A stretch of DNA of 58,622 nt from NCBI GenBank assembly GCA_022563505.1, contig JADFNG010000007.1:1-58622 (forward strand). Reading direction: 5' to 3'. The DNA comes from Pseudomonadota bacterium. Lineage in GTDB: Bacteria > Pseudomonadota > Gammaproteobacteria > Steroidobacterales > Woeseiaceae. A program made the translations under genes and the position numbers. Every line of letters begins with the position of its first letter. The stretch's first letter is position 1. The notes beneath the pieces were generated by a model. The model had not been told where the DNA came from and did no database searches. It saw nothing but the letters and a program-made list of their open reading frames with translations. This document shows positions 1 to 58,622 of this stretch, in pieces.

Positions 1-864
1 GTAGTTTTTCGCGCTGGTCAAATCATCGGTCATTGTTGCGGGTGCGGCGCTCAGCAGGTATTCGACCAGCCCACCTTCTGACGGCAGTCCCTGACGTCGC
101 AAATCATTAACGAAGTCTTTTTCATACCACTTGAAGATGTCTGAGAGAATGATGCGACGATTGGCGTGGTCAATGGCGACATTCTTTTGATCGCTGATAA
201 ATTCGATGGTGGCACTCGCCAGGAACGGTTCAAGATCGTCGCCGGCCGGCAGCTCAGGGCGCATAATCGGACAACTTTCGCTGGCACAATTGAGTACGAA
301 GTGAATGCGGGGATCACGGTAGGTGGTTCTGATGACATTATTCTCGACGGCATACAAACTCATTGCTTCGCCGCCAAACAAAAATCGCTGCCGCCAGAAA
401 AAACCGAATCCTTTGATGATTTCAATGGGCGCCTTGAGATTGGTGACGCTTTCCAGAGGCCAGTGGTGCAAAACATTGCGCACGACATACGCATTGTAGG
501 CGTACAACCAGTAGGCAAGCTGGTCGCTCTTTTTCGCAAAGCGGGCCGGTGAATTTACAGGGCTGTATGCTGCAACGGCAGCCAGGTAGCCGTCGAGCTG
601 GCGTAAATGGGTTTCGTTTGAGTGCCAACGTCCATAGTCAACGCGACCCTCATCGTCCACGTACGTGTGTAACAGGGATTCGAACGTGGCATGTGAAAAG
701 CCCTCAGACGGAAAGTCCTGCGGCACTTTTGCATCGATCGTGATGAGTTGCGGCCGGTTTACGATGAAGAAGATGGCTGCTGCGGCAAAAAGGAGCCCCA
801 CAAACAGTAGTAAATACGTCATTGCTCCAGGTCGCCTCGGTGTTGCTGAATGTTCGCTATGCAT
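1..864 (-). CDS. DUF547 domain protein, 3' end outside window
   Basis: The reading frame is open from an ATG at 864 to the window edge (288 codons, no stop), so the C-terminus is missing. The N-terminus has a short basic stretch and then one hydrophobic segment (about residues 15-35), suggesting a membrane anchor or uncleaved signal. The body carries the DUF547 pattern: AYWLYAYNAYVVRNVL near the middle, then HFVLNCASESCP with its paired cysteines. DUF547 proteins are envelope proteins of unknown function. A second in-frame ATG at 822 is a possible start. The gene is divergent from the DUF3014 gene and shares a gap of about 120 bp with it. Family assignment is by recognition of the motif, without a search. 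Confidence 0.85.
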   Translation of the reverse strand, partial: MHSEHSATPRRPGAMTYLLLFVGLLFAAAAIFFIVNRPQLITIDAKVPQDFPSEGFSHATFESLLHTYVDDEGRVDYGRWHSNETHLRQLDGYLAAVAAYSPVNSPARFAKKSDQLAYWLYAYNAYVVRNVLHHWPLESVTNLKAPIEIIKGFGFFWRQRFLFGGEAMSLYAVENNVIRTTYRDPRIHFVLNCASESCPIMRPELPAGDDLEPFLASATIEFISDQKNVAIDHANRRIILSDIFKWYEKDFVNDLRRQGLPSEGGLVEYLLSAAPATMTDDLTSAKNY

Positions 865-986
865 ACCTCTAACAGACCTCATCAGTCAGAAAAATATTAC
901 GACCGTAGCCGAACGCCTGACACACAAGCAGGTCGACTTTAACAATATCGGCGTTACTATGAGGCAGGCTTTTACGGATAACCGCT

Positions 987-1796
987 ATGCATGACCGTAG
1001 CTCGCAGTGGCTGATCCCACTCATCCTGACGGGCGCTGCTGCTGCTGCGCTCTGGTACTACTGGTATCAGGCCAATACACCCACCCGCCCTGCAGCAGTT
1101 CCTGCCCCGCCGCCGGTCGTGCAGGAACTTGCGGCGACGGGACCGCGCTATCCGTTGCCGCAAACGATGCCGGGTTTAAGCGAACGGGAAAACTTGCCGG
1201 CGTTACCGCCGTTGGATCAGAGTGATGCGTACTTCAGGCTGGATTTGGTCGGGCTGTTCGGCAGCGGTATCACCGAGCTGCTTGTCGATACGGCGGTCAT
1301 CGAGAAAATTGTCGCAACCATCGACAATTTGCCACGCGATCATGTTGCCGAGCGCATCCGCCCGCTTGGCGGTGTTGTCGGGCCGTACCTGGCGGATGGC
1401 CAGGACGGCAGCGGGCAGTACACGGTCAATGCCGCCAACCACCAACGTTACGATTTCCTGGTGACCCTTCTGGGCAATGCGGATCTGGTGGCGCTGGTTG
1501 AAGTGTATCGACGGTTTTATCCGCTGTTTCAGGACGCCTATGCGGGTCTGGGTTATCCGCACGGGTATTTCAACGATCGTGCGGTCGAGGTGATTGATCA
1601 CCTGCTGGAAACACCCGAAGTGAGGGAGTCCCTTGAGCTGGTGAGGCCGCATGTGCTTTATGAGTATGCGGATCCGCAACTTGAAGCCTTGTCGAGTGGA
1701 CAAAAATTGTTGCTGCGAATCGGCAATGAGCATGCGCTACGGGTCAAGCAGTTCCTGGAGGAACTCCGTGTACTCATCATCGAGCCGGCCGCGTAA
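987..1796 (+). CDS. DUF3014 domain protein
   Basis: A 269-residue protein with an N-terminal membrane segment (about residues 9-27), a proline/alanine-rich linker and a soluble domain that starts near LPPLDQSDAYFRLDL and runs to the end. That layout matches the DUF3014 family, which is anchored in the inner membrane with a periplasmic domain; its function is unknown. The start is the ATG at 987; another ATG four bases later is in a different frame. It is followed by the M28 peptidase gene after 91 bp, and the two may be co-transcribed. Confidence 0.85.
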   Translation: MHDRSSQWLIPLILTGAAAAALWYYWYQANTPTRPAAVPAPPPVVQELAATGPRYPLPQTMPGLSERENLPALPPLDQSDAYFRLDLVGLFGSGITELLVDTAVIEKIVATIDNLPRDHVAERIRPLGGVVGPYLADGQDGSGQYTVNAANHQRYDFLVTLLGNADLVALVEVYRRFYPLFQDAYAGLGYPHGYFNDRAVEVIDHLLETPEVRESLELVRPHVLYEYADPQLEALSSGQKLLLRIGNEHALRVKQFLEELRVLIIEPAA

Positions 1797-1887
1797 GGCA
1801 AATATCGATTCATAAAAGAACACCACCAATAACCCTGTCCCCGGGCTGACAGCCGGGGCCAGGTGGCCGTCAATCAGGAGGAAAGGA

Positions 1888-4107
1888 ATGCAACATTTAT
1901 TGCTCGCAGCGGTGCTGGTCAGCATTGCCGGTGCGGCTGGCGCCGAGGAGATATTGGGATTTAATGCGGCTGAATCTGAGGCGCAGCGAAGTCTCGAAGC
2001 CGATTTCGATGCGCAGCTGAGCAAGCAGGACATGGATGCCTGGCTAAAGAAATTTTCAGTCAGGCCACATCACGTTGGTTCGACCGCAGGCAAAGAGAAC
2101 GCGATGCTCATTGCCGATATGTTCCGGTCATGGGGCTACGATGTGGAGATTGCGGAATACGAGATTCTGCTGCCAACACCGATCACTCGCGAACTGGAAC
2201 TCGTCGCTCCGTCGAGCTTCACCGCATCGCTTGAGGAGGATTCGCTGCCAGAGGATGCAAGCACTTCCGTAAGAGATGAATTGTTGCCGCCGTATAACGC
2301 CTTTTCCATTGATGGCGATGTCGAAGCGGAGCTGGTGTTTGTCAATTATGGCAGGCCCGAAGATTACGAGATTCTCGAGCGCCACGGTATTGATGTTGTT
2401 GGCAAGATCGCCATCGCCAAATACGGCAAAACGTGGCGCGGTATCAAACCAAAACTGGCCGGCGAGAAGGGCGCCATTGCTACGATTATTTACTCGGATC
2501 CGGCAGATGACGGATATGGCGCCGGTGATGTGTATCCCAAGGGGCCGTTCAAGCATGCAAGCGCCGTGCAACGTGGCTCGGTGATGGATATGCCGACCTA
2601 CCCGGGTGACGTTCTGACACCGGGAATTGGTGCAACCAAGCGCGCCAAGCGCCTCAGAATCAAAGATGCCGAAACCATTACGAAGATTCCCGTGTTGCCG
2701 ATTTCAGAGCGCGATGCGTTGCCGCTGCTTGCGGCGATGGAGGGTGCGGTGGTGCCACCGGAGTGGCGCGGCGGTTTTCCGATTACCTATCATCTTGGAC
2801 CCGGTCCGGCACGTGTTCACCTGAAGGTGAAATTCAACTGGGAAACGGTGACGGCGTACAACGTCATTGCGACACTCAAGGGGAGTGATTTTCCGGATGA
2901 ATGGGTCATACGCGGCAATCATCACGATGGCTGGAATCACGGTGCGGCCGATCCGTTGTCTGGCCTGGTGGCTCTGCTGGCCGAAGCACGTTCGGTCGCA
3001 GAGCTTGCGAAAGCCGGTCATGCGCCCAAGCGCACGATTATCTATGCGGCCTGGGACGCCGAAGAGCCGGGTCTCATCGGCTCGACAGAGTGGGTCGAAC
3101 ATCACGCGCGTGATCTGAAGAAACATGCGGTTGCCTATTTGAACACGGATGGCAACAGCCGCGGTTTTATCAGCATCGGTGGAAGCCACGTGCTGGAGCG
3201 CTTCTTCAATCAGATCATGGCTGACGTGCGGGATCCGCGCATGGATATTTCACTGCAAGATCGCCGGCGTGCCTTGCTGAAGCTCAATGCAAAAACAGAC
3301 AGAGAGAAAGACGAAGCCCGCAATCGTGCTGACCTTAGAATCTATCCGCTGGGATCGGGATCCGACTACACGCCGTTCCTGCAACATCTCGGCATTGCTT
3401 CAGCGAATATGGGCTTCAGCGGCGAAGGGGCAGGCGGTAGCTACCACACCCTGTACGACACCTACGAACATTATTCGACCTGGCGAGATCCCGGTCTTGT
3501 GTACGGCGAAGTGCTTGCGCAGGTTGCAGGACGGGCGACGTTGCGGCTTGCGAATGCACCGCGATTGCCGTTCGAGTTCAAAGGGCTTGCAGACAATATT
3601 CGTCTTTATATCACGGAACTCGAAGAACTGGCGGATAAGAGGCGCAAGGACATTGAGCTCAGGAACGCGCTGATTGACGACGGTACCTATGCGGCGGCGC
3701 TGGATCCAACCAAGACGCTGGGGCCTCCGAAGCGCGAGGAATCAGTACCACACTTCAATTTCGCGCCGCTCAAGAACGCAATGGATCGATTGCAAAATGC
3801 GGCCGATGCGTATCATGAAACAGTCGCAGCGGGGGCGGCTCCATCTCCTGAGGTCAATGAAATGCTCTACAGCAGCGAGCGCCTGCTCACCCGGGATGCC
3901 GGCCTGCGCGGCCGGACCTGGTACAAACACCACATCTATGCGCCGGGTTTCTATACGGGTTACGGCGTTAAGACCATCCCGGGTGTGCGCGAAGCGATTG
4001 AGCAACGTGAATACGATGCGGTGCAGGAACAAGTCGAGCTGGCGGCGCGAGTCATCGACCGTATGTCGCAGCGGATCGAGTCCATTGTTGCTATGGAAGC
4101 GAACTGA
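1888..4107 (+). CDS. M28 metallopeptidase, glutamate carboxypeptidase II-like
   Basis: A 739-residue secreted zinc peptidase with a signal peptide at residues 1-19. It has the three-part architecture of the PSMA/transferrin receptor group: a protease-associated insert near the start, the M28 catalytic domain in the middle and a C-terminal helical dimerisation-like domain. Zinc ligands expected for the family are visible: His in GNHHDGW, Asp in ADPLSG, Glu-Glu in WDAEEPGL, Asp in LNTDG and His in YHTLYDTYE. It should release a C-terminal residue from small peptides outside the cytoplasm; the substrate cannot be told. A strong AGGAGG stands just before the ATG. The TPR gene follows after 13 bp, so the two form an operon. 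Confidence 0.92.
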   Translation: MQHLLLAAVLVSIAGAAGAEEILGFNAAESEAQRSLEADFDAQLSKQDMDAWLKKFSVRPHHVGSTAGKENAMLIADMFRSWGYDVEIAEYEILLPTPITRELELVAPSSFTASLEEDSLPEDASTSVRDELLPPYNAFSIDGDVEAELVFVNYGRPEDYEILERHGIDVVGKIAIAKYGKTWRGIKPKLAGEKGAIATIIYSDPADDGYGAGDVYPKGPFKHASAVQRGSVMDMPTYPGDVLTPGIGATKRAKRLRIKDAETITKIPVLPISERDALPLLAAMEGAVVPPEWRGGFPITYHLGPGPARVHLKVKFNWETVTAYNVIATLKGSDFPDEWVIRGNHHDGWNHGAADPLSGLVALLAEARSVAELAKAGHAPKRTIIYAAWDAEEPGLIGSTEWVEHHARDLKKHAVAYLNTDGNSRGFISIGGSHVLERFFNQIMADVRDPRMDISLQDRRRALLKLNAKTDREKDEARNRADLRIYPLGSGSDYTPFLQHLGIASANMGFSGEGAGGSYHTLYDTYEHYSTWRDPGLVYGEVLAQVAGRATLRLANAPRLPFEFKGLADNIRLYITELEELADKRRKDIELRNALIDDGTYAAALDPTKTLGPPKREESVPHFNFAPLKNAMDRLQNAADAYHETVAAGAAPSPEVNEMLYSSERLLTRDAGLRGRTWYKHHIYAPGFYTGYGVKTIPGVREAIEQREYDAVQEQVELAARVIDRMSQRIESIVAMEAN

Positions 4108-4120
4108 CAAGGATACTGTT

Positions 4121-5047
4121 ATGAGGAAATTCATTGCACGCGCCATTGTGTTTACCGCCATCCTGTCTTTTTCGGTCTTGCTGCGTGCTCACCTGTTGCC
4201 GGAGGTGCCGGAGGGTGCGCAGGCGGTGACACTGGGTGGCATGCCATTGTTTGCCGCGAAGCCGAGCGAGGGAGCATTGGAAAAACTCGCCCAGGCGCGA
4301 GCTGACTATGCGGCCGATGCGGACGATGCGGACAATATTATCTGGTACGCGCGTCGCACTGCGTACACGGGTGACTATCGTGGTGCGATTGAGATATTCA
4401 GTGAAGGCATTGAGAAGCATCCCGGCGATGCCAGAATGTATCGGCATCGCGGTCACCGCTACATATCCATTCGCGAGTTTGACCGTGCCATCGCCGACCT
4501 GAAAAAGGCTGCGGAATTGATCGCTGGTACCGAAAATGAGACGGAGCCCGATGGCCTGCCCAATGCCCGGGGCATTCCCATCAGCAGTTTGCACGGCAAT
4601 ACGTGGTATCACCTGGGCCTGGCTTATTTCCTGAAGCACGACTGGGAGAACGCCTACCGCGCGTATGAGAACGGCTTCAATGCGGCCCGCAATGTTGACA
4701 ACAAGGTGTCTACAACACACTGGCGCTACACCATTCTCCGCCGCATGGGCAGAAACGAGGATGCGGAGAGAGTGCTCGATGCGATAACGGCTGATATGGA
4801 CATTATCGAAAATACGAGTTATCACCGACTGTGCCTGTTTTACAAAGGCGAGCTGTCTCTCGAAGAGATGATGGCTGACGTAACGGACAGTCCATCCGGC
4901 GCATCTGCCGCGTACGGCGTGGCGAGCTGGCATTACTCGAATGGCGATATGGAGAAGGCCCGGCAGCAATTCGAGGCGCTGACCGCGACCAGCGGTTGGT
5001 CGAGTTTCGGTTATATTGCTGCGGAAGTTGATCTTGCAACAATGTAG
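4121..5047 (+). CDS. exported TPR-repeat protein
   Basis: A 308-residue protein with a signal peptide (about residues 1-22). Its middle is built of helical tetratricopeptide-like repeats, for example YTGDYRGAIEIFSEGIEKHP followed by the next helix pair, and again around DWENAYRAYENGF. The open frame extends upstream into the peptidase gene, but the ATG at 4121 has AAGGA seven bases before it and is followed at once by a signal peptide, so it is preferred. It is coupled to the M28 peptidase gene (13 bp gap), which suggests a scaffold or accessory role for that enzyme; this is inference from the position only. Confidence 0.85.
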   Translation: MRKFIARAIVFTAILSFSVLLRAHLLPEVPEGAQAVTLGGMPLFAAKPSEGALEKLAQARADYAADADDADNIIWYARRTAYTGDYRGAIEIFSEGIEKHPGDARMYRHRGHRYISIREFDRAIADLKKAAELIAGTENETEPDGLPNARGIPISSLHGNTWYHLGLAYFLKHDWENAYRAYENGFNAARNVDNKVSTTHWRYTILRRMGRNEDAERVLDAITADMDIIENTSYHRLCLFYKGELSLEEMMADVTDSPSGASAAYGVASWHYSNGDMEKARQQFEALTATSGWSSFGYIAAEVDLATM

Positions 5048-5075
5048 ATACGAGTGGGGATGCATAAATTTGTGG

Positions 5076-5147
5076 GGTCGCGCCTCAGGCGACGCTCCTA
5101 CACATGTCTATTGGCACCGCTGTAGGAGCGGGACCTGACCCGCGACC
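5076..5147. repeat. inverted pair of REP-like palindromes
   Basis: Two 27-base units face each other, one on the minus strand (5076-5102) and one on the plus strand (5121-5147), 18 bp apart. Each begins TGTAGGAGCG and ends GCGACC, with a variable palindromic middle (TCGCCTGAGGC in one, GGACCTGACCC in the other). This is the look of repetitive extragenic palindromes of the GTAGGAGC type known from pseudomonads and xanthomonads, in the paired (REPIN) arrangement. It sits between the convergent TPR and EamA genes, the usual place for such elements. No REP-associated transposase is in the window. Confidence 0.75.
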
Positions 5148-5153
5148 GCGCTG

Positions 5154-5177
5154 AGCCTGATCGCAGACGATCAGGCT
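5154..5177 (-). terminator. hairpin at the end of the EamA gene
   Basis: A perfect 10-bp inverted repeat (AGCCTGATCG / CGATCAGGCT) with a 4-base loop. It overlaps the stop codon of the minus-strand EamA gene (5176-5178). No T-run follows on either strand, so it is a weak or factor-assisted terminator, or an mRNA-end stabiliser together with the neighbouring REP pair. Confidence 0.45.
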
Positions 5178-6207
5178 AGGAATTCTCCTTCGCTTTGCGG
5201 CTAAAACGCCGTGCAATAGAGGCGGCACCGCCTGCAGTGAAAGCACGCAAATAGCGCGTTGACAGCACGGCGCCGACTTGGCGATACACAACAAACAGGC
5301 CGCTACCGATGATAACCAGGCCGCCGGCGATCACCCAGCGATCCGGAACTTCTCCCCAGATCCAGTAGCCGGCGGCGGCGGCTCCGATCAGCGCGCTGTA
5401 TTCAAACGGTGCCAGTACCGCCGGCGAGGCGCGACGATAACCGCCGATAATGCCGACCCATGCGGCGGCGGAGCATATTCCGGCGAGCACGAAAAAGAAC
5501 CATCCAGACGCCGTGGGCAGCACATAATTTCCCGGAATGAGAAAAGAGGCAATCAGGAACGGGCCCAGAATGACGTAGACCGTCATGGATAGTGTCGTCT
5601 CCGTCGCAGCGAGCTTGCGCGCCGTAATTGCGAGGCCCGCATAAGCGACGGCGGCGGCCAGCACGGCAAGTGATGCAGGGGAAAGCAATCCGGAGCCCGG
5701 ACGAAGGATAATCAGGACACCGGCGAAACCCAACATGACCGCTGTCCATCGACGCCAGCCGACGTGCTCGCCGAGGATGGGAACCGACAGCGCCGTGACG
5801 ACAAGCGGGGCGGTAAAGGCGAGTGTCAGAGCATTCACCAGGGGCATTTTTGAAAGCCCGTAAAAGAAACCAAACATGGCGATCGATGCCAGACCGGTGC
5901 GCAAAAGGTGCCATTTCCAGCGTTTGGTTTTCAGACCGTTCCAGCCGCCGTACCAGCGGGCAATCAGGATAAAGACCAGGAAACCAAAAATGCTGCGGAG
6001 AAAGACGAACTGCACGAGCGAATAGTCGGCAAGCAACCACTTGGCGCAGAGATCCAGACTCAATCCGGCAGTGATGCCAAACATCAGGTAGCCGACGGCT
6101 ATGCTAAAGGAATCTTGTGGCGGTGTATGTACGGTCACTGCGGGTCTCGCCGGTATGCAATAAGTATCAACAACGTCATTCAGTTGACGTTCACAAATCT
6201 CTTGCAT
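5176..6207 (-). CDS. EamA/DMT-family membrane transporter
   Basis: A 343-residue polytopic membrane protein with about ten hydrophobic segments in two similar halves, as in the drug/metabolite transporter superfamily with duplicated EamA domains. Typical pieces are visible: LRSIFGFLVFIL after the first segment, ALTLAFTAPLVVTALSVPILGE at the end of the first half, and LAPFEYSALIGAAAAGYWIWGE in the second. The substrate cannot be inferred. The start at 6207 leaves a long hydrophilic leader of about 35 residues and has no clear ribosome binding site, so the true start may lie further in. Its 3' end faces a REP pair. Confidence 0.88.
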   Translation of the reverse strand: MQEICERQLNDVVDTYCIPARPAVTVHTPPQDSFSIAVGYLMFGITAGLSLDLCAKWLLADYSLVQFVFLRSIFGFLVFILIARWYGGWNGLKTKRWKWHLLRTGLASIAMFGFFYGLSKMPLVNALTLAFTAPLVVTALSVPILGEHVGWRRWTAVMLGFAGVLIILRPGSGLLSPASLAVLAAAVAYAGLAITARKLAATETTLSMTVYVILGPFLIASFLIPGNYVLPTASGWFFFVLAGICSAAAWVGIIGGYRRASPAVLAPFEYSALIGAAAAGYWIWGEVPDRWVIAGGLVIIGSGLFVVYRQVGAVLSTRYLRAFTAGGAASIARRFSRKAKENS

Positions 6208-6283
6208 TAGTTCAGCTTCGATTCATCGCTGCTGGCTTCTAATGGTGTCAAGACAAACGCATTGTGCGCGAGGGGCAGACACC

Positions 6284-7075
6284 ATGTCTAGAAAAACCAG
6301 TCAAAGCGAATATCGAATCTCACAAATGGTCATTGCCGTTGTTTTCCTGCTGCTGATCAGCATGCTTGGCATCGTCACCGCGGCAGCCGAGACTGAAGTT
6401 CGAGTGTCAAAATCACTGCATTACTCTGCCGGCGGGCGCGATAGAACACAGACCCCAACGGAGACCGTCGATCAGTATGCGCCGCTTGAGGTTGACGGCA
6501 TTCGTGGCAAGTCATCGGGATCGGTGACGAGTGGCAAGATCGGTTCTTCCGTCACGACCAGCCAGGCGGCTTCAGCCGACTTCTGGTTTTACTCGGCGGA
6601 CGTCATATTGTTCGGTGACGATGACCGCGACGGATATTTCTACGGCATTGACCTGTTATTTGACGTGGATACGATCTGGTCCGCCGTGGATGTCTACGCA
6701 GTTACCTACCTGAGTTACGAGGGCGGTCCCTGGAACGAGTATGCGGCGACCGAAGACTTCACCCTTTTCGACAGCAGCGCCGATGACGACTACAACATCG
6801 TTACCGAACTGGAATCAGGGTACCCGACCGGCAGCTACGACCTGCTTATCGAAATTTTCGATGCAGAAACCGGCGAATTCCTGGTGGGGTTTGGTCCGGA
6901 GGACACCTCGGATCTTGGCTTCCTGCCACTGGAAGACTTCAATCGTGACGCGCCGATTTCTGTTGTGCCCATCGCGACCAGCCACGGGCATGGTGGTGGT
7001 TCGATCGGCATTTGGATGCTGTTGGGATTGCTGCTGGCTCGACTGTCTCGCCGGTCGCCGAAAGCTCCCGTCTAA
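6284..7075 (+). CDS. choice-of-anchor H family surface protein
   Basis: A 263-residue exported protein. After a signal segment (about residues 10-34) comes a variable linker, and then the conserved core with DAWF-like FWFYSADVILFGDDDRDGYFYGIDLLFD, split here as SADVILFGDDDRDGYFYG and the following strand, typical of choice-of-anchor H proteins. The C-terminus is HGHGGGSIGIWMLLGLLL then a basic tail: a glycine-rich motif, a membrane helix and arginines. That is a GlyGly-CTERM-type sorting signal, which is normally cut by a rhombosortase. The open frame begins at 6242, but the ATG at 6284 has GAGGGG before it and is preferred. Role unknown; probably displayed on or released from the cell surface. 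Confidence 0.82.
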   Translation: MSRKTSQSEYRISQMVIAVVFLLLISMLGIVTAAAETEVRVSKSLHYSAGGRDRTQTPTETVDQYAPLEVDGIRGKSSGSVTSGKIGSSVTTSQAASADFWFYSADVILFGDDDRDGYFYGIDLLFDVDTIWSAVDVYAVTYLSYEGGPWNEYAATEDFTLFDSSADDDYNIVTELESGYPTGSYDLLIEIFDAETGEFLVGFGPEDTSDLGFLPLEDFNRDAPISVVPIATSHGHGGGSIGIWMLLGLLLARLSRRSPKAPV

Positions 7076-7363
7076 CGAGAAGCTGCAACAGTTATTCTCT
7101 CGGCACTCCTGTTCTAACGCGCTAGCGGCGTAATTTCGTCTCTTTATAGCAGTTTTTTCGTTCTTCTTACGTTACTCGGCCCGCTGGCAATCGCTATGTT
7201 GATGCTCCTGCGTCGATATGTTGTCGATTCATACAAGGTTGGCCGCAGATTGCGACGCAAAGCCATGGCTCCATGCCTCGTCCGGCGCCTCCGGGAAAGA
7301 ACCTGCCGGCGGAGCCCTCGAGCAATAGGGCCCACTTACCATCCTCATACCAGGAGGAAAAGC

Positions 7364-7531
7364 ATGAAAGGAATAAGTTTCACGGCAATGGTCGCGTTGG
7401 CGTTCGTCACGCTTCTGGGGGGCTGCAGTAACGATAGCAGTCCGGTTATCCAGCCACCACCACCACCACCACCACCACCTCCTGCGTTGTCCTGGGATCA
7501 GGCCAACTGGGATGAAGCTAACTGGCAATAA
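7364..7531 (+). CDS. small polyproline lipoprotein (55 aa)
   Basis: A 55-residue protein with a near-consensus AGGAGG before the ATG. Residues 1-20 form a lipoprotein signal ending LLGGC, so the mature form would begin at Cys20. It continues with a short linker, ten prolines in a row (eight CCA codons and two CCT) and the tail LSWDQANWDEANWQ, in which W-D-x-A-N-W is repeated. No family is recognised. The strong ribosome binding site, lipobox and clean coding frame make it a real gene despite its size. It lies 65 bp before the secreted protein at 7597 and is probably co-transcribed with it. Confidence 0.75.
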   Translation: MKGISFTAMVALAFVTLLGGCSNDSSPVIQPPPPPPPPPPALSWDQANWDEANWQ

Positions 7532-7596
7532 CCTGCCATTGAGGCGCTGCAAGAGCGGAGTCTCGATTAGACAAATAGACTAACGGAGTCAAGGTA

Positions 7597-8337
7597 ATGA
7601 CCAACTTGCAAAATAGAAAGATACTGCTCGCTATTTCGAGTCTTATGATGGCCTTCGGTGCCAACCTGTTCAGCGACAGTGCCAGCGCACAGGATCTGAC
7701 CATCCCGAACGTGTTTTCCTCTGGCACACCCGCGGTAGCGGCTGAAGTGAATGAAAACTTCGATGCGGTAGTGGTGGCAGTGAACAGTGCGGCAGGACAG
7801 GCTTCAACAACAGATATATTCACTTTCATGCTGCCTGACGAAACACCGGCCGGAGGCGATGTAGTAGGTACTGCGGAATTGACCAGGACCGCTGCGGGCG
7901 TGAGACTAACAGCCAATACTACACTATTGGATGCCGGTAATGCCTACACGGTCTGGTGGATTATTTTCAACAATCCAGCCGCTTGTGACCCGGCTGGCTG
8001 CAGTGCCGCGGACTTTGGTACAGCCGAAGTCGAAGCCTCGGTAATGAATGCTACAGGACGGGTAGCCGACGCCAATGGTGAGGCAACGTTCGGTGCATTC
8101 CTCCCCGCCGGATTCATGCATACGAACCCGTCCAACGGAAACGGTCGGCAGTTGTTCGGTCCGGGCCTGCAGAACGCTGCTGGCGCGGAAATACACGTTG
8201 TCATTCGAAGTCATGGACCATTTTCCGGAAACATCGAGCAGCTCTCTACAGTCGCCGGTGATTGCATGAACGCTGCCAGCCCGTCCGGCTGCTACGATGC
8301 GCAGGCCATAATTTTCCCACTGCCAGCAATGCCTTAA
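7597..8337 (+). CDS. secreted protein of unknown function
   Basis: A 246-residue protein with a signal peptide ending around SDSASAQD. The mature start contains FSSGTPAVAAEVNENFDAVV, an F-x-x-GTPAxAxxVNxNFxAL motif that recurs at the start of many uncharacterised secreted and fibre-like proteins. The rest is beta-rich, with a cysteine pair in PAACDPAGCSAADFG and another in GDCMNAASPSGCYD that could form disulphides. No enzyme motif is seen. It is followed by a clear intrinsic terminator at 8404, so it closes the transcript that starts with the small lipoprotein. Confidence 0.75.
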   Translation: MTNLQNRKILLAISSLMMAFGANLFSDSASAQDLTIPNVFSSGTPAVAAEVNENFDAVVVAVNSAAGQASTTDIFTFMLPDETPAGGDVVGTAELTRTAAGVRLTANTTLLDAGNAYTVWWIIFNNPAACDPAGCSAADFGTAEVEASVMNATGRVADANGEATFGAFLPAGFMHTNPSNGNGRQLFGPGLQNAAGAEIHVVIRSHGPFSGNIEQLSTVAGDCMNAASPSGCYDAQAIIFPLPAMP

Positions 8338-8403
8338 CCGGGAACAGCGACCAAACTAATGCGGCCAGTGGGTTCATTGGGTGGTCGACACACTCCACGG
8401 AAC

Positions 8404-8428
8404 GCCCGCCTCGGCGGGCTTTCTTTCT
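8404..8428 (+). terminator. Rho-independent terminator
   Basis: A perfect 7-bp stem GCCCGCC / GGCGGGC with a 2-base spacer, followed directly by TTTCTTTCT on the plus strand. It lies 66 bp after the stop of the secreted protein gene and separates it from the convergent RND operon. The reverse strand has no T-run after the hairpin. Confidence 0.85.
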
Positions 8429-8513
8429 ACGGATTAAGGTCTGCTTTTCTAGTCGGGCATTGAAGTCAAACTCCCTGACTTCGCCGCGTGTGTCCGTAGA
8501 CCAAAACACACAA

Positions 8514-11500
8514 TTAGCCCGTTTGAGAAACCGCTGTCCCTTGTTGCCTGGCGGTACGCATTACCTTCCGTCCCCACGCCGATAAGGTATCAAAGTACGC
8601 ATACAACGCCGGCACAACCAGCAGCGACACGATGGTTGAAAACGCCAGGCCGCCAATGATGGCGCGTGCCATCGGAAAGTACGGCGGTCCGTCACCCCCG
8701 ACCTGGGTCGTGCCGACGGCGAGCGGCGCCAGCCCGACTATGGTCGTGGCAACCGTCATGAGAATCGGCCGTAATCGGTCGCGGCCCGCTTCGACGATGG
8801 CCTTGTTTCGAGCAACGCCGGCATTGCGCAAATTATTGATGTGATCGACGAGTACGATGCCATTGTTCACAACGACACCAATCAGAATCATGATGCCGAT
8901 CGATGCCATGAAGGAGAAAGTAGTGCCGGTGGCGGCGAAGAAGAGAAAGACGCCGAAGACAGAAAACACTATTGATCCGAGGATGATGGCAAAGGGAAAC
9001 AGGAGAGACTCGAACAGTGCTGCCATCACCAGGAAGATGCAGGCGATGCCGAGGAGAATGTTGGTTGCCATCATCTGCTGCGTTTCATCCTGGCGATCGA
9101 AACCGCGACCGAACTTCCATTTGTAGCCTGGCGGGAGTTGGAACTGGTCCATTAATTCTTTAACTATCGGCCGGACAGAGTCCAATGATGCGTCTTCTGC
9201 GATGTTGGCTGACAGGATGACCGCCGTCTGTCTGTCGGTACGGCGGATTGTGGCTGCCGAGAAGCCGACGCGGAAGTTGGCCACGGATCCGAGTGTGATG
9301 CGACGCCCGTCTTCGGTAAACAATGCCAATTCAGAGAGTTGTTCGATGGTTTGCTTGTCGCTGTCACGAAAGGCGAGACGAATTGCAATTTCGCCCGAAT
9401 CGCCCCGGAATTCGCGCAGGTTACGGCCTCGCATGGCGGTCGATATCGATTCGGCGATTTCAGTGGCGGTGAGTCCGACTGCGGCGGCGCGTACACGGTC
9501 CACGGTCACCTGTATTTCCCTTTCGCCTGACTGGCCATCCGAACGCACGTCTTCGAGGTCGTCGATGCTGGAGAGAATACGTACAACTTCAACGGCTATC
9601 TCGTTCAGGCGTGATGTGGAGTCACCTGAAATCTGCAGACTGAATCCTTCACCGCCACCTTGCTGGTTGAAATCGAAACTCGGCTTGCCAATGGCGATGA
9701 CGGGCAGGTTTTCCTTGATGCGCTCAATGACATCCCTGGTCGCCACTTTGGCGTCATCCTCTTCTGTGAGCAGAATGACACTTCCGGCAGTACCTTTCTC
9801 GTAGTAGCTGTAGACGGAGCGAATGTCGAATTCCTCCTGGTTGGCAAAGAGGTACTCTTCGATCGTATCGACGGCAGCTTCGACACGCTCCAGCGGATGC
9901 TGACCCTCAATGAAGTATTCTAGATACAGTCGTCGGCCAGCGTCTTGCGGGAAGGCATCGAACTTGACGAGATTGAGGATCAGCGGCGCAATGCCGATGA
10001 CGCAAATCAGAACGATACCGCCGAACGTTTTCCAGGGGCTCCGCAGTATCCACTCAAGGCTTCTGACATAGCGCGTGGTGAGCCTGGACATGAGTGCGCC
10101 ACTCCTGGCGGGCGGCGGTGCCTTAATTCGCGCTGCGAGCATGGGTACGAGTGTCTGTGCGATAAGCAGCGATGCGAGCAGGGCGACCATGATGGTTATG
10201 GATACGTGGGTCAGGAAAACAGTGATATCTGTTTGCGCGCCGAACATGAGGGGTGCGAATACGATAATGGTGGTGGCTGTGCCTGCGATCACGGCGAGAC
10301 CGACTTCCTTGACGCCTTTGTAAGTGGCTTCAAAGGGGTTGTCGGGATCCAGTGCGCGCTGGTGGAAGACGCTTTCGGTGACCACCACCGCGTTGTCGAC
10401 GAGCATGCCGACGGCAAGCATCAGGCCCATCATGGTCAACATGTTGAGGCTAAGACCGGCGAAGTAAAGCGCTCCCAGTGTGATCAGGAGGGAAAAGGGG
10501 ATCGACACGATGACGATGAGGGTGGTGGTTATTTGCCGCAGGAACAGGTACAGCACGGCAATGGCCAGCAGAGCACCGATCAGTCCTGCACTGAGAAGGT
10601 CTGCCAGAGATTCCTTGACGTCGTCACCCTGGTTGTCCAGTGCGAATATCTTGATGCCCTGCATTTGCGGTAGTTTGCCGATCTCAACGACTTCTGCCAT
10701 GACCCGATCGGTGACATCGACCATGTTGGCGCCAGTGGATTTGCTGACGGCGACGCCGATGGCATAGTTGCGATCCAGGTGCCGCCCGTAGTCTCTGTCG
10801 GGGCTGCGCATCTCAACATCGGCGATGTCACGCAGGCGGATATTCTTGTCATTAATGACGAGGTTTCGAACGTCGTCTATGGACTTGAACTCACCCTTGG
10901 GCCGGATGCTGAAACGCTGGCCATTGTCGGTAATGCGTCCCGCACTGACGGCAAAATTGCTGCGATCGAGAATATCCAGATCCTTGATGCTGATGCCGAG
11001 GGCTGCCATCTTGTCGGCATTGAGGAGTATGCGGATTTCCCGCGGATCCACGCCTTGCAGCGAGACTTGTGAAACCCCCTCTATACGTTCGATACGGCGT
11101 TTCAGGAGGCGGTCGAGCATTTCATAACTGGCCGCCAGATCCCGATCGCTGGAGATGCGTAACTGCAATATCGGTTGATCGCCGAGCGAGCCGGTAAAAA
11201 TGAGAACGCGTCGAATATCGGCCGGTAGCTCGTGGCGAATACCATCGACTTTGGCTCGCGCCTCAATGCCTTTCACGCCCATGCTTTGATCCCAGCCAAA
11301 CTGCAGAAAAATCTGCGACATATTGTCGGTTGATGAGGAAAACATGGTTTCGACGCCGGTGAGGGTGGCGAGCGCTTCCTCGACCGGGCGGGTAATCAGG
11401 CGCTCGATTTCTTCCGGCGTCGAACCCTGATACGGGATCTGGATGAAGATGCCTGGGAACTCAATGTCCGGAAATTTTTCCAGCGGCAGCAGGCGCGATG

Positions 11501-11582
11501 CGATCAAGCCGATGAGTGCCAGCGCGACGAAAAAAACGAAGGTCGTGATGGGTCGTCGCAGTGCAATTTCAGTGTGTATCAT
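8514..11582 (-). CDS. RND efflux permease (second of the operon)
   Basis: A 1022-residue inner-membrane proton-driven exporter of the AcrB/HAE-1 type. It has the usual plan: a helix at the N-terminus, a large periplasmic loop, six helices, a second large loop and six more helices. GLMLAVGMLVDNAVVVTE in the fourth helix carries the proton-relay Asp, and IGVVVNNGIVLVDHINNLR is the matching stretch of the second half. The start is set at the ATG at 11582, two bases after the TGA of the upstream permease; a longer frame to 11639 would overlap that gene by 55 bp and adds no conserved sequence. Last gene of a four-gene operon, so it should share the adaptors encoded upstream. Confidence 0.93.
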   Translation of the reverse strand: MIHTEIALRRPITTFVFFVALALIGLIASRLLPLEKFPDIEFPGIFIQIPYQGSTPEEIERLITRPVEEALATLTGVETMFSSSTDNMSQIFLQFGWDQSMGVKGIEARAKVDGIRHELPADIRRVLIFTGSLGDQPILQLRISSDRDLAASYEMLDRLLKRRIERIEGVSQVSLQGVDPREIRILLNADKMAALGISIKDLDILDRSNFAVSAGRITDNGQRFSIRPKGEFKSIDDVRNLVINDKNIRLRDIADVEMRSPDRDYGRHLDRNYAIGVAVSKSTGANMVDVTDRVMAEVVEIGKLPQMQGIKIFALDNQGDDVKESLADLLSAGLIGALLAIAVLYLFLRQITTTLIVIVSIPFSLLITLGALYFAGLSLNMLTMMGLMLAVGMLVDNAVVVTESVFHQRALDPDNPFEATYKGVKEVGLAVIAGTATTIIVFAPLMFGAQTDITVFLTHVSITIMVALLASLLIAQTLVPMLAARIKAPPPARSGALMSRLTTRYVRSLEWILRSPWKTFGGIVLICVIGIAPLILNLVKFDAFPQDAGRRLYLEYFIEGQHPLERVEAAVDTIEEYLFANQEEFDIRSVYSYYEKGTAGSVILLTEEDDAKVATRDVIERIKENLPVIAIGKPSFDFNQQGGGEGFSLQISGDSTSRLNEIAVEVVRILSSIDDLEDVRSDGQSGEREIQVTVDRVRAAAVGLTATEIAESISTAMRGRNLREFRGDSGEIAIRLAFRDSDKQTIEQLSELALFTEDGRRITLGSVANFRVGFSAATIRRTDRQTAVILSANIAEDASLDSVRPIVKELMDQFQLPPGYKWKFGRGFDRQDETQQMMATNILLGIACIFLVMAALFESLLFPFAIILGSIVFSVFGVFLFFAATGTTFSFMASIGIMILIGVVVNNGIVLVDHINNLRNAGVARNKAIVEAGRDRLRPILMTVATTIVGLAPLAVGTTQVGGDGPPYFPMARAIIGGLAFSTIVSLLVVPALYAYFDTLSAWGRKVMRTARQQGTAVSQTG

Positions 11583-11584
11583 GG

Positions 11585-14500
11585 TCAGGATGGCGCGTTG
11601 ACGGCCACGGCCTGGATCGACGGATTCGTGGTGGGCCATTTCTTGCGATCCAGGAGTGAATACACAACAGGAATTACCACGAGTGTCAGCAGCGTCGAGA
11701 CCAGCAATCCGCCAATCACTGTGATAGCCATTGGTGTGCGCACTTCCGCACCTTCACCGAAACCAATTGCCATCGGCAACAAGCCTAACGCGGTGGTCAG
11801 CGTCGTCATCACAATGGGCCTGAGCCGGATACTGCCGGCTGCCATGATGGCGGCCGTCTTCTCCATGCCCTGTGCACGTAGCTGATTGATGAGGTCAACG
11901 AGAATAATGGCATTGTTGACGACGATTCCGGCCAGCATGATGACACCAACGAAAGCAATGACGTTGATTGTTGTGCCTGTCATGAACAGGGCAAGGACTG
12001 CACCGACCAGGGCAAGCGGGATGGTAAACAAAATGACCAGTGGGTGAAGCAGCGATTCGAACTGCGATGCCATGACCAGGTAGACGAGAAATACAGCCAG
12101 CGCCAACGCGAATTGCATTGACCTGAATGAGTCCTGCATTTCCTGGTTCTGCCCCGAGACCGATGCGGTTATGCCTGCAGGCATTGCGGTTTTATCGATA
12201 ATCGCCTGTGCCACCACGACCGCCGCACCCAGGTCCCCGTACGCGATATTTGCCGAGATAATGGCAACTCTTTGCTGTGCAATGCGGCGAACTTCTGCCG
12301 GTCCTTGCGCGATTTGAATTTCAGCAACGGCCTCCAGTGTTACGGGGCGTTCCGCCGCCGGGTTGACGATCAGGTTTCTGATATCGTCGATGCTGGCATT
12401 TCGAGTGTCGACACTGCGCACCATCACATCAATTTTTTTGTCTTGCCAGGTATAGCGTGTTGCCAATTCGCCGCGAACGTTGGCAACCACACGGTCTGCG
12501 ATGTCGCGGACCGTGAGGCCTAGCTGCGCGGCGCGCTCCTGGTCAAAAAGAATCTGAATTTCGGGGTTACCCTGCTCTATCGTCGATTTGATGTCAGTGA
12601 AGCGGCCGGATGCGGCCATCTTGCCGATGATGACCTGATTGGCATTAGCGAGTCCGGCCAGGTTGAAGCCGGCGATCTCAATCTGCAGCGGCGCGGCGAA
12701 GCTCATCAATGCCGGCCTGCTGAATTCGTATTGCACGCCCGGCAACTGCGACAGTTCCGCTCGCATGGCGTCCATGACAAGATTTTCGTCGGCGCGTCCG
12801 GCACCGGGCAGCAAGGCGATACTCAGTGTGCCGGTATTTTCGCCAGAGTCGACCGGGTTCGCATCGAGGCGATTACCGGTTCCGGCAACCGAGTAGCTGA
12901 GCGCTACATTGTCGATACGGTCCGCCACACTCTGCGCCGCCTGGATTGCGTCATCCGTTTTGCTCAGTGGAGTGCCGGGGGACAGTCGCAGATCGAGATT
13001 AAATTCGCCCTGCGACAGCTGCGGGATTAACTCCGTTCCCAGCCGCGGCACGAGTGACATCGTGGCGGCGAAAATCACAGCGGCTCCCAGGACGACGATG
13101 CCTCGGTGCCCCAGAGACCATGCGAGGATCGGCTCGTAGCGCGCAGCGACGATCTTGTACAGCCGCTGCAACACCCAGGTTGGAACCCACAGGATCACCC
13201 AGAAAACCCGTTTGACCCACATGAATATGAAAGCAAACGCGCGTACGACCCGCGCCATCAGTCTTGTGAACCAGCCAGCCGGCGTTTCCTCGACGCCCTC
13301 TTCCACGTATCGGGCTCCTGCACCGAGTGCCGCCAGCATCGGGATTAACGTTAATGCAACGATGAGAGAAAAAACCAGTGCAAAAGTTACGGTCAGTGCT
13401 TGATCCCGAAAGAGCTGGCCGGCAACGCCGCTGATGAAAACCATGGGAAAGAACACCGCGATCGTTGTCAGCGTTGAGGCGATCACAGCGGTGGAAACTT
13501 CGGCGGTGCCATTGCGCGCGGCATCCAGAGAGTTTTGTCCCTGTTCTTTTTTGCGCACGATATTCTCGAGCACGACAATCGCGTTATCCACCAACATACC
13601 CACCGCCAGCGCCACGCCACCGAGTGACATGATATTGAGTGACACATCGTTGCTGTACATCAGTAGAAAAGTGCCGATCACGGATACGGGAATGGCGATT
13701 GCGATAATGGCCGTTGCGCGTGAGTCACGCAGAAAACCGTACAGCACCATGATTGCCAGCAAGCCGCCGACAAACGCAGCGGAAGTCACCTGGCTTATTG
13801 CGGCACTGATGAACTTTGACTGATCGTAAATCTTTATCAGTTCAATATTGTCCGGAAGTGATTCCCGGATCTGCTCAAGACGTCTGTCGATGCGCCTGGC
13901 CACCTGCACCGTATTGCCGTCCCCTTCCTTGTAGACTGCCAGCTCGACAGATTCGTTTCCGTTGACACGGGTGATTGCTTCGCGCTCTTTGTAACCGCGC
14001 GTAACGGTTGCAACATCCCGCAGGTAGACCGGTCTGTCGGCCACAGTTGCTACGATCGCATCGGCAAACTCTTCAACGGTCTGAAATTCGTTGATCGTAC
14101 GGACGAGAAAGCGTTGACTGCCGTCTTCGAGGCGGCCACCCGACAAGTTGACGTTTTCAGCGCGAATTCGCTGTGCGATCTGATCGATACTGATTCCCAA
14201 TTGCGACAGTTTTTGCTGGTCTACATGAATCTGAATTTCGTCTTCGAGGCCGCCGCTTACTTTCACCGCCGCGGTTCCCTCCTCAGCTTCGAGGTCGGTT
14301 TTGATGCGATCCTCGGCGAGGTGTCGCAGCGCTTTCAGAGTCGCTTCAACGGTGCTCGCATCTGCCGCCTTGTCACCCTCCTTGTGCAACAGGCCGAGTC
14401 GCATGATGGGTTCTGAAGACGGATCAAATCTTAGCAACAAGGGGCGACTGGCCTCGAGCGGTAACTCAATGATGTCAATTTTTTCCCGTACGTCGACACC

Positions 14501-14815
14501 GGCCATGTCCATATCGGTACCCCAGAGAAACTCCAGCGTCACATCCGACTGGCCGGAACGTGATACTGATCGAACGAGGCGCACGTTGCGGATGACGCCA
14601 ACCGCTTCCTCAATGGGCTTGGTCAGCAGATTTTCGACTTCAATCGGCGCCGCTCCGGTCAGTTCTGTGCGAATCGTGACGGTTGGGTAGGAAATATCCG
14701 GCAGAAGATTCACGCTCAAGCGAGATAGCGAAACGAGCCCGAACAACATGATGGCGACGGTAAACATGACGATGGTGACACGTCGTTCTGTTGCGATTTC
14801 GATTAGACGTCGCAT
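11585..14815 (-). CDS. RND efflux permease (first of the operon)
   Basis: A 1076-residue RND exporter with N-terminus MRRLIEIATERRVTIVMF, LSVNLLPDISYPTVTI after the first helix, GGVALAVGMLVDNAIVVLENI in the fourth helix and GIVVNNAIILVDLINQLR in the second half. A cytoplasmic insert around residues 500-540 (EEGVEETPAGWFTRLMARVV) is slightly longer than usual. It follows the adaptor gene after 20 bp and ends two bases before the second permease, so translation is coupled. Two different permeases side by side suggest a heteromultimeric pump of the MdtBC kind or two pumps sharing adaptors; which one cannot be told. No TolC-type outer-membrane channel gene is nearby. Confidence 0.93.
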   Translation of the reverse strand: MRRLIEIATERRVTIVMFTVAIMLFGLVSLSRLSVNLLPDISYPTVTIRTELTGAAPIEVENLLTKPIEEAVGVIRNVRLVRSVSRSGQSDVTLEFLWGTDMDMAGVDVREKIDIIELPLEASRPLLLRFDPSSEPIMRLGLLHKEGDKAADASTVEATLKALRHLAEDRIKTDLEAEEGTAAVKVSGGLEDEIQIHVDQQKLSQLGISIDQIAQRIRAENVNLSGGRLEDGSQRFLVRTINEFQTVEEFADAIVATVADRPVYLRDVATVTRGYKEREAITRVNGNESVELAVYKEGDGNTVQVARRIDRRLEQIRESLPDNIELIKIYDQSKFISAAISQVTSAAFVGGLLAIMVLYGFLRDSRATAIIAIAIPVSVIGTFLLMYSNDVSLNIMSLGGVALAVGMLVDNAIVVLENIVRKKEQGQNSLDAARNGTAEVSTAVIASTLTTIAVFFPMVFISGVAGQLFRDQALTVTFALVFSLIVALTLIPMLAALGAGARYVEEGVEETPAGWFTRLMARVVRAFAFIFMWVKRVFWVILWVPTWVLQRLYKIVAARYEPILAWSLGHRGIVVLGAAVIFAATMSLVPRLGTELIPQLSQGEFNLDLRLSPGTPLSKTDDAIQAAQSVADRIDNVALSYSVAGTGNRLDANPVDSGENTGTLSIALLPGAGRADENLVMDAMRAELSQLPGVQYEFSRPALMSFAAPLQIEIAGFNLAGLANANQVIIGKMAASGRFTDIKSTIEQGNPEIQILFDQERAAQLGLTVRDIADRVVANVRGELATRYTWQDKKIDVMVRSVDTRNASIDDIRNLIVNPAAERPVTLEAVAEIQIAQGPAEVRRIAQQRVAIISANIAYGDLGAAVVVAQAIIDKTAMPAGITASVSGQNQEMQDSFRSMQFALALAVFLVYLVMASQFESLLHPLVILFTIPLALVGAVLALFMTGTTINVIAFVGVIMLAGIVVNNAIILVDLINQLRAQGMEKTAAIMAAGSIRLRPIVMTTLTTALGLLPMAIGFGEGAEVRTPMAITVIGGLLVSTLLTLVVIPVVYSLLDRKKWPTTNPSIQAVAVNAPS

Positions 14816-14835
14816 GTTTTTACCTTTTGTTCCGG

Positions 14836-15930
14836 TTATTGAGCGTTTGACGGGGTAGTGTCCGCTGCGGGAGAGGGCGCATCCGGCAAATTGATAACGG
14901 ACACTTTCGTGCCGTTCTTCAGACCTGCCTGGCCAACAATCACAAATACTTCATCATCTGCCAGGCCCTCGAGCACTTCGACCTGGCCGGCCTCGGAATA
15001 ACCGGTCTGTATGACCCGCTTGCTGGCCACATCATCCTCGACGATGAACAGGATCGATGCACCGGCTTCCTCAATGATGGCGCCGCGCGGAATTTGCAGC
15101 GCGTCGGCATGCATGTCCGAAACAATGCTGATTCGTCCGAACATACCGGGTTTCAATCGCCGACCCGGATCCGTTACCTCAATGGTAATTTTGAAAGTGC
15201 CGGTCTGAGGATCGACGACAGGGCTGATTCGAGCGACGATTCCCGTGAATTGGGTGCCTTGCAGTGCGTCAATTGCCAGCAACGCTGCCTGTCCGGGCGC
15301 GAGGCGCTGATACTCGCGCTCGGGCACGTGCAAATAAGAAACGAGCGGTTCAAGGCTGGTTACCTGGAACGCAGGGGAATTAACGTCAATGGTATTGCCC
15401 ATTTTGATGAACCGCTCGGAAATCACGCCATTGATAGGGGCTCGAATCTCTGTGTAACTCAATTCCAGCCTGGCAAGATTGTGGCTGGCCTCGAGAGCTT
15501 CCGTTTCATACTGGATTTTCTCGAAGTCACCCGTGCTGATCAGACCCTTTTCCTTCAGGTCGATATTGCGTTGATAATCGCGCTTGAGTTTCTGCAGGTT
15601 CGCGTCCGATTGAGCAACTTCGAGCCGTAGCCGATCGCCGTCAAGCCTGGCCAGCACTTGGCCGGCAACCACGTTATCGCCTTCCTCAACCAGAATCTCG
15701 CGGACCTCGCCGCCGACTTTGGCAATGACTTCGGCATATTCGAAGGCTTCTATCGGTGCAGTGCCCGAGTAGGTCGAATAGATGTCGCCACGCGTTGCTT
15801 TTGCGATCTCTACCGGTATTGCGGGCGTTTCCTCTTCTTCTTCAAGGTCGCCGCCGGTTTCTCCGTCCTGGCTGCATGCAGCCAGGACGGCCGCGCTCAA
15901 AACCAATGCCGGCCAAAAATGCCTCGACAT
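14836..15930 (-). CDS. RND efflux periplasmic adaptor lipoprotein
   Basis: A 364-residue membrane-fusion protein with a lipoprotein signal ending VLAAC (Cys19). Next comes an acidic EEEEE linker, a lipoyl/barrel-sandwich half-motif (GGEVREILVEEGDNVVAGQVLARLDGD), a coiled-coil hairpin, the second half (YTEIRAPINGVISERFIKMGN) and beta-barrel/MP domains. The annotated frame can begin at a GTG at 15936, but the ATG at 15930 has AGGAG nine bases before it and is chosen. It links the permeases to an outer-membrane channel. It lies 56 bp after the other adaptor and 20 bp before the first permease. Confidence 0.92.
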   Translation of the reverse strand: MSRHFWPALVLSAAVLAACSQDGETGGDLEEEEETPAIPVEIAKATRGDIYSTYSGTAPIEAFEYAEVIAKVGGEVREILVEEGDNVVAGQVLARLDGDRLRLEVAQSDANLQKLKRDYQRNIDLKEKGLISTGDFEKIQYETEALEASHNLARLELSYTEIRAPINGVISERFIKMGNTIDVNSPAFQVTSLEPLVSYLHVPEREYQRLAPGQAALLAIDALQGTQFTGIVARISPVVDPQTGTFKITIEVTDPGRRLKPGMFGRISIVSDMHADALQIPRGAIIEEAGASILFIVEDDVASKRVIQTGYSEAGQVEVLEGLADDEVFVIVGQAGLKNGTKVSVINLPDAPSPAADTTPSNAQ

Positions 15931-15986
15931 AATCACTGTCTCCTGATGTTCCCCAATGTCCGTCCCAGACAGAGTATGTTTGTTCG

Positions 15987-17063
15987 TTAACCCCGGAAGT
16001 TTCCTTGTGCACGGATGCTTGCGAGCACACGACTGCCATCGCGCAGTCCACTGAGTCCGGTCACAACGATTTCATCGTTCTTATCCAGGCCGTTCAGCAC
16101 TTCCACGTTGCCGTCCGACTGGATGCCGGCTTGAATGGTTCGGCGGACAGCAGCGCCATCAATGACCACGTAGACCACCGTTTCGGTGTCTTCCCTGACA
16201 AGGGCCTCCACTGGAATAACCAGTGCATCGCTGTGTTTCTCGTACGCAATGGTGAAGCGAGCGAACATTCCCGGGGCCAGGCTTCCATCTTGATTATTGA
16301 TGTAGAGGGTGGCGCGAAACGTTCCGCTGCGCACGTCGATGGTCGGACTGATACGTGCGACGGTGGCACGAAAATGAATATCAGGCATGGCGTCAACAGT
16401 GACTGTGGCTTCATGGCCGGGAGAAAATTTGCTCAGTTCCGTTTGTGGAATATTGAGATAGGAGACCAGGCGAGATGTATCCGAGACTGTAAATGCAATT
16501 TCGCCGATTTCAATGTTTGTGCCTACATTGATGTCTCTCGATGAGACGACACCCGAAATCGTGGCGCGGATTTCGATGTAACTGTAGTTGAGGCACTTGA
16601 GTTTGTAGACTGCTCGCAGCGCTTGCCGATCGTATTTGAGACCATCGTAGGTCGTTGCGCTGACCAGTCCGCGTTCATGCAGGTTTGCCAGCCGGTCATA
16701 TTCACGACTCATCTTCTCGAGATTGGCTTGCGCTTGAAGCATCTCGAGGCGTAAACGATCGCCGTCGAGGCGGGCGAGAATTTGTCCCTTGCTAACCTCA
16801 TCGCCTTCTTCCACCAGTATTTCGACAACCTGTCCGGCGACTCGGGCGAGTATCGGCGCTTCTGCATCCGCTGCGATGGCCGCGGCAGTCTTGTAGGCTG
16901 CAAATATGTCCATGGTCTCCGGGGTGGTTACCAGTACCGGCAGCGGCGCTGGCAATACAGTCTCATTGACGCTGTCAACACTGGCTTCAATTGGGTCACA
17001 GCCGCTTGCAGCGACTGAGAAGATGGCAACAAGTGCTATGCCCGCTAATTTGTGTGTGTTCAT
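15987..17063 (-). CDS. RND efflux periplasmic adaptor lipoprotein
   Basis: A 358-residue membrane-fusion protein and the first gene of the RND operon. The signal ends VAASGC (Cys22), so it should be a lipoprotein. Lipoyl half-motifs are GQVVEILVEEGDEVSKGQILARLDGD, split as GQVVEILVEEGD and KGQILARLDGD, and YIEIRATISGVVSSRDINVG. It is clearly a paralogue of the next adaptor, with the same hairpin length. The ATG at 17063 is preferred over an upstream TTG. A promoter and inverted repeat lie 50-80 bp upstream. Confidence 0.92.
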   Translation of the reverse strand: MNTHKLAGIALVAIFSVAASGCDPIEASVDSVNETVLPAPLPVLVTTPETMDIFAAYKTAAAIAADAEAPILARVAGQVVEILVEEGDEVSKGQILARLDGDRLRLEMLQAQANLEKMSREYDRLANLHERGLVSATTYDGLKYDRQALRAVYKLKCLNYSYIEIRATISGVVSSRDINVGTNIEIGEIAFTVSDTSRLVSYLNIPQTELSKFSPGHEATVTVDAMPDIHFRATVARISPTIDVRSGTFRATLYINNQDGSLAPGMFARFTIAYEKHSDALVIPVEALVREDTETVVYVVIDGAAVRRTIQAGIQSDGNVEVLNGLDKNDEIVVTGLSGLRDGSRVLASIRAQGNFRG

Positions 17064-17103
17064 TTGGTCACCCAATGCTGCTCATTTGTCTGTAGGTATA
17101 CTG

Positions 17104-17143
17104 GTGTTGTAGTTAAGTATAACACTAGATAACTGTAACGCAA
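17104..17143 (-). promoter_or_regulatory. promoter and operator-like repeat of RND operon
   Basis: On the minus strand a TATACT -10 (17116-17121) stands 16 bp after a TTGCGT -35 (17138-17143). An imperfect inverted repeat, GTGTTGTA - 6 bp - TATAACAC on the plus strand (17104-17125, 7 of 8 positions paired), covers the -10. This is where a TetR- or MarR-type repressor would sit, but no regulator gene is adjacent. The rest of the gap up to 17397 holds no gene; it contains a perfect hairpin GCAGCGG-TGAT-CCGCTGC (17283-17300) without a T-run, about 100 bp past the FAD oxidase stop. Confidence 0.5.
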
Positions 17144-17397
17144 ATAACCATTCAATATTTTGCACTTAAATTTCGGAAAACGTATAAAAAACCATAAGTT
17201 GCGCGATCATGGTTAATGGAAGGTGGTGATTTGAATTGATCATGCTGACCGAAAAATGCCCTTCTTGAGCAATTTTCGACTTGCAGCGGTGATCCGCTGC
17301 GTGCGGATTTCCCTCTCAACCATTAGATGCGTGGCAGCGGGAATTGGTTGCGCTGGCGGCGAGATTGGCTTTATTGAGCGTCTACGGGATGATCCGG

Positions 17398-18756
17398 TCA
17401 GAGGAAATACTGCGACAGGAAAGGGTTCATCATCCGTCGGTCCGGGTCGATTTGACGCCGTACCTTGCGAAAGTATTCCAGTCTTGTAGTGAAAATTGAC
17501 TTTGTATAGGCCAGGTCAACTTCCCTCGTCTGATTAAAAACCGGGGAAGCACCCCAGTGTTTGGCAAAGTCGCCAAAATCAATGGCGAAATTGTCCCAGC
17601 CTGTTTTTTGTGTCGACATTGCACGCAATGCGATCATCGGTTCGTCGAACGACGGCGATAATACGGCCGATCGGTCGCGACTTAGCCGATAGCCGACCGT
17701 CGGCATATCGCAGCGAAAACCACTCTCGTCTCGAATGCGGACGCAAAAATCTTTATACGCCTGAATGATGATCGAGAAATCCGCAGCCGGGAAAAACCAG
17801 GTGGAGTATTGCAACGAGCTGCTGCTGCCACGTCCACACGATTGCGCGGTTGCCATGCTGCCGCTTGAGACGAGTCGGCTACTGACAAGCCCTTGCGTTA
17901 ACTGGCTCAGCTTGTCGATGAGTCGGTAACGAACTCCCGCTGCGGGAATGATGCGGTGCAACGATTTGAATACACGGGGCAGCACTGTGCTCTCTCCCCA
18001 GTCTTTGATTTTCCATGGAATATTTGCCGTTGCCCGGGCGTTGACATCGAACCGTCTGAGATCCAGGTATACGGCATCACTGAAGGGCAAAAACAGGAAG
18101 CGCATGCCCGCGTTGGTGCGTACCAGCGAGTCGATCGCCTTGGCGAACTGCGCGAGAGAGCAACGCCGGTGGCTTGCGCTGAAGCCGGTAATCGGGCGCG
18201 CTTTCAGGGTCAGTTCATAGATCACCCCCAGCATGCCGTAACTAAGGCGAAAAACATTCAGCAGCGATTTCTGTCCGCTGCCGACATCGAGCAGGTTGCC
18301 GGTTGGCGTGACCAGCTTCATGGAGATGACCTGTGCCGCGAACAGTCCATGATTCGATCCAATGGCAGGACCGTTGCACCCGCCTGCGACCGCGCCTCCA
18401 ACCGTCCGACTCACCAGGTCGTGACTGCCGTCGAGTTCCATTCCTCGCGCGGCCAGCGCGTGTGATAACTGACCCAGTCGGACGCCCGCCTGTACGGTGA
18501 CCTGCCCGGCAGCAACATCAATGTTGATGATTTCATTGAACGCCGTCATATCAATGACAGTACCGACTGAAGAGCTGTTGCATTCCGTTGCTGCGGTATC
18601 GGCGCCCATCGGGCGAAACGGCGGCAAGTGGGGCGAGTCCGGATTGAGGATACGTTGCAGGTCTTTAAGTTTTTGGGGATATAAAACTACCGGCCCGTCG
18701 GTTGGCCGAAGGCGGTAACGGCCTGATTTGCGCAAGCTTGCAGCGGTAACTGACAT
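17398..18756 (-). CDS. FAD-linked oxidase (PCMH/ALO type)
   Basis: A 452-residue flavoprotein. Residues from about 15 to 190 form a PCMH FAD-binding domain (QAGVRLGQLSHALAARGMEL, SRTVGGAVAGGCNGP). The C-terminus ends FRKVRRQIDPDRRMMNPFLSQYFL, split as FRKVRRQIDPDRRMMNPF, as in aldonolactone/sugar oxidases of the D-arabinono-1,4-lactone oxidase group. It would oxidise an alcohol or lactone with FAD; the substrate is unknown. No signal peptide. The start is the ATG at 18756, four bases after GGAGG; the frame also opens at 18849, but those extra 31 residues match no domain. It stands alone, with a c-di-GMP-I riboswitch in its leader. Confidence 0.85.
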   Translation of the reverse strand: MSVTAASLRKSGRYRLRPTDGPVVLYPQKLKDLQRILNPDSPHLPPFRPMGADTAATECNSSSVGTVIDMTAFNEIINIDVAAGQVTVQAGVRLGQLSHALAARGMELDGSHDLVSRTVGGAVAGGCNGPAIGSNHGLFAAQVISMKLVTPTGNLLDVGSGQKSLLNVFRLSYGMLGVIYELTLKARPITGFSASHRRCSLAQFAKAIDSLVRTNAGMRFLFLPFSDAVYLDLRRFDVNARATANIPWKIKDWGESTVLPRVFKSLHRIIPAAGVRYRLIDKLSQLTQGLVSSRLVSSGSMATAQSCGRGSSSSLQYSTWFFPAADFSIIIQAYKDFCVRIRDESGFRCDMPTVGYRLSRDRSAVLSPSFDEPMIALRAMSTQKTGWDNFAIDFGDFAKHWGASPVFNQTREVDLAYTKSIFTTRLEYFRKVRRQIDPDRRMMNPFLSQYFL

Positions 18757-18875
18757 TGTGCCTCCAAACGTATTAGCCAGAGAGGCACTGTCGTTTCGCG
18801 GCAGGTCTTCAGGAGTTGCGCATACAGCAGGATTGCCGGCAGCGTGCATGGCTTAAAGCCTTGCTGCAAGTCATA

Positions 18876-18950
18876 TTGGCAACCCCGCTGTCTTAGGTTT
18901 CCCCTTAGACCGGTGGCTTTGCGACCCTGACTTTCGACAGGTGTGCCTTT
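18876..18950 (-). promoter_or_regulatory. cyclic di-GMP-I (GEMM) riboswitch
   Basis: Read on the minus strand this leader has the class-I c-di-GMP aptamer elements in order: GGCA (18944-18947) pairing with TGCC (18878-18881); a hairpin CCTG..CAGG capped by the tetraloop GAAA; the core TCGCAAAGCC; ACCGGTCTAA with the receptor-like CTAA; a second stem GGTCT..AGAC; and the closing AGCGGGGTTGCC. It starts about 190 bases before the ATG of the FAD oxidase, on the same strand. A TTGACA at 18991-18996 could be the -35 of its promoter. No T-run follows the aptamer, and a short hairpin GGCTTTAAGCC lies just after it, so control may be by ribosome access rather than termination. Confidence 0.88.
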
Positions 18951-19208
18951 TTTCAATCGAAAAGAGATCGTGACACAGCCGGATTCCCGCTGTCAATTTA
19001 GTCCGAGAATTAATATCGGATATTGTTAAATGCACAAATGGGCAGCGTCAGGAGTAACGATTTTGATGCGTTCATGGGCAGTGTCGCTGGTCGCACGGGA
19101 GCCACTTTCCGGGCTTGGCCAGCTCCGTAAACGGGAAAATCCGCAACAAGCGACGTACAATCGCCGCAGTCAGAACGCCATACCCTTGTCCGACGGTTAC
19201 TTTATGAA

Positions 19209-20168
19209 ATGAACAACGAACGATTGTCAGCAGACATTGTGCATGCCGCGAAGCGAATGGCTGCTTACATTCGCGAAACACCACTCGAGTATTCGCCATT
19301 TTTCAGCGATCTGACCGGTGCCAGGGTCTGGTTCAAACTCGAGAACCTGCAACATACTTCGTCGTTCAAGCTGCGCGGAGCATTTAATAAACTTCTCACC
19401 ATGAGTGATGAGCAGCGCGCGCGAGGCTGTGTGACGGCATCCAGCGGCAATCATGGTGCGGCGATTGCCTGGGCCATGGATAAACTGAAGGTAGAGGGCA
19501 TCGTCTTCGTGCCGGAGCAGACTACGTCAACAAAGGTGGACGCCATTCGGCGTGCCGGTGCTGAGGTGCGGTTTCACGGCAACGACGGACTGGATACGGA
19601 AATTTACGCACGCAGCTATGCGGTTGAGCATGAGATGGAATACCTCTCTCCCTATAACGATATCGCAGTGATTGCGGGGCAGGGGACTTGCGGTGTTGAG
19701 ATTGCACGCCAACTGCCCGATCTGGACGCGGTCTTCATTGCGGTGGGCGGCGGTGGACTGATCGCCGGCGTCGGTACATTTCTCAAGTCGGTCCATCCAC
19801 TGGTAGACATCGTTTCTTGCCAACCCGCCGCTTCAGCCGTCATGACCGAGTCCATCAAAGCCGGCAGGATTCTTGAGCTCGCCAGCGAGCCGACCTTGTC
19901 CGATGGCACGGCGGGTGGCATAGAAAGCGATGCCATCACTTTTGCCTTGTGCCGGCAACTCATCGATCGATTCGTTGTGGTTTCCGAGGCAGAAATTGCT
20001 GCGGCTATGCGAGATTTCATGGACTCTCATCATATGTTGCTTGAGGGTGCCGCCGGCGTTGCGATCGCCGGACTGCTGGCGAACAAAGAGCAATACGCAG
20101 AGAAAAACGTTGTTGTTATTATTTGTGGTGGCAATATTTCACGCGAGACTTTGCAACGGGTGATTTAG
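19209..20168 (+). CDS. PLP-dependent threonine/serine dehydratase
   Basis: A 319-residue fold-type II PLP enzyme without an ACT regulatory domain, as in catabolic threonine ammonia-lyases and serine dehydratases/racemases. The Schiff-base lysine is K54 in SFKLRG. SSGNHGAAIAWA is the substrate loop, GGGGLIAGVG the phosphate-binding loop, and VVVIICGGNIS the C-terminal strand. It would deaminate L-threonine or L-serine to a 2-oxo acid and ammonia. It is the only gene of its transcript; the gap before it (from 18951) holds the riboswitch promoter on the other strand and no convincing gene. Confidence 0.9.
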   Translation: MNNERLSADIVHAAKRMAAYIRETPLEYSPFFSDLTGARVWFKLENLQHTSSFKLRGAFNKLLTMSDEQRARGCVTASSGNHGAAIAWAMDKLKVEGIVFVPEQTTSTKVDAIRRAGAEVRFHGNDGLDTEIYARSYAVEHEMEYLSPYNDIAVIAGQGTCGVEIARQLPDLDAVFIAVGGGGLIAGVGTFLKSVHPLVDIVSCQPAASAVMTESIKAGRILELASEPTLSDGTAGGIESDAITFALCRQLIDRFVVVSEAEIAAAMRDFMDSHHMLLEGAAGVAIAGLLANKEQYAEKNVVVIICGGNISRETLQRVI

Positions 20169-20296
20169 GCGCCTGTCTCCCGGTTCGCCTTGCAGCGCGA
20201 AATCGAATATCTCGCTACTGTGTGGCCGGCGGGACTCTCGTTTGGAAATGACGCAATACCTGTGCTCGCCTCGCGAAACCAGGACGGTGCCCCAGA

Positions 20297-21292
20297 TTAA
20301 TTGCCGACCAAAGCTTCGCGATTCTTCCCGGCTTCCCGGAGTCGGGCCTCACTGTGTTCACGTTGAGTGATGGCGGCGTATTTTGCGGCTTCGCCGGCCG
20401 CAACGAATTGATCTTGTGGTACGACCGTGACGTCATCATTGACGCCGAAGAATAGTACGATGCTGTATCGCTGCCAGCCCCGGGTCCTGACACGATGTCC
20501 GGTTGCACGGCAAGCGCCATTGGTCCATCGCTCAAACATGTCGCCCAGGATCACGACCAGTCGAGCATCGTCAGCCGGCGCATCGTACCAATCACCGTGA
20601 CTGTCCATGAGTTCGAGTCCAGGCGCGGATTGTGAAATCAACGTGATGCATTCGAAGTCGGTGTGTGCGGCGATGCCGACATTGGCCGTCTCCGCGGCAG
20701 AGGGCGTGTGTGCCGGATAGTGGAGTAACCGCATCGTGCTCAGATCCTGCGTATTGCAGCGCTCTGCGAAAAAATTCGTCTCTAGCTCGAAGGCCTCTGC
20801 AAGTGCCATGAGAGTCGCCATGCCAATGGTCGTGAGATCCTCCCAGACGGCACGGACAGCGCCCTGAAATCCTGGCATGGCAGGCCAGCTAATGGGTGTC
20901 CAGTTCGGGTCACGCCCTGATCGTTGCGGCCGCCCGCAATCGAAAGATTCAAGGTGAGCAATGGTACCGGGTTGGTACGCGGGCTCCTGAAACATCGGCA
21001 TCCAGCCATAAGTATTGGTCTTTCCCGTCACGTCAATTGCCTGCTTGCAGGCATCGGTGTCAGGCAGGCCGAAAAAATGTCGCATTTGAGCGAGTAGCTT
21101 ACGATGGGCATCGGCACGAGAGAGCAGGTTGTCGATGCAAAAGAAACCGGTATCAAGGCAGGCCTGGCGAATTTGTTCGGCAGCTCGCGTGCGGTCGGAG
21201 CGGCTGCCCATCAGGAGATCTGCATCAATGCCTGGAAGTGATTCGCCAAGCGAGCCCCGGATCGGCTCCTGGCGCTGGAAATTTCTGCTCAT
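20297..21292 (-). CDS. 2OG-Fe(II) oxygenase, isopenicillin N synthase-like
   Basis: A 331-residue cytoplasmic non-haem iron oxygenase. The N-terminal DIOX_N-like region contains TGFFCIDN. The double-stranded beta-helix carries the iron triad, His and Asp in AAHTDFECITLI and His in ACRATGHRV, followed by the 2-oxoacid-binding Arg-x-Ser in QRYSIVLFFGVN. It would hydroxylate or desaturate a small molecule using O2 and usually 2-oxoglutarate; no neighbour points to a substrate. The 128-bp gap at its 3' end holds nothing recognisable. The start is the first ATG after a region rich in stops. Confidence 0.88.
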   Translation of the reverse strand: MSRNFQRQEPIRGSLGESLPGIDADLLMGSRSDRTRAAEQIRQACLDTGFFCIDNLLSRADAHRKLLAQMRHFFGLPDTDACKQAIDVTGKTNTYGWMPMFQEPAYQPGTIAHLESFDCGRPQRSGRDPNWTPISWPAMPGFQGAVRAVWEDLTTIGMATLMALAEAFELETNFFAERCNTQDLSTMRLLHYPAHTPSAAETANVGIAAHTDFECITLISQSAPGLELMDSHGDWYDAPADDARLVVILGDMFERWTNGACRATGHRVRTRGWQRYSIVLFFGVNDDVTVVPQDQFVAAGEAAKYAAITQREHSEARLREAGKNREALVGN

Positions 21293-21465
21293 GGGTCAGC
21301 CTGGTTTTCCTGAGAGTCACAAATACCGTAGCGGATGATACGATTTTTCTGTTTCTCGAAAAAGGCCGTAAAAAATCGATCTGCAATGCAACCGATTGGG
21401 CAATCAGAGCATCTAAGTATCATATGGGGCATAGATACGCTCCTGCAATCAATGAGGACATGAGA

Positions 21466-22179
21466 ATGCGCGGCATAGTGATTTTAAGCCTGTTAACGGC
21501 AAGCCTGGTATACGGGGCGGCCAATGGCTATGTGGAGGTTCGCGATATGCGGCTTCCTGCTGAAGGCCTTACGGCATTAAAGGTTGACGCAGGTGCCGGT
21601 AGCCTGGAGGTCACCGGGGTTGCGGATGCAAACGAAGTCGTCGTCACTGCGAGGATTGTCGTGGCTGCAAAAGATGACGCCGCAGCGCGGCGGATCATCG
21701 CTTCCGACATGGTGCTGAACCTTGAAAATGAGGGTGAGCTAGCCGTTTTGGCCAGTCACTTTGAATCGTCCCTGTGGAGTTGGCATGACAGTCCCGCCAT
21801 TGACCTTGAAATCTCCGTTCCGGAACGGTTCATGTTAATGGTCGATGATGGATCGGGCCCGATAAAAATCAATGACGTGCGTGGCGATATTACGATCGAC
21901 GATGGCTCCGGCTCCATTTCCCTGATGGACGTTGGCGGCAGTATTCGCATTGTCGATGGCTCCGGCTCGATCCGGGTTACGGAGGTGGGAGATTCGGTCT
22001 CCATTGTCGATGGCTCTGGCTCGATTACGGTGAGTGGCGTCGGTGGCAGTGTTTTCATCGATGACGGTTCCGGCAGCATTGACGTCAGCGATGTGGCGCA
22101 GGACTTTATTGTGAAGGACGATGGCAGTGGCTCAATCAAGTTTGCCGGGATCCAGGGGCGGGTCGAAACGCCGGACTAG
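21466..22179 (+). CDS. exported DxGSGxI repeat protein (DUF4097-like)
   Basis: A 237-residue exported protein with a signal peptide of about 18 residues. After a non-repetitive first half it has six near-identical repeats of about 18 residues, each a beta strand followed by DDGSGSI or VDGSGSI and a second strand ending VGGS or a variant. This is expected to fold into a right-handed beta-solenoid like DUF4097 adhesin-like domains. The repeats are also alike at DNA level (GATGGCTCCGGCTC and variants). A longer open frame starts at 20896 inside the oxygenase gene, but GAGGA seven bases before the ATG at 21466 fixes the start; 21460 is an alternative. A terminator follows at 22218. Confidence 0.85.
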   Translation: MRGIVILSLLTASLVYGAANGYVEVRDMRLPAEGLTALKVDAGAGSLEVTGVADANEVVVTARIVVAAKDDAAARRIIASDMVLNLENEGELAVLASHFESSLWSWHDSPAIDLEISVPERFMLMVDDGSGPIKINDVRGDITIDDGSGSISLMDVGGSIRIVDGSGSIRVTEVGDSVSIVDGSGSITVSGVGGSVFIDDGSGSIDVSDVAQDFIVKDDGSGSIKFAGIQGRVETPD

Positions 22180-22217
22180 CAGCCTGCCAGCCCTGAGAGG
22201 GGCCCAATGCAAGTGAT

Positions 22218-22240
22218 AAAGGGCCTCGTGGCCCTTTTCT
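22218..22240 (+). terminator. Rho-independent terminator
   Basis: AAAGGGCC - TCGT - GGCCCTTT followed by TCTTCT: a strong GC stem with a UUCG-like tetraloop position and a T-rich tail, 39 bp after the stop of the DxGSGxI repeat gene. Confidence 0.88.
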
Positions 22241-22382
22241 TCTGGGAAGTAGCAAAGCGGCCGATATTCACTGCATTTTCCCGCTTAGCCGGAGTCTTCG
22301 GTTTACCCTGATTTGCTCGCGCGGCGGTGGATCGTATACTGTGCCCGCAAGCACAAAAAAACGAAGATTTCGGGGAATGTCC

Positions 22383-22811
22383 ATGAAGCTCATCAAACAC
22401 TTGCTTGACGCCAAGGGGCGTGATGTCGAATCGATCACCCCAGACGGGTCGGTGCTGGATGCCATAATGCAGATGGCAGAAAAAGGCATTGGCGCTCTGT
22501 TGGTGCTGGAAGAAGGCACCCTCGCGGGCATCGTGACAGAGCGGGATTATGCGCGCAAAGTCATTTTGAAGGGTCGTTCGTCCAAGGGAACGCCGGTACG
22601 GGATATCATGACCGCCGATGTCATCACTGCAACAAGCGATGATTCTGTGCAGAAATGCATGAATATGATGACCGAAAAACGCTGTCGGCACCTGCCCGTG
22701 GTCGATAACGGTGAAATTACTGGCTTGATTTCCATTGGCGACCTGGTCAAGGCCATCATTGCCGACCAGAAGGAAGAAATCGAACAGCTGGAACACTACA
22801 TCAGCAGTTGA
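22383..22811 (+). CDS. two-CBS-domain protein
   Basis: A 142-residue cytoplasmic protein made of a tandem pair of CBS domains (a Bateman module): DGSVLDAIMQMAEKGIGALL and the end of the first, then DIMTADVITATSDDSVQKCM and DLVKAIIADQKEEIEQLEHY. Such stand-alone modules bind adenine nucleotides and regulate partner proteins; the partner is not evident here. The start is set at the ATG at 22383 because GGGGA lies six bases before it; the ATG at 22377 is in frame two codons earlier. Confidence 0.9.
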   Translation: MKLIKHLLDAKGRDVESITPDGSVLDAIMQMAEKGIGALLVLEEGTLAGIVTERDYARKVILKGRSSKGTPVRDIMTADVITATSDDSVQKCMNMMTEKRCRHLPVVDNGEITGLISIGDLVKAIIADQKEEIEQLEHYISS

Positions 22812-22912
22812 TGGCTGCCGAATGCGAGTTCGGTTGTCGCTATCGAGTGCCAGGCGAGTGTTGGCGTGATGGTGGCAGATGATTGAATTTTTTCGGCAGA
22901 AGCAGGTCTGAA

Positions 22913-23524
22913 ATGCCTATGGTATCTCCAATAATCCATTCCACAGAACGTTTGGCACCAGTGCACCGAACGAGATCCGGTTTGAGGCGTATCGGATGTG
23001 TGATCATTGTTGCCCTGTTGCTTCCGTCGATGGTTGCAGCACAAACCGCTCGTGGCATCAAAAACGATGCAAACAACACCGTCGTGGTCGGGCCAAGTAA
23101 CTTGCCGCTTTTTGAGGGTGCGCAGGCTTTGCTGGCCGGCCATGCGGAAGAGGGCGTGCGGCTGACATTACGGGGCCTGAAGGTGGCGCAGGGCGCACGC
23201 GAACATGAGACGGGGCTGTCCAATTTGTGTGCCGGCTATCTAATGCTGGCCCAGTACAAATCTGCCTTGCTCTACTGTGACATGTTGTTGGCCCGCAATG
23301 ACAAGAACTGGCGGGCCTACAACAACCGTGCGGTCATCTATATCAAGACCAGCCAATACGACATGGCGGAGCGTGACCTGGCTCGCGGAGAGGCATTGCG
23401 ACCCGGCGCACATACGCTGAAAGTAGCGCGCGCAATGTATCTGGATGCAGTGAGCCCGGTATACCCGGAAATCGAGGTAGACGACCGGCAGAGTCAGGCC
23501 AGCGATGGAAGCGAACCGCGATAA
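22913..23524 (+). CDS. exported TPR protein
   Basis: A 203-residue protein with an N-terminal signal or anchor segment (CVIIVALLLPSMVAAQ, about residues 28-43), followed by TPR-like helices (RAYNNRAVIYIKTSQYDMAE, DLARGEALRPG). It overlaps the next gene (TonB_C protein) by 20 bp in another frame, so the two are translationally coupled and probably act together in the envelope. The frame could begin at a TTG at 22883, but the ATG at 22913 has AGG at a proper distance. Confidence 0.82.
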   Translation: MPMVSPIIHSTERLAPVHRTRSGLRRIGCVIIVALLLPSMVAAQTARGIKNDANNTVVVGPSNLPLFEGAQALLAGHAEEGVRLTLRGLKVAQGAREHETGLSNLCAGYLMLAQYKSALLYCDMLLARNDKNWRAYNNRAVIYIKTSQYDMAERDLARGEALRPGAHTLKVARAMYLDAVSPVYPEIEVDDRQSQASDGSEPR

Positions 23525-23927
23525 GCATGCGTTTTATGGGCTTGTAGCTGCGCTGGTGGCTGTGTCGGCGCTTGCGTCCGGATTATCCCTGGCGGAGGAA
23601 CCTGCCGTCCGCCAGAGCAGCCATCTAATGGATTCAACGCATAACCGTACGCCGGCAATCACGGCGTTTCCCAACTATCCAAGAATCGCGCGGCGTGATC
23701 GTATCGAGGGAGAGGCGGTCGTGTGTTTCAAGATTTCTCTCGATGGCCGCATTCGCAGTATTCGAACAAAGAGCTATTCAAATCGAATTTTTCGACGCCC
23801 GGCGCTACGCGCCATCAAGGACTCATCGTTTAAACCGCTCGGACCGAATGAAATGTTTTCGGTGGCCCGCACCTGCCGAACCTACCGGTTCCGGCTGGAA
23901 CCGGTGGAACCAGCCGAAACCGGATAA
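23505..23927 (+). CDS. TonB C-terminal-domain protein
   Basis: A 140-residue protein with a hydrophobic N-terminal segment (about residues 11-29) and a TonB_C-type domain: YPRIARRDRIEGEAVVCFKI, then SLDGRIRSIR and RPALRAIKDSSFKPL. Unlike classical TonB it lacks the long proline-rich spanning region, so it cannot reach an outer-membrane receptor in the same way. It may be a small envelope protein that merely uses the fold. Its start lies inside the TPR gene. Two cysteines (VVCFKI, ARTCRTY) could form a disulphide. Confidence 0.78.
   Translation: MEANRDKHAFYGLVAALVAVSALASGLSLAEEPAVRQSSHLMDSTHNRTPAITAFPNYPRIARRDRIEGEAVVCFKISLDGRIRSIRTKSYSNRIFRRPALRAIKDSSFKPLGPNEMFSVARTCRTYRFRLEPVEPAETG
23884..23905. 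repeat. perfect inverted repeat near convergent gene ends
   Basis: ACCGGTTCC - GGCT - GGAACCGGT, a perfect 9-bp stem with a 4-base loop, inside the last codons of the TonB_C gene and 26 bp from the end of the convergent mtnA gene. The two genes are only 4 bp apart, so a coding-embedded hairpin is the only visible candidate for separating the two transcripts; no T-run follows on either side. Confidence 0.4.
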
Positions 23928-23931
23928 ATCG

Positions 23932-25053
23932 CTACGGTTGCTTGCCCGAGGGTGATTCCTTGCCCGAAAAGAGTGCCGCCAGGCCGTCCTTCGTTGCAGC
24001 ACAAATACCGATTTCGGTGATCAGGCCGGTAACAAGCCGTGCCGGCGTGATATCAAATGCGAAATTACGAATGGGCGTTTGTGTTGGCACCGTATTGACC
24101 GCGAGCATCTTACCGTCGCTTTCGCCGTAAATATGGGAGACTTCCGTTGTATCCCGCTCTTCGATCGGAATCTCAGCAAGCCCGTCGTCGATGCTCCAGT
24201 CGATGGTTGTGGATGGCAAGGCCACATAAAATGGAACATTGTTGTCTGCCGCCGCCAGGGCCTTCAAGTACGTGCCGATTTTGTTGGCGACATCGCCGCT
24301 GCGAGTGGTCCGGTCGGTGCCAACGATGCAAAGGTCCACCATGCCGTGCTGCATCAGGTGACCGCCGGCATTGTCGACGATGAGCGTATGCGGCACGCCA
24401 TTCTCAGCCAGTTCCCACGCGGTAAGTTGTGACCCCTGGTTTCGCGGTCGCGTCTCATCCACCCAGACATGCACTTTGATGCCCTTCTGGTGCGCAAAAT
24501 AAATCGGCGCGGTTGCAGTTCCCCAGTTAATCGTTGCCAGGGCGCCGGCATTGCAGTGGGTCAGGATATTGACTGTCTCTCCCGGCTTGCGCGCTGCAAT
24601 TTCTTCGATAATGGTGAGTCCGTGTCGCCCGATGCCTCGCGATATCTCAATATCCTCGTTGCAAATAGATTCTGCTTCTGCACGTAGCACGCGGACAATA
24701 TCATCATCGTCGGTGTCGACAATCGCGGCGAGCACGCGATCGATAGCCCATTGTAAATTGACCGCAGTCGGTCGGGCGGCGCCGATTTCGATCGCTGCCT
24801 GCAGTACAGTCGATTGGCGATTTGAGGCGCTCGCGCGAAGGCCTGCAAGATACAGGCTCCATGCTGCGGTCGCACCGATCAGGGGCGCACCTCGCACCAG
24901 CATTTCCTGAATCGCATGGATGCCGTCCTGGTATGACTGCAGGTCACGGATCTGAAAGTCATGCGGCAATTTGCGCTGATCGATTATCTGCACGGTTCCA
25001 GGGTCGCCCGGTTTTAGCCAGATCGTCCTGAAGTCTTCGCCTTTTCTTTTCAA
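23932..25053 (-). CDS. mtnA: S-methyl-5-thioribose-1-phosphate isomerase
   Basis: A 373-residue enzyme of the methionine salvage pathway that converts 5-methylthioribose 1-phosphate to the ribulose form. VRGAPLIGATAAWSLYLA near residue 53 and the eIF2B-like C-terminal domain are typical. Family catalytic residues are present: Cys167 in LTHCNAGALAT and Asp247 in VGTDRTTRSGDVANKIGTY. Length is normal for MtnA. It is a single gene; the other salvage genes (mtnB, mtnC, mtnD, mtnP) are not in the window. It is divergent from the Omp85-like gene. Confidence 0.95.
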   Translation of the reverse strand: MKRKGEDFRTIWLKPGDPGTVQIIDQRKLPHDFQIRDLQSYQDGIHAIQEMLVRGAPLIGATAAWSLYLAGLRASASNRQSTVLQAAIEIGAARPTAVNLQWAIDRVLAAIVDTDDDDIVRVLRAEAESICNEDIEISRGIGRHGLTIIEEIAARKPGETVNILTHCNAGALATINWGTATAPIYFAHQKGIKVHVWVDETRPRNQGSQLTAWELAENGVPHTLIVDNAGGHLMQHGMVDLCIVGTDRTTRSGDVANKIGTYLKALAAADNNVPFYVALPSTTIDWSIDDGLAEIPIEERDTTEVSHIYGESDGKMLAVNTVPTQTPIRNFAFDITPARLVTGLITEIGICAATKDGLAALFSGKESPSGKQP

Positions 25054-25149
25054 GTAATGGTCTCCTGCCGGGTTCGGGCACCAAAGGCGCGGGTGCTTAT
25101 TCTAGCCCGGATATTGCACCGCCTGCTGTACACCATCAGAATCCAGTGC

Positions 25150-26841
25150 ATGCGCGTCTTTCGCCCGGCACTGAACACACATGGACTCGCGTCCACGTTG
25201 CTGCTGATGGTCTTCGTATTGCCTGCATACGCCGGTACTGGCAGCACAACCGAGCCCATACCGCCCGCCGCTACAGCGGAGAGAAGCAGCGAAATTCCGG
25301 GCGATGCAGAGCTGGAGGCGAGCGGTGTCTTGATCGGTAACATTACGTTCGATCGTCAAAACGTTTTCGACACGACGCAGCCAGCCGAAAACAAAGCACT
25401 CTATCGACTCGCTAACCGCTGGCATATTGTCACCCGCCAGTCCGTTATTCTGGCCCAGTTGCTGTTCCGCCAGGGTGATCCGTATTCCCGACGTATCCTG
25501 GACGAGTCCGAGCGCCTGTTGCGCGGCAATAACTATATCTATGATGCAAAAATCACGCCCGTCCGGTATGCGGACGGTACTGTCGATATCCTGGTATGGA
25601 CTCGAGATGTGTGGACGATAGCTCCCGAGTTATCCTTTTCACGCACCGGGGGTGAAAACAAGACGCGAATCGCGCTATCCGAGAAGAACCTGTTTGGCCG
25701 GGGAACGACCGTCAGAGTGTCCCGTGAGGATAACGTGGACAGGGTAACGACTCGACTGGCATTCTTCGATAACAATATATTCAAGTCCCGCACGTCTTTG
25801 TTTCTGAATTTAAGCAATAGCTCCGACGGCAATACGCAGCAAATCAGAGTCCAGCGGCCCTTCTTTGCGCTGGATACTCGTTGGGCGGTTGGCGGCAGTC
25901 TCCTCAACGACGATCTGGAAGAGCGATTTTACGATCTGGGCAATACCGTTGCCGAGTATCGCCAGGAAATCAACCGCCACGTCCTTTTTGGCGGGCTGTC
26001 AACGGGATTGAAAAATGGCTGGGTGCGTCGCTGGACGGCGGGAATGGTTTACGACATCAACCAATTTTCCCCGGTCGTCGACGGTACACTGGCAGAGCTG
26101 CTTCCCGAAGACCGTCGGCTTATCTATCCATTCATTGGTTTCGAGTTACTGGAGGACGAATTCCAGACCGCCGCGAACCGCGACCAGATGGAACGCACCG
26201 AAGACTTCTACTTTGGTACGCGGTTTACCGCGGGTCTTGGTTATGCCAGCAAGAGTTTCGATGCTGACCGTGATGCTCTGATTTACTCGCTGGGAGCCAG
26301 CAAGGGTTTTGGCAGCATGGAGAAAAAGGCAACCCTGTTGGCGTCGACGATGAGCGGCAGGGTTGACGGTGGCAACGCCGACAACACGCGCATCAATCTC
26401 AGTGCGCGGTATTACAGTCACCAGTCGAAGCAATGGCTGTTTTTTGCGGCCATGTACGGGAGTTGGGGGAAGGACCTCGACCTCGATAATTATTTGCAAC
26501 TGGGGGGTGACAATGGGTTGCGTGGTTACCCGCTGCGTTATCAGACAGGCAGCGCCAGGTTGCTTATTTCCATCGAAGAGCGTTACTTCACCCACTGGTA
26601 TCCGTTCCGCCTGTTTCGCGTCGGTTTTGCCGTATTTGCGGATGCGGGTCGTACCTGGGGAGACAATCCTGCTGCCGGTCCGCCTCTCGGATGGCTCAGG
26701 AATGTGGGTATCGGCCTGCGCATTGTGCCGACGCGCGCCAGTGGCCGCGAGATTTACCACCTCGATCTGGCTTTTCCACTGGATGGAGACCCGAGCATTG
26801 ACGGCGTACAGATCCTTCTGCAGACAAAAACAAATTTTTGA
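25150..26841 (+). CDS. Omp85-superfamily outer-membrane protein
   Basis: A 563-residue outer-membrane protein. A signal peptide (about residues 1-28, ending VLPAYAG) is followed by one POTRA-like domain (RQGDPYSRRILDESERLLRG, then YADGTVDILVWTRDVWTI) and a 16-strand-type D15/bacterial surface antigen barrel. The lid-locking motif appears as GLRGYPLRYQ, and the chain ends in Phe, the usual barrel insertion signal. BamA itself has five POTRA domains and about 800 residues, so this is a shorter relative of unknown function. The start is the ATG at 25150 because it gives the signal peptide; the frame is open from 25057. Confidence 0.85.
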   Translation: MRVFRPALNTHGLASTLLLMVFVLPAYAGTGSTTEPIPPAATAERSSEIPGDAELEASGVLIGNITFDRQNVFDTTQPAENKALYRLANRWHIVTRQSVILAQLLFRQGDPYSRRILDESERLLRGNNYIYDAKITPVRYADGTVDILVWTRDVWTIAPELSFSRTGGENKTRIALSEKNLFGRGTTVRVSREDNVDRVTTRLAFFDNNIFKSRTSLFLNLSNSSDGNTQQIRVQRPFFALDTRWAVGGSLLNDDLEERFYDLGNTVAEYRQEINRHVLFGGLSTGLKNGWVRRWTAGMVYDINQFSPVVDGTLAELLPEDRRLIYPFIGFELLEDEFQTAANRDQMERTEDFYFGTRFTAGLGYASKSFDADRDALIYSLGASKGFGSMEKKATLLASTMSGRVDGGNADNTRINLSARYYSHQSKQWLFFAAMYGSWGKDLDLDNYLQLGGDNGLRGYPLRYQTGSARLLISIEERYFTHWYPFRLFRVGFAVFADAGRTWGDNPAAGPPLGWLRNVGIGLRIVPTRASGREIYHLDLAFPLDGDPSIDGVQILLQTKTNF

Positions 26842-26866
26842 TCGATGCAAGCGTGCCTTGAGCGGG

Positions 26867-27757
26867 TTAGACAGATTCCTGCGTACGCTCTGCGGATCGC
26901 AATGTGTTTGCCATAAGCATTGCGATGGTCATCGGCCCAACCCCACCGGGTACGGGCGTGATCGCAGCGGCAATGTGGACAGCCTCGTCGAACTGTACAT
27001 CGCCAGTCAGTTTCGATTTCGCCTCACCGTCTACCGTGATGTCGATGCGATTGATGCCGACATCGATCACGACGGCGCCGGGTTTGATCCAGTCGCCCTT
27101 GACCATATTGGGCCGACCCACCGCGGCGACAAGGATATCCGCTCGTCTGGCAACCTGCGGCAGGTCTTTCGTGCGGCTGTGGCATATGGTCACCGTCGCG
27201 TTTGCCGCGAGCAATAAACTCGCCATCGGCTTGCCGACAATAATTGAACGACCGATGATTACAGCATCCAGTCCTGACAGATCGAGCCCAAGTTGCTCTT
27301 CGATCATGAGCATGCAACCCGCGGGCGTGCAGGGCACGAAAGTGCCCGCCAGGTTACCGGCCGTCAGCTTGCCGATGTTCTCATAGTGGAATCCATCCAC
27401 GTCTTTGGCCGGCAAGACCGACTGCGTGACGAGCGTTGCATCCAGGTGATCGGGAATGGGCAATTGCACCAGAATGCCGTGTATATCTGCATCGTCATTC
27501 AGTGTCCTGATTAACTCGAGCAGTTCGTCCTGACTGCAGTCCTTGTCAACCGAATGCTGTACCGACAGGAAGCCACAGGCCTCCGCGGTGCGTTTCTTGT
27601 TTCTGACATACACCTGGCTCGCCGAGTCTTCGCCGACGATAACGACTGCGAGTCCGGGTGTAATGCCATGCTCAGAGAGAGCCGCAGTTTTGGTCTTGAT
27701 GGTTTCGGTTAGCCGGGCGGCCATTGCTTTTCCGTCGATGAGTGTGGCACCGGCCAT
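26867..27757 (-). CDS. folD: methylenetetrahydrofolate dehydrogenase/cyclohydrolase
   Basis: A 296-residue bifunctional one-carbon enzyme (5,10-methylene-THF to 10-formyl-THF, NADP). Signatures: [14 protein letters not shown] with the catalytic lysine, [39 protein letters not shown] in the nucleotide-binding half and VIDVGIN near the end. The frame is open to 28105, but the ATG at 27757 has AAGGA eight bases before it and begins the conserved sequence. It converges on the Omp85-like gene with 25 bp between the stops. Confidence 0.95.
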
Positions 27758-27981
27758 CTTGTTTATCCTTGCTTTGGGCATACCTTGTGCGGCGGTATTG
27801 CGCGCACAAAGTCTGTGAATTCTACTGGGGCCAGATAGTACCGGCCAGCCCGACCTGCGTAAATATCCGTTGCTGCTTTGTGGCGCCGGCAATGAAATGG
27901 CTTCGAAACATGTGGGTGCTACCATGCCTGTCGAGGAGTGCAGCATGGTTGACCGAACCCGGCACAGGAAGAAAAACATCG

Positions 27982-28614
27982 ATGGCTGAAGACTGGTTAG
28001 CAAGATGGCAGCAGGGCCGCATCGGCTGGCACCAGGCCGATGGCAATCTCTACTTGCAGCACTATTGGCCGAAACTGCCACGTGGCAGTACGGTTCTCGT
28101 GCCACTTTGCGGCAAGAGCGCGGATATGACCTGGCTTGCAGCGCAGGGCCTGGCTGTTACCGGCATCGAACTCTCAGACATCGCCATCAGCGCATTTTTC
28201 GCCGAGAATAATATCGAGCACACGCTCGACAAGGCCGGCAAGCTGGATTGTTATGCTGCAGTTTCGGCGCCGATTCGAATCTACTGCGGTAACTACTTCG
28301 ACTACGAGGCGGCGCCCGCCGACGCGCTCTATGATCGTGGCGCGCTTTCTACGTTGCCAGAGGCAGAACGGCCTGCTTACATTGAGCACACCAAATCGCT
28401 GTTGCGGCCCGACGCATTTCGTCTGATCATTACCCTGGAATACGAGCAGGCCATGGCCAATGGGCCACCATTTTCAGTCCTGGCAGAGGAACTCCAGCAA
28501 TACTGGCCGGACTTGCAGCGGGTCGCCGCGCACAACGACATTGAGAATTGTCCGCCGAAATTTCGCCAGGCCGGCCTCGATGCGGTTGTGGAAGCGGCCT
28601 GGACGTCAGCCTGA
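27982..28614 (+). CDS. tpm: thiopurine S-methyltransferase family protein
   Basis: A 210-residue SAM-dependent methyltransferase. The N-terminus [14 protein letters not shown] and the SAM-binding [19 protein letters not shown] are hallmarks of the bacterial TPMT family, which methylates thiols and is linked to selenium and tellurium methylation. [14 protein letters not shown] and [13 protein letters not shown] are also typical. The frame is open from 27742, but the domain starts at the ATG at 27982. It overlaps the convergent cupin gene by 9 bp. Confidence 0.9.
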
Positions 28615-28953
28615 CGGAGTGGCGGGACGCTCGCCACCCGCCGGGCCATAAAATACGACCCATGCCGCGAAGTCTGCAGAGAAATCTTCAAATCGATGCG
28701 TCATGCCGGCCGGTACGAACAGCGCTTCACCCGCTTCAAAAGATTGTCGGTCATCGCCGCAAATGAAAAAACCGCTGCCAGACTGCACAAAATAGACTTC
28801 ATCGCGTTCATGCGGTTGTTGCGGGTCCACGCGGTCAGGCTTATAACAGCCAATTTCGAGCGTGCCGTGTTCGAGTAGAATGCCATAGGCTTTATCGGTA
28901 GATTCGTCTACTGCAGTCAGGGCTGCGGCAACGGTCATTCGTTTCTGAATCAT
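28606..28953 (-). CDS. small cupin protein
   Basis: A 115-residue single-domain cupin. Motif 1 is PQQPHERDEVYFVQSGSG (His, Glu as metal ligands) and motif 2 is LFVPAGMTHRFEDFS (His). Such proteins are enzymes or sensors with a metal in the barrel; the substrate is unknown. ATG at 28953 is used; a second in-frame ATG lies five codons in. It overlaps tpm at its 3' end and precedes no other gene, with the 68-residue protein 14 bp upstream on the same strand. Confidence 0.85.
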   Translation of the reverse strand: MIQKRMTVAAALTAVDESTDKAYGILLEHGTLEIGCYKPDRVDPQQPHERDEVYFVQSGSGFFICGDDRQSFEAGEALFVPAGMTHRFEDFSADFAAWVVFYGPAGGERPATPSG

Positions 28954-28966
28954 CAGCTAGGCCGCG

Positions 28967-29173
28967 TTAGTCGAAGTCGGGCGGCCCCAGCGGGCTTTCT
29001 TCGCAGGACTCCGTTTCCATCGAAAAGGTAATACCCGTGATTTTCCAGCCGTCACCCATGCGTATCAGGTTGAAGCTATTGACCGCATCGATGGGTTTAC
29101 CCGGAGCGGCAAAAACCGGGCACGAGAACAGCAGAACCAGAAGAATGAAGCCCGCATAAATTCTCGCCATCAT
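28967..29173 (-). CDS. short exported protein, NTF2-like remnant
   Basis: A 68-residue protein with a clear signal peptide (ending CPVFAAPG, about residue 23). It is followed by only about 45 residues that resemble the last strand pair of exported NTF2-like/DUF4440 domains (SFNLIRMGDGWKITGITFS). Full-length relatives have well over 100 residues before this motif, so the gene looks like a signal peptide joined to a domain end by internal deletion. It starts with an ATG that shares one base with the TGA of the DUF4404 gene, so it is translationally coupled. Whether the product folds is doubtful. Confidence 0.6.
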   Translation of the reverse strand: MMARIYAGFILLVLLFSCPVFAAPGKPIDAVNSFNLIRMGDGWKITGITFSMETESCEESPLGPPDFD

Positions 29174-29427
29174 CAAATTCCCATCTTGGAGATCGCATCG
29201 GCCAATTCACGCGCCATTTGCTCCAGAACCGGGTGTCTTGCCGCAAATTTCGTTTCCAGCGCCTTGACGGTATCGAGTACGGACTCGACCTTAATTTCGC
29301 CCGGATCCGCCAGTTTTTCGACGTCACTGTGCAATTCCTGCACGGTGGCACGCGTTTCCACGTCAATATCGTCGGCTCTTTGCAGTTCCTTGCCGATCCG
29401 GGCAAGCAATCCCCTGATGTTTTTCAT
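29173..29427 (-). CDS. DUF4404 family protein
   Basis: An 84-residue, highly helical, charged cytoplasmic protein (LLARIGKELQRADDIDVETR, LHSDVEKLADPGE, ELADAISKMGI). Length and pattern fit DUF4404, small proteins of unknown function common in gammaproteobacteria. Its stop codon overlaps the start of the 68-residue exported protein. It is divergent from ppiC across a gap of about 165 bp. Confidence 0.8.
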   Translation of the reverse strand: MKNIRGLLARIGKELQRADDIDVETRATVQELHSDVEKLADPGEIKVESVLDTVKALETKFAARHPVLEQMARELADAISKMGI

Positions 29428-29593
29428 TTTCGTCGTCGCACCTCTATGAGCCTGAAAACCGTATATTCATGTCGGATGTCTCAAGATATCAACATTCATG
29501 ACGCAGCATGGCACTGTGCCGAACGTTTTTCAATTTGCGGCGAAATCCGTAATAATGCGCGCCCTGCGCACAAATCAAGCCGGAGAAAATCGA

Positions 29594-29875
29594 ATGGCGA
29601 CTGCAACCGCAAGACACATCCTGGTCAATACAGAAGAGCAGTGCCAGGCGCTCAAAGATGAAATCGCCGATGGGGCGGATCTTGCAGATGTCGCCAGGCA
29701 ACACTCTTCCTGTCCGTCCGGCAGTTCCGGTGGGGATCTCGGGGAGTTTGGCCCTGGCATGATGGTGAAAGAATTCGACAATGTGGTCTTCAGTGCCGAC
29801 GTCAATACCGTGCAGGGCCCGGTCAAGACCCAGTTCGGTTACCATTTGCTGGAAGTCACCAGTCGCAAGGATTAG
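29594..29875 (+). CDS. ppiC: parvulin peptidyl-prolyl isomerase
   Basis: A 93-residue cytoplasmic parvulin, the same length as E. coli PpiC. The whole chain is one PPIC domain: ARHILVNTEEQCQALKDEI, SSCPSGSSGGDLGEFGPGMM and TQFGYHLLEVTSR. It catalyses cis-trans isomerisation of prolyl bonds. The frame is open from 29498, but GGAG eight bases before the ATG at 29594 and the domain start fix the beginning. Confidence 0.95.
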   Translation: MATATARHILVNTEEQCQALKDEIADGADLADVARQHSSCPSGSSGGDLGEFGPGMMVKEFDNVVFSADVNTVQGPVKTQFGYHLLEVTSRKD

Positions 29876-29892
29876 TTGCGACTGGCAAGGTC

Positions 29893-32124
29893 TCAGGCTA
29901 TGTCTTTGGCGCCGGGATTGCCGCGATTGAAGTCGTGGTGTTTGATGGGCAATTCACGGATGCGCTGGCCCGTCGCGCTGAAAATAGCATTTGTCAGAGC
30001 CGGTGCAATGGCCGGAGTACCCGGTTCACCGCCTCCCCCAACGCGGCCGCCGCCATTGATAATGTAAGTCTCTATCTGCGGTGATTCGTCCATGCGCAGC
30101 ATCGGGTAATCATGGAAGTTACTCTGTGCGACGGCGCCACGATGAATCGAGATATCGCTGTAGAGCGCAGCCGTCAGTCCGTAAATGATGCCGCTTTCCA
30201 TTTGCGCCCTGAGGCCGTCCGGATGCATGGCAAAACCGCAATCGACCACGCAGGTAACGCGATGCGCGCGCACCTTGCCATTGTTGACCTCGACTTCGAC
30301 GACCTGGGCAACGATGGTGCCGAAAGACTTGTGAATCGCGATGCCACGGCCCCGGTTCCCGGGTAATGGTTCATACCAGGCCGATTTTTCCGCGGCCAGA
30401 TCGAGTACATCACGAAAGCGTAAGTTATTGGCAAGCAGGTCGCGGCGGAATTCATACGCGTCCTTGCCTGCCGCATGTGCCAGTTCATCGGCAAACGACT
30501 CGGTAAAAAATGCGTGCAGCGAATGGTCCACGCTGCGCCAGAAGCCCCAGGGGACATGGGTCTCGGCGTCCGCAAAATGAATCAGCTGATTTTCAATTCC
30601 ATAGGGAATGTAGGGTGCCTCGATCGGATCGTGTTTATCGACAAACTGATTGACCCAGGCGGTTGGTTTGCCCGAACTGTCGAGTGATGCCTTGAAGCGA
30701 CTGATATTCGCCTGCCGGTAATGATCGTGGCGCATGTCTTCTTCACGTGACCAGATCAGTTTGACGGGATATGGCACCTGTACCGCTATTCGGCCGGCCT
30801 GAATCGCATAATCGGCAAATGCGCGCCGCCCAAAGCCGCCCCCAAGGTACTGATTATGGACGATGACATTTTCCTGGTCGATTTCGATGGCAGCCGCCAC
30901 TTCTGCGGCGAAGCCGAGCGGGTTCTGCGTTCCCAGCCAAAGTTCACACTGGTCATCGTGCATCCAGGCGGTACAGTTCATCGGTTCCATGGTCGCGTGA
31001 GCGAGGTAGGGCACTTTGTATTCGGCTTCTACGAAGTGACTGGACTCGGCCATGGCAGTCTCGGTATTGCCGATCTTGAAATCAATGGTATTTCGCTTGT
31101 TTTCCGTCGCGTCATCCATCGCTTTTGAGAACTGCTGGAAGATAGTGCTTTGCTCAATACCCTCATTGCCGCTTGCAGTGAATTCAATCTTGAGACGATC
31201 CAGTGCCTGTTGTGCCTGCCAGTATCCATCGGCGATGACGACTGCTGCATCGCCAAGATTGATGACCTTCCGCACACCGGGCAGGTCCTCAATGGATGAT
31301 TGGTCGATCGATTTGATGACGGCACCAAAAACCGGCGAGGCTTTTACGGCGGCATATTTCATCCCCGGCAAAACGGTATCGATGCCAAATTGTGCACTGC
31401 CATCGACTTTCGCCGGGATGTCGAGTTTCTGTGGCGATGTCCCCATGATTGTATATTCGTTTTCTGACTTAAGCTGTGGCTTGGCCGGCGGATCAATGTC
31501 TGCTGCCGCGGTTGCGAATTCGGAAAACGGCGCGGAGCGGTGACTGGCGTCATGAAAGATGTGGCTGTTCCTGGCGTGCAATTCGTGGGCAGGCACCTGC
31601 CAGGTTGCGGCGGCGGCTTCGAGCAAGATGGCCTTGGTGGCGGCGCCCGCAACGCGCATGCCGATCATGCCGGTGGTGGCCACAGAGGTGCTGCCGCCCG
31701 TGATCTGCAAGTTCATCTGCTTGGTTGCCGTCAGGAATATGCCGTCAATCGTATCGATCAGGAAGGCAGGAAAATCCATATCACCGAGTTCGTAGCCCCT
31801 CGCCAAAGCGTAGTTGGCATATTCCTTGTGTGCGGGCGCTTCCATCATGCGTACCTGCGACCAGTCCGCATCCATCTCATCTGCGAGCATCATCGCAAGC
31901 GTCGTGTGTGCGCCCTGACCCATTTCCGCATGCGGAACAATGGCCGTTACGACGTTGTCCGAGCCGATTTTCAGCCAGATACTGAGCACCGTTTCGCCAT
32001 CATCGGCAATCAGTCTGGCAACCTTGGCCGAGCGATTGCCCGGTCGGATTGCCACGCCGACGACCAGGGTGCCGCCGGCCAGCAAGCCGGTCGTAATGAA
32101 GGCACGTCGCGTCCACTTACCCAT
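29893..32124 (-). CDS. molybdopterin-binding oxidoreductase large subunit (IorB-type)
   Basis: A 743-residue periplasmic subunit of a xanthine dehydrogenase-family enzyme, of the isoquinoline 1-oxidoreductase/aldehyde dehydrogenase kind. The N-terminus has a twin-arginine signal ([14 protein letters not shown]). The body shows [59 protein letters not shown] and, near the end, [20 protein letters not shown] with the catalytic Glu region. It hydroxylates an aldehyde or N-heterocycle with Mo-molybdopterin. It overlaps the Fe-S subunit gene by 8 bp. No cytochrome subunit or cofactor maturation gene is adjacent. Confidence 0.92.
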
Positions 32125-32614
32125 TGCCGGTGTCCTCCACAACGGCCTCGTGCGCCATCACAATCGCAGCACGTTCTATGCCCTTGCGAATGCGGCCATA
32201 GGTGCCGCAACGACAAACATTGCCGCTCATGGCACGATCGATGTCCTCACCGGAAGGAGACGGGTTTTCCATCAGCAATGCCGTCGCTGACATGATCTGG
32301 CCAGACTGGCAATAACCGCATTGAGGGATTTGCTCGTCGATCCAGGCCTGCTGCACGGGATGCAAGGTGCCGTCATTGCGACGAATACCCTCGATCGTGG
32401 TGATCTGCTGTCCGTCGGCCGCCTGCACGGGTGTCACGCAGGAGCGAATTGCGGCACCGTTCAGGTGCACGGTGCAGGCGCCGCATTGGGCAATACCGCA
32501 GCCGTATTTGGTGCCTACCAGCCCGATCTGCTCGCGTATGACCCACAATAAGGGCGTTGCCGGATCGACATCCACCGCATGTGTTTCGCCATTGATATTG
32601 AGTGTAATCATCAT
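32117..32614 (-). CDS. (2Fe-2S) subunit of the molybdenum hydroxylase (IorA-type)
   Basis: A 165-residue electron-transfer subunit with two [2Fe-2S] clusters: the plant-ferredoxin type ([17 protein letters not shown], then SCVTPV) and the second all-alpha type ([10 protein letters not shown] and [12 protein letters not shown]). It passes electrons from the Mo centre of the large subunit. No Tat signal of its own, as usual; it should be exported as a complex with the large subunit. The gap of about 230 bp before it is shared with the divergent acyltransferase gene. Confidence 0.95.
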
Positions 32615-32847
32615 TTCATCTCACCCGCGTTGCTCCGGACGTCCTTACGCCAGGGCAACTTCGAAGCTGGGAAAATTGCTCAAACCACAGACCCTACTCC
32701 AGGCTTGAGTCAGCGGCAACCTGGCGGGCAGCCGGTCAATTTGACGCGCAGACCAGAGCATGGTTCCCAGCGCGGTAGCCGCCAGTAGCGGCAAAATCAC
32801 GCTAGAATGCGAGCCCTCAGCTTTATGCCACCGAAAAAGTCAAAGCC

Positions 32848-33753
32848 TTGATAAAAAAAATAATCAAACACGCTACCGGCGTGCTCACCCTGTCGGTGAT
32901 CACGATCAACACGTGCATCTGGTCCACCCCCATTATCCTGTTTGCGTTCGTAAAAATTCTGCTGCCGTTAGCAGCTTCCCGCCGCATTTTGAGTCGTTGG
33001 ATCATGATGATGGGAGAGAACTGGGTTTCCTGTAATGCATTTATTTTATCTGCGGTGAACAGGACCGAGTGGGATGTCCGTGGATTGGATGGATTGAACC
33101 GCAAAGGCTGGTACCTGGTGATGGTCAATCACCAGACATGGGTTGATATTGTTGTCATGCAAACCGCGCTGAGCCGGCGTATCCCGTTTCTCAAGTTTTT
33201 TATCAAGAAGGAATTGATCTGGTTTCCCATCCTTGGTGTTATCTGGTGGGCGATGGATATGCCCTTTATGCAAAGGCACTCGAAGAGTTATTTGCAGAAA
33301 CACCCCGAGGAGAGGGGCAAGGATCTTGAGGCAACCAAAAAGGCGTGCGAGAAATTTCGCGGCACGCCAACCAGTGTCATTAATTTCCTGGAAGGCACGC
33401 GCTTTAGCGAAGAAAAAAGAGCCAAGCGAAATTCGGCATTTCAGCACTTGCTGCCGCCACGCGCAGGCGGTGTGGCGCTCGCGATCGCATCGATGGGGAG
33501 CATGTTCGATGCGATTCTTGATGTCACCATTGTGTACCCGAAAGGCGTGACAGAGTTTTGGGACATGCTCAGCGGCGACTTCCGGCATGTCGTCGTCGAT
33601 ATCAGGCAGCGTCCGGTAGAGGCGTGGATGCTGGCGGGTGACTATGCGAATGATCGCGATTTTCGGCGCAGGTTCCATCAGTGGTTAACCCGCGTATGGG
33701 AAGAAAAAGATGAAAGAATCGAGGTGATTCGGGCAGAGTTTGCGCCGACCTGA
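32848..33753 (+). CDS. yihG: 1-acyl-glycerol-3-phosphate acyltransferase (YihG-like)
   Basis: A membrane acyltransferase of about 301 residues, close in layout to E. coli YihG. It has an N-terminal helix with VKILLPL, the H-x4-D box NHQTWVD, MDMPFMQRHSKSYLQKHPE, the EGTRF box, LLPPRAGGVALAI and a final HQWLTRVWEEKD. It would acylate lysophosphatidic acid in membrane lipid synthesis. The only start giving the full N-terminus is a TTG at 32848 without a visible ribosome binding site; an 8-codon open frame (ATG at 32825, MPPKKSKP) ends in TGA overlapping this TTG and may couple translation. The first in-frame ATG is far inside the domain. Confidence 0.85.
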   Translation: MIKKIIKHATGVLTLSVITINTCIWSTPIILFAFVKILLPLAASRRILSRWIMMMGENWVSCNAFILSAVNRTEWDVRGLDGLNRKGWYLVMVNHQTWVDIVVMQTALSRRIPFLKFFIKKELIWFPILGVIWWAMDMPFMQRHSKSYLQKHPEERGKDLEATKKACEKFRGTPTSVINFLEGTRFSEEKRAKRNSAFQHLLPPRAGGVALAIASMGSMFDAILDVTIVYPKGVTEFWDMLSGDFRHVVVDIRQRPVEAWMLAGDYANDRDFRRRFHQWLTRVWEEKDERIEVIRAEFAPT

Positions 33754-33818
33754 AAGGCAGCGGCGCGAGTCTTCGCGTACACTGGATACTCGTCAGGGCA
33801 ATATCGGTGGAGCGGGGT

Positions 33819-34190
33819 ATGACAGCACATTACCACTACGATACGGTCGCGTTCGATGTGCGTGAAAACGCCGCCATGCTGTTTTTTGCCAGGACAACAG
33901 ATTCGGGCGATATTGATGACTACCTGTTGCTGATGCGCGCCGTCGGTGATGATATCGACGATTCAATTTACCTCGAAATCAATGAGCAGCAACTCGCGGG
34001 CCACGATCCGATCTCGGAAGTAAAGTTGATCGGCAATATGCTGACGCTCGTGCTACGCGAAGCGGTTGAAGAACTTGCGGGTGATACTGAAATCGTGCTG
34101 ACGTTTACGAATACTGCCGAAAACAAGGCCAACCTGGAGGCGGGGGCCTTCAAAGTTCTGGGAGACAAGCTGACTGGAGGCAATGCCTGA
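33819..34190 (+). CDS. unknown protein, weakly Imm10-like
   Basis: A 123-residue acidic cytoplasmic protein with no signal or membrane segment. The pattern ([13 protein letters not shown], then [22 protein letters not shown] and a C-terminal strand IVLTFTN) resembles the beta-rich Imm10 immunity-protein family as remembered, but the similarity is faint and unverified. No toxin gene is next to it. GGAG seven bases before the ATG at 33819 supports that start over 33807. It overlaps the GIY-YIG gene by 8 bp, so the pair is co-translated. Confidence 0.7.
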
Positions 34191-34506
34191 GAAGGGTTGC
34201 CCGTCGTTTTCGGTCGTGTGTGAATGGAGTATCTACCTTTTGCGTTGTTCTGACGACAGCCTGTATACGGGTATCGCGACAGATGTGGCGCGACGCCTGA
34301 GTGAGCATGAAGACGGCAAGCTGGGCGCGAAATATCTAAGGGGCCGGGGTCCGCTCACGCTGGTGTTTCAACAGGCGGTGGGTGACCGAAGCCGAGCGTC
34401 GCGCGTGGAACACCATATCAAACGGCTATCCAAACAGGAAAAAGAAGCGTTTGTACGTTCGCCTGATGTGTTCCGATCGCATATTCAGGCGCTGGCAGAC
34501 AGCTGA
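34183..34506 (+). CDS. GIY-YIG nuclease-fold protein
   Basis: A 107-residue single-domain protein of the YhbQ/UPF0213 type. The GIY-YIG core reads [28 protein letters not shown], split as [15 protein letters not shown] and ARRLSEHE. Next are [14 protein letters not shown] and [18 protein letters not shown] with the metal-binding Glu. Members act on DNA or are thought to do so in repair; the exact role is unsettled. Its start lies inside the previous gene. Confidence 0.9.
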
Positions 34507-34517
34507 AATGTCATGCA

Positions 34518-35522
34518 TCAATAAAGAGTGATCGGGATGCCGAACGGCGGACGCTGCACGACGATTTCATCTCTGTCAGCGCATTCGTCAATCCATTGTG
34601 CCGCTTGAGTGACATTGTCGGCGATGTTCGGGAACAGTGCCACTTCGCCGAACGGCCGCGTGAAATCATCGAAATGAATGGCGTAGACGCGATCAGCGCC
34701 CGTCGCCGTAACGGTTTCCTGCCAGTACTGTTGCGTGTGTTCTTTGCCCAGCGAAGCCAGGCCCGCGACGCTCAGCATCACCACGTCCGCATGATGACTG
34801 GCGAGCAGCCCCTCGGAAATACCGGCGCTTGCCTGCACCAGCGTAGTGCCGCGAGGATGGCTGACCAACAGCGAATAGACCGCTCCACCTTGCCAGGCTG
34901 GAATCCACGCAGGCTGCACCAGCGGCACATCGATGATTCCCGAAAACCAGCCGGACCCACCGGGTCCCAAAGGTGCATGCACGGTTTCAATCAGCGTCAC
35001 AGTGAAATCGCCAAAGGTTCGAGATTCCCCGCTGGCAAGAATCTGGTACTGGTCAACCGGGACATTGGCGCCGCGCGCGATGTTGGCGGTTGATTCCGAT
35101 CCCAGGACAACGGCCGTGGTTCGATTGGCGACATTTCCCACGTCCATGGCGTGATCAAAATGGGAGTGCAGGGGGATGATGGTTGCCAGGTGATTGATGT
35201 GAAACTCATCCAGCGCATAGTTGATGTTGGCGATGTTTGAGCGTACCGGACGTAACAACAGGAAATCGTTGAGGGACAAACGGGTAAACGTGCCATCCGT
35301 GAGAATTTGCGTCTCACCGTCATCGAAGAGCAAGGTCGAAATTCCGAGCCACGTAACGGTCACTGCACCGTCAGCATCCTGCGCAGACTCTGCAACGGGC
35401 CAGCCAAGATCACTCAGCGGGGCGCGATTTTGCCAGAGCCATGTAATTGTCACGAATGCGATGACCGCGATCGTCAACATGCCGAAGGCCGCGTAGGCCA
35501 CCCATCGAAACCATTTAGTCAT
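34518..35522 (-). CDS. membrane-anchored metallo-beta-lactamase-fold hydrolase
   Basis: A 334-residue protein with one N-terminal transmembrane helix (about residues 8-30) and an MBL-fold domain. The metal motif H-x-H-x-D-H is seen at residues 119-124 (HSHFDH), with a later His in IETVHAPLGP and a final His in YAIHFDDFTRPFG. The arrangement is like UlaG/YtnP-type hydrolases with a lipid- or lactone-like substrate, but this is a guess. Single gene, convergent with the GIY-YIG gene (11 bp between stops). Confidence 0.87.
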   Translation of the reverse strand: MTKWFRWVAYAAFGMLTIAVIAFVTITWLWQNRAPLSDLGWPVAESAQDADGAVTVTWLGISTLLFDDGETQILTDGTFTRLSLNDFLLLRPVRSNIANINYALDEFHINHLATIIPLHSHFDHAMDVGNVANRTTAVVLGSESTANIARGANVPVDQYQILASGESRTFGDFTVTLIETVHAPLGPGGSGWFSGIIDVPLVQPAWIPAWQGGAVYSLLVSHPRGTTLVQASAGISEGLLASHHADVVMLSVAGLASLGKEHTQQYWQETVTATGADRVYAIHFDDFTRPFGEVALFPNIADNVTQAAQWIDECADRDEIVVQRPPFGIPITLY

Positions 35523-35577
35523 GCGCTGACTGTATCACCGATGTGAATGTGCCGACGCCCCTGGCGTGAAGGATTAG

Positions 35578-36795
35578 CTACTGACCTGCCACGATCCGGG
35601 CCAGGTGTCCCGTCAAAGGTGCGATGTAATTGCCGAGCGCATATCCGATCAATGCCATCAAGACGGATACAGGCACCAGGCTCGGCCGATGGAATGCGGC
35701 GACGATGGGTGCTGATGCGGCCGCACCGATGTTCGCCGCAGAGGCGATGGCCACACTGTGCACGTCGACGCGAAATATTTTAGCGCCGAGCAGACAGAAT
35801 GCACCGTGAATAAAGATCCAGATAAATGCGCCAAGCAAAAATGCCGGCGCCTGACCAAAGCCTTCAACGGATGCTCTGGCGCCCATGCCGGCAACGAAAA
35901 CATAAATCATGGCCGTGCCAATGGCGGTTGCATTGGGCAGCTTTGCAACCGGTGTTGTTGAGAGAGCCAGGGCAATAGTCGTGATCAGCAGGATCCGCCA
36001 TGTTGACTGCGATAGCACGATATTGAGGTTCGGATACGCCGAGGATTGCGCGGCAAAGATTGAATCGGCAAGCGCGCTGGATATCCAGGTTACACCGATG
36101 GCAATTGCGGCGATATAAACATACTGGCGCATCTCGGGCGCCGCTTCATCGGTGATCATTTGTGCAGATGCTGCATCCATTGCACGGAGACGGCCTTCCG
36201 GTACATTGGTCCACTTGTTAAACTGGTCGGCAAAGTTTTTCGATGCCAGAAGAATGGGCAGCCACACAATGTATATGACATTGTCCGCGAGTACCGCGAG
36301 TCCGAACTGTTCGGGCGGGGTATCCAGCATCTCACTTACCGCGGCCATGTTGCCGGTACCGCCAATCCAGCTGCCGGCCAGTGCGCCGAAGCCTTTCCAG
36401 GCATCTTCTGCCAACCAGCGATGCACAATGGCGTAGGCAACGACCGCGCCGACAACCACGCCGGCCGTCCCCATCAGCATCACCAGGATGCCTTTGCCCA
36501 TGATGCGCATTGCTGCGGGTACATCGACCTTAATGAGCATTAGTACGATGAAAACCGGCAACAAGAAACTGCTGAGTCCCGAATACACCGGCGAGTCATT
36601 CGGAATGACGTCGAGGTTGTTCAGGAAAACCGGGGTTGCATAGATAAACAACAGTGGTGGCAAGTAGGTGAAGAGCTTCCAGTTTGTGACCTGTTGTATA
36701 TAAAACCAGAATGCAGCCACACCGCATAGAACGGCTATCACCCCAAGTGGGGAGCTAACACAATGTTCGGCAGAGCAAACCCAAGAATTGGTCAT
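35578..36795 (-). CDS. DUF819 family membrane protein
   Basis: A 405-residue polytopic membrane protein with about ten to eleven hydrophobic segments. WIGGTGNMAAVSEMLDTPPE followed by VLADNVIYIVWLPILL and ASAANIGAAASAPIVAAFHRP near the end are DUF819 (YjcL-like) hallmarks. The fold suggests a transporter related to anion/glutamate symporters, but no substrate is known. Single gene. Confidence 0.9.
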   Translation of the reverse strand: MTNSWVCSAEHCVSSPLGVIAVLCGVAAFWFYIQQVTNWKLFTYLPPLLFIYATPVFLNNLDVIPNDSPVYSGLSSFLLPVFIVLMLIKVDVPAAMRIMGKGILVMLMGTAGVVVGAVVAYAIVHRWLAEDAWKGFGALAGSWIGGTGNMAAVSEMLDTPPEQFGLAVLADNVIYIVWLPILLASKNFADQFNKWTNVPEGRLRAMDAASAQMITDEAAPEMRQYVYIAAIAIGVTWISSALADSIFAAQSSAYPNLNIVLSQSTWRILLITTIALALSTTPVAKLPNATAIGTAMIYVFVAGMGARASVEGFGQAPAFLLGAFIWIFIHGAFCLLGAKIFRVDVHSVAIASAANIGAAASAPIVAAFHRPSLVPVSVLMALIGYALGNYIAPLTGHLARIVAGQ

Positions 36796-36868
36796 TGGAC
36801 TTCAGCAATCGTAAAACAGTGGGGAGTATAGCCAACCGGGCATGGCCGTGCAGTTTAGTGTCGGGGAT

Positions 36869-37585
36869 TCAGCCCAGACTGAGTTGGGCGTTAAAATCCT
36901 TACGTGATGCTTCATCGCCAAGGAGAGCAGCGTTCACTGTCAGCCAGACGGCATCCCAGTCTTTGATCCTGGAAGGTCCAAACACAAATTTCGAAATATA
37001 ACTTTCGAGTTCGCGAACGTGAATGACATTCTTTTCGTGTGCTGAGGTGAATTGAACGGCGCCGGTAAACACCACCAGGTTGGCAATGGGCACATTGGGC
37101 ACTGCGAGTTGCAAGGCTTTGGTCCGACCTTCATTTTGGATGTGCGGGTTGAGAAACTTGCGACGCCGAACGCCGTCTACATTGGTCCACTGGGGTTCGT
37201 CCGGATCACCGAAAACGATGCCATTGCAGTGCTTGGTTTGAATGCAAATAATGCCACCCGAGGTCAGGATAGCGTGATCAATGCGTGTTAGTCCGCCGAA
37301 AGCGCCGGGAAGAATGAAGTCATCCAGTACGCTGGCGCTCTTCGCCGCAAGAATTCTTGTTACCCGCCATTTGCCGATCCTGGCGGTGACAAAACGTGTG
37401 AGTTGTGCCAGCGAGGAGCGGAACATCAGCGTGAGGAGCAAGGCAGCCGCAGCAGAAATTACGACCAGGGCCGGCCCTACGTTGGTGAGGCCGGTGGTCA
37501 GCGCCGGGTCGCTTGCCGCGTGAAGAGGATGAATGGCGAACAGGCTGATCGCCGCGATGACTGTTTTTAGGATTTTCCGAAGCAT
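36869..37585 (-). CDS. NERD-domain membrane protein
   Basis: A 238-residue protein with a signal or membrane segment at residues 5-23, a second one near residues 38-56 and a NERD (nuclease-related) domain. LPGAFGGLTRIDHAILTSGG followed by ICIQTKHCNGIVFGDPDEP carries the Asp and Gln-x-Lys of the nuclease core. NERD proteins are presumed DNA-processing or sensing proteins, and several are membrane-bound. No neighbour suggests a substrate. Confidence 0.87.
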   Translation of the reverse strand: MLRKILKTVIAAISLFAIHPLHAASDPALTTGLTNVGPALVVISAAAALLLTLMFRSSLAQLTRFVTARIGKWRVTRILAAKSASVLDDFILPGAFGGLTRIDHAILTSGGIICIQTKHCNGIVFGDPDEPQWTNVDGVRRRKFLNPHIQNEGRTKALQLAVPNVPIANLVVFTGAVQFTSAHEKNVIHVRELESYISKFVFGPSRIKDWDAVWLTVNAALLGDEASRKDFNAQLSLG

Positions 37586-37629
37586 GGTTTGAGGCTAGGC
37601 TCATTCGATCCATATCACAGCGTAGTATG

Positions 37630-38472
37630 TCACGTTTTACGCGTGGCATCGCGGGCAGCGCGTTGTTCTTCCGGGTAGGCGAAATAGTAACCGTCTTTGA
37701 TTTGCAGCCGGAGTGGCGTGTCATAGGCCGCCGCAAGGTTTTCGACGTTGAGGACCTCATCTTTGGGGCCGTCTGCAATAATTCGGCCCTGGCGAAGCAG
37801 GATGACGCGCCTTATAGCGGGTGGAATCTCATTCAGATGGTGCGTCACCAGTACAATGCTGCGGCCCTGTTTGACGAGTCGTCGGATACGTTCGATGTAC
37901 TCAAAGCTGGCCGCCAGGTCCAGGCCGGCCGTGGGCTCATCCAGAATCAGCGTAGCGGGATCATGCACCAGCGCGCGCGCGAGCAAACAGCGCCGTTGCT
38001 GACCGGTCGACATCTTGCTCAGTGGCACGTCGGCATACGCTTCAACACCGAGGTCGATCATGACACTCAATGCTCTCTTGCGTTGCGCACTCGTGATGCG
38101 TTTCGCCAGCAAACCATGTGTACCGATGCTCGAGAGATAGCCGGACAGAACAACATCAAGTCCTGCCGTGGTTTGCAAATATCGAGACTGTAAATCGTCG
38201 GATACGATGCCGATCTGTGAGCGCAGGTCCCAGACGTTCCAGGTTGCCTTGCCCAATAATTTGACCCAGGAATTCTTTTGAGCGACGGGGTAGATTTCGC
38301 GATTGATGAGTTTTAACAGCGTGGTTTTGCCCGCTCCATTCGGGCCGAGGATGGCGACCTGTTCATGCCGTCCAATGCTCAAATTGAGATTCTTGAATAC
38401 GCAGGTGCTGCCCCGATAAAGCGTGGCGTTGTGTATCTCAATTAATGCAGATTCTATCGGTGCGGACGACAC
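37630..38472 (-). CDS. ABC transporter ATP-binding protein
   Basis: A 280-residue ABC ATPase: Walker A GPNGAGKT (residues 43-50), Q-loop QIGIVSDDLQ, signature MSTGQQRR, Walker B LILDEPTAGLD and switch His in VTHHLNE. No permease is adjacent, so it is an orphan; the single-domain, ModF/YlmA-like form fits such orphans. The downstream end has an unusual aromatic tail (KDGYYFAYPEEQ). It is 15 bp from the next gene on the same strand and probably co-transcribed with it. Confidence 0.92.
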   Translation of the reverse strand: MSSAPIESALIEIHNATLYRGSTCVFKNLNLSIGRHEQVAILGPNGAGKTTLLKLINREIYPVAQKNSWVKLLGKATWNVWDLRSQIGIVSDDLQSRYLQTTAGLDVVLSGYLSSIGTHGLLAKRITSAQRKRALSVMIDLGVEAYADVPLSKMSTGQQRRCLLARALVHDPATLILDEPTAGLDLAASFEYIERIRRLVKQGRSIVLVTHHLNEIPPAIRRVILLRQGRIIADGPKDEVLNVENLAAAYDTPLRLQIKDGYYFAYPEEQRAARDATRKT

Positions 38473-38487
38473 AAGGAGAGATTCTCG

Positions 38488-39021
38488 TCAGAAATCCGGC
38501 GGACGGCGTGCGGGCGCCCAGTCCCTGAATGCCTCATAGGCGGGTTGTGGGTTTTCTACCTGGTATTGTTCGAGGCGTTCAGCAAGCCACTGGAACCACT
38601 CAAAAGCCATCGGCGAGCCGATGTCTTCGCGCATTGCGGTGACCCAGAGTTCGAGCTTGGACCACAGCAGGATGGTACTCATCCCGATCAGGCTGTTGAC
38701 CACCTGGAACGGCACGATACGTTGGTAGGTCATCACGCCGATATTTTCCATCGTAGTGCTGATCAGCATGGCTGCATGTTCAAGGTTGGCTGCGTGCAAT
38801 TTGATGTCTTCCGCCGACATTTGATCCGGCATTCGTAAAACTGCCTGGTACGCCTCGGCAAATGCGGGATTACCATAAAATCGGAATAACTCGATTGCTG
38901 CGAACTCCCGACGTTGTTGACGTAGCTGGCGCATTTGCAGCATGGCGAAAATCAAACCGCCGATCACGATGATAACGCCGACTATTTCCGCTATGTTGGC
39001 GAGAGTGGGTAGATCATTCAT
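38488..39021 (-). CDS. one-helix membrane protein, DUF4760-like
   Basis: A 177-residue protein with one N-terminal transmembrane helix (IVGVIIVIGGLIFAMLQM) followed directly by a basic RQLRQQRREF stretch and a helical cytoplasmic domain (FRFYGNPAFAEAYQAVLRM, EWFQWLAERLEQYQ). The organisation resembles DUF4760-type proteins; function unknown. First gene of a short operon with the orphan ABC ATPase. Confidence 0.72.
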   Translation of the reverse strand: MNDLPTLANIAEIVGVIIVIGGLIFAMLQMRQLRQQRREFAAIELFRFYGNPAFAEAYQAVLRMPDQMSAEDIKLHAANLEHAAMLISTTMENIGVMTYQRIVPFQVVNSLIGMSTILLWSKLELWVTAMREDIGSPMAFEWFQWLAERLEQYQVENPQPAYEAFRDWAPARRPPDF

Positions 39022-39373
39022 TCGATAAGCATCCTGTTGTCCATGGCGTCATTCTACGCATCTGTGTGCGCGCAGTCAGGCTTGTTGCGTTCGCCACTAC
39101 CCCGTATTGAAGTCCGGCAAAGTGGTGAGGGTCAGGATGACTCTGAAAAATGATCGTGATGAAGATGCCGTTGAAACCCAGGCTTTTTGTCCGCGAAGAA
39201 TTTCGGGATCGTGGGCAATCGCAGGGCACATTCTACCGGACCGGTCGTGAGAACCGTTTGATTCTGGTCGGAAACCGGCTGGCCGGAATTCTTGCTCAAC
39301 AATTCATTGAACCTGTACCGTGCCAGCGACGGCGGTTTTGATTACACTACGGACTTCTTCAGGGGTGCGCCAA
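39022..39373. other. intergenic region without a supported gene
   Basis: 352 bp between divergent genes. A 63-codon frame on the plus strand (39150-39341, starting MIVMKMPLKPRLFVREEF) has no recognisable family and no good ribosome binding site, so it is not called. No tRNA-like or terminator-like fold was seen. Confidence 0.6.
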
Positions 39374-40261
39374 ATGATGTTTTACGACCGTCGCCAGCCG
39401 TCAGCGGCTCTTGCAGTGTTTTGTTTGCTGTTTGGCCTGTCATCGTGTGATCAGGGGAGTGATGGCGAGCAGCCCGTATCCGCCCCCGCCCGCGCCAATA
39501 CTGGTGCAGGCATTGCCCGTGAGCCTGCAGTGGGTTCGGATGTGCACGCGGATCTGGATGTGGTCACTGAAACATGGCCCTACGCTGAAGTAGATGACCA
39601 GCTTGTCTACGGATACTTCGCATTTCCGGCTGACATGGTGGCACCGATTCCCGCCGTCATACTGATCCATGATCGCTGGGGGCTCGATGAGTCGACGCAG
39701 GTTCTGTCCCGTCGCCTGGCAGCCGAGGGATATATCGTAGTGGCAATCGATTTGTTCGGCGGTGAGACTGCAGCGTCACCCGGTTCGGCGAGAATCCTTG
39801 AGATCAAAGTCTTCGAAAATCCCCAACGCGCCGCTGAAAATATTCGTCAGGCGTATCAATTCCTGAAGGATACTTTCGGGGCGCCGCAGGTTGCGTCGGT
39901 CGGTTTTGGTTTTGGCGGTGGCTGGTCTCTCAATGCCGCGATGTTGTTGCCTGATGAGCTTAGTGCCAGTGTTATTTACTACGGACAGGTCATCAGCGAT
40001 CCGGAGAAACTGGCCGCTGTGCAGGTGCCGATACTTGGGTTGTTTGCCAAGGATGATCGTGTGATCACTGCTCAATCAGTCCTCAAGTTCGAAGTAGCAT
40101 TACAGGCACTCGCGAAGGAATTCGAGATCGAAATATTCACCGATGCTGGACGCGGCTTCGCGAACCACCAGTCCGAAAAATACCATGCTGAAACAGCGGC
40201 GCTGGCCTGGAGCCGGACAGTGGATTTTCTGGATCGACACATGGCGGCCGGTGAAAATTAG
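39374..40261 (+). CDS. dienelactone hydrolase-fold lipoprotein, nucleophile missing
   Basis: A 295-residue lipoprotein (signal ending FGLSSC, Cys25) with an alpha/beta-hydrolase domain of the dienelactone hydrolase group. VILIHDRWGLDES is the oxyanion region, and the nucleophile elbow reads SVGFGFGGGW at residues 176-185, where relatives have GFCFGGG. The codon for the catalytic Cys is GGT (Gly179), one base from TGT. The acid (LFAKDDRVI) and the His region (FANHQSEKYH) remain. It may therefore be a binding protein or use another residue. ATG at 39374 follows AGGGG; the frame is open from 39320. Confidence 0.88.
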   Translation: MMFYDRRQPSAALAVFCLLFGLSSCDQGSDGEQPVSAPARANTGAGIAREPAVGSDVHADLDVVTETWPYAEVDDQLVYGYFAFPADMVAPIPAVILIHDRWGLDESTQVLSRRLAAEGYIVVAIDLFGGETAASPGSARILEIKVFENPQRAAENIRQAYQFLKDTFGAPQVASVGFGFGGGWSLNAAMLLPDELSASVIYYGQVISDPEKLAAVQVPILGLFAKDDRVITAQSVLKFEVALQALAKEFEIEIFTDAGRGFANHQSEKYHAETAALAWSRTVDFLDRHMAAGEN

Positions 40262-40297
40262 CACTTCATGAATACCGCCCGGGGTGATGCGCCGGTG

Positions 40298-40834
40298 CTA
40301 TTCAGTTTCTTCGTCCACCGAGTCGCAAACCAACGTTATACTCAGAGAGTGCGACGTATAGATCATTTCTTGCTGGTCTTCATAGACGCATAACAGCGAT
40401 CCCTGGGCGGAAAATGCGGCTGGCAGGGTGATTGCCTGCTTTGCCGGCGAAGTGATTGCGCCAGTATCGGTGGCCGGCACGACGCAAAAATTCTCTATGG
40501 CTATCGGCGCCAGTTGTCTTGCTGGCACGGTGATAGTCAACTCAGCAGCGGCAGCCATGTTGGCCAACTGCTCCGCTGACAACGACTTGCGGCTGTCCGC
40601 AATGCTCACAGACATGGATTGCGGGCTGAAACCGCCCGCGCACTGCGCAGTGAACTGGAAGTCAAATTCCAGTGCTGGCAGGCGTAAATAATTGCGCGCG
40701 GCACTGCGCCTGGCGATTTCCACGCGTGGCGTGTTTGCCGTCAACACCAGGGAATGGGTCAGCGTGTTTTCTTCGGCTTGAGTCACAGCCGTTACTGCCA
40801 ACAAGATCGCTACACTGCATCGAATGCTTCTCAT
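40298..40834 (-). CDS. secreted protein of unknown function
   Basis: A 178-residue protein with a signal peptide ending around VTAVTQAEEN. The mature part is beta-rich, with three cysteines (TAQCAGGF, NFCVVPA, SLLCVYE) plus one near the end (LVCDSVDEETE). No family is recognised. The frame is open upstream to 41068, but that leader has no signal and reads like non-coding DNA. It lies downstream of the 85-residue exported protein, separated by a hairpin, so it is likely the second gene of the same sigma54-controlled transcript. Confidence 0.7.
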   Translation of the reverse strand: MRSIRCSVAILLAVTAVTQAEENTLTHSLVLTANTPRVEIARRSAARNYLRLPALEFDFQFTAQCAGGFSPQSMSVSIADSRKSLSAEQLANMAAAAELTITVPARQLAPIAIENFCVVPATDTGAITSPAKQAITLPAAFSAQGSLLCVYEDQQEMIYTSHSLSITLVCDSVDEETE

Positions 40835-40884
40835 GCGATCAATGTTACATCGTTGCCGGCCTGAATACCGGCAGTCAAACGGAA

Positions 40885-40929
40885 CATTGCCGACCGGGCA
40901 TCGGGGGGGGTGAGTCCCGGCCGGCAATG
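40885..40929 (-). terminator. intercistronic hairpin
   Basis: A 14-bp stem with a 17-base loop, 17 bp after the stop of the 85-residue gene. The arms CATTGCCGACCGGG and CCCGGCCGGCAATG differ at one position that is an A-C mismatch in plus-strand RNA but a G-U pair in minus-strand RNA, so the fold is intact only in the minus-strand transcript. The T-run after it is weak (TTCCGTTTG), which suggests partial termination or mRNA stabilisation between the two genes. Confidence 0.65.
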
Positions 40930-40946
40930 TCACCGAAACTGCCCGG

Positions 40947-41204
40947 TTATTGGGCAGCCACCTGAACCGATGTTGGTCCCACAAAGCGAATATCGAGATC
41001 AAGCTTGTTGAGTGCCTGAATCGATCGTGCTGCCTCGCGGGCGGCTTCCTCGTTGGCGATCGTTGCAAGTTGAGTGGTGGTCGTCGTACGGGTGGTCACC
41101 ACTTCTACCGCGACTGGCGCTGCGGCCAGTACCGATGCGGAAAAGAGCGCGATGCCGACAAGCATCAAGACGATGGAGAGGAGGGTTCCGAGTTTGCTGT
41201 TCAT
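40947..41204 (-). CDS. small exported protein (85 aa), sigma54-driven
   Basis: An 85-residue protein with a hydrophobic N-terminus (about residues 8-27, ending SVLAAAPVAV) that could be a signal peptide or an anchor. It has a run of threonines (TTRTTTTTQL) and a helical stretch (ANEEAAREAARSIQALNKL). No family recognised. AGGA stands nine bases before the ATG. A near-consensus sigma54 promoter lies about 75 bp upstream and the activator gene is divergent, so this is the most direct target of that regulator. Confidence 0.75.
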   Translation of the reverse strand: MNSKLGTLLSIVLMLVGIALFSASVLAAAPVAVEVVTTRTTTTTQLATIANEEAAREAARSIQALNKLDLDIRFVGPTSVQVAAQ

Positions 41205-41276
41205 TATGCTTTTCCTGAAAACGTTGCGTACCGTGGCTTGGCCCGGTCACAAAAAATGCTTACTTGCCTCCACTAC

Positions 41277-41292
41277 TGCACAAGCCGTGCCA
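41277..41292 (-). promoter_or_regulatory. sigma54 (-24/-12) promoter
   Basis: On the minus strand TGGCACG - 4 bp - GTGCA: the -24 box is perfect and the -12 box has one change from TTGC. GG and GC are exactly 10 bp apart, which is the invariant feature of sigma54 promoters. Transcription would begin near 41266, about 62 bp before the ATG of the 85-residue protein. The operator repeats at 41334-41391 fall about 70-125 bp upstream of that start, the normal place for an enhancer. Confidence 0.8.
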
Positions 41293-41333
41293 ACTTGAAA
41301 ATGTATTGAAAAACAAAGTATTATCTAAAATCA

Positions 41334-41391
41334 ACGGATTACGAAAATCCGTGAATTACGAAAATCCGTAACATTTTTCACGAAATTTCGT
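41334..41391. promoter_or_regulatory. three enhancer/operator-like repeats
   Basis: ATTACGAAAATCCGT occurs twice in direct orientation (41338-41352 and 41355-41369, 17 bp apart). A third, related site, TTCACGAAATTTCGTA, follows at 41377-41392, 22 bp later. Each is partly palindromic: the first lies in ACGGATT-ACGAA-AATCCGT, the third has CGAAATTTCG. The third site is 13 bp before the regulator's ATG and touches its TATAAA-like -10, so it could give autorepression while the outer two activate the divergent sigma54 promoter. The binding protein is presumably the adjacent regulator. Confidence 0.7.
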
Positions 41392-41404
41392 ATAAACTAC
41401 CGCA

Positions 41405-43207
41405 ATGACTTCCTCAGCAGATTATCAGTGGCTGTTCCGCAAGGCCCCGTCCATGGCTACGTCGATTGGCGAGGATGGCGTTTATCTTGACGTGAACGAT
41501 GCCTTTCTTAAGCGCCTCGGCTATCAGCGTGAGGACATGGTTGGCAGGAAACCCGCTGAATTCGTTACGGTTGAAAGTGCGCAGCGCATCGAAACGGAGC
41601 TGATGCCGATTTTGCGCCGTACCGGGGTGCTTGAGGACAAGCCTGTCTCCTTCCTGACTCGCGATGGCGAAGTCGTCAATTGCCTCACCAACTCGCTGGT
41701 CGAGAACGACCCGGATGGAAAATTTGTCCGCACGGTCGCGATGTATACCGAACTCGTGGACAAAGCCTGGGCCGATTCCAAATATCGGCAGCTTTACCAG
41801 TCCACACCCGCAATGCTGCACACGCTGGATGCGGAGGGTCTCGTCGTTACGGTGACCGACCACTGGCTGCATAAACTGGGCTACAAGCGCGAAGAGGTTG
41901 TTGGCAAGCCCATTATCGATTTCTACAGCGAAGCCGATCGCAAACGTTTCGCGGCAGGACGTCTCCAGGAGTTGATTAGTGACGGCGGCTTTTTGAATCA
42001 GCAACGTCAACTGGTTACCCGAAAAGGCCAGGTCATCGATCTCATCATGTCCGCCATCACGGATCGAGATGCTGCCGGTCGTGTTCGCCGGATGCTGGTG
42101 GCATCCAAAGACGTGACCGAACGCAACCGAACGGAAAGAGCGCTGCGCCGCACCCTCGCGGAAAATGCGCATTTACGCGAAGAGCTGGAGCGCGAACGCG
42201 ACTATCTCCGTGAAGAGGTCAATGTCGCGATGAACTTTGGGCGCATTGTTGGTACCAGTCCGGCGCTCAAGCAAATGCTTGCGCAGGTCGAAGCCGTCGC
42301 CCGGACACCCGTCAACGTACTCATACTCGGAGAGTCCGGGGTCGGCAAGGAACTCGTGGCCCGCGCAATTCACGCACGTAGTCCACGCGCCGAAGGGCCG
42401 CTGGTCAAGGTGAATTGCGCCTCCATCCCCAAAGAATTATTCGAGAGCGAGTTTTTTGGTCACGTCAAAGGCGCGTTTACCGGCGCCCATCGCCATCGGG
42501 TGGGCCGTTTCCAACTCGCCGAAGGCGGCACTATCTTTCTTGATGAGATTGGTGAAATTCCTCTCGAACTGCAAAGCAAGTTACTGCGTGTCTTGCAAGA
42601 AGGCGAATTCGAACCCGTTGGCGACGACATCACCCGTACCGCCGATGTTCGTGTGATCGCTGCCACCAACCGAAATCTTGAACAGCTCGTGATCGATGGT
42701 GAGTTTCGTGAAGATCTGTTTTACCGCTTGAGCGTTTTTCCCATCGAAGTTCCGCCGTTGCGCAAGCGTCCGGAAGATGTCGTGCAACTCGCACAACATT
42801 TTCTGCAGCAAACCTGCAACGATTTTGGTCGCAAGCCCATGACGCTGACGAATCGACAGGCAGAATTCATCAAGCAATATGATTGGCCCGGGAATGTGCG
42901 CGAACTCAAAAATGTCATCGAGCGCGCCGTCATTCTCTCCCGGGGAAATGTTTTGCGACTTGATCTCTCATTACCCGCTACTGTCATTCCCGACGATCCT
43001 GCCGCATCAGCAATCGCCGGGCAGGATGAGTATGGAATTCTGACGGAGAAAGCGATGAAGGAGCTACAGAAACAGAATTTGCTTGCGGCCTTGAAACAGA
43101 CGAACTGGCGAGTGTCCGGCAAGGAGGGTGCGGCGGAATTGTTGGGAGTGCGGCCTACTACTTTGACGGATCGCATTAAGTCTTTTGGGCTGCGGAAGCC
43201 TGATTAG
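41405..43207 (+). CDS. sigma54-dependent regulator with two PAS domains
   Basis: A 600-residue enhancer-binding protein. Two PAS domains fill about residues 5-115 and 120-240 ([17 protein letters not shown] and [16 protein letters not shown] are matching strands). A coiled linker ([17 protein letters not shown]) leads into the AAA+ domain with Walker A GESGVGKE, the sigma54-contacting loop GAFTGA, Walker [11 protein letters not shown] and the R-finger region [13 protein letters not shown]. The C-terminus is a Fis-type helix-turn-helix ([21 protein letters not shown]). There is no receiver domain, so it should sense a ligand or redox state through PAS. Three repeats in front suggest self-regulation. 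Confidence 0.95.
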
Positions 43208-43274
43208 TCGCGCTGCCGATTCGTGTGGCTTGCTGTTATCATGATGGCGCTTTTCTTGCGTCGCAGGAGTACTT

Positions 43275-44723
43275 GTGTTCATCCGTTTGTCCCTGTTTTT
43301 TCTGCTGGCCGCTGCATCCTCGGTGGCGTCTATGGCCGAAGATGTTCCCTCGACGCTCGACCTGAGCGAAGATGCACTGCCGCTTGGGGTTCGCAATGTA
43401 CTCAAGGTCAGACAGCTACCGGCAAATAGTCTGAGCATTCATGTTGAAAATCTCGACAGCGGCGAGGTTTTGCTGGACTGGAATGCGACGGAGCCGCGGA
43501 ATCCCGCTTCGGTCATGAAGCTGCTTACTACTTTGGTGGCCCTGGATACGCTCGGCCCGACCTATAGGTGGAAAACGGACGCTTACCTTTTGGGTGATAT
43601 CAACGGGGACACGCTTGAGGGTGATTTATTGCTCAAGGGCTATGGTGATCCGTTTCTCGTTACGGAGCGAGTCTGGCAAATGTTGCGTGATTTGCGGCGC
43701 AGGGGTATCCGCCGTATCAGCGGCAATCTGTTGCTCGACGATAGCTATTTTCGGGTTATGGATGCAGATCCGGCTGCCTTCGATCAGGAGCCATTGCGCG
43801 CCTATAACGTCATTCCCAATGCACTGATGATGAACTTCAAAACGGTTCGGTATTTTTTTTCGCCCGACCCCGATAATAATAAAGTCATTGTCGCAGTGGA
43901 CCCAGCGCTCGCTAATCTAAAGATCGTCAACAGGTTGTCCGTGACCAACGGCAGTTGTCGTGGTTACCAGCGGGGTATCGCAATCATTCCTAACCCGACC
44001 TTCGACCAGGTCACTTTCAGGGGGAAGTTTCCGCGTGGCTGTGACACCTACTCCATGAATCGTGCGGCGCTTGGGCATAATGAGTTCACGTTTGGTTTGT
44101 TCAAATCGCTTTGGGAAGAATCGGGTGGCGAAATTCTGGGTAGCTGGAGAAATGTGGTTAGTGACGGCGATGCCGAACCCTTTCTTTCATTCGCTTCCTG
44201 GCCGCTTGCGGACGTCATCAGTAAAGTAAACAAACACAGCAACAACGTGATGGCGCGGCAGTTGCTGTATACGCTCGCTGCCGAAGTCTATGGCGCACCC
44301 GGAACCGAAGAAAATGGCCGGCGTGCCATTATGCAATGGCTGGATCGAGAGGGTTTTGATGCAGTTGAACTGGTTCTTGATAACGGTGCCGGATTGTCCC
44401 GCACATCGAGGATGACCGCCAAGCAACTGGCGGCCCTGCTGCGTTATGCCTATGGGCAATCCTATATGCCGGAGTTCCTTGCATCGATGTCGATCTCGGG
44501 GCTCGATGGCACCATGTCACGCCGCTTTCGTGATGACATGCTCACCGGTATGGCGCACATCAAAACCGGCACACTCGATCATGTCACCGCCATCGCCGGT
44601 TATGTGCAGAGCCGATCCGGGGACCGATATGCGGTAGTCGCCCTGCAGAACTACGAAGATATTCATCGCGGTCCTGGCGAAGAGGTGCAGGAAGCCTTGT
44701 TGCGTTGGGTGTATTTGCATTAG
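43275..44723 (+). CDS. dacB: D-alanyl-D-alanine carboxypeptidase/endopeptidase (PBP4)
   Basis: A 482-residue periplasmic penicillin-binding protein of class C type 4, with a signal peptide (about residues 1-21). Active-site motifs: SVMK (residues 79-82), SNN in KHSNNVMARQLL, and KTG in AHIKTGTLDHVT. A large insert between SxxK and SxN is normal for PBP4. It trims or cleaves peptidoglycan cross-links. The start is a GTG with AGGAG before it; no in-frame ATG gives the signal. Confidence 0.95.
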   Translation: MFIRLSLFFLLAAASSVASMAEDVPSTLDLSEDALPLGVRNVLKVRQLPANSLSIHVENLDSGEVLLDWNATEPRNPASVMKLLTTLVALDTLGPTYRWKTDAYLLGDINGDTLEGDLLLKGYGDPFLVTERVWQMLRDLRRRGIRRISGNLLLDDSYFRVMDADPAAFDQEPLRAYNVIPNALMMNFKTVRYFFSPDPDNNKVIVAVDPALANLKIVNRLSVTNGSCRGYQRGIAIIPNPTFDQVTFRGKFPRGCDTYSMNRAALGHNEFTFGLFKSLWEESGGEILGSWRNVVSDGDAEPFLSFASWPLADVISKVNKHSNNVMARQLLYTLAAEVYGAPGTEENGRRAIMQWLDREGFDAVELVLDNGAGLSRTSRMTAKQLAALLRYAYGQSYMPEFLASMSISGLDGTMSRRFRDDMLTGMAHIKTGTLDHVTAIAGYVQSRSGDRYAVVALQNYEDIHRGPGEEVQEALLRWVYLH

Positions 44724-44866
44724 GGAACCTCTGATCTATTCGTGAACTCGTATCCTGGCTCGTCGTCGGCGTTCGGCGACGCTTATTGCGCCGAAATGCG
44801 AGAGTCAGTGTAGTAGACTCCGTGGCGACGTGACCGCGGTCGGTCGCGCCTGCTGGGAGATTCACG

Positions 44867-45460
44867 ATGCGTTTTTTGATTGCCATATTGTTGCTCGCTG
44901 CGTTGCCTGCCGCTGCCACAGCAGAGACAGCATATGTCACCGATATATTGCGACTCGGCCTGCACAAGGCGGAAGACACGAGTGATCGTGCCTTTCAGAC
45001 TCTTCAGAGCGGACAGGAAATGGAGATTTTGGCTCGTGGTCGAAATTATGCCCAGATCCGACTGCCGGACGGCACGTTGGGCTTCGTTAAAGTTGCGTAT
45101 CTGGTCGCCGAAAAACCGGCGAAACTTATTGTTGCGCAGACGCAGGCAGCCAATGCTGAATTGGAACGCAAGCTGGCGGACTTGAATGCGGCATTTTCGC
45201 AACCTGCGGCAACCATTGCGGCTCTGGAAGAGGAAGGCAGTGAACGGCAGATCCAGCTGGATGACGCGCTGCACCTGATTGGCGAATTGCAGGAAAACAA
45301 TGATGACTTGAGACGTCAGCAGAGTCGTTACAAGTACAGCCTGCCGGTTAGCTGGGTCGGCGGGGCACTGGTGGTCTGTCTTCTTGCTGGCTTTCTTGGC
45401 GGGTTGTGGTGGACGGATCAACGCAGTCGCAAGCGCCACGGCGGGATCCGCATTTATTGA
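44867..45460 (+). CDS. SH3-domain membrane protein (TIGR04211/YgiM-like)
   Basis: A 197-residue protein with a signal peptide (residues 1-19), a bacterial SH3 domain (TDILRLGLHKAEDTSDR, then DGTLGFVKVAYL), a coiled coil (about residues 90-160) and a C-terminal transmembrane helix (VGGALVVCLLAGFLGGLWW) with a basic tail. This is the layout of E. coli YgiM and the TIGR04211 group, thought to act at the cell envelope. The gap before it holds no gene. Confidence 0.88.
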   Translation: MRFLIAILLLAALPAAATAETAYVTDILRLGLHKAEDTSDRAFQTLQSGQEMEILARGRNYAQIRLPDGTLGFVKVAYLVAEKPAKLIVAQTQAANAELERKLADLNAAFSQPAATIAALEEEGSERQIQLDDALHLIGELQENNDDLRRQQSRYKYSLPVSWVGGALVVCLLAGFLGGLWWTDQRSRKRHGGIRIY

Positions 45461-45469
45461 GATAACGGC

Positions 45470-45788
45470 TCAGGATAGCGATGACGACGTCATGGAGAGC
45501 GAAAACTGTGCACTTTCTTCCTGGTAATGTCGATACGCAACGTCACGAATGTCCTGAACCTCTTTCATGATGAGGCGCGCCCGGCTTATCACCTGGTGAC
45601 CGGCTACAGTGACACCCTTCAGGCTTTTGCCCTTGCGTATGAACAAGCGGACCTGAAGCTCCTCTTCCAGTAATTTAAGCTGCTTGCTGACACCGGGCTG
45701 CGACGTGTACAGGCAGCTCCGCTGCTGCCGTTATGTTCAAGCCGTTGTCGACAATCGCCAGCAGGTACTTCAGTTGTTGTAATTTCAT
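45470..45788 (-). pseudogene. cysB: cysB-like LysR regulator, frameshifted and truncated
   Basis: Read from an ATG at 45788, the frame begins MKLQQLKYLLAIVDNGLNIT and AAAE, the start of the CysB helix-turn-helix. Near 45711-45716 the frame breaks: one base is extra or two are missing. It then continues as LYTSQPGVSKQLKLLEEELQ, VRLFIRKGKSLKGVTVAGH, SRARLIMKEVQDIRDVAY and ends at a TGA at 45470 after about 105 codons. A complete CysB has about 324 residues, so the whole effector-binding domain is gone, and the next 10 bp lead into the SH3-protein gene. It is divergent from cysK. The identity of the fragment is clear; loss of function is inferred from the frameshift and truncation. Confidence 0.85.
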
Positions 45789-45948
45789 TTTCCACCATCC
45801 AGGGAGTTCCCGACAGGGCGATAGACATTCGATGCGGGAGAATGTTCAGAAACTTCTGCGAGGAATATGCGCGACCAGATCATTTCACTATACTGTTGAG
45901 TTATTAGCGCGCAAAAAAGTTGACAGAGTTGCACAGGGAGTAAATGAC

Positions 45949-46908
45949 ATGATCTACGACAGTATTCTGGATACCATAGGCAACACGCCGGTGATTAAAC
46001 TCCATCGAATTGGCCCCGATGACATGGAACTGTACGTCAAGGTCGAGTCGTTTAACCCGGCTGCGTCGGTCAAAGATCGACTGGCGTTTGCGATCATAAA
46101 TGATGCAGAAAAACAGGGGCGCCTGAAGCCGGGACAAACAGTCGTAGAAGCGACATCGGGAAACACGGGTATTGCCCTGGCAATGGTTTGTGCTGCCAAA
46201 GGCTATCCTTTTGTGGCGACGATGGCTGAGTCCTTCTCTGTCGAGCGACGTAAAATCATGCGGGCTCTCGGCGCAAAAGTAATTCTGACGCCGGCGGCCG
46301 AAAAGGGTACTGGCATGGTACGAAAGGCGCAGGAACTCGCCGATAAATATGGCTGGTTTCTGGCAGATCAGTTTGAAAACCCGTCGAACCCGGATTTCCA
46401 CCGCAATACGACGGCGGCAGAGATTATCCGCGATTTTGCCGGGCGCCGGCTGGATTACTGGGTTAGCGGTTACGGTACGGGGGGTACGATGACGGGTGTT
46501 GGCGAGATGCTCAAAGTGGCGCGCCCGGATGTAAGCATCGTTGCGACTGAGCCGAGCGTCGCGCCGTTGCTGGCGGGTGGCGATTGGAGTCCACACAAAA
46601 TCCAGGGGTGGACACCGGATTTCATTCCGGGCGTTCTCAACCGGGAGGTGTTCGATGAACTGATCCCGGTCACGGATGACGAGGCAATCGAGGTTGCCCG
46701 TCGACTGGCGGCAGAAGAGGGCATATTTGTCGGCATATCATCCGGTGCCACGCTTGCGGCAGCTCTTCAGGTTGCCAGGAAAGCCAAGCGGGGTTCCGTG
46801 TTTCTCGCCATGCTGCCGGATACGGGTGAACGCTACCTGAGCACGCCGTTGTTTGAGGGAGTGAACGAAGGATCCGATGACGAGTGGCTCGATGCGCAAT
46901 CGGCATAA
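45949..46908 (+). CDS. cysK: cysteine synthase (O-acetylserine sulfhydrylase)
   Basis: A 319-residue PLP enzyme that makes L-cysteine from O-acetylserine and sulfide. K42 in NPAASVKDRLAF is the Schiff-base lysine, TSGNTGIALAMV the substrate loop, GYGTGGTMTGVGE the phosphate loop and GISSGATLAAAL the C-terminal Ser region. The pattern is nearer CysK than CysM (GPHKIQG-type motif as SPHKIQGW). The frame is open from 45733, but the domain and GGGAG nine bases upstream support the ATG at 45949. Its natural regulator CysB is represented only by the broken copy on the other strand. Confidence 0.95.
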   Translation: MIYDSILDTIGNTPVIKLHRIGPDDMELYVKVESFNPAASVKDRLAFAIINDAEKQGRLKPGQTVVEATSGNTGIALAMVCAAKGYPFVATMAESFSVERRKIMRALGAKVILTPAAEKGTGMVRKAQELADKYGWFLADQFENPSNPDFHRNTTAAEIIRDFAGRRLDYWVSGYGTGGTMTGVGEMLKVARPDVSIVATEPSVAPLLAGGDWSPHKIQGWTPDFIPGVLNREVFDELIPVTDDEAIEVARRLAAEEGIFVGISSGATLAAALQVARKAKRGSVFLAMLPDTGERYLSTPLFEGVNEGSDDEWLDAQSA

Positions 46909-47110
46909 GGCCGAATGGTGTCGCCGGCATGCGTTCCAGCACGGCAATGAAAGCACGGCCTCGATAATCCGAATGGTGAATACTAATTGTAAGTAGTTGA
47001 TATTCGACCGTAATCTTCAGTGCCGAAAGGCTGGCTGAGACCCAGATCACAGCGCCGTACGGCGCTTCATGGCATCGTGCACGTCATTCGACTGACCCCG
47101 CCGGGCAGGG

Positions 47111-49333
47111 ATGCGCACAGCAATGACTGCAGATGTACACAATCTCGCCACCTGGAAAAACATTGGTGCGGCGAAAGGGCTCCTGGCATCGCTGGTACCA
47201 CGCGCCCAGTGTTTTTGCTTCTATAGCATCGAGCGCGACTGCGTATGGAGCAGCGATGGCGTCGAGGATTATGAAATCGACAATTTTGTGGCCGATCTTC
47301 CTCACGAGATTGTCTCCGGTGTCGACCCGGATGCAACTTTTCTAAGACGAACTCTGAGTTCCGGCCGTGTACTTGTGTTAATGCCGGTATTCAGTTCTGC
47401 GAAAATCGGGCTTGGACTTTTGATTACGGTCTTCTCCAGAAACGCCGGCAAATCCTCCTCATTCAACCCAAGCCTGCTGGAAAAAATCTTGCTGCCCGCC
47501 GCGCGGGTAATCGGAGAGACATTGCATCTGACGCAGCAACTGGCAGCAGCGCAAGACCGGACAGGCGAGGTAGAGCGTGAATTGGAACTCGTTTACCGAA
47601 TCGATGAAAAAATTCACGGGACATCGCGCAGTCATGTGGGTCTCGCACAACTTATTGGACAAAGCGGTCGGTTCCTGGGAATCGCCTATAGCGTCCTGTT
47701 ACTGCCGGGGAAACGTATTCGTATCAGCGCGACCCATTCCAGCTGGAAGTCGGTAGACCGCAAAGCCGTGGATAAATATTTGATCCAAAAATTATTTCCA
47801 CAGATTGAAGGCGAGAGAGGCCCCAAAATATTCAAGGTTCCAGCGATCGAAGGATCGGATCAGGTTGCGGACCAGGGGTATATGGCAATGCTGTCACCGT
47901 TGCTCGACAGTGCTGGCAATCTTGAAGGGGCCATTGCACAACTTTCCCGGGTCAACGGTGAGCCATTCGATGACCATCACAAGCGTTTCATGGCACACAT
48001 CATTCGCAAGGTCGAATACGTCATTGAACAATCGTTTGACCCGATGACCGGGTTTCTCAATCGCTCGGGTTTCGAGGCGCAATTGCGCGAGTCGGGTAAA
48101 GCGTTCAAGTCCACCGATGACGTTCACCAAATCATTCGTTTCGATCTCGACAATCTGCATCTTGTGAACGATACCTTCGGTCGTGATGCCGGTGACGATG
48201 TCTTGGTGCGTTTTGCCGGAATGCTGGAGGAAGTACTCCCCAAAAATGCGGTTGCCACCCGCCTGGCAGCGGATGACTTCGCAATTCTGCTGACACACAG
48301 CAGTCTTGAGGAAGCGATTGCCCTTGCCGACCTGGTGCGCAAGAGGGTCAAGACGCTGCGTTACCTGGACGGAGACCGTGCTGTGCAGGTGACAATGAGT
48401 ACCGGCATAGCGCCCTTTGATGCGCGACCTGGTGATCCTGGACACGCATTGACCACGGCGCGCATCGCCTGTGACTCCGCCAGGGAGCATGGCCGTGATC
48501 GACTTGAGGTGTATGACAACGATGATAAGAGCATTATCAGGCGTTACGACGACATGCACCTGGTCGCACGTATTCAGCAGGTTCTTGACGATGATGAATT
48601 CACGTTGCTCGCTCAACCCATCGTGTCGCTCGCTGACGACGATACGACGAAGCGATTCGAGATCTTGCTGCGCATGCGCGATAGCGAAGGTCGGGAAATT
48701 TCTTCAAGTGCGCTGTTCTCTGCGGCTGAGCGTTACAAGTTGATGCCGCAAATCGATCGCTGGGTTGTCTCAACCACCCTCCGCAAGCTCAGCAAGCACG
48801 CGGACTATTTGCGGAAATCCGGAACCGTCTTTGCGATCAATCTGTCAGGACAAACGCTTGGGGATGACGATATCCTCAAATTCGTTGAAGATGAAATCGA
48901 ATCAAGTCATATCCCGGCGACCTCATTGTGTTTCGAGGTGACTGAATCGGCAGCAGTATCCAATCACCAGAAAGCGAAGATTTTTATTGATGCACTGCGC
49001 GAACGCGGCTGCCATTTTGCACTCGACGATTTTGGTGCAGGTCTCAGTTCCTTCGCATATCTGAAGAATTTTCGCGTTGACACGCTGAAAATCGATGGCA
49101 GTTTTGTGCGTGATATCACGACCAATAAAATTTCGGAAGCCATGGTTGCGGCCATTACCGAGGTGGCCAGAGTAATGGGGCTCAAGACGGTCGCAGAGTA
49201 CGTTGAAACTACAGCGGCAAAATCGTTGGTGAACAAACTGGGTGTCGATTTTGTGCAGGGACATGCGACCGGGAAACCAGTCAATTTCGATGGTGTGCTA
49301 CTCGACTTGACGGCAAGCGCCAAGACGGCCTGA
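47111..49333 (+). CDS. EAL phosphodiesterase with degenerate GGDEF
   Basis: A 740-residue soluble signalling protein. The first 300 residues hold GAF-like sequence without membrane segments. The GGDEF domain (about residues 320-475) has the metal-site Asp in FDLDNLHLVND, but its signature is LAADDFAIL, so AADDF replaces GGDEF and cyclase activity is unlikely. The EAL domain (about 490-735) keeps FEILLRM, NLSGQTL, CFEVTES, DDFGAGLSS, LKIDG and AEYVE, all needed for c-di-GMP hydrolysis. It is therefore probably a c-di-GMP phosphodiesterase regulated by its GGDEF and GAF-like parts. The start may be 47111 or the ATG at 47123. Confidence 0.9.
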   Translation: MRTAMTADVHNLATWKNIGAAKGLLASLVPRAQCFCFYSIERDCVWSSDGVEDYEIDNFVADLPHEIVSGVDPDATFLRRTLSSGRVLVLMPVFSSAKIGLGLLITVFSRNAGKSSSFNPSLLEKILLPAARVIGETLHLTQQLAAAQDRTGEVERELELVYRIDEKIHGTSRSHVGLAQLIGQSGRFLGIAYSVLLLPGKRIRISATHSSWKSVDRKAVDKYLIQKLFPQIEGERGPKIFKVPAIEGSDQVADQGYMAMLSPLLDSAGNLEGAIAQLSRVNGEPFDDHHKRFMAHIIRKVEYVIEQSFDPMTGFLNRSGFEAQLRESGKAFKSTDDVHQIIRFDLDNLHLVNDTFGRDAGDDVLVRFAGMLEEVLPKNAVATRLAADDFAILLTHSSLEEAIALADLVRKRVKTLRYLDGDRAVQVTMSTGIAPFDARPGDPGHALTTARIACDSAREHGRDRLEVYDNDDKSIIRRYDDMHLVARIQQVLDDDEFTLLAQPIVSLADDDTTKRFEILLRMRDSEGREISSSALFSAAERYKLMPQIDRWVVSTTLRKLSKHADYLRKSGTVFAINLSGQTLGDDDILKFVEDEIESSHIPATSLCFEVTESAAVSNHQKAKIFIDALRERGCHFALDDFGAGLSSFAYLKNFRVDTLKIDGSFVRDITTNKISEAMVAAITEVARVMGLKTVAEYVETTAAKSLVNKLGVDFVQGHATGKPVNFDGVLLDLTASAKTA

Positions 49334-49478
49334 GCCCGCGGGTGCGCCCGCGCCCGGCGCTCGACAGCCGGGACCTGCATGCTATTGTGACTGTCCTTGC
49401 TCTTTGCTGCCGGTTCGAAATGTTGTTGGCGCAGCAACAGCTTCACAGAAGATACAGCGAGCACCTGATCGTTCAGCA

Positions 49479-52418
49479 ATGCCAGTCCCCGTGAAACAAT
49501 CATTTGAAGCCGGAGTCCAGGCGCTGCCGCAATCTTTGCGGGACAGTGTGCGTAACTGGCATCTGCAATTGAACGAGTCTCAGCCCGATGCGCTGCCAAT
49601 GTTTGTCACAGCGGGTGGCGATACGGTTGCCATTGCACATCTTGTTTCCTGCAGTGAGTTCGCGGGCAATGTCGCCATAAGGCATTGGTCGTGGTTGTGC
49701 GAGTGTTGTGCATCGGGCCAACTCGGTCGACCCCACGACGCACAAACGATGCAGGACTGTTTTGATGCGCTGCTTGCGAATGCCCTCGACAGCGACGCAT
49801 TCAAAAGCCGGATCAGAGTCATTCGCAACCAGGCCCTGTTCAGCATACTGTGGCGCGACCTGGTTTCGAATTGTCCGCTGAATGAGACTCTTGTTGCGCT
49901 CTCGGATCTTGCCGAAAATGCATTGAATGCTGCTACGGAATTTGCAGGTAGCAAGCATCGGGAGCGCTTTGGATCGATTCCGCTTGACGGTGGCAGCATG
50001 CCGCTCGTCGTTCTTGCCATGGGTAAGCTCGGCGGGCGCGAGCTCAATTTCTCTTCCGACATCGACATAATTTTTCTGTATGCCGGCGAGGGGAATTCAG
50101 ACGGGACCCGCAGCCTGTCGGCGCATGAGTACTTCGTACGTTATGCACGGCAGGTCGTTTCTTTGCTTGAAGACGTGACGAATGACGGCTTTGTGTATCG
50201 CGTCGATACACGCCTGCGCCCTTTTGGGGAAAGTGGTCCCCCGGTGGTGAGTTTTTCTGCCCTGGAATCCTATCTCTTGCAACACGGGCGTGACTGGGAG
50301 CGATACGCGTATATCAAAGCTCGCATTGTCGTACCGCCAGTTCCGGATGCACTCATGACCGGCCTCCTCGACGAAGTCATCGAGCCATTCGTTTATCGTC
50401 GCTATCTTGACTACGGCGTCTTCGAGTCACTGCGGGAAATGCACGCACGGGTCGCGGCGGAAGTCACGAAGCGCGGGATGGAGGGCAATATCAAGCTCGG
50501 TCCGGGCGGGATTCGGGAGATTGAGTTTATCGTCCAGTCCCTGCAACTGGTTCGTGGCGGCAGTGTGTCCGGTTTAAAAACGCCAGAGTTGCAGGAAGCC
50601 ATGAAAAACGCGGCTTCTGCACGCGATATCGGATCGGACGTTGCCAGTAATCTATTGCGCGCCTATGAGTTTTTCCGCCGTGTGGAGAATTGCATCCAGG
50701 CCGTGCGCGATCAACAGGTCCATGAACTGCCGCAGTCCGCACTCGAACGTGACCGGCTTGCTTTGGCGATGGGATACCCGTCATGGGATGCCCTGAGCAC
50801 GGATCTTGTCCTGCACCGCAGGTTTGTCAGCGAGCAGTTCGACACCATCGCCATGCGGCGAACCGGGGAGTCGCAAGCATCGTACCCTTCAGCGGCGCTT
50901 GCCGGGCTATGGGGCAGTGGTGCCGATGCGAACGACTGGTGTGCCGCATTTTTCCAGCTCGATATTGAGGAGCCTGCCGGAGTTGCGGATGTCGTTGCAG
51001 GCTTCGAAGTCCTGGCGATCAAGCAAAAGATTGATGCCATCGCGGTCGATCGACTGCGCAAATTCATACCCGCATTATTGCTGCTTCTGGTTGGTCGCCG
51101 GCAGCCTTCGGTGACGCTGCAACGGGTGCTCAAAATCGCCGACAAGGTATTACGGCGCAGTGCCTACATTGCGCTACTCAACGAAAACCATGCCGCCTTG
51201 CATCGACTGGTGGACCTGTGTGAGAAAAGTCGTTACCTGGCCGAGGAAATTGGCCGCTTTCCACAGCTGCTTGACGAGCTGCTGGATCCCCGGCTGAGTC
51301 GCGCGCCGGATGCCAGTGAAATGCGCGCTGATCTCGAAGAGAGCGTTGCCATCGCTGCAGCAGACGACAATGAGCGGCAAATTGAGCTCGTCGGCCGATT
51401 CCAGCGAGCGACGCGCTTTCGACTGGCTGTCGCGGATCTGAGTGGCAATATTCCCGTCATGAAGGTCAGCGACCGACTGACAGAGCTCGCCGAAATCATC
51501 CTGATTCATTTGCTGGCGATCGCCTGTCGGGATCTTGTCGCACGATACGGAAAACCTCAGTATCAAATCGGCGGGCAGATGCATACCGCCGGCTTCGGTG
51601 TTATTGCTTATGGCAAGCTCGGAGGAATGGAGTTGTCCTACAGCTCCGATCTCGACCTGGTTTTCCTGCATGATTCGGCCGGGGAACAGCAGCACACCCG
51701 TGGCGAAAAATCGATCGCCAACAGCGATTTTTTCGCGCGTCTCGCGCGCCGACTGGTTCACTTCCTCACCGCTCAAACGGGATCCGGTAGCCTGTACGAC
51801 ATCGACACCCGCCTGCGGCCCAGCGGCCAATCCGGGTTGCTTGTCATCAGCATCGAAGCTTTCGAGCGATATCAGGACGAGAACGCCTGGACCTGGGAGC
51901 ACCAGGCGCTGCTGCGAAGCCGGCCTGTTGCAGGCAGTCCCGCCATTGCTCGTGGTTTCGAGCGGTTGCGTGTGCAAACGCTGCGCAAGAAAGTCCATCG
52001 TGACACGCTTGCCGCCGATGTCTGTGCCATGCGCAAGAAGATGCGTGCTCGGCTCGATCGGAGCAATGACACTCAATTCGACTTGAAACAGGGTCTTGGC
52101 GGCATCGGTGACATTGAGTTTCTGGTGCAGTATCTGGTGCTTGCCAATGCCGAAGCGCACCCGGCCGTCATTCATTACCCGGACAACATTCGGCAGATCG
52201 GCACGCTGGTCGCTACGGGGTGTCTCACGGAGAGAGAGGGTTGGCAGTTGCAGGAGATCTACAGGACTTATCGATCGTTGTTGCATCGGTTGGTGCTGGA
52301 TGAGAAGGCTTCGTTGGTGGATCGGGGTGAGTTTGGGGATGAGCGAAAATTTGTCGGGGAGCTTTGGATGAGGACGTTTGGTGCTGCTGCGGGTGAGCGC
52401 GGCGAGGTCGACCTCTGA
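49479..52418 (+). CDS. glnE: glutamine synthetase adenylyltransferase/deadenylylase
   Basis: A bifunctional 979-residue enzyme that adds and removes AMP on glutamine synthetase. Both nucleotidyltransferase domains are intact: GKLGGRELNFSSDIDIIFLY in the N-terminal (deadenylylase) half and GKLGGMELSYSSDLDLVFLH in the C-terminal (adenylylase) half, each followed by a VDTRLRP or IDTRLRP motif. The frame is open from 49404; the ATG at 49479 is preferred. The last five codons (GEVDL) and the stop lie in the left arm of a long palindrome at 52399. Confidence 0.95.
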   Translation: MPVPVKQSFEAGVQALPQSLRDSVRNWHLQLNESQPDALPMFVTAGGDTVAIAHLVSCSEFAGNVAIRHWSWLCECCASGQLGRPHDAQTMQDCFDALLANALDSDAFKSRIRVIRNQALFSILWRDLVSNCPLNETLVALSDLAENALNAATEFAGSKHRERFGSIPLDGGSMPLVVLAMGKLGGRELNFSSDIDIIFLYAGEGNSDGTRSLSAHEYFVRYARQVVSLLEDVTNDGFVYRVDTRLRPFGESGPPVVSFSALESYLLQHGRDWERYAYIKARIVVPPVPDALMTGLLDEVIEPFVYRRYLDYGVFESLREMHARVAAEVTKRGMEGNIKLGPGGIREIEFIVQSLQLVRGGSVSGLKTPELQEAMKNAASARDIGSDVASNLLRAYEFFRRVENCIQAVRDQQVHELPQSALERDRLALAMGYPSWDALSTDLVLHRRFVSEQFDTIAMRRTGESQASYPSAALAGLWGSGADANDWCAAFFQLDIEEPAGVADVVAGFEVLAIKQKIDAIAVDRLRKFIPALLLLLVGRRQPSVTLQRVLKIADKVLRRSAYIALLNENHAALHRLVDLCEKSRYLAEEIGRFPQLLDELLDPRLSRAPDASEMRADLEESVAIAAADDNERQIELVGRFQRATRFRLAVADLSGNIPVMKVSDRLTELAEIILIHLLAIACRDLVARYGKPQYQIGGQMHTAGFGVIAYGKLGGMELSYSSDLDLVFLHDSAGEQQHTRGEKSIANSDFFARLARRLVHFLTAQTGSGSLYDIDTRLRPSGQSGLLVISIEAFERYQDENAWTWEHQALLRSRPVAGSPAIARGFERLRVQTLRKKVHRDTLAADVCAMRKKMRARLDRSNDTQFDLKQGLGGIGDIEFLVQYLVLANAEAHPAVIHYPDNIRQIGTLVATGCLTEREGWQLQEIYRTYRSLLHRLVLDEKASLVDRGEFGDERKFVGELWMRTFGAAAGERGEVDL

Positions 52419-52495
52419 GACCGTGCCCCGCATGGATGCGGGCCCGAGCTTACAGGGACGTACTTGCAGCGGGTCTCAGAGGTCGACCTCGCCGC
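52399..52495. repeat. 97-bp palindromic element overlapping the end of glnE
   Basis: A perfect 24-bp inverted repeat (arms 52399-52422 and 52472-52495) encloses 49 bp. Each arm contains the palindrome GAGGTCGACCTC. The inner part begins with a small hairpin, CCCGCAT-GG-ATGCGGG, followed by GAGCTTACAGGGACGTACTT. From memory this ATGGATG...ACAGGGACGTA pattern recurs as an interspersed repeat in gammaproteobacteria; this was not checked. The left arm codes for the last residues and stop codon of glnE. No T-run follows, so it is not a typical terminator. Confidence 0.8.
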
Positions 52496-52606
52496 ACGCA
52501 CCCTTGATTGTGGCACCCGATATCATGCGTTATGAGGTGGGGCGCGCTTCTGTTACCCCGGGGCGTCCGGCGTTGTTATAATCCTTTCAATATTTTGGAA
52601 ACAAGG

Positions 52607-52831
52607 GTGACTCTGGTGGCGGCACGGGCAGGTACGATTGAGCAGAATTTGATTGAGGCAAATGCGCAGCATCGATACGAGGTGCGATCCACGGACATAC
52701 CGTTGTCATGTCCGATGCCGGCGATGTATCTGTGGAATTCTCATCCGAAGGTTTACCTGCCGATTGAAGACACCGGTGAAGCGAAGTGTCCTTACTGTGG
52801 TGCCGAATACACGTTAGTCGATACCGACTAG
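52607..52831 (+). CDS. zinc-finger (zf-CHCC) protein
   Basis: A 74-residue protein of the family related to mitochondrial NDUFS6. The C-terminal half has the metal site and surroundings: [20 protein letters not shown], then [19 protein letters not shown], with Cys, His and a CxxC pair. In gammaproteobacteria it is often found beside LPS-core or ilvE genes, as here. The start is a GTG at 52607 with a GGA-type site upstream; the frame is open to 52508 but that part is not conserved. It ends 4 bp before hldD. Confidence 0.85.
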
Positions 52832-52835
52832 CGGC

Positions 52836-53780
52836 GTGCACATCGTCACCGGCGGAGCCGGTTTTATTGGCAGTAATCTTGCCCGGATGTTGATCGAGCG
52901 CAGCGGCGATGATGTGATGATTGTGGATGACCTGAGTGATGGTCATAAATTTCGCAATATCGCTGATCTGAAGATCGTCGATTACCTTGATAAGGGCGAT
53001 TTTCTTGGCTTGCTGAAGTCCGATACCGCCTTTGCGCTCGATGTGCAGTCCATATTTCATCAGGGCGCGTGTTCGGTGACGACCGAATGGGATGGTCGCT
53101 ACATGATGCGCAACAACTTCTCCTATTCGAAGGAGGTGTTGCACTATTGTCTCAGGCGCAATATCCCGTTCATCTATGCATCATCCGCCGCGGTCTACGG
53201 TGCTTCCGACCAGTTCGTCGAGGCGGCGGAGAATGAGCTGCCGCTCAACGTCTATGGATACTCCAAGCTTTTGTTCGATCAGTATGTGCGGCGTCTTGCT
53301 TTGACCGCGGCGCAGCAGGTTGTCGGTCTTCGTTATTTCAACGTGTACGGTCCGCGTGAGCAGCACAAAGGATCAATGGCGAGCGTTGCTTTTCACTTCC
53401 GTAATCAGTTGCAGGAAGATGGTGAGTTGCGGCTGTTTGAGGGTTCCGACGGGTTTGGCGACGGCGAGCAATTGCGTGATTTCGTTTATGTTGATGATAT
53501 TTGTGAGCTCAATATGTGGTTTTTTCAGCACCCTGGGGTGTCGGGTGTTTTTAACGCAGGTACCGGCAAAGCGCAGTCTTTTAATGATGTGGCCAACGCG
53601 GTCATCGACTGGCACGAGACGGGTCGGATTCGTTACATTCCATTCCCCGATGGCCTGAAAGAGGCTTACCAGAGTTATACAAAGGCGGATCTTGCCAACT
53701 TGCGAGCCAGTGGATGTGACGTCGAGTTTCGCGCGGTCGCCAGCGGGGTCAAAACTTACCTGGATATTCTTTCCGGCTGA
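52836..53780 (+). CDS. hldD: ADP-L-glycero-D-manno-heptose 6-epimerase
   Basis: A 314-residue NAD(P)-binding short-chain dehydrogenase that makes ADP-L-glycero-heptose for the LPS inner core. It starts with GTG ([19 protein letters not shown], the dinucleotide loop), has the catalytic YGYSK, then [20 protein letters not shown] and RDFVYVDDI, typical of HldD/RfaD. It follows the zinc-finger gene by 4 bp and is 5 bp from waaF, so it is in the same transcript. Confidence 0.95.
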
Positions 53781-53785
53781 ACGTC

Positions 53786-54802
53786 GTGACGAAATCCGCA
53801 ATATTGGTAGTGGGCCCATCGTGGGTAGGTGACATGGTGATGGCGCAGTCGCTTCTGAAGCTGCTTGCGTCGCGTCACCCTGACGCCGACATCGACATGC
53901 TCGCCCCCGAATGGTCCTTGCCGATTATCGAGCGCATGCCGGAGATTCGCGAAGGCATTGTCTTGTCGACCCGGCACGGGGAACTTGGGCTCGGCAAGCG
54001 CCGCGAGCTCGCGAGGCGATTGCGGCAGACAGGCTACCAACAAGCCATTGTCTTGCCGCGATCGCTGAAATCGGCATTGGTCCCCTGGTTCGCCGGCATT
54101 CCGCAGCGCACCGGTTATCTGGGTGAAATGCGCTATGGCCTGATCAACGATGTGCGGCCCTTTAATAAGGCCGTGCTGCGCCAAACCGTGCAACGATTCG
54201 TCGCCCTTGGCCTGGAGCCGGGTGAACCGTTGCCAGCCATTCCCTTGCCGCAGCTGTCTGCATCTGTGGAAAACCAGCAGCGCGCAATGGATAAATTCGG
54301 CTTGCGCCCGGAACGACCGGCGGTCGCCATGATGCCGGGTGCAGAGTATGGTTCCTCCAAATGCTGGCCGCTAGAATACTTTGCCGAGCTCGCTGAATTG
54401 CTCGCTGCAAGCGGTTTCGATGTGTGGGTGCTGGGGTCAGAAAAAGACGCGGCGGCGGGTGCTGCAATCAGCCGCGATGGCTACGCTAAGGATCTCTGCG
54501 GCCAGACGGAACTCGCTGATGTCATTGATTTGCTGGCCGCCTGTGATCAGTCCGTTAGCAACGATTCCGGATTGATGCATATTGCGGCCGCGGTGGGGTC
54601 CCGAGTGAGCGGGATTTACGGTTCCACTTCACCGGATTTTACGCCACCGCTGACGGACAGCCGGGTCCTCCATTACCGGCAACTCGATTGCAGCCCGTGT
54701 TTCAGGCGCGAATGTCCACTGGGGCACCTGCGTTGTCTGCGGGAGATTTCTCCTCGCACTGTTCTGGAGGGCCTGTTGGAACGTAAAAATCTGATAAGTT
54801 GA
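53786..54802 (+). CDS. waaF: ADP-heptose--LPS heptosyltransferase II
   Basis: A 338-residue glycosyltransferase of family GT9 that adds the second heptose to the LPS core in the cytoplasm. WaaF features: GPSWVGDMVMAQSLLK at the start, LPRSLKSALVPWFAGIPQRTGY, MMPGAEYGSSKCWP and the donor site SNDSGLMHIAAAVGS. The start codon is GTG. Terminates in the AT-rich gap at 54803. Confidence 0.95.
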   Translation: MTKSAILVVGPSWVGDMVMAQSLLKLLASRHPDADIDMLAPEWSLPIIERMPEIREGIVLSTRHGELGLGKRRELARRLRQTGYQQAIVLPRSLKSALVPWFAGIPQRTGYLGEMRYGLINDVRPFNKAVLRQTVQRFVALGLEPGEPLPAIPLPQLSASVENQQRAMDKFGLRPERPAVAMMPGAEYGSSKCWPLEYFAELAELLAASGFDVWVLGSEKDAAAGAAISRDGYAKDLCGQTELADVIDLLAACDQSVSNDSGLMHIAAAVGSRVSGIYGSTSPDFTPPLTDSRVLHYRQLDCSPCFRRECPLGHLRCLREISPRTVLEGLLERKNLIS

Positions 54803-55097
54803 AGTTAAAACTCTGCAAATAGATTGAACGTCGTGAAAAAACGAATAAATGGCAATAACAGGGGATTTTAAAAAAGTATTTTATGAATTTCTATCTTCGG
54901 TAATCAGTCGGAGAATATGCAGTAAAATAAGTGAAAATCGATAAATATCGATTAACGGGCAGATAACAATTGATCATCGGGCAGTTTTGCATGGTTGTCA
55001 GGCAAGTATTTGCTTGATCGCAGTCAGCAAACGTCTTGAAAAAGCGTGAAAATTTACAAAATAAATCGAAAAATACTGAACTTCGCCAAAAAATTCC
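54803..55097. other. AT-rich intergenic island
   Basis: 295 bp between convergent genes, by eye about two thirds A+T against roughly 55% G+C around it. It holds a perfect inverted repeat AATCGAT-AAAT-ATCGATT (54936-54953), several A-runs and no open frame worth calling. No terminator with a GC stem and T-run was found. It may be the remnant of a lost gene or a nucleoid-protein binding zone in the LPS block. Confidence 0.55.
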
Positions 55098-56171
55098 CTA
55101 TATTCTGTTAATTTCCTGTTTTTGATGCAGGACTTCCCGAATTCGATCGGTCACCTTGCCCAGCCGTATCAATCCCATGGCGTCAGCATTGCGAACGCGT
55201 TGCCCCCAGCGCAGTTGATCGACGGATTTACCCAGAAATTGCTGGCACGCCTCAGGGTATGCGTTAATGACCAGATCGCGATTCAAATAGGGGCCGGTCC
55301 GGGCGGGATTGGACGTGGCGTAGAGCCCGACGACCGCTGTGCCAACGGCAGTGGCCATGTGTGCAGGCCCGGAGTCCGGACACAACAGCAAGTCCGCTGC
55401 AGCAATGATTGCCAGCAATTGCTTCAAATTCGTCTTGCCCATCAGATTGATCGTGCCCGCGCCGCACAACTTGCTTATCGCGAGGCCATATTTCTGCTCA
55501 AGCGTGCTATTGGCGCCGGTTAATACAATGTCACAGCCGAACTTGTTGCGGGCGTAGTTTGCCGCGGCGGCATAATTCTCAGCGCTCCAGTTGCGGAAAT
55601 TGCGCGCCCGCTGACTGCTGCAGGGACTGATGACCATCAACGGACGGCCATCGCGGCGATATTGGGCGGCGAATTCCTGCTGTGCGCTGCTCAGTGGAAT
55701 ATCCCAGCGAAGTTTCTGTGCGGACACACCGATGGCTTTGCTAAACTCCAGCATCGCATCGAGCACGTGTTGTTGCCGCATGGCTGGAATTCGTCGGTTG
55801 GTAAAGAGCCACTGGAAGTCGCGCGCGCGGGCAAAGTTGTAACCGAGCCGCACGGGCGAACGGATCGCGCGGGTGAAAAGATTGGCTCGCATGGAGGCAT
55901 GCAGGCACAGGGCAACGTCAAATTTTCTGCTTGCCAGCGTCTCGCGAATTTGCACCTGAGCGTCTTTGCCGCGGGATTTGTCGAAAATGATAAACTCGAT
56001 TTCCGGAATGTCACCGAGCAAGGATGCTTCTGTTTTGCCGATAATCCAGGTGATTCGGGTTTCCGGCCACGCGTCCTGGATGGTACGAACGACCGCCAGG
56101 GCATGACAGGTATCACCGATCGCCGAGAGACGAACGATGCAAATGCTTTCCGGCGGTGACTGGCTAAGCAT
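55098..56171 (-). CDS. GT9 glycosyltransferase, heptosyltransferase I-like
   Basis: A 357-residue family-9 glycosyltransferase, with SICIVRLSAIGDTCHALAVV at the N-terminus and the ADP-heptose donor site CPDSGPAHMATAVGTAVVGL. It probably adds the first heptose to Kdo, since the neighbours supply ADP-heptose, the second heptosyltransferase and a Kdo kinase; this is inference by context. It is on the opposite strand from waaF and divergent from kdkA (28 bp). Confidence 0.88.
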   Translation of the reverse strand: MLSQSPPESICIVRLSAIGDTCHALAVVRTIQDAWPETRITWIIGKTEASLLGDIPEIEFIIFDKSRGKDAQVQIRETLASRKFDVALCLHASMRANLFTRAIRSPVRLGYNFARARDFQWLFTNRRIPAMRQQHVLDAMLEFSKAIGVSAQKLRWDIPLSSAQQEFAAQYRRDGRPLMVISPCSSQRARNFRNWSAENYAAAANYARNKFGCDIVLTGANSTLEQKYGLAISKLCGAGTINLMGKTNLKQLLAIIAAADLLLCPDSGPAHMATAVGTAVVGLYATSNPARTGPYLNRDLVINAYPEACQQFLGKSVDQLRWGQRVRNADAMGLIRLGKVTDRIREVLHQKQEINRI

Positions 56172-56199
56172 GAGTAAACATCACTAAAGGCAGGCAGAT

Positions 56200-56931
56200 T
56201 TGAACGAAACCGTTGATAGGACCAGCAACGGCGCAATCCTATACGATACGGCAATAATCGACCAAGTATCTGCCAAAACATTCTCGGCGGCCGGTTGGAA
56301 GACGGTAAGGCGTGTCGACAATGTGCTGCGTTCCGGTGGCCGCGGCCATACCTTGATTATTGGCGACGGGACGAATGAGTATGTGCTTCGCCATTTCAAA
56401 CGTGGCGGAGTTGTCGGCCGATTCGTGCACAACTCGTATATCTGGTTAGGCGAAGACAAAACGCGCTCCTTCATGGAGTGGCGCCTGCTGTACAAATTGC
56501 ATGCCATGGGACTGGCGGTGCCAAGACCGGCGGTTGCGCGATATTGCCTGACTGGCCGGACTTATACTGCCGACATCATTACTTGTCGCATTCCGGATAT
56601 TCGCTCGCTGTCGATACGCATTGCGGAAGCATCCGCGGGCGAAGAGTTCTGGGGATCACTGGGAGCCTGCCTGCGAAGGTTTCACGATGCGGGTGCGAAT
56701 CACGCAGACCTGAATGCCTACAATGTTCAGGTGAATGCGGCTGACGAAATTACGTTGCTGGATTTCGATCGCGGCCGCATCATGCCGCCGGGTTTGTGGC
56801 AACAAAAAAACCTCGCGCGGTTGCACCGCTCCCTGCAAAAAATTCTCCGCCTGAATCCGCGCGTGAACTATTCGGAAGAAAACTGGCAGCAACTGCTCGA
56901 AGGCTATTTCCAGGCATCCAGGTCGGCGTAA
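56200..56931 (+). CDS. kdkA: 3-deoxy-D-manno-octulosonic acid kinase
   Basis: A 243-residue protein of the KdkA family, which phosphorylates Kdo in the LPS inner core. RHFKRGGVVGRFV is the nucleotide-loop region, and the kinase-like catalytic stretch is NHADLNAYNVQVN followed by LLDFDRGRI. It begins with TTG, preceded by AGG-rich sequence; no ATG gives the full domain. Its 3' end overlaps the convergent lpxL gene by 28 bp. Confidence 0.9.
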   Translation: MNETVDRTSNGAILYDTAIIDQVSAKTFSAAGWKTVRRVDNVLRSGGRGHTLIIGDGTNEYVLRHFKRGGVVGRFVHNSYIWLGEDKTRSFMEWRLLYKLHAMGLAVPRPAVARYCLTGRTYTADIITCRIPDIRSLSIRIAEASAGEEFWGSLGACLRRFHDAGANHADLNAYNVQVNAADEITLLDFDRGRIMPPGLWQQKNLARLHRSLQKILRLNPRVNYSEENWQQLLEGYFQASRSA

Positions 56932-57845
56932 TAATCCGGCAACGGATCCGGGAGGTCTTTGTACCGACGATGCACCCAGTAGTATTGCTCCGGCGCCAGG
57001 CGCACTTGTTCTTCCACGAGCGCCAGGTATTTTTTCGTGTCTTCGATTGGGTCGTCACTGGGAAAATTTTCGATCGGCGGCAACAGTGTCAGCAGGTAGC
57101 CACCCTCGGGCAGGCGCCGCGGGAAAAAAGGAATCGCAACGGCCCTTCCCAACCGTGCGAGCGCTCCCGTTGCGGTATTGGTCATAGCTGGCACGCCAAA
57201 AAAAGGCAGCACCGCACTTTTCTTTCGATTGTAGCTCTGATCCGGTGCGTACCAAACCGGCGTACCCTCACGCAAGCTGCGAATCATGCTCTTGATATCA
57301 TTTTTTTCAATTGAGCGTCGTCCTGACACCTCACGACCCGTGCGCAAGATCTCTGTCATGAATTCATTGCGGTTGCGTCGATAAACAACGTCAAACGGCG
57401 GGCAGTTCAGGCTCAGGACACGACCACTGATTTCCAGAGAGGTGAAATGCGCGCTCAGCAATATGACGCCGGCGCCGTCTCTTGTTGCCCGCTCCAGGTT
57501 CTCCACGCCTTCAATTCTTGTCAGTCGCAGCAATTTCTCGTCGGACGCCCATCTACCCAGTCCCATCTCCATGAGTGACGCGCCGAGGGATTCAAAATGG
57601 GCAAGTGCGAGTGCGTTGCGTTCATCCGTTGAAAGTTCAGGGAATGCAAGCGCCAGGTTCCGGCGCGTAATCGCACGACGCCGCGCCGCGAAACGGTGCC
57701 CAATTCGACCTATCAACTTGCCGAGCGCGATTTGTGTTTCGAAGGGCAGCCAACAGCTCAGGCGCAGCAGACCCAGGCCACACCAGAGGGGCCAGTGTTT
57801 GGGCGCCCAAAAATAATATAGTGGCTTTCGCCGCTCACGCTGCAT
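56904..57845 (-). CDS. lpxL: lipid A acyltransferase (LpxL/HtrB family)
   Basis: A 313-residue inner-membrane acyltransferase with an N-terminal hydrophobic segment (LWCGLGLLRLSCWL), RRRAITRRNLALAFPEL, the H-x4-E box in LLSAHFTSLEISGR, DQSYNRKKSAVLPFFGVPA and the end PEQYYWVHRRYK. It adds a secondary fatty acid to Kdo2-lipid IVA. LpxL versus LpxM cannot be settled by eye; the LpxL name is used for the family. Confidence 0.88.
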   Translation of the reverse strand: MQRERRKPLYYFWAPKHWPLWCGLGLLRLSCWLPFETQIALGKLIGRIGHRFAARRRAITRRNLALAFPELSTDERNALALAHFESLGASLMEMGLGRWASDEKLLRLTRIEGVENLERATRDGAGVILLSAHFTSLEISGRVLSLNCPPFDVVYRRNRNEFMTEILRTGREVSGRRSIEKNDIKSMIRSLREGTPVWYAPDQSYNRKKSAVLPFFGVPAMTNTATGALARLGRAVAIPFFPRRLPEGGYLLTLLPPIENFPSDDPIEDTKKYLALVEEQVRLAPEQYYWVHRRYKDLPDPLPDYYADLDAWK

Positions 57846-57908
57846 GTACGAGCCCTGGATTACGGAGAGCTGGCAGAAGTGTAACGAGTTCGACGCCCTT
57901 GCTGCAAT

Positions 57909-58622
57909 TTACTCGGACATGCCGTCGACATAATCCAGATTGTTTCCCGCTTCATCGTGTAAGACGGAATCCGTTTCGGTGTTCACGATGTCAGGAGCAT
58001 TGCCTGCCTGTATACCAATATGAAACGCGGCGAATCCCGGCATGACGACCTGGTTTCGAGCCATGCCGATGATGCGACCGGAGTATGCGGAGTAGATTGC
58101 GGTGCTCTCGTTGTTCATCGGGTCGGTAATCGTGCCGAGCAGATCACCTTTTCGTACCGTGCTGCCAAGGCTAACGTTGGCAAGAAGAATTCCACCTCGA
58201 TTCGCACGCACCCAGGTAGACCGGTAATAGATCGGTTCAGGATCGCCCCAAAGACGTACTTTCCTGATCATGCCGAGTGAATGCAACAAGGTCTCTATGC
58301 CCTTGACGACGTGTTTTACCTCGGCAAGTTCCAGTATCGACGGGCCACCTGCCTCTATCGTGACCGTGGGTATTCCTGCAGCCGTGGCTGCATGGCGTAA
58401 CGTGCCGGATGACGGATCGCTGTGCAACACCACCATTGCCCCGAAACCCTGCGTCAGTGTCACGACGTCGCGATTGCGCAAATCTGCCCGCAGCTGGGGA
58501 AGATTGGCTCGCTTGAAGGAGCCGGTATGCAAATCAACCAGCGCATCGCAGTGGCTCACGATCTCATTGAAAAAGGAAAATGCAATTCGGGACGCGGCGC
58601 TGCCGGTCCGATCTCCCGGAAA
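57909..58622 (-). CDS. aspartoacylase/succinylglutamate desuccinylase family, partial
   Basis: The frame runs from the window edge (58622) to a stop at 57909, giving the last 237 residues; the N-terminus is outside. FPGDRTGSAASRIAF and ALVDLHTGSFKRANLPQL hold the zinc-site His of the M14-like deacylases, and TVTIEAGGPSIL the catalytic Glu region. The remainder is the barrel-like C-terminal domain (RKGDLLGTITDP, YSGRIIGMARN). It is a zinc hydrolase of an N-acyl amino acid or ester; substrate unknown. The GTG-like position at 58559 is internal, not the start. Confidence 0.9.
   Translation of the reverse strand, partial: FPGDRTGSAASRIAFSFFNEIVSHCDALVDLHTGSFKRANLPQLRADLRNRDVVTLTQGFGAMVVLHSDPSSGTLRHAATAAGIPTVTIEAGGPSILELAEVKHVVKGIETLLHSLGMIRKVRLWGDPEPIYYRSTWVRANRGGILLANVSLGSTVRKGDLLGTITDPMNNESTAIYSAYSGRIIGMARNQVVMPGFAAFHIGIQAGNAPDIVNTETDSVLHDEAGNNLDYVDGMSE

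Follow-up and report, generated by a model that had tools for sequence, protein, structure and literature searches.

A c-di-GMP-I riboswitch paired with a VAO-type flavoenzyme in Woeseiaceae and other Gammaproteobacteria, and its predicted action on translation

The window, i.e. the whole stretch of 58,622 nt of DNA that was analysed, originates from the draft genome (completeness ~82%) of a sediment gammaproteobacterium and carries on its minus strand a c-di-GMP-I aptamer followed by a gene encoding a flavoprotein (Table 1). A search with cmscan revealed RF01051 as the sole Rfam family at gathering level in the entire window, a rescan of the sub-region giving the same result, and the match covers all 87 positions of the model at 79.1 bits (gathering score 35 bits). 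The minus-strand element is a real full-length c-di-GMP-I aptamer; a sequence-only reading of this DNA had proposed a class-I aptamer and asked for this covariance-model check, and all the sequence blocks it named are present in the RF01051 alignment.

Table 1. Features of the flavoprotein gene and its leader in the window
Feature	Position	Strand	Basis or remark
VAO/PCMH flavoprotein, 452 aa, GALDH/alditol-oxidase/DprE1 fold	17398..18756	-	domain and structure matches
Shine-Dalgarno region GGAGGCAC	18758..18765	-	directly before ATG 18756; linker:SD duplex z -2.8
anti-SD strand GTGCCTC	18782..18788	-	7 bp with 18764-18758 (GAGGCAC)
anti-aptamer strand GGCAATCCTGCTGT	18825..18838	-	downstream partner of aptamer 3' strand
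c-di-GMP-I riboswitch aptamer (RF01051)	18875..18957	-	match to model 1-87; 79.1 bits; window-wide E 6.3e-14
aptamer 3' strand ACAGCGGGGTTGCC	18878..18891	-	sequestered by anti-aptamer in free fold
aptamer 5' strand AGGCAC	18943..18948	-	6 bp with anti-SD (18788-18783) when transcripts of 175-185 nt are folded

The full aptamer, the contact-base blocks and the GAAA-capped P2 are shared with the c-di-GMP-I (GEMM-I) riboswitches of the Vc2 and Cd1 types. In Vc2 the ligand is contacted by G20, A47 and C92 (PMC4744006), and when these bases were placed on the window aptamer, by hand mapping and without structure-derived numbering, the corresponding blocks GG, CAAA (AAA) and CC were found to be canonical, both in the window aptamer and throughout the set of 78 aptamers that were checked. 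A cGAMP-type pocket was rejected on this sequence basis. Class members in which a single base of the pocket is altered respond to cGAMP (PMC9481103), and the aptamers of some homologues prefer the sister model RF03167, but with canonical blocks throughout and a window aptamer scoring highest with RF01051 it is extremely improbable that the aptamer senses a cyclic dinucleotide other than c-di-GMP, for instance 3',3'-cGAMP.

The start of the flavoprotein gene is better set at ATG 18756 (-), TTTGGAGGCACAATG, behind a GGAGG sequence. The earlier start, ATG 18849 with a leader of 25 nt, did not hold, since homologue alignments begin at the first residue of the shorter protein and the Shine-Dalgarno (SD) sequence favours 18756; the leader after the aptamer is therefore 118 nt.

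As the sequence-only reading had suggested, the frame from 17398 onward encodes a FAD protein of the PCMH/ALO fold, with FAD_binding_4 (E 9e-22) and a marginal ALO domain (24.0 bits, cut-off 23.1). The AlphaFold model of the protein (pLDDT 89) matches alditol oxidase, ancestral galactonolactone dehydrogenase and DprE1 over the full length at 18–19% identity. Towards L-galactono-1,4-lactone dehydrogenase (8qnb, 8qmy)/ALO the VIA-align Z is 38–40 at 18% identity, and towards alditol oxidase (8ot8, 2vfr) and DprE1 the same fold is found with Z about 33–40. The FAD domain is common to the window protein and the GALDH/ALO family, whereas sequence similarity to it all but vanishes in the C-terminal half. 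The C-terminal motif HWXK, typical of aldonolactone enzymes (PMC11505616), reads HWGA in the window protein, and among the homologues its fourth position is G or A in 48/48 and K in 0/48. Like plant GALDH the protein lacks the covalent-flavin His, and the column aligned with it is Ser or Thr in most homologues. According to the gatekeeper rule, Gly or Pro distinguishes a flavoprotein oxidase from a dehydrogenase, with known exceptions (PMC11505616). When aligned to GALDH, the residue at the gatekeeper Ala113 is His in the window protein and mostly bulky (H, F, Y, C) elsewhere, with P in 5/48, which points tentatively to a dehydrogenase. Cys127 was rejected as gatekeeper because alignment to the A113G chain puts this position at His112. 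The bit-score cut-offs of the NCBIfam lactone oxidase families were not reached (TIGR01678 70.7 vs 396.8, TIGR01679 110 vs 292, TIGR01676 63.5 vs 458 bits).

With HWXK lost, the covalent-flavin His and gatekeeper columns changed and the NCBIfam scores below cut-off, the flavoenzyme, judged by motif loss and fold similarity, is read as a member of a separate VAO-type family and is more likely a dehydrogenase than the oxidase named earlier. At the weakest step of the proposal, the substrate would probably be a small hydroxylated metabolite, for example a sugar, lactone or alditol, with the electrons passing to a carrier rather than to O2.

Riboswitches for c-di-GMP are known mainly from genes for motility, pili, chitin and surface proteins, while the gene targeted here, which is conserved across five families, encodes a VAO-type flavoenzyme. 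In the named collection, the matches of the flavoenzyme come from Woeseiaceae and other gammaproteobacterial draft genomes. Aptamers and homologues were compared by coordinates and the loci then scanned, and in every homologue of at least about 34% identity with intact upstream DNA the aptamer lies directly upstream on the same strand. The search for the same pair in related genomes, which the sequence-only reading had proposed, was thus strongly positive, with 71 distinct aptamers (counted rather than loci, the two collections overlapping) in five families of the order (f1, f3, f6, f10 and f15), f10 and some of f15 being below 34% identity. Around 30% identity the results vary, the aptamer being present in f10 and some of f15 but missing at two loci of f9, one of f6 and one in another order. 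One further locus without aptamer (L060) is uninformative, its contig ending about 220 nt upstream. The pairing of a known aptamer class with an unusual target is well supported, and the tree is compatible both with a single gain followed by losses and with several gains, and does not settle between them. No published riboswitch associated with Woeseia, or with a FAD-linked or lactone oxidase, was found in the open-access literature searched. A pairing with one metabolic flavoenzyme over five families implies a metabolic output of c-di-GMP in mostly uncultured sediment bacteria, and offers a handle for finding the role of the enzyme.

In Woeseiaceae the pair is located near a divergent Thr/Ser dehydratase gene and a PadR-MFP-RND set, the latter following the flavoenzyme, while outside this family the neighbours differ between families and the pair persists; the conserved unit is the riboswitch with the flavoenzyme. 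The position of the PadR, MFP and RND genes raises the question of whether the aptamer serves the efflux operon with the flavoenzyme merely in between, which is highly unlikely given that a 322-nt gap precedes the MFP gene of the window and that the other families keep the pair without an adjoining pump. The neighbourhood was also rejected as a clue to the substrate, being lineage-bound, and with an efflux pump, a PadR regulator and a dehydratase it lends no sugar- or surface-related setting to the "surface sugar step" suggested before. One neighbour cluster (C10), which has no Pfam match and apparently comes from reading the PadR gene in antisense, was dropped. Elsewhere in the window, at 20896–22179 (+), lies a protein containing many DDGSGSI-type repeat units, without Pfam match in the frame tested.

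How the aptamer could act was addressed by folding of the leaders. Complementary strands in the window leader (Table 1) allow two mutually exclusive folds. In the unconstrained fold of the full leader, the aptamer 3' strand is paired with the anti-aptamer and the SD with GTGCCTC, while in transcripts ending before the SD, GTGCCT pairs with the aptamer strand AGGCAC instead. The 14-bp helix between the aptamer 3' strand and the anti-aptamer has a probability of about 1 when unconstrained and 0 with the aptamer forced; its duplex z is -3.4 in the window and -0.6 in the sister species, where it is poorly kept. For the window, the modelled exposure of the SD amounts to 0.03 when the aptamer is forced and 0.66 when the anti-SD is captured; the corresponding values for the sister species are 0.06 and 0.80, and most of the 19 loci modelled shift in the same direction. 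As the joint anti-SD test gave p 0.06 in the window (0.13 in the sister species and 0.18 in the next relative), we infer the capture step there with support from the modelled pairing but short of demonstration. The SD hairpin is favoured at equilibrium in both states in the window, so that the switch would have to act during transcription.

In a second clade, helices of 9–11 bp between the aptamer 5' strand and the linker follow the same logic with better statistics than the window, and joint pairing of the linker with aptamer and SD beats shuffled sequences in many loci. The capture helix does not expose the SD in a few loci (L037, L047, L048, L086 and L087), and the linker complementarity scan gave no clear capture helix in several clades (gap >125 nt; families f6 and f15), which rules out one switch mechanism for all homologues.

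When searching between aptamer and start for an intrinsic terminator, none was found in the window leader, and this type of platform was rejected there; among the homologue leaders there are candidates in 6/70, all weak. Rho tends to act on untranslated leaders whose SD is closed, and control could in principle be transcriptional, by Rho-dependent or intrinsic termination within the 118 nt with secondary effects on translation. A dual mechanism is reported for another c-di-GMP-I riboswitch, Bc1 (PMC11218506). Against this, apart from the scarcity of terminators, stand the loci where a gap of 0–8 nt from aptamer to start leaves no room, making transcriptional control decidedly unlikely.

The shortest leaders point to translation. 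In seven loci the ATG is situated 0–1 nt after the aptamer and the only SD is a GGAG inside the aptamer core, 8–9 nt before the ATG, an arrangement that differs from the Vc2 and Cd1 types and for which no earlier report was found in the open-access literature searched. The change GGGG to GGAG in the core is present in 7/7 of these loci vs 5/63 of the others (Fisher p 7e-7), the full-length ones forming one clade in the tree and thus counting as one event. Their modelled SD exposure differs little, 0.19–0.43 free vs 0.25 with the aptamer forced. Another Woeseiaceae clade and a single f15 locus have an SD that overlaps the last 3–4 nt of the aptamer. From these two kinds of relatives it is very likely that control acts on translation, with an OFF sign favoured, and the platform-free ones provide an evolutionary series for a class-I aptamer acting directly on the ribosome site.

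The opposite sign, in which c-di-GMP would free the SD through some other pairing, is conceivable because the full-length leader, when unconstrained, folds with its SD closed (0.01 unpaired), which could be an OFF default opened by the ligand; cyclic-dinucleotide riboswitches of either sign have been described (PMC4744006, PMC9262584). Forcing the aptamer leaves the SD closed in the window and most relatives, and in the platform-free loci aptamer formation covers it, so an ON switch appears unlikely. Among c-di-GMP-I riboswitches there is precedent for a translational platform (Vc2, PMC9262584) as well as for an OFF sign (Cd1).

It is considered rather probable, from the sequences and the modelled folds, that a canonical c-di-GMP-I riboswitch turns translation of one flavin-dependent dehydrogenase OFF at high c-di-GMP. 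Without ligand, the aptamer 3' half would pair with the downstream anti-aptamer while the 5' strand AGGCAC captures GTGCCT, leaving the SD free (ON); with c-di-GMP, the aptamer would keep its own strands and the anti-SD pair with GAGGCAC, closing the ribosome site (OFF). Cells would then produce the enzyme while c-di-GMP is low, as in motility or dispersal. More tentatively, the whole may represent an old c-di-GMP-I lineage tied to a new, non-ALO family of flavin dehydrogenases, in which the platform was repeatedly rebuilt and lost several times, the core turned into an SD in one clade, and c-di-GMP directly gates redox metabolism.

The genome itself contains 13 GGDEF and 7 EAL matches, and the window too carries both domains, at 48035–49279 (+), in a single open frame of 745 aa. 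Four c-di-GMP-I aptamers were identified in this genome. Besides that of the window, one (L002 1501–1588 (+)) lies upstream of a gene for an M23 peptidase (1711–2640 (+)), one (L003 1501–1582 (+)) precedes a membrane-protein-like gene without Pfam match, its frame extending to 3010, and one (L004 1613–1501 (-)) precedes a gene (1539–529 (-)) with a cadherin-like beta-sandwich domain, the latter pair adjoining a transposase-like gene. Some relatives (G010, G026, G044, G046 and G059) harbour 15–21 c-di-GMP-I aptamers per genome, and G046 and G059 include closely spaced aptamer pairs.
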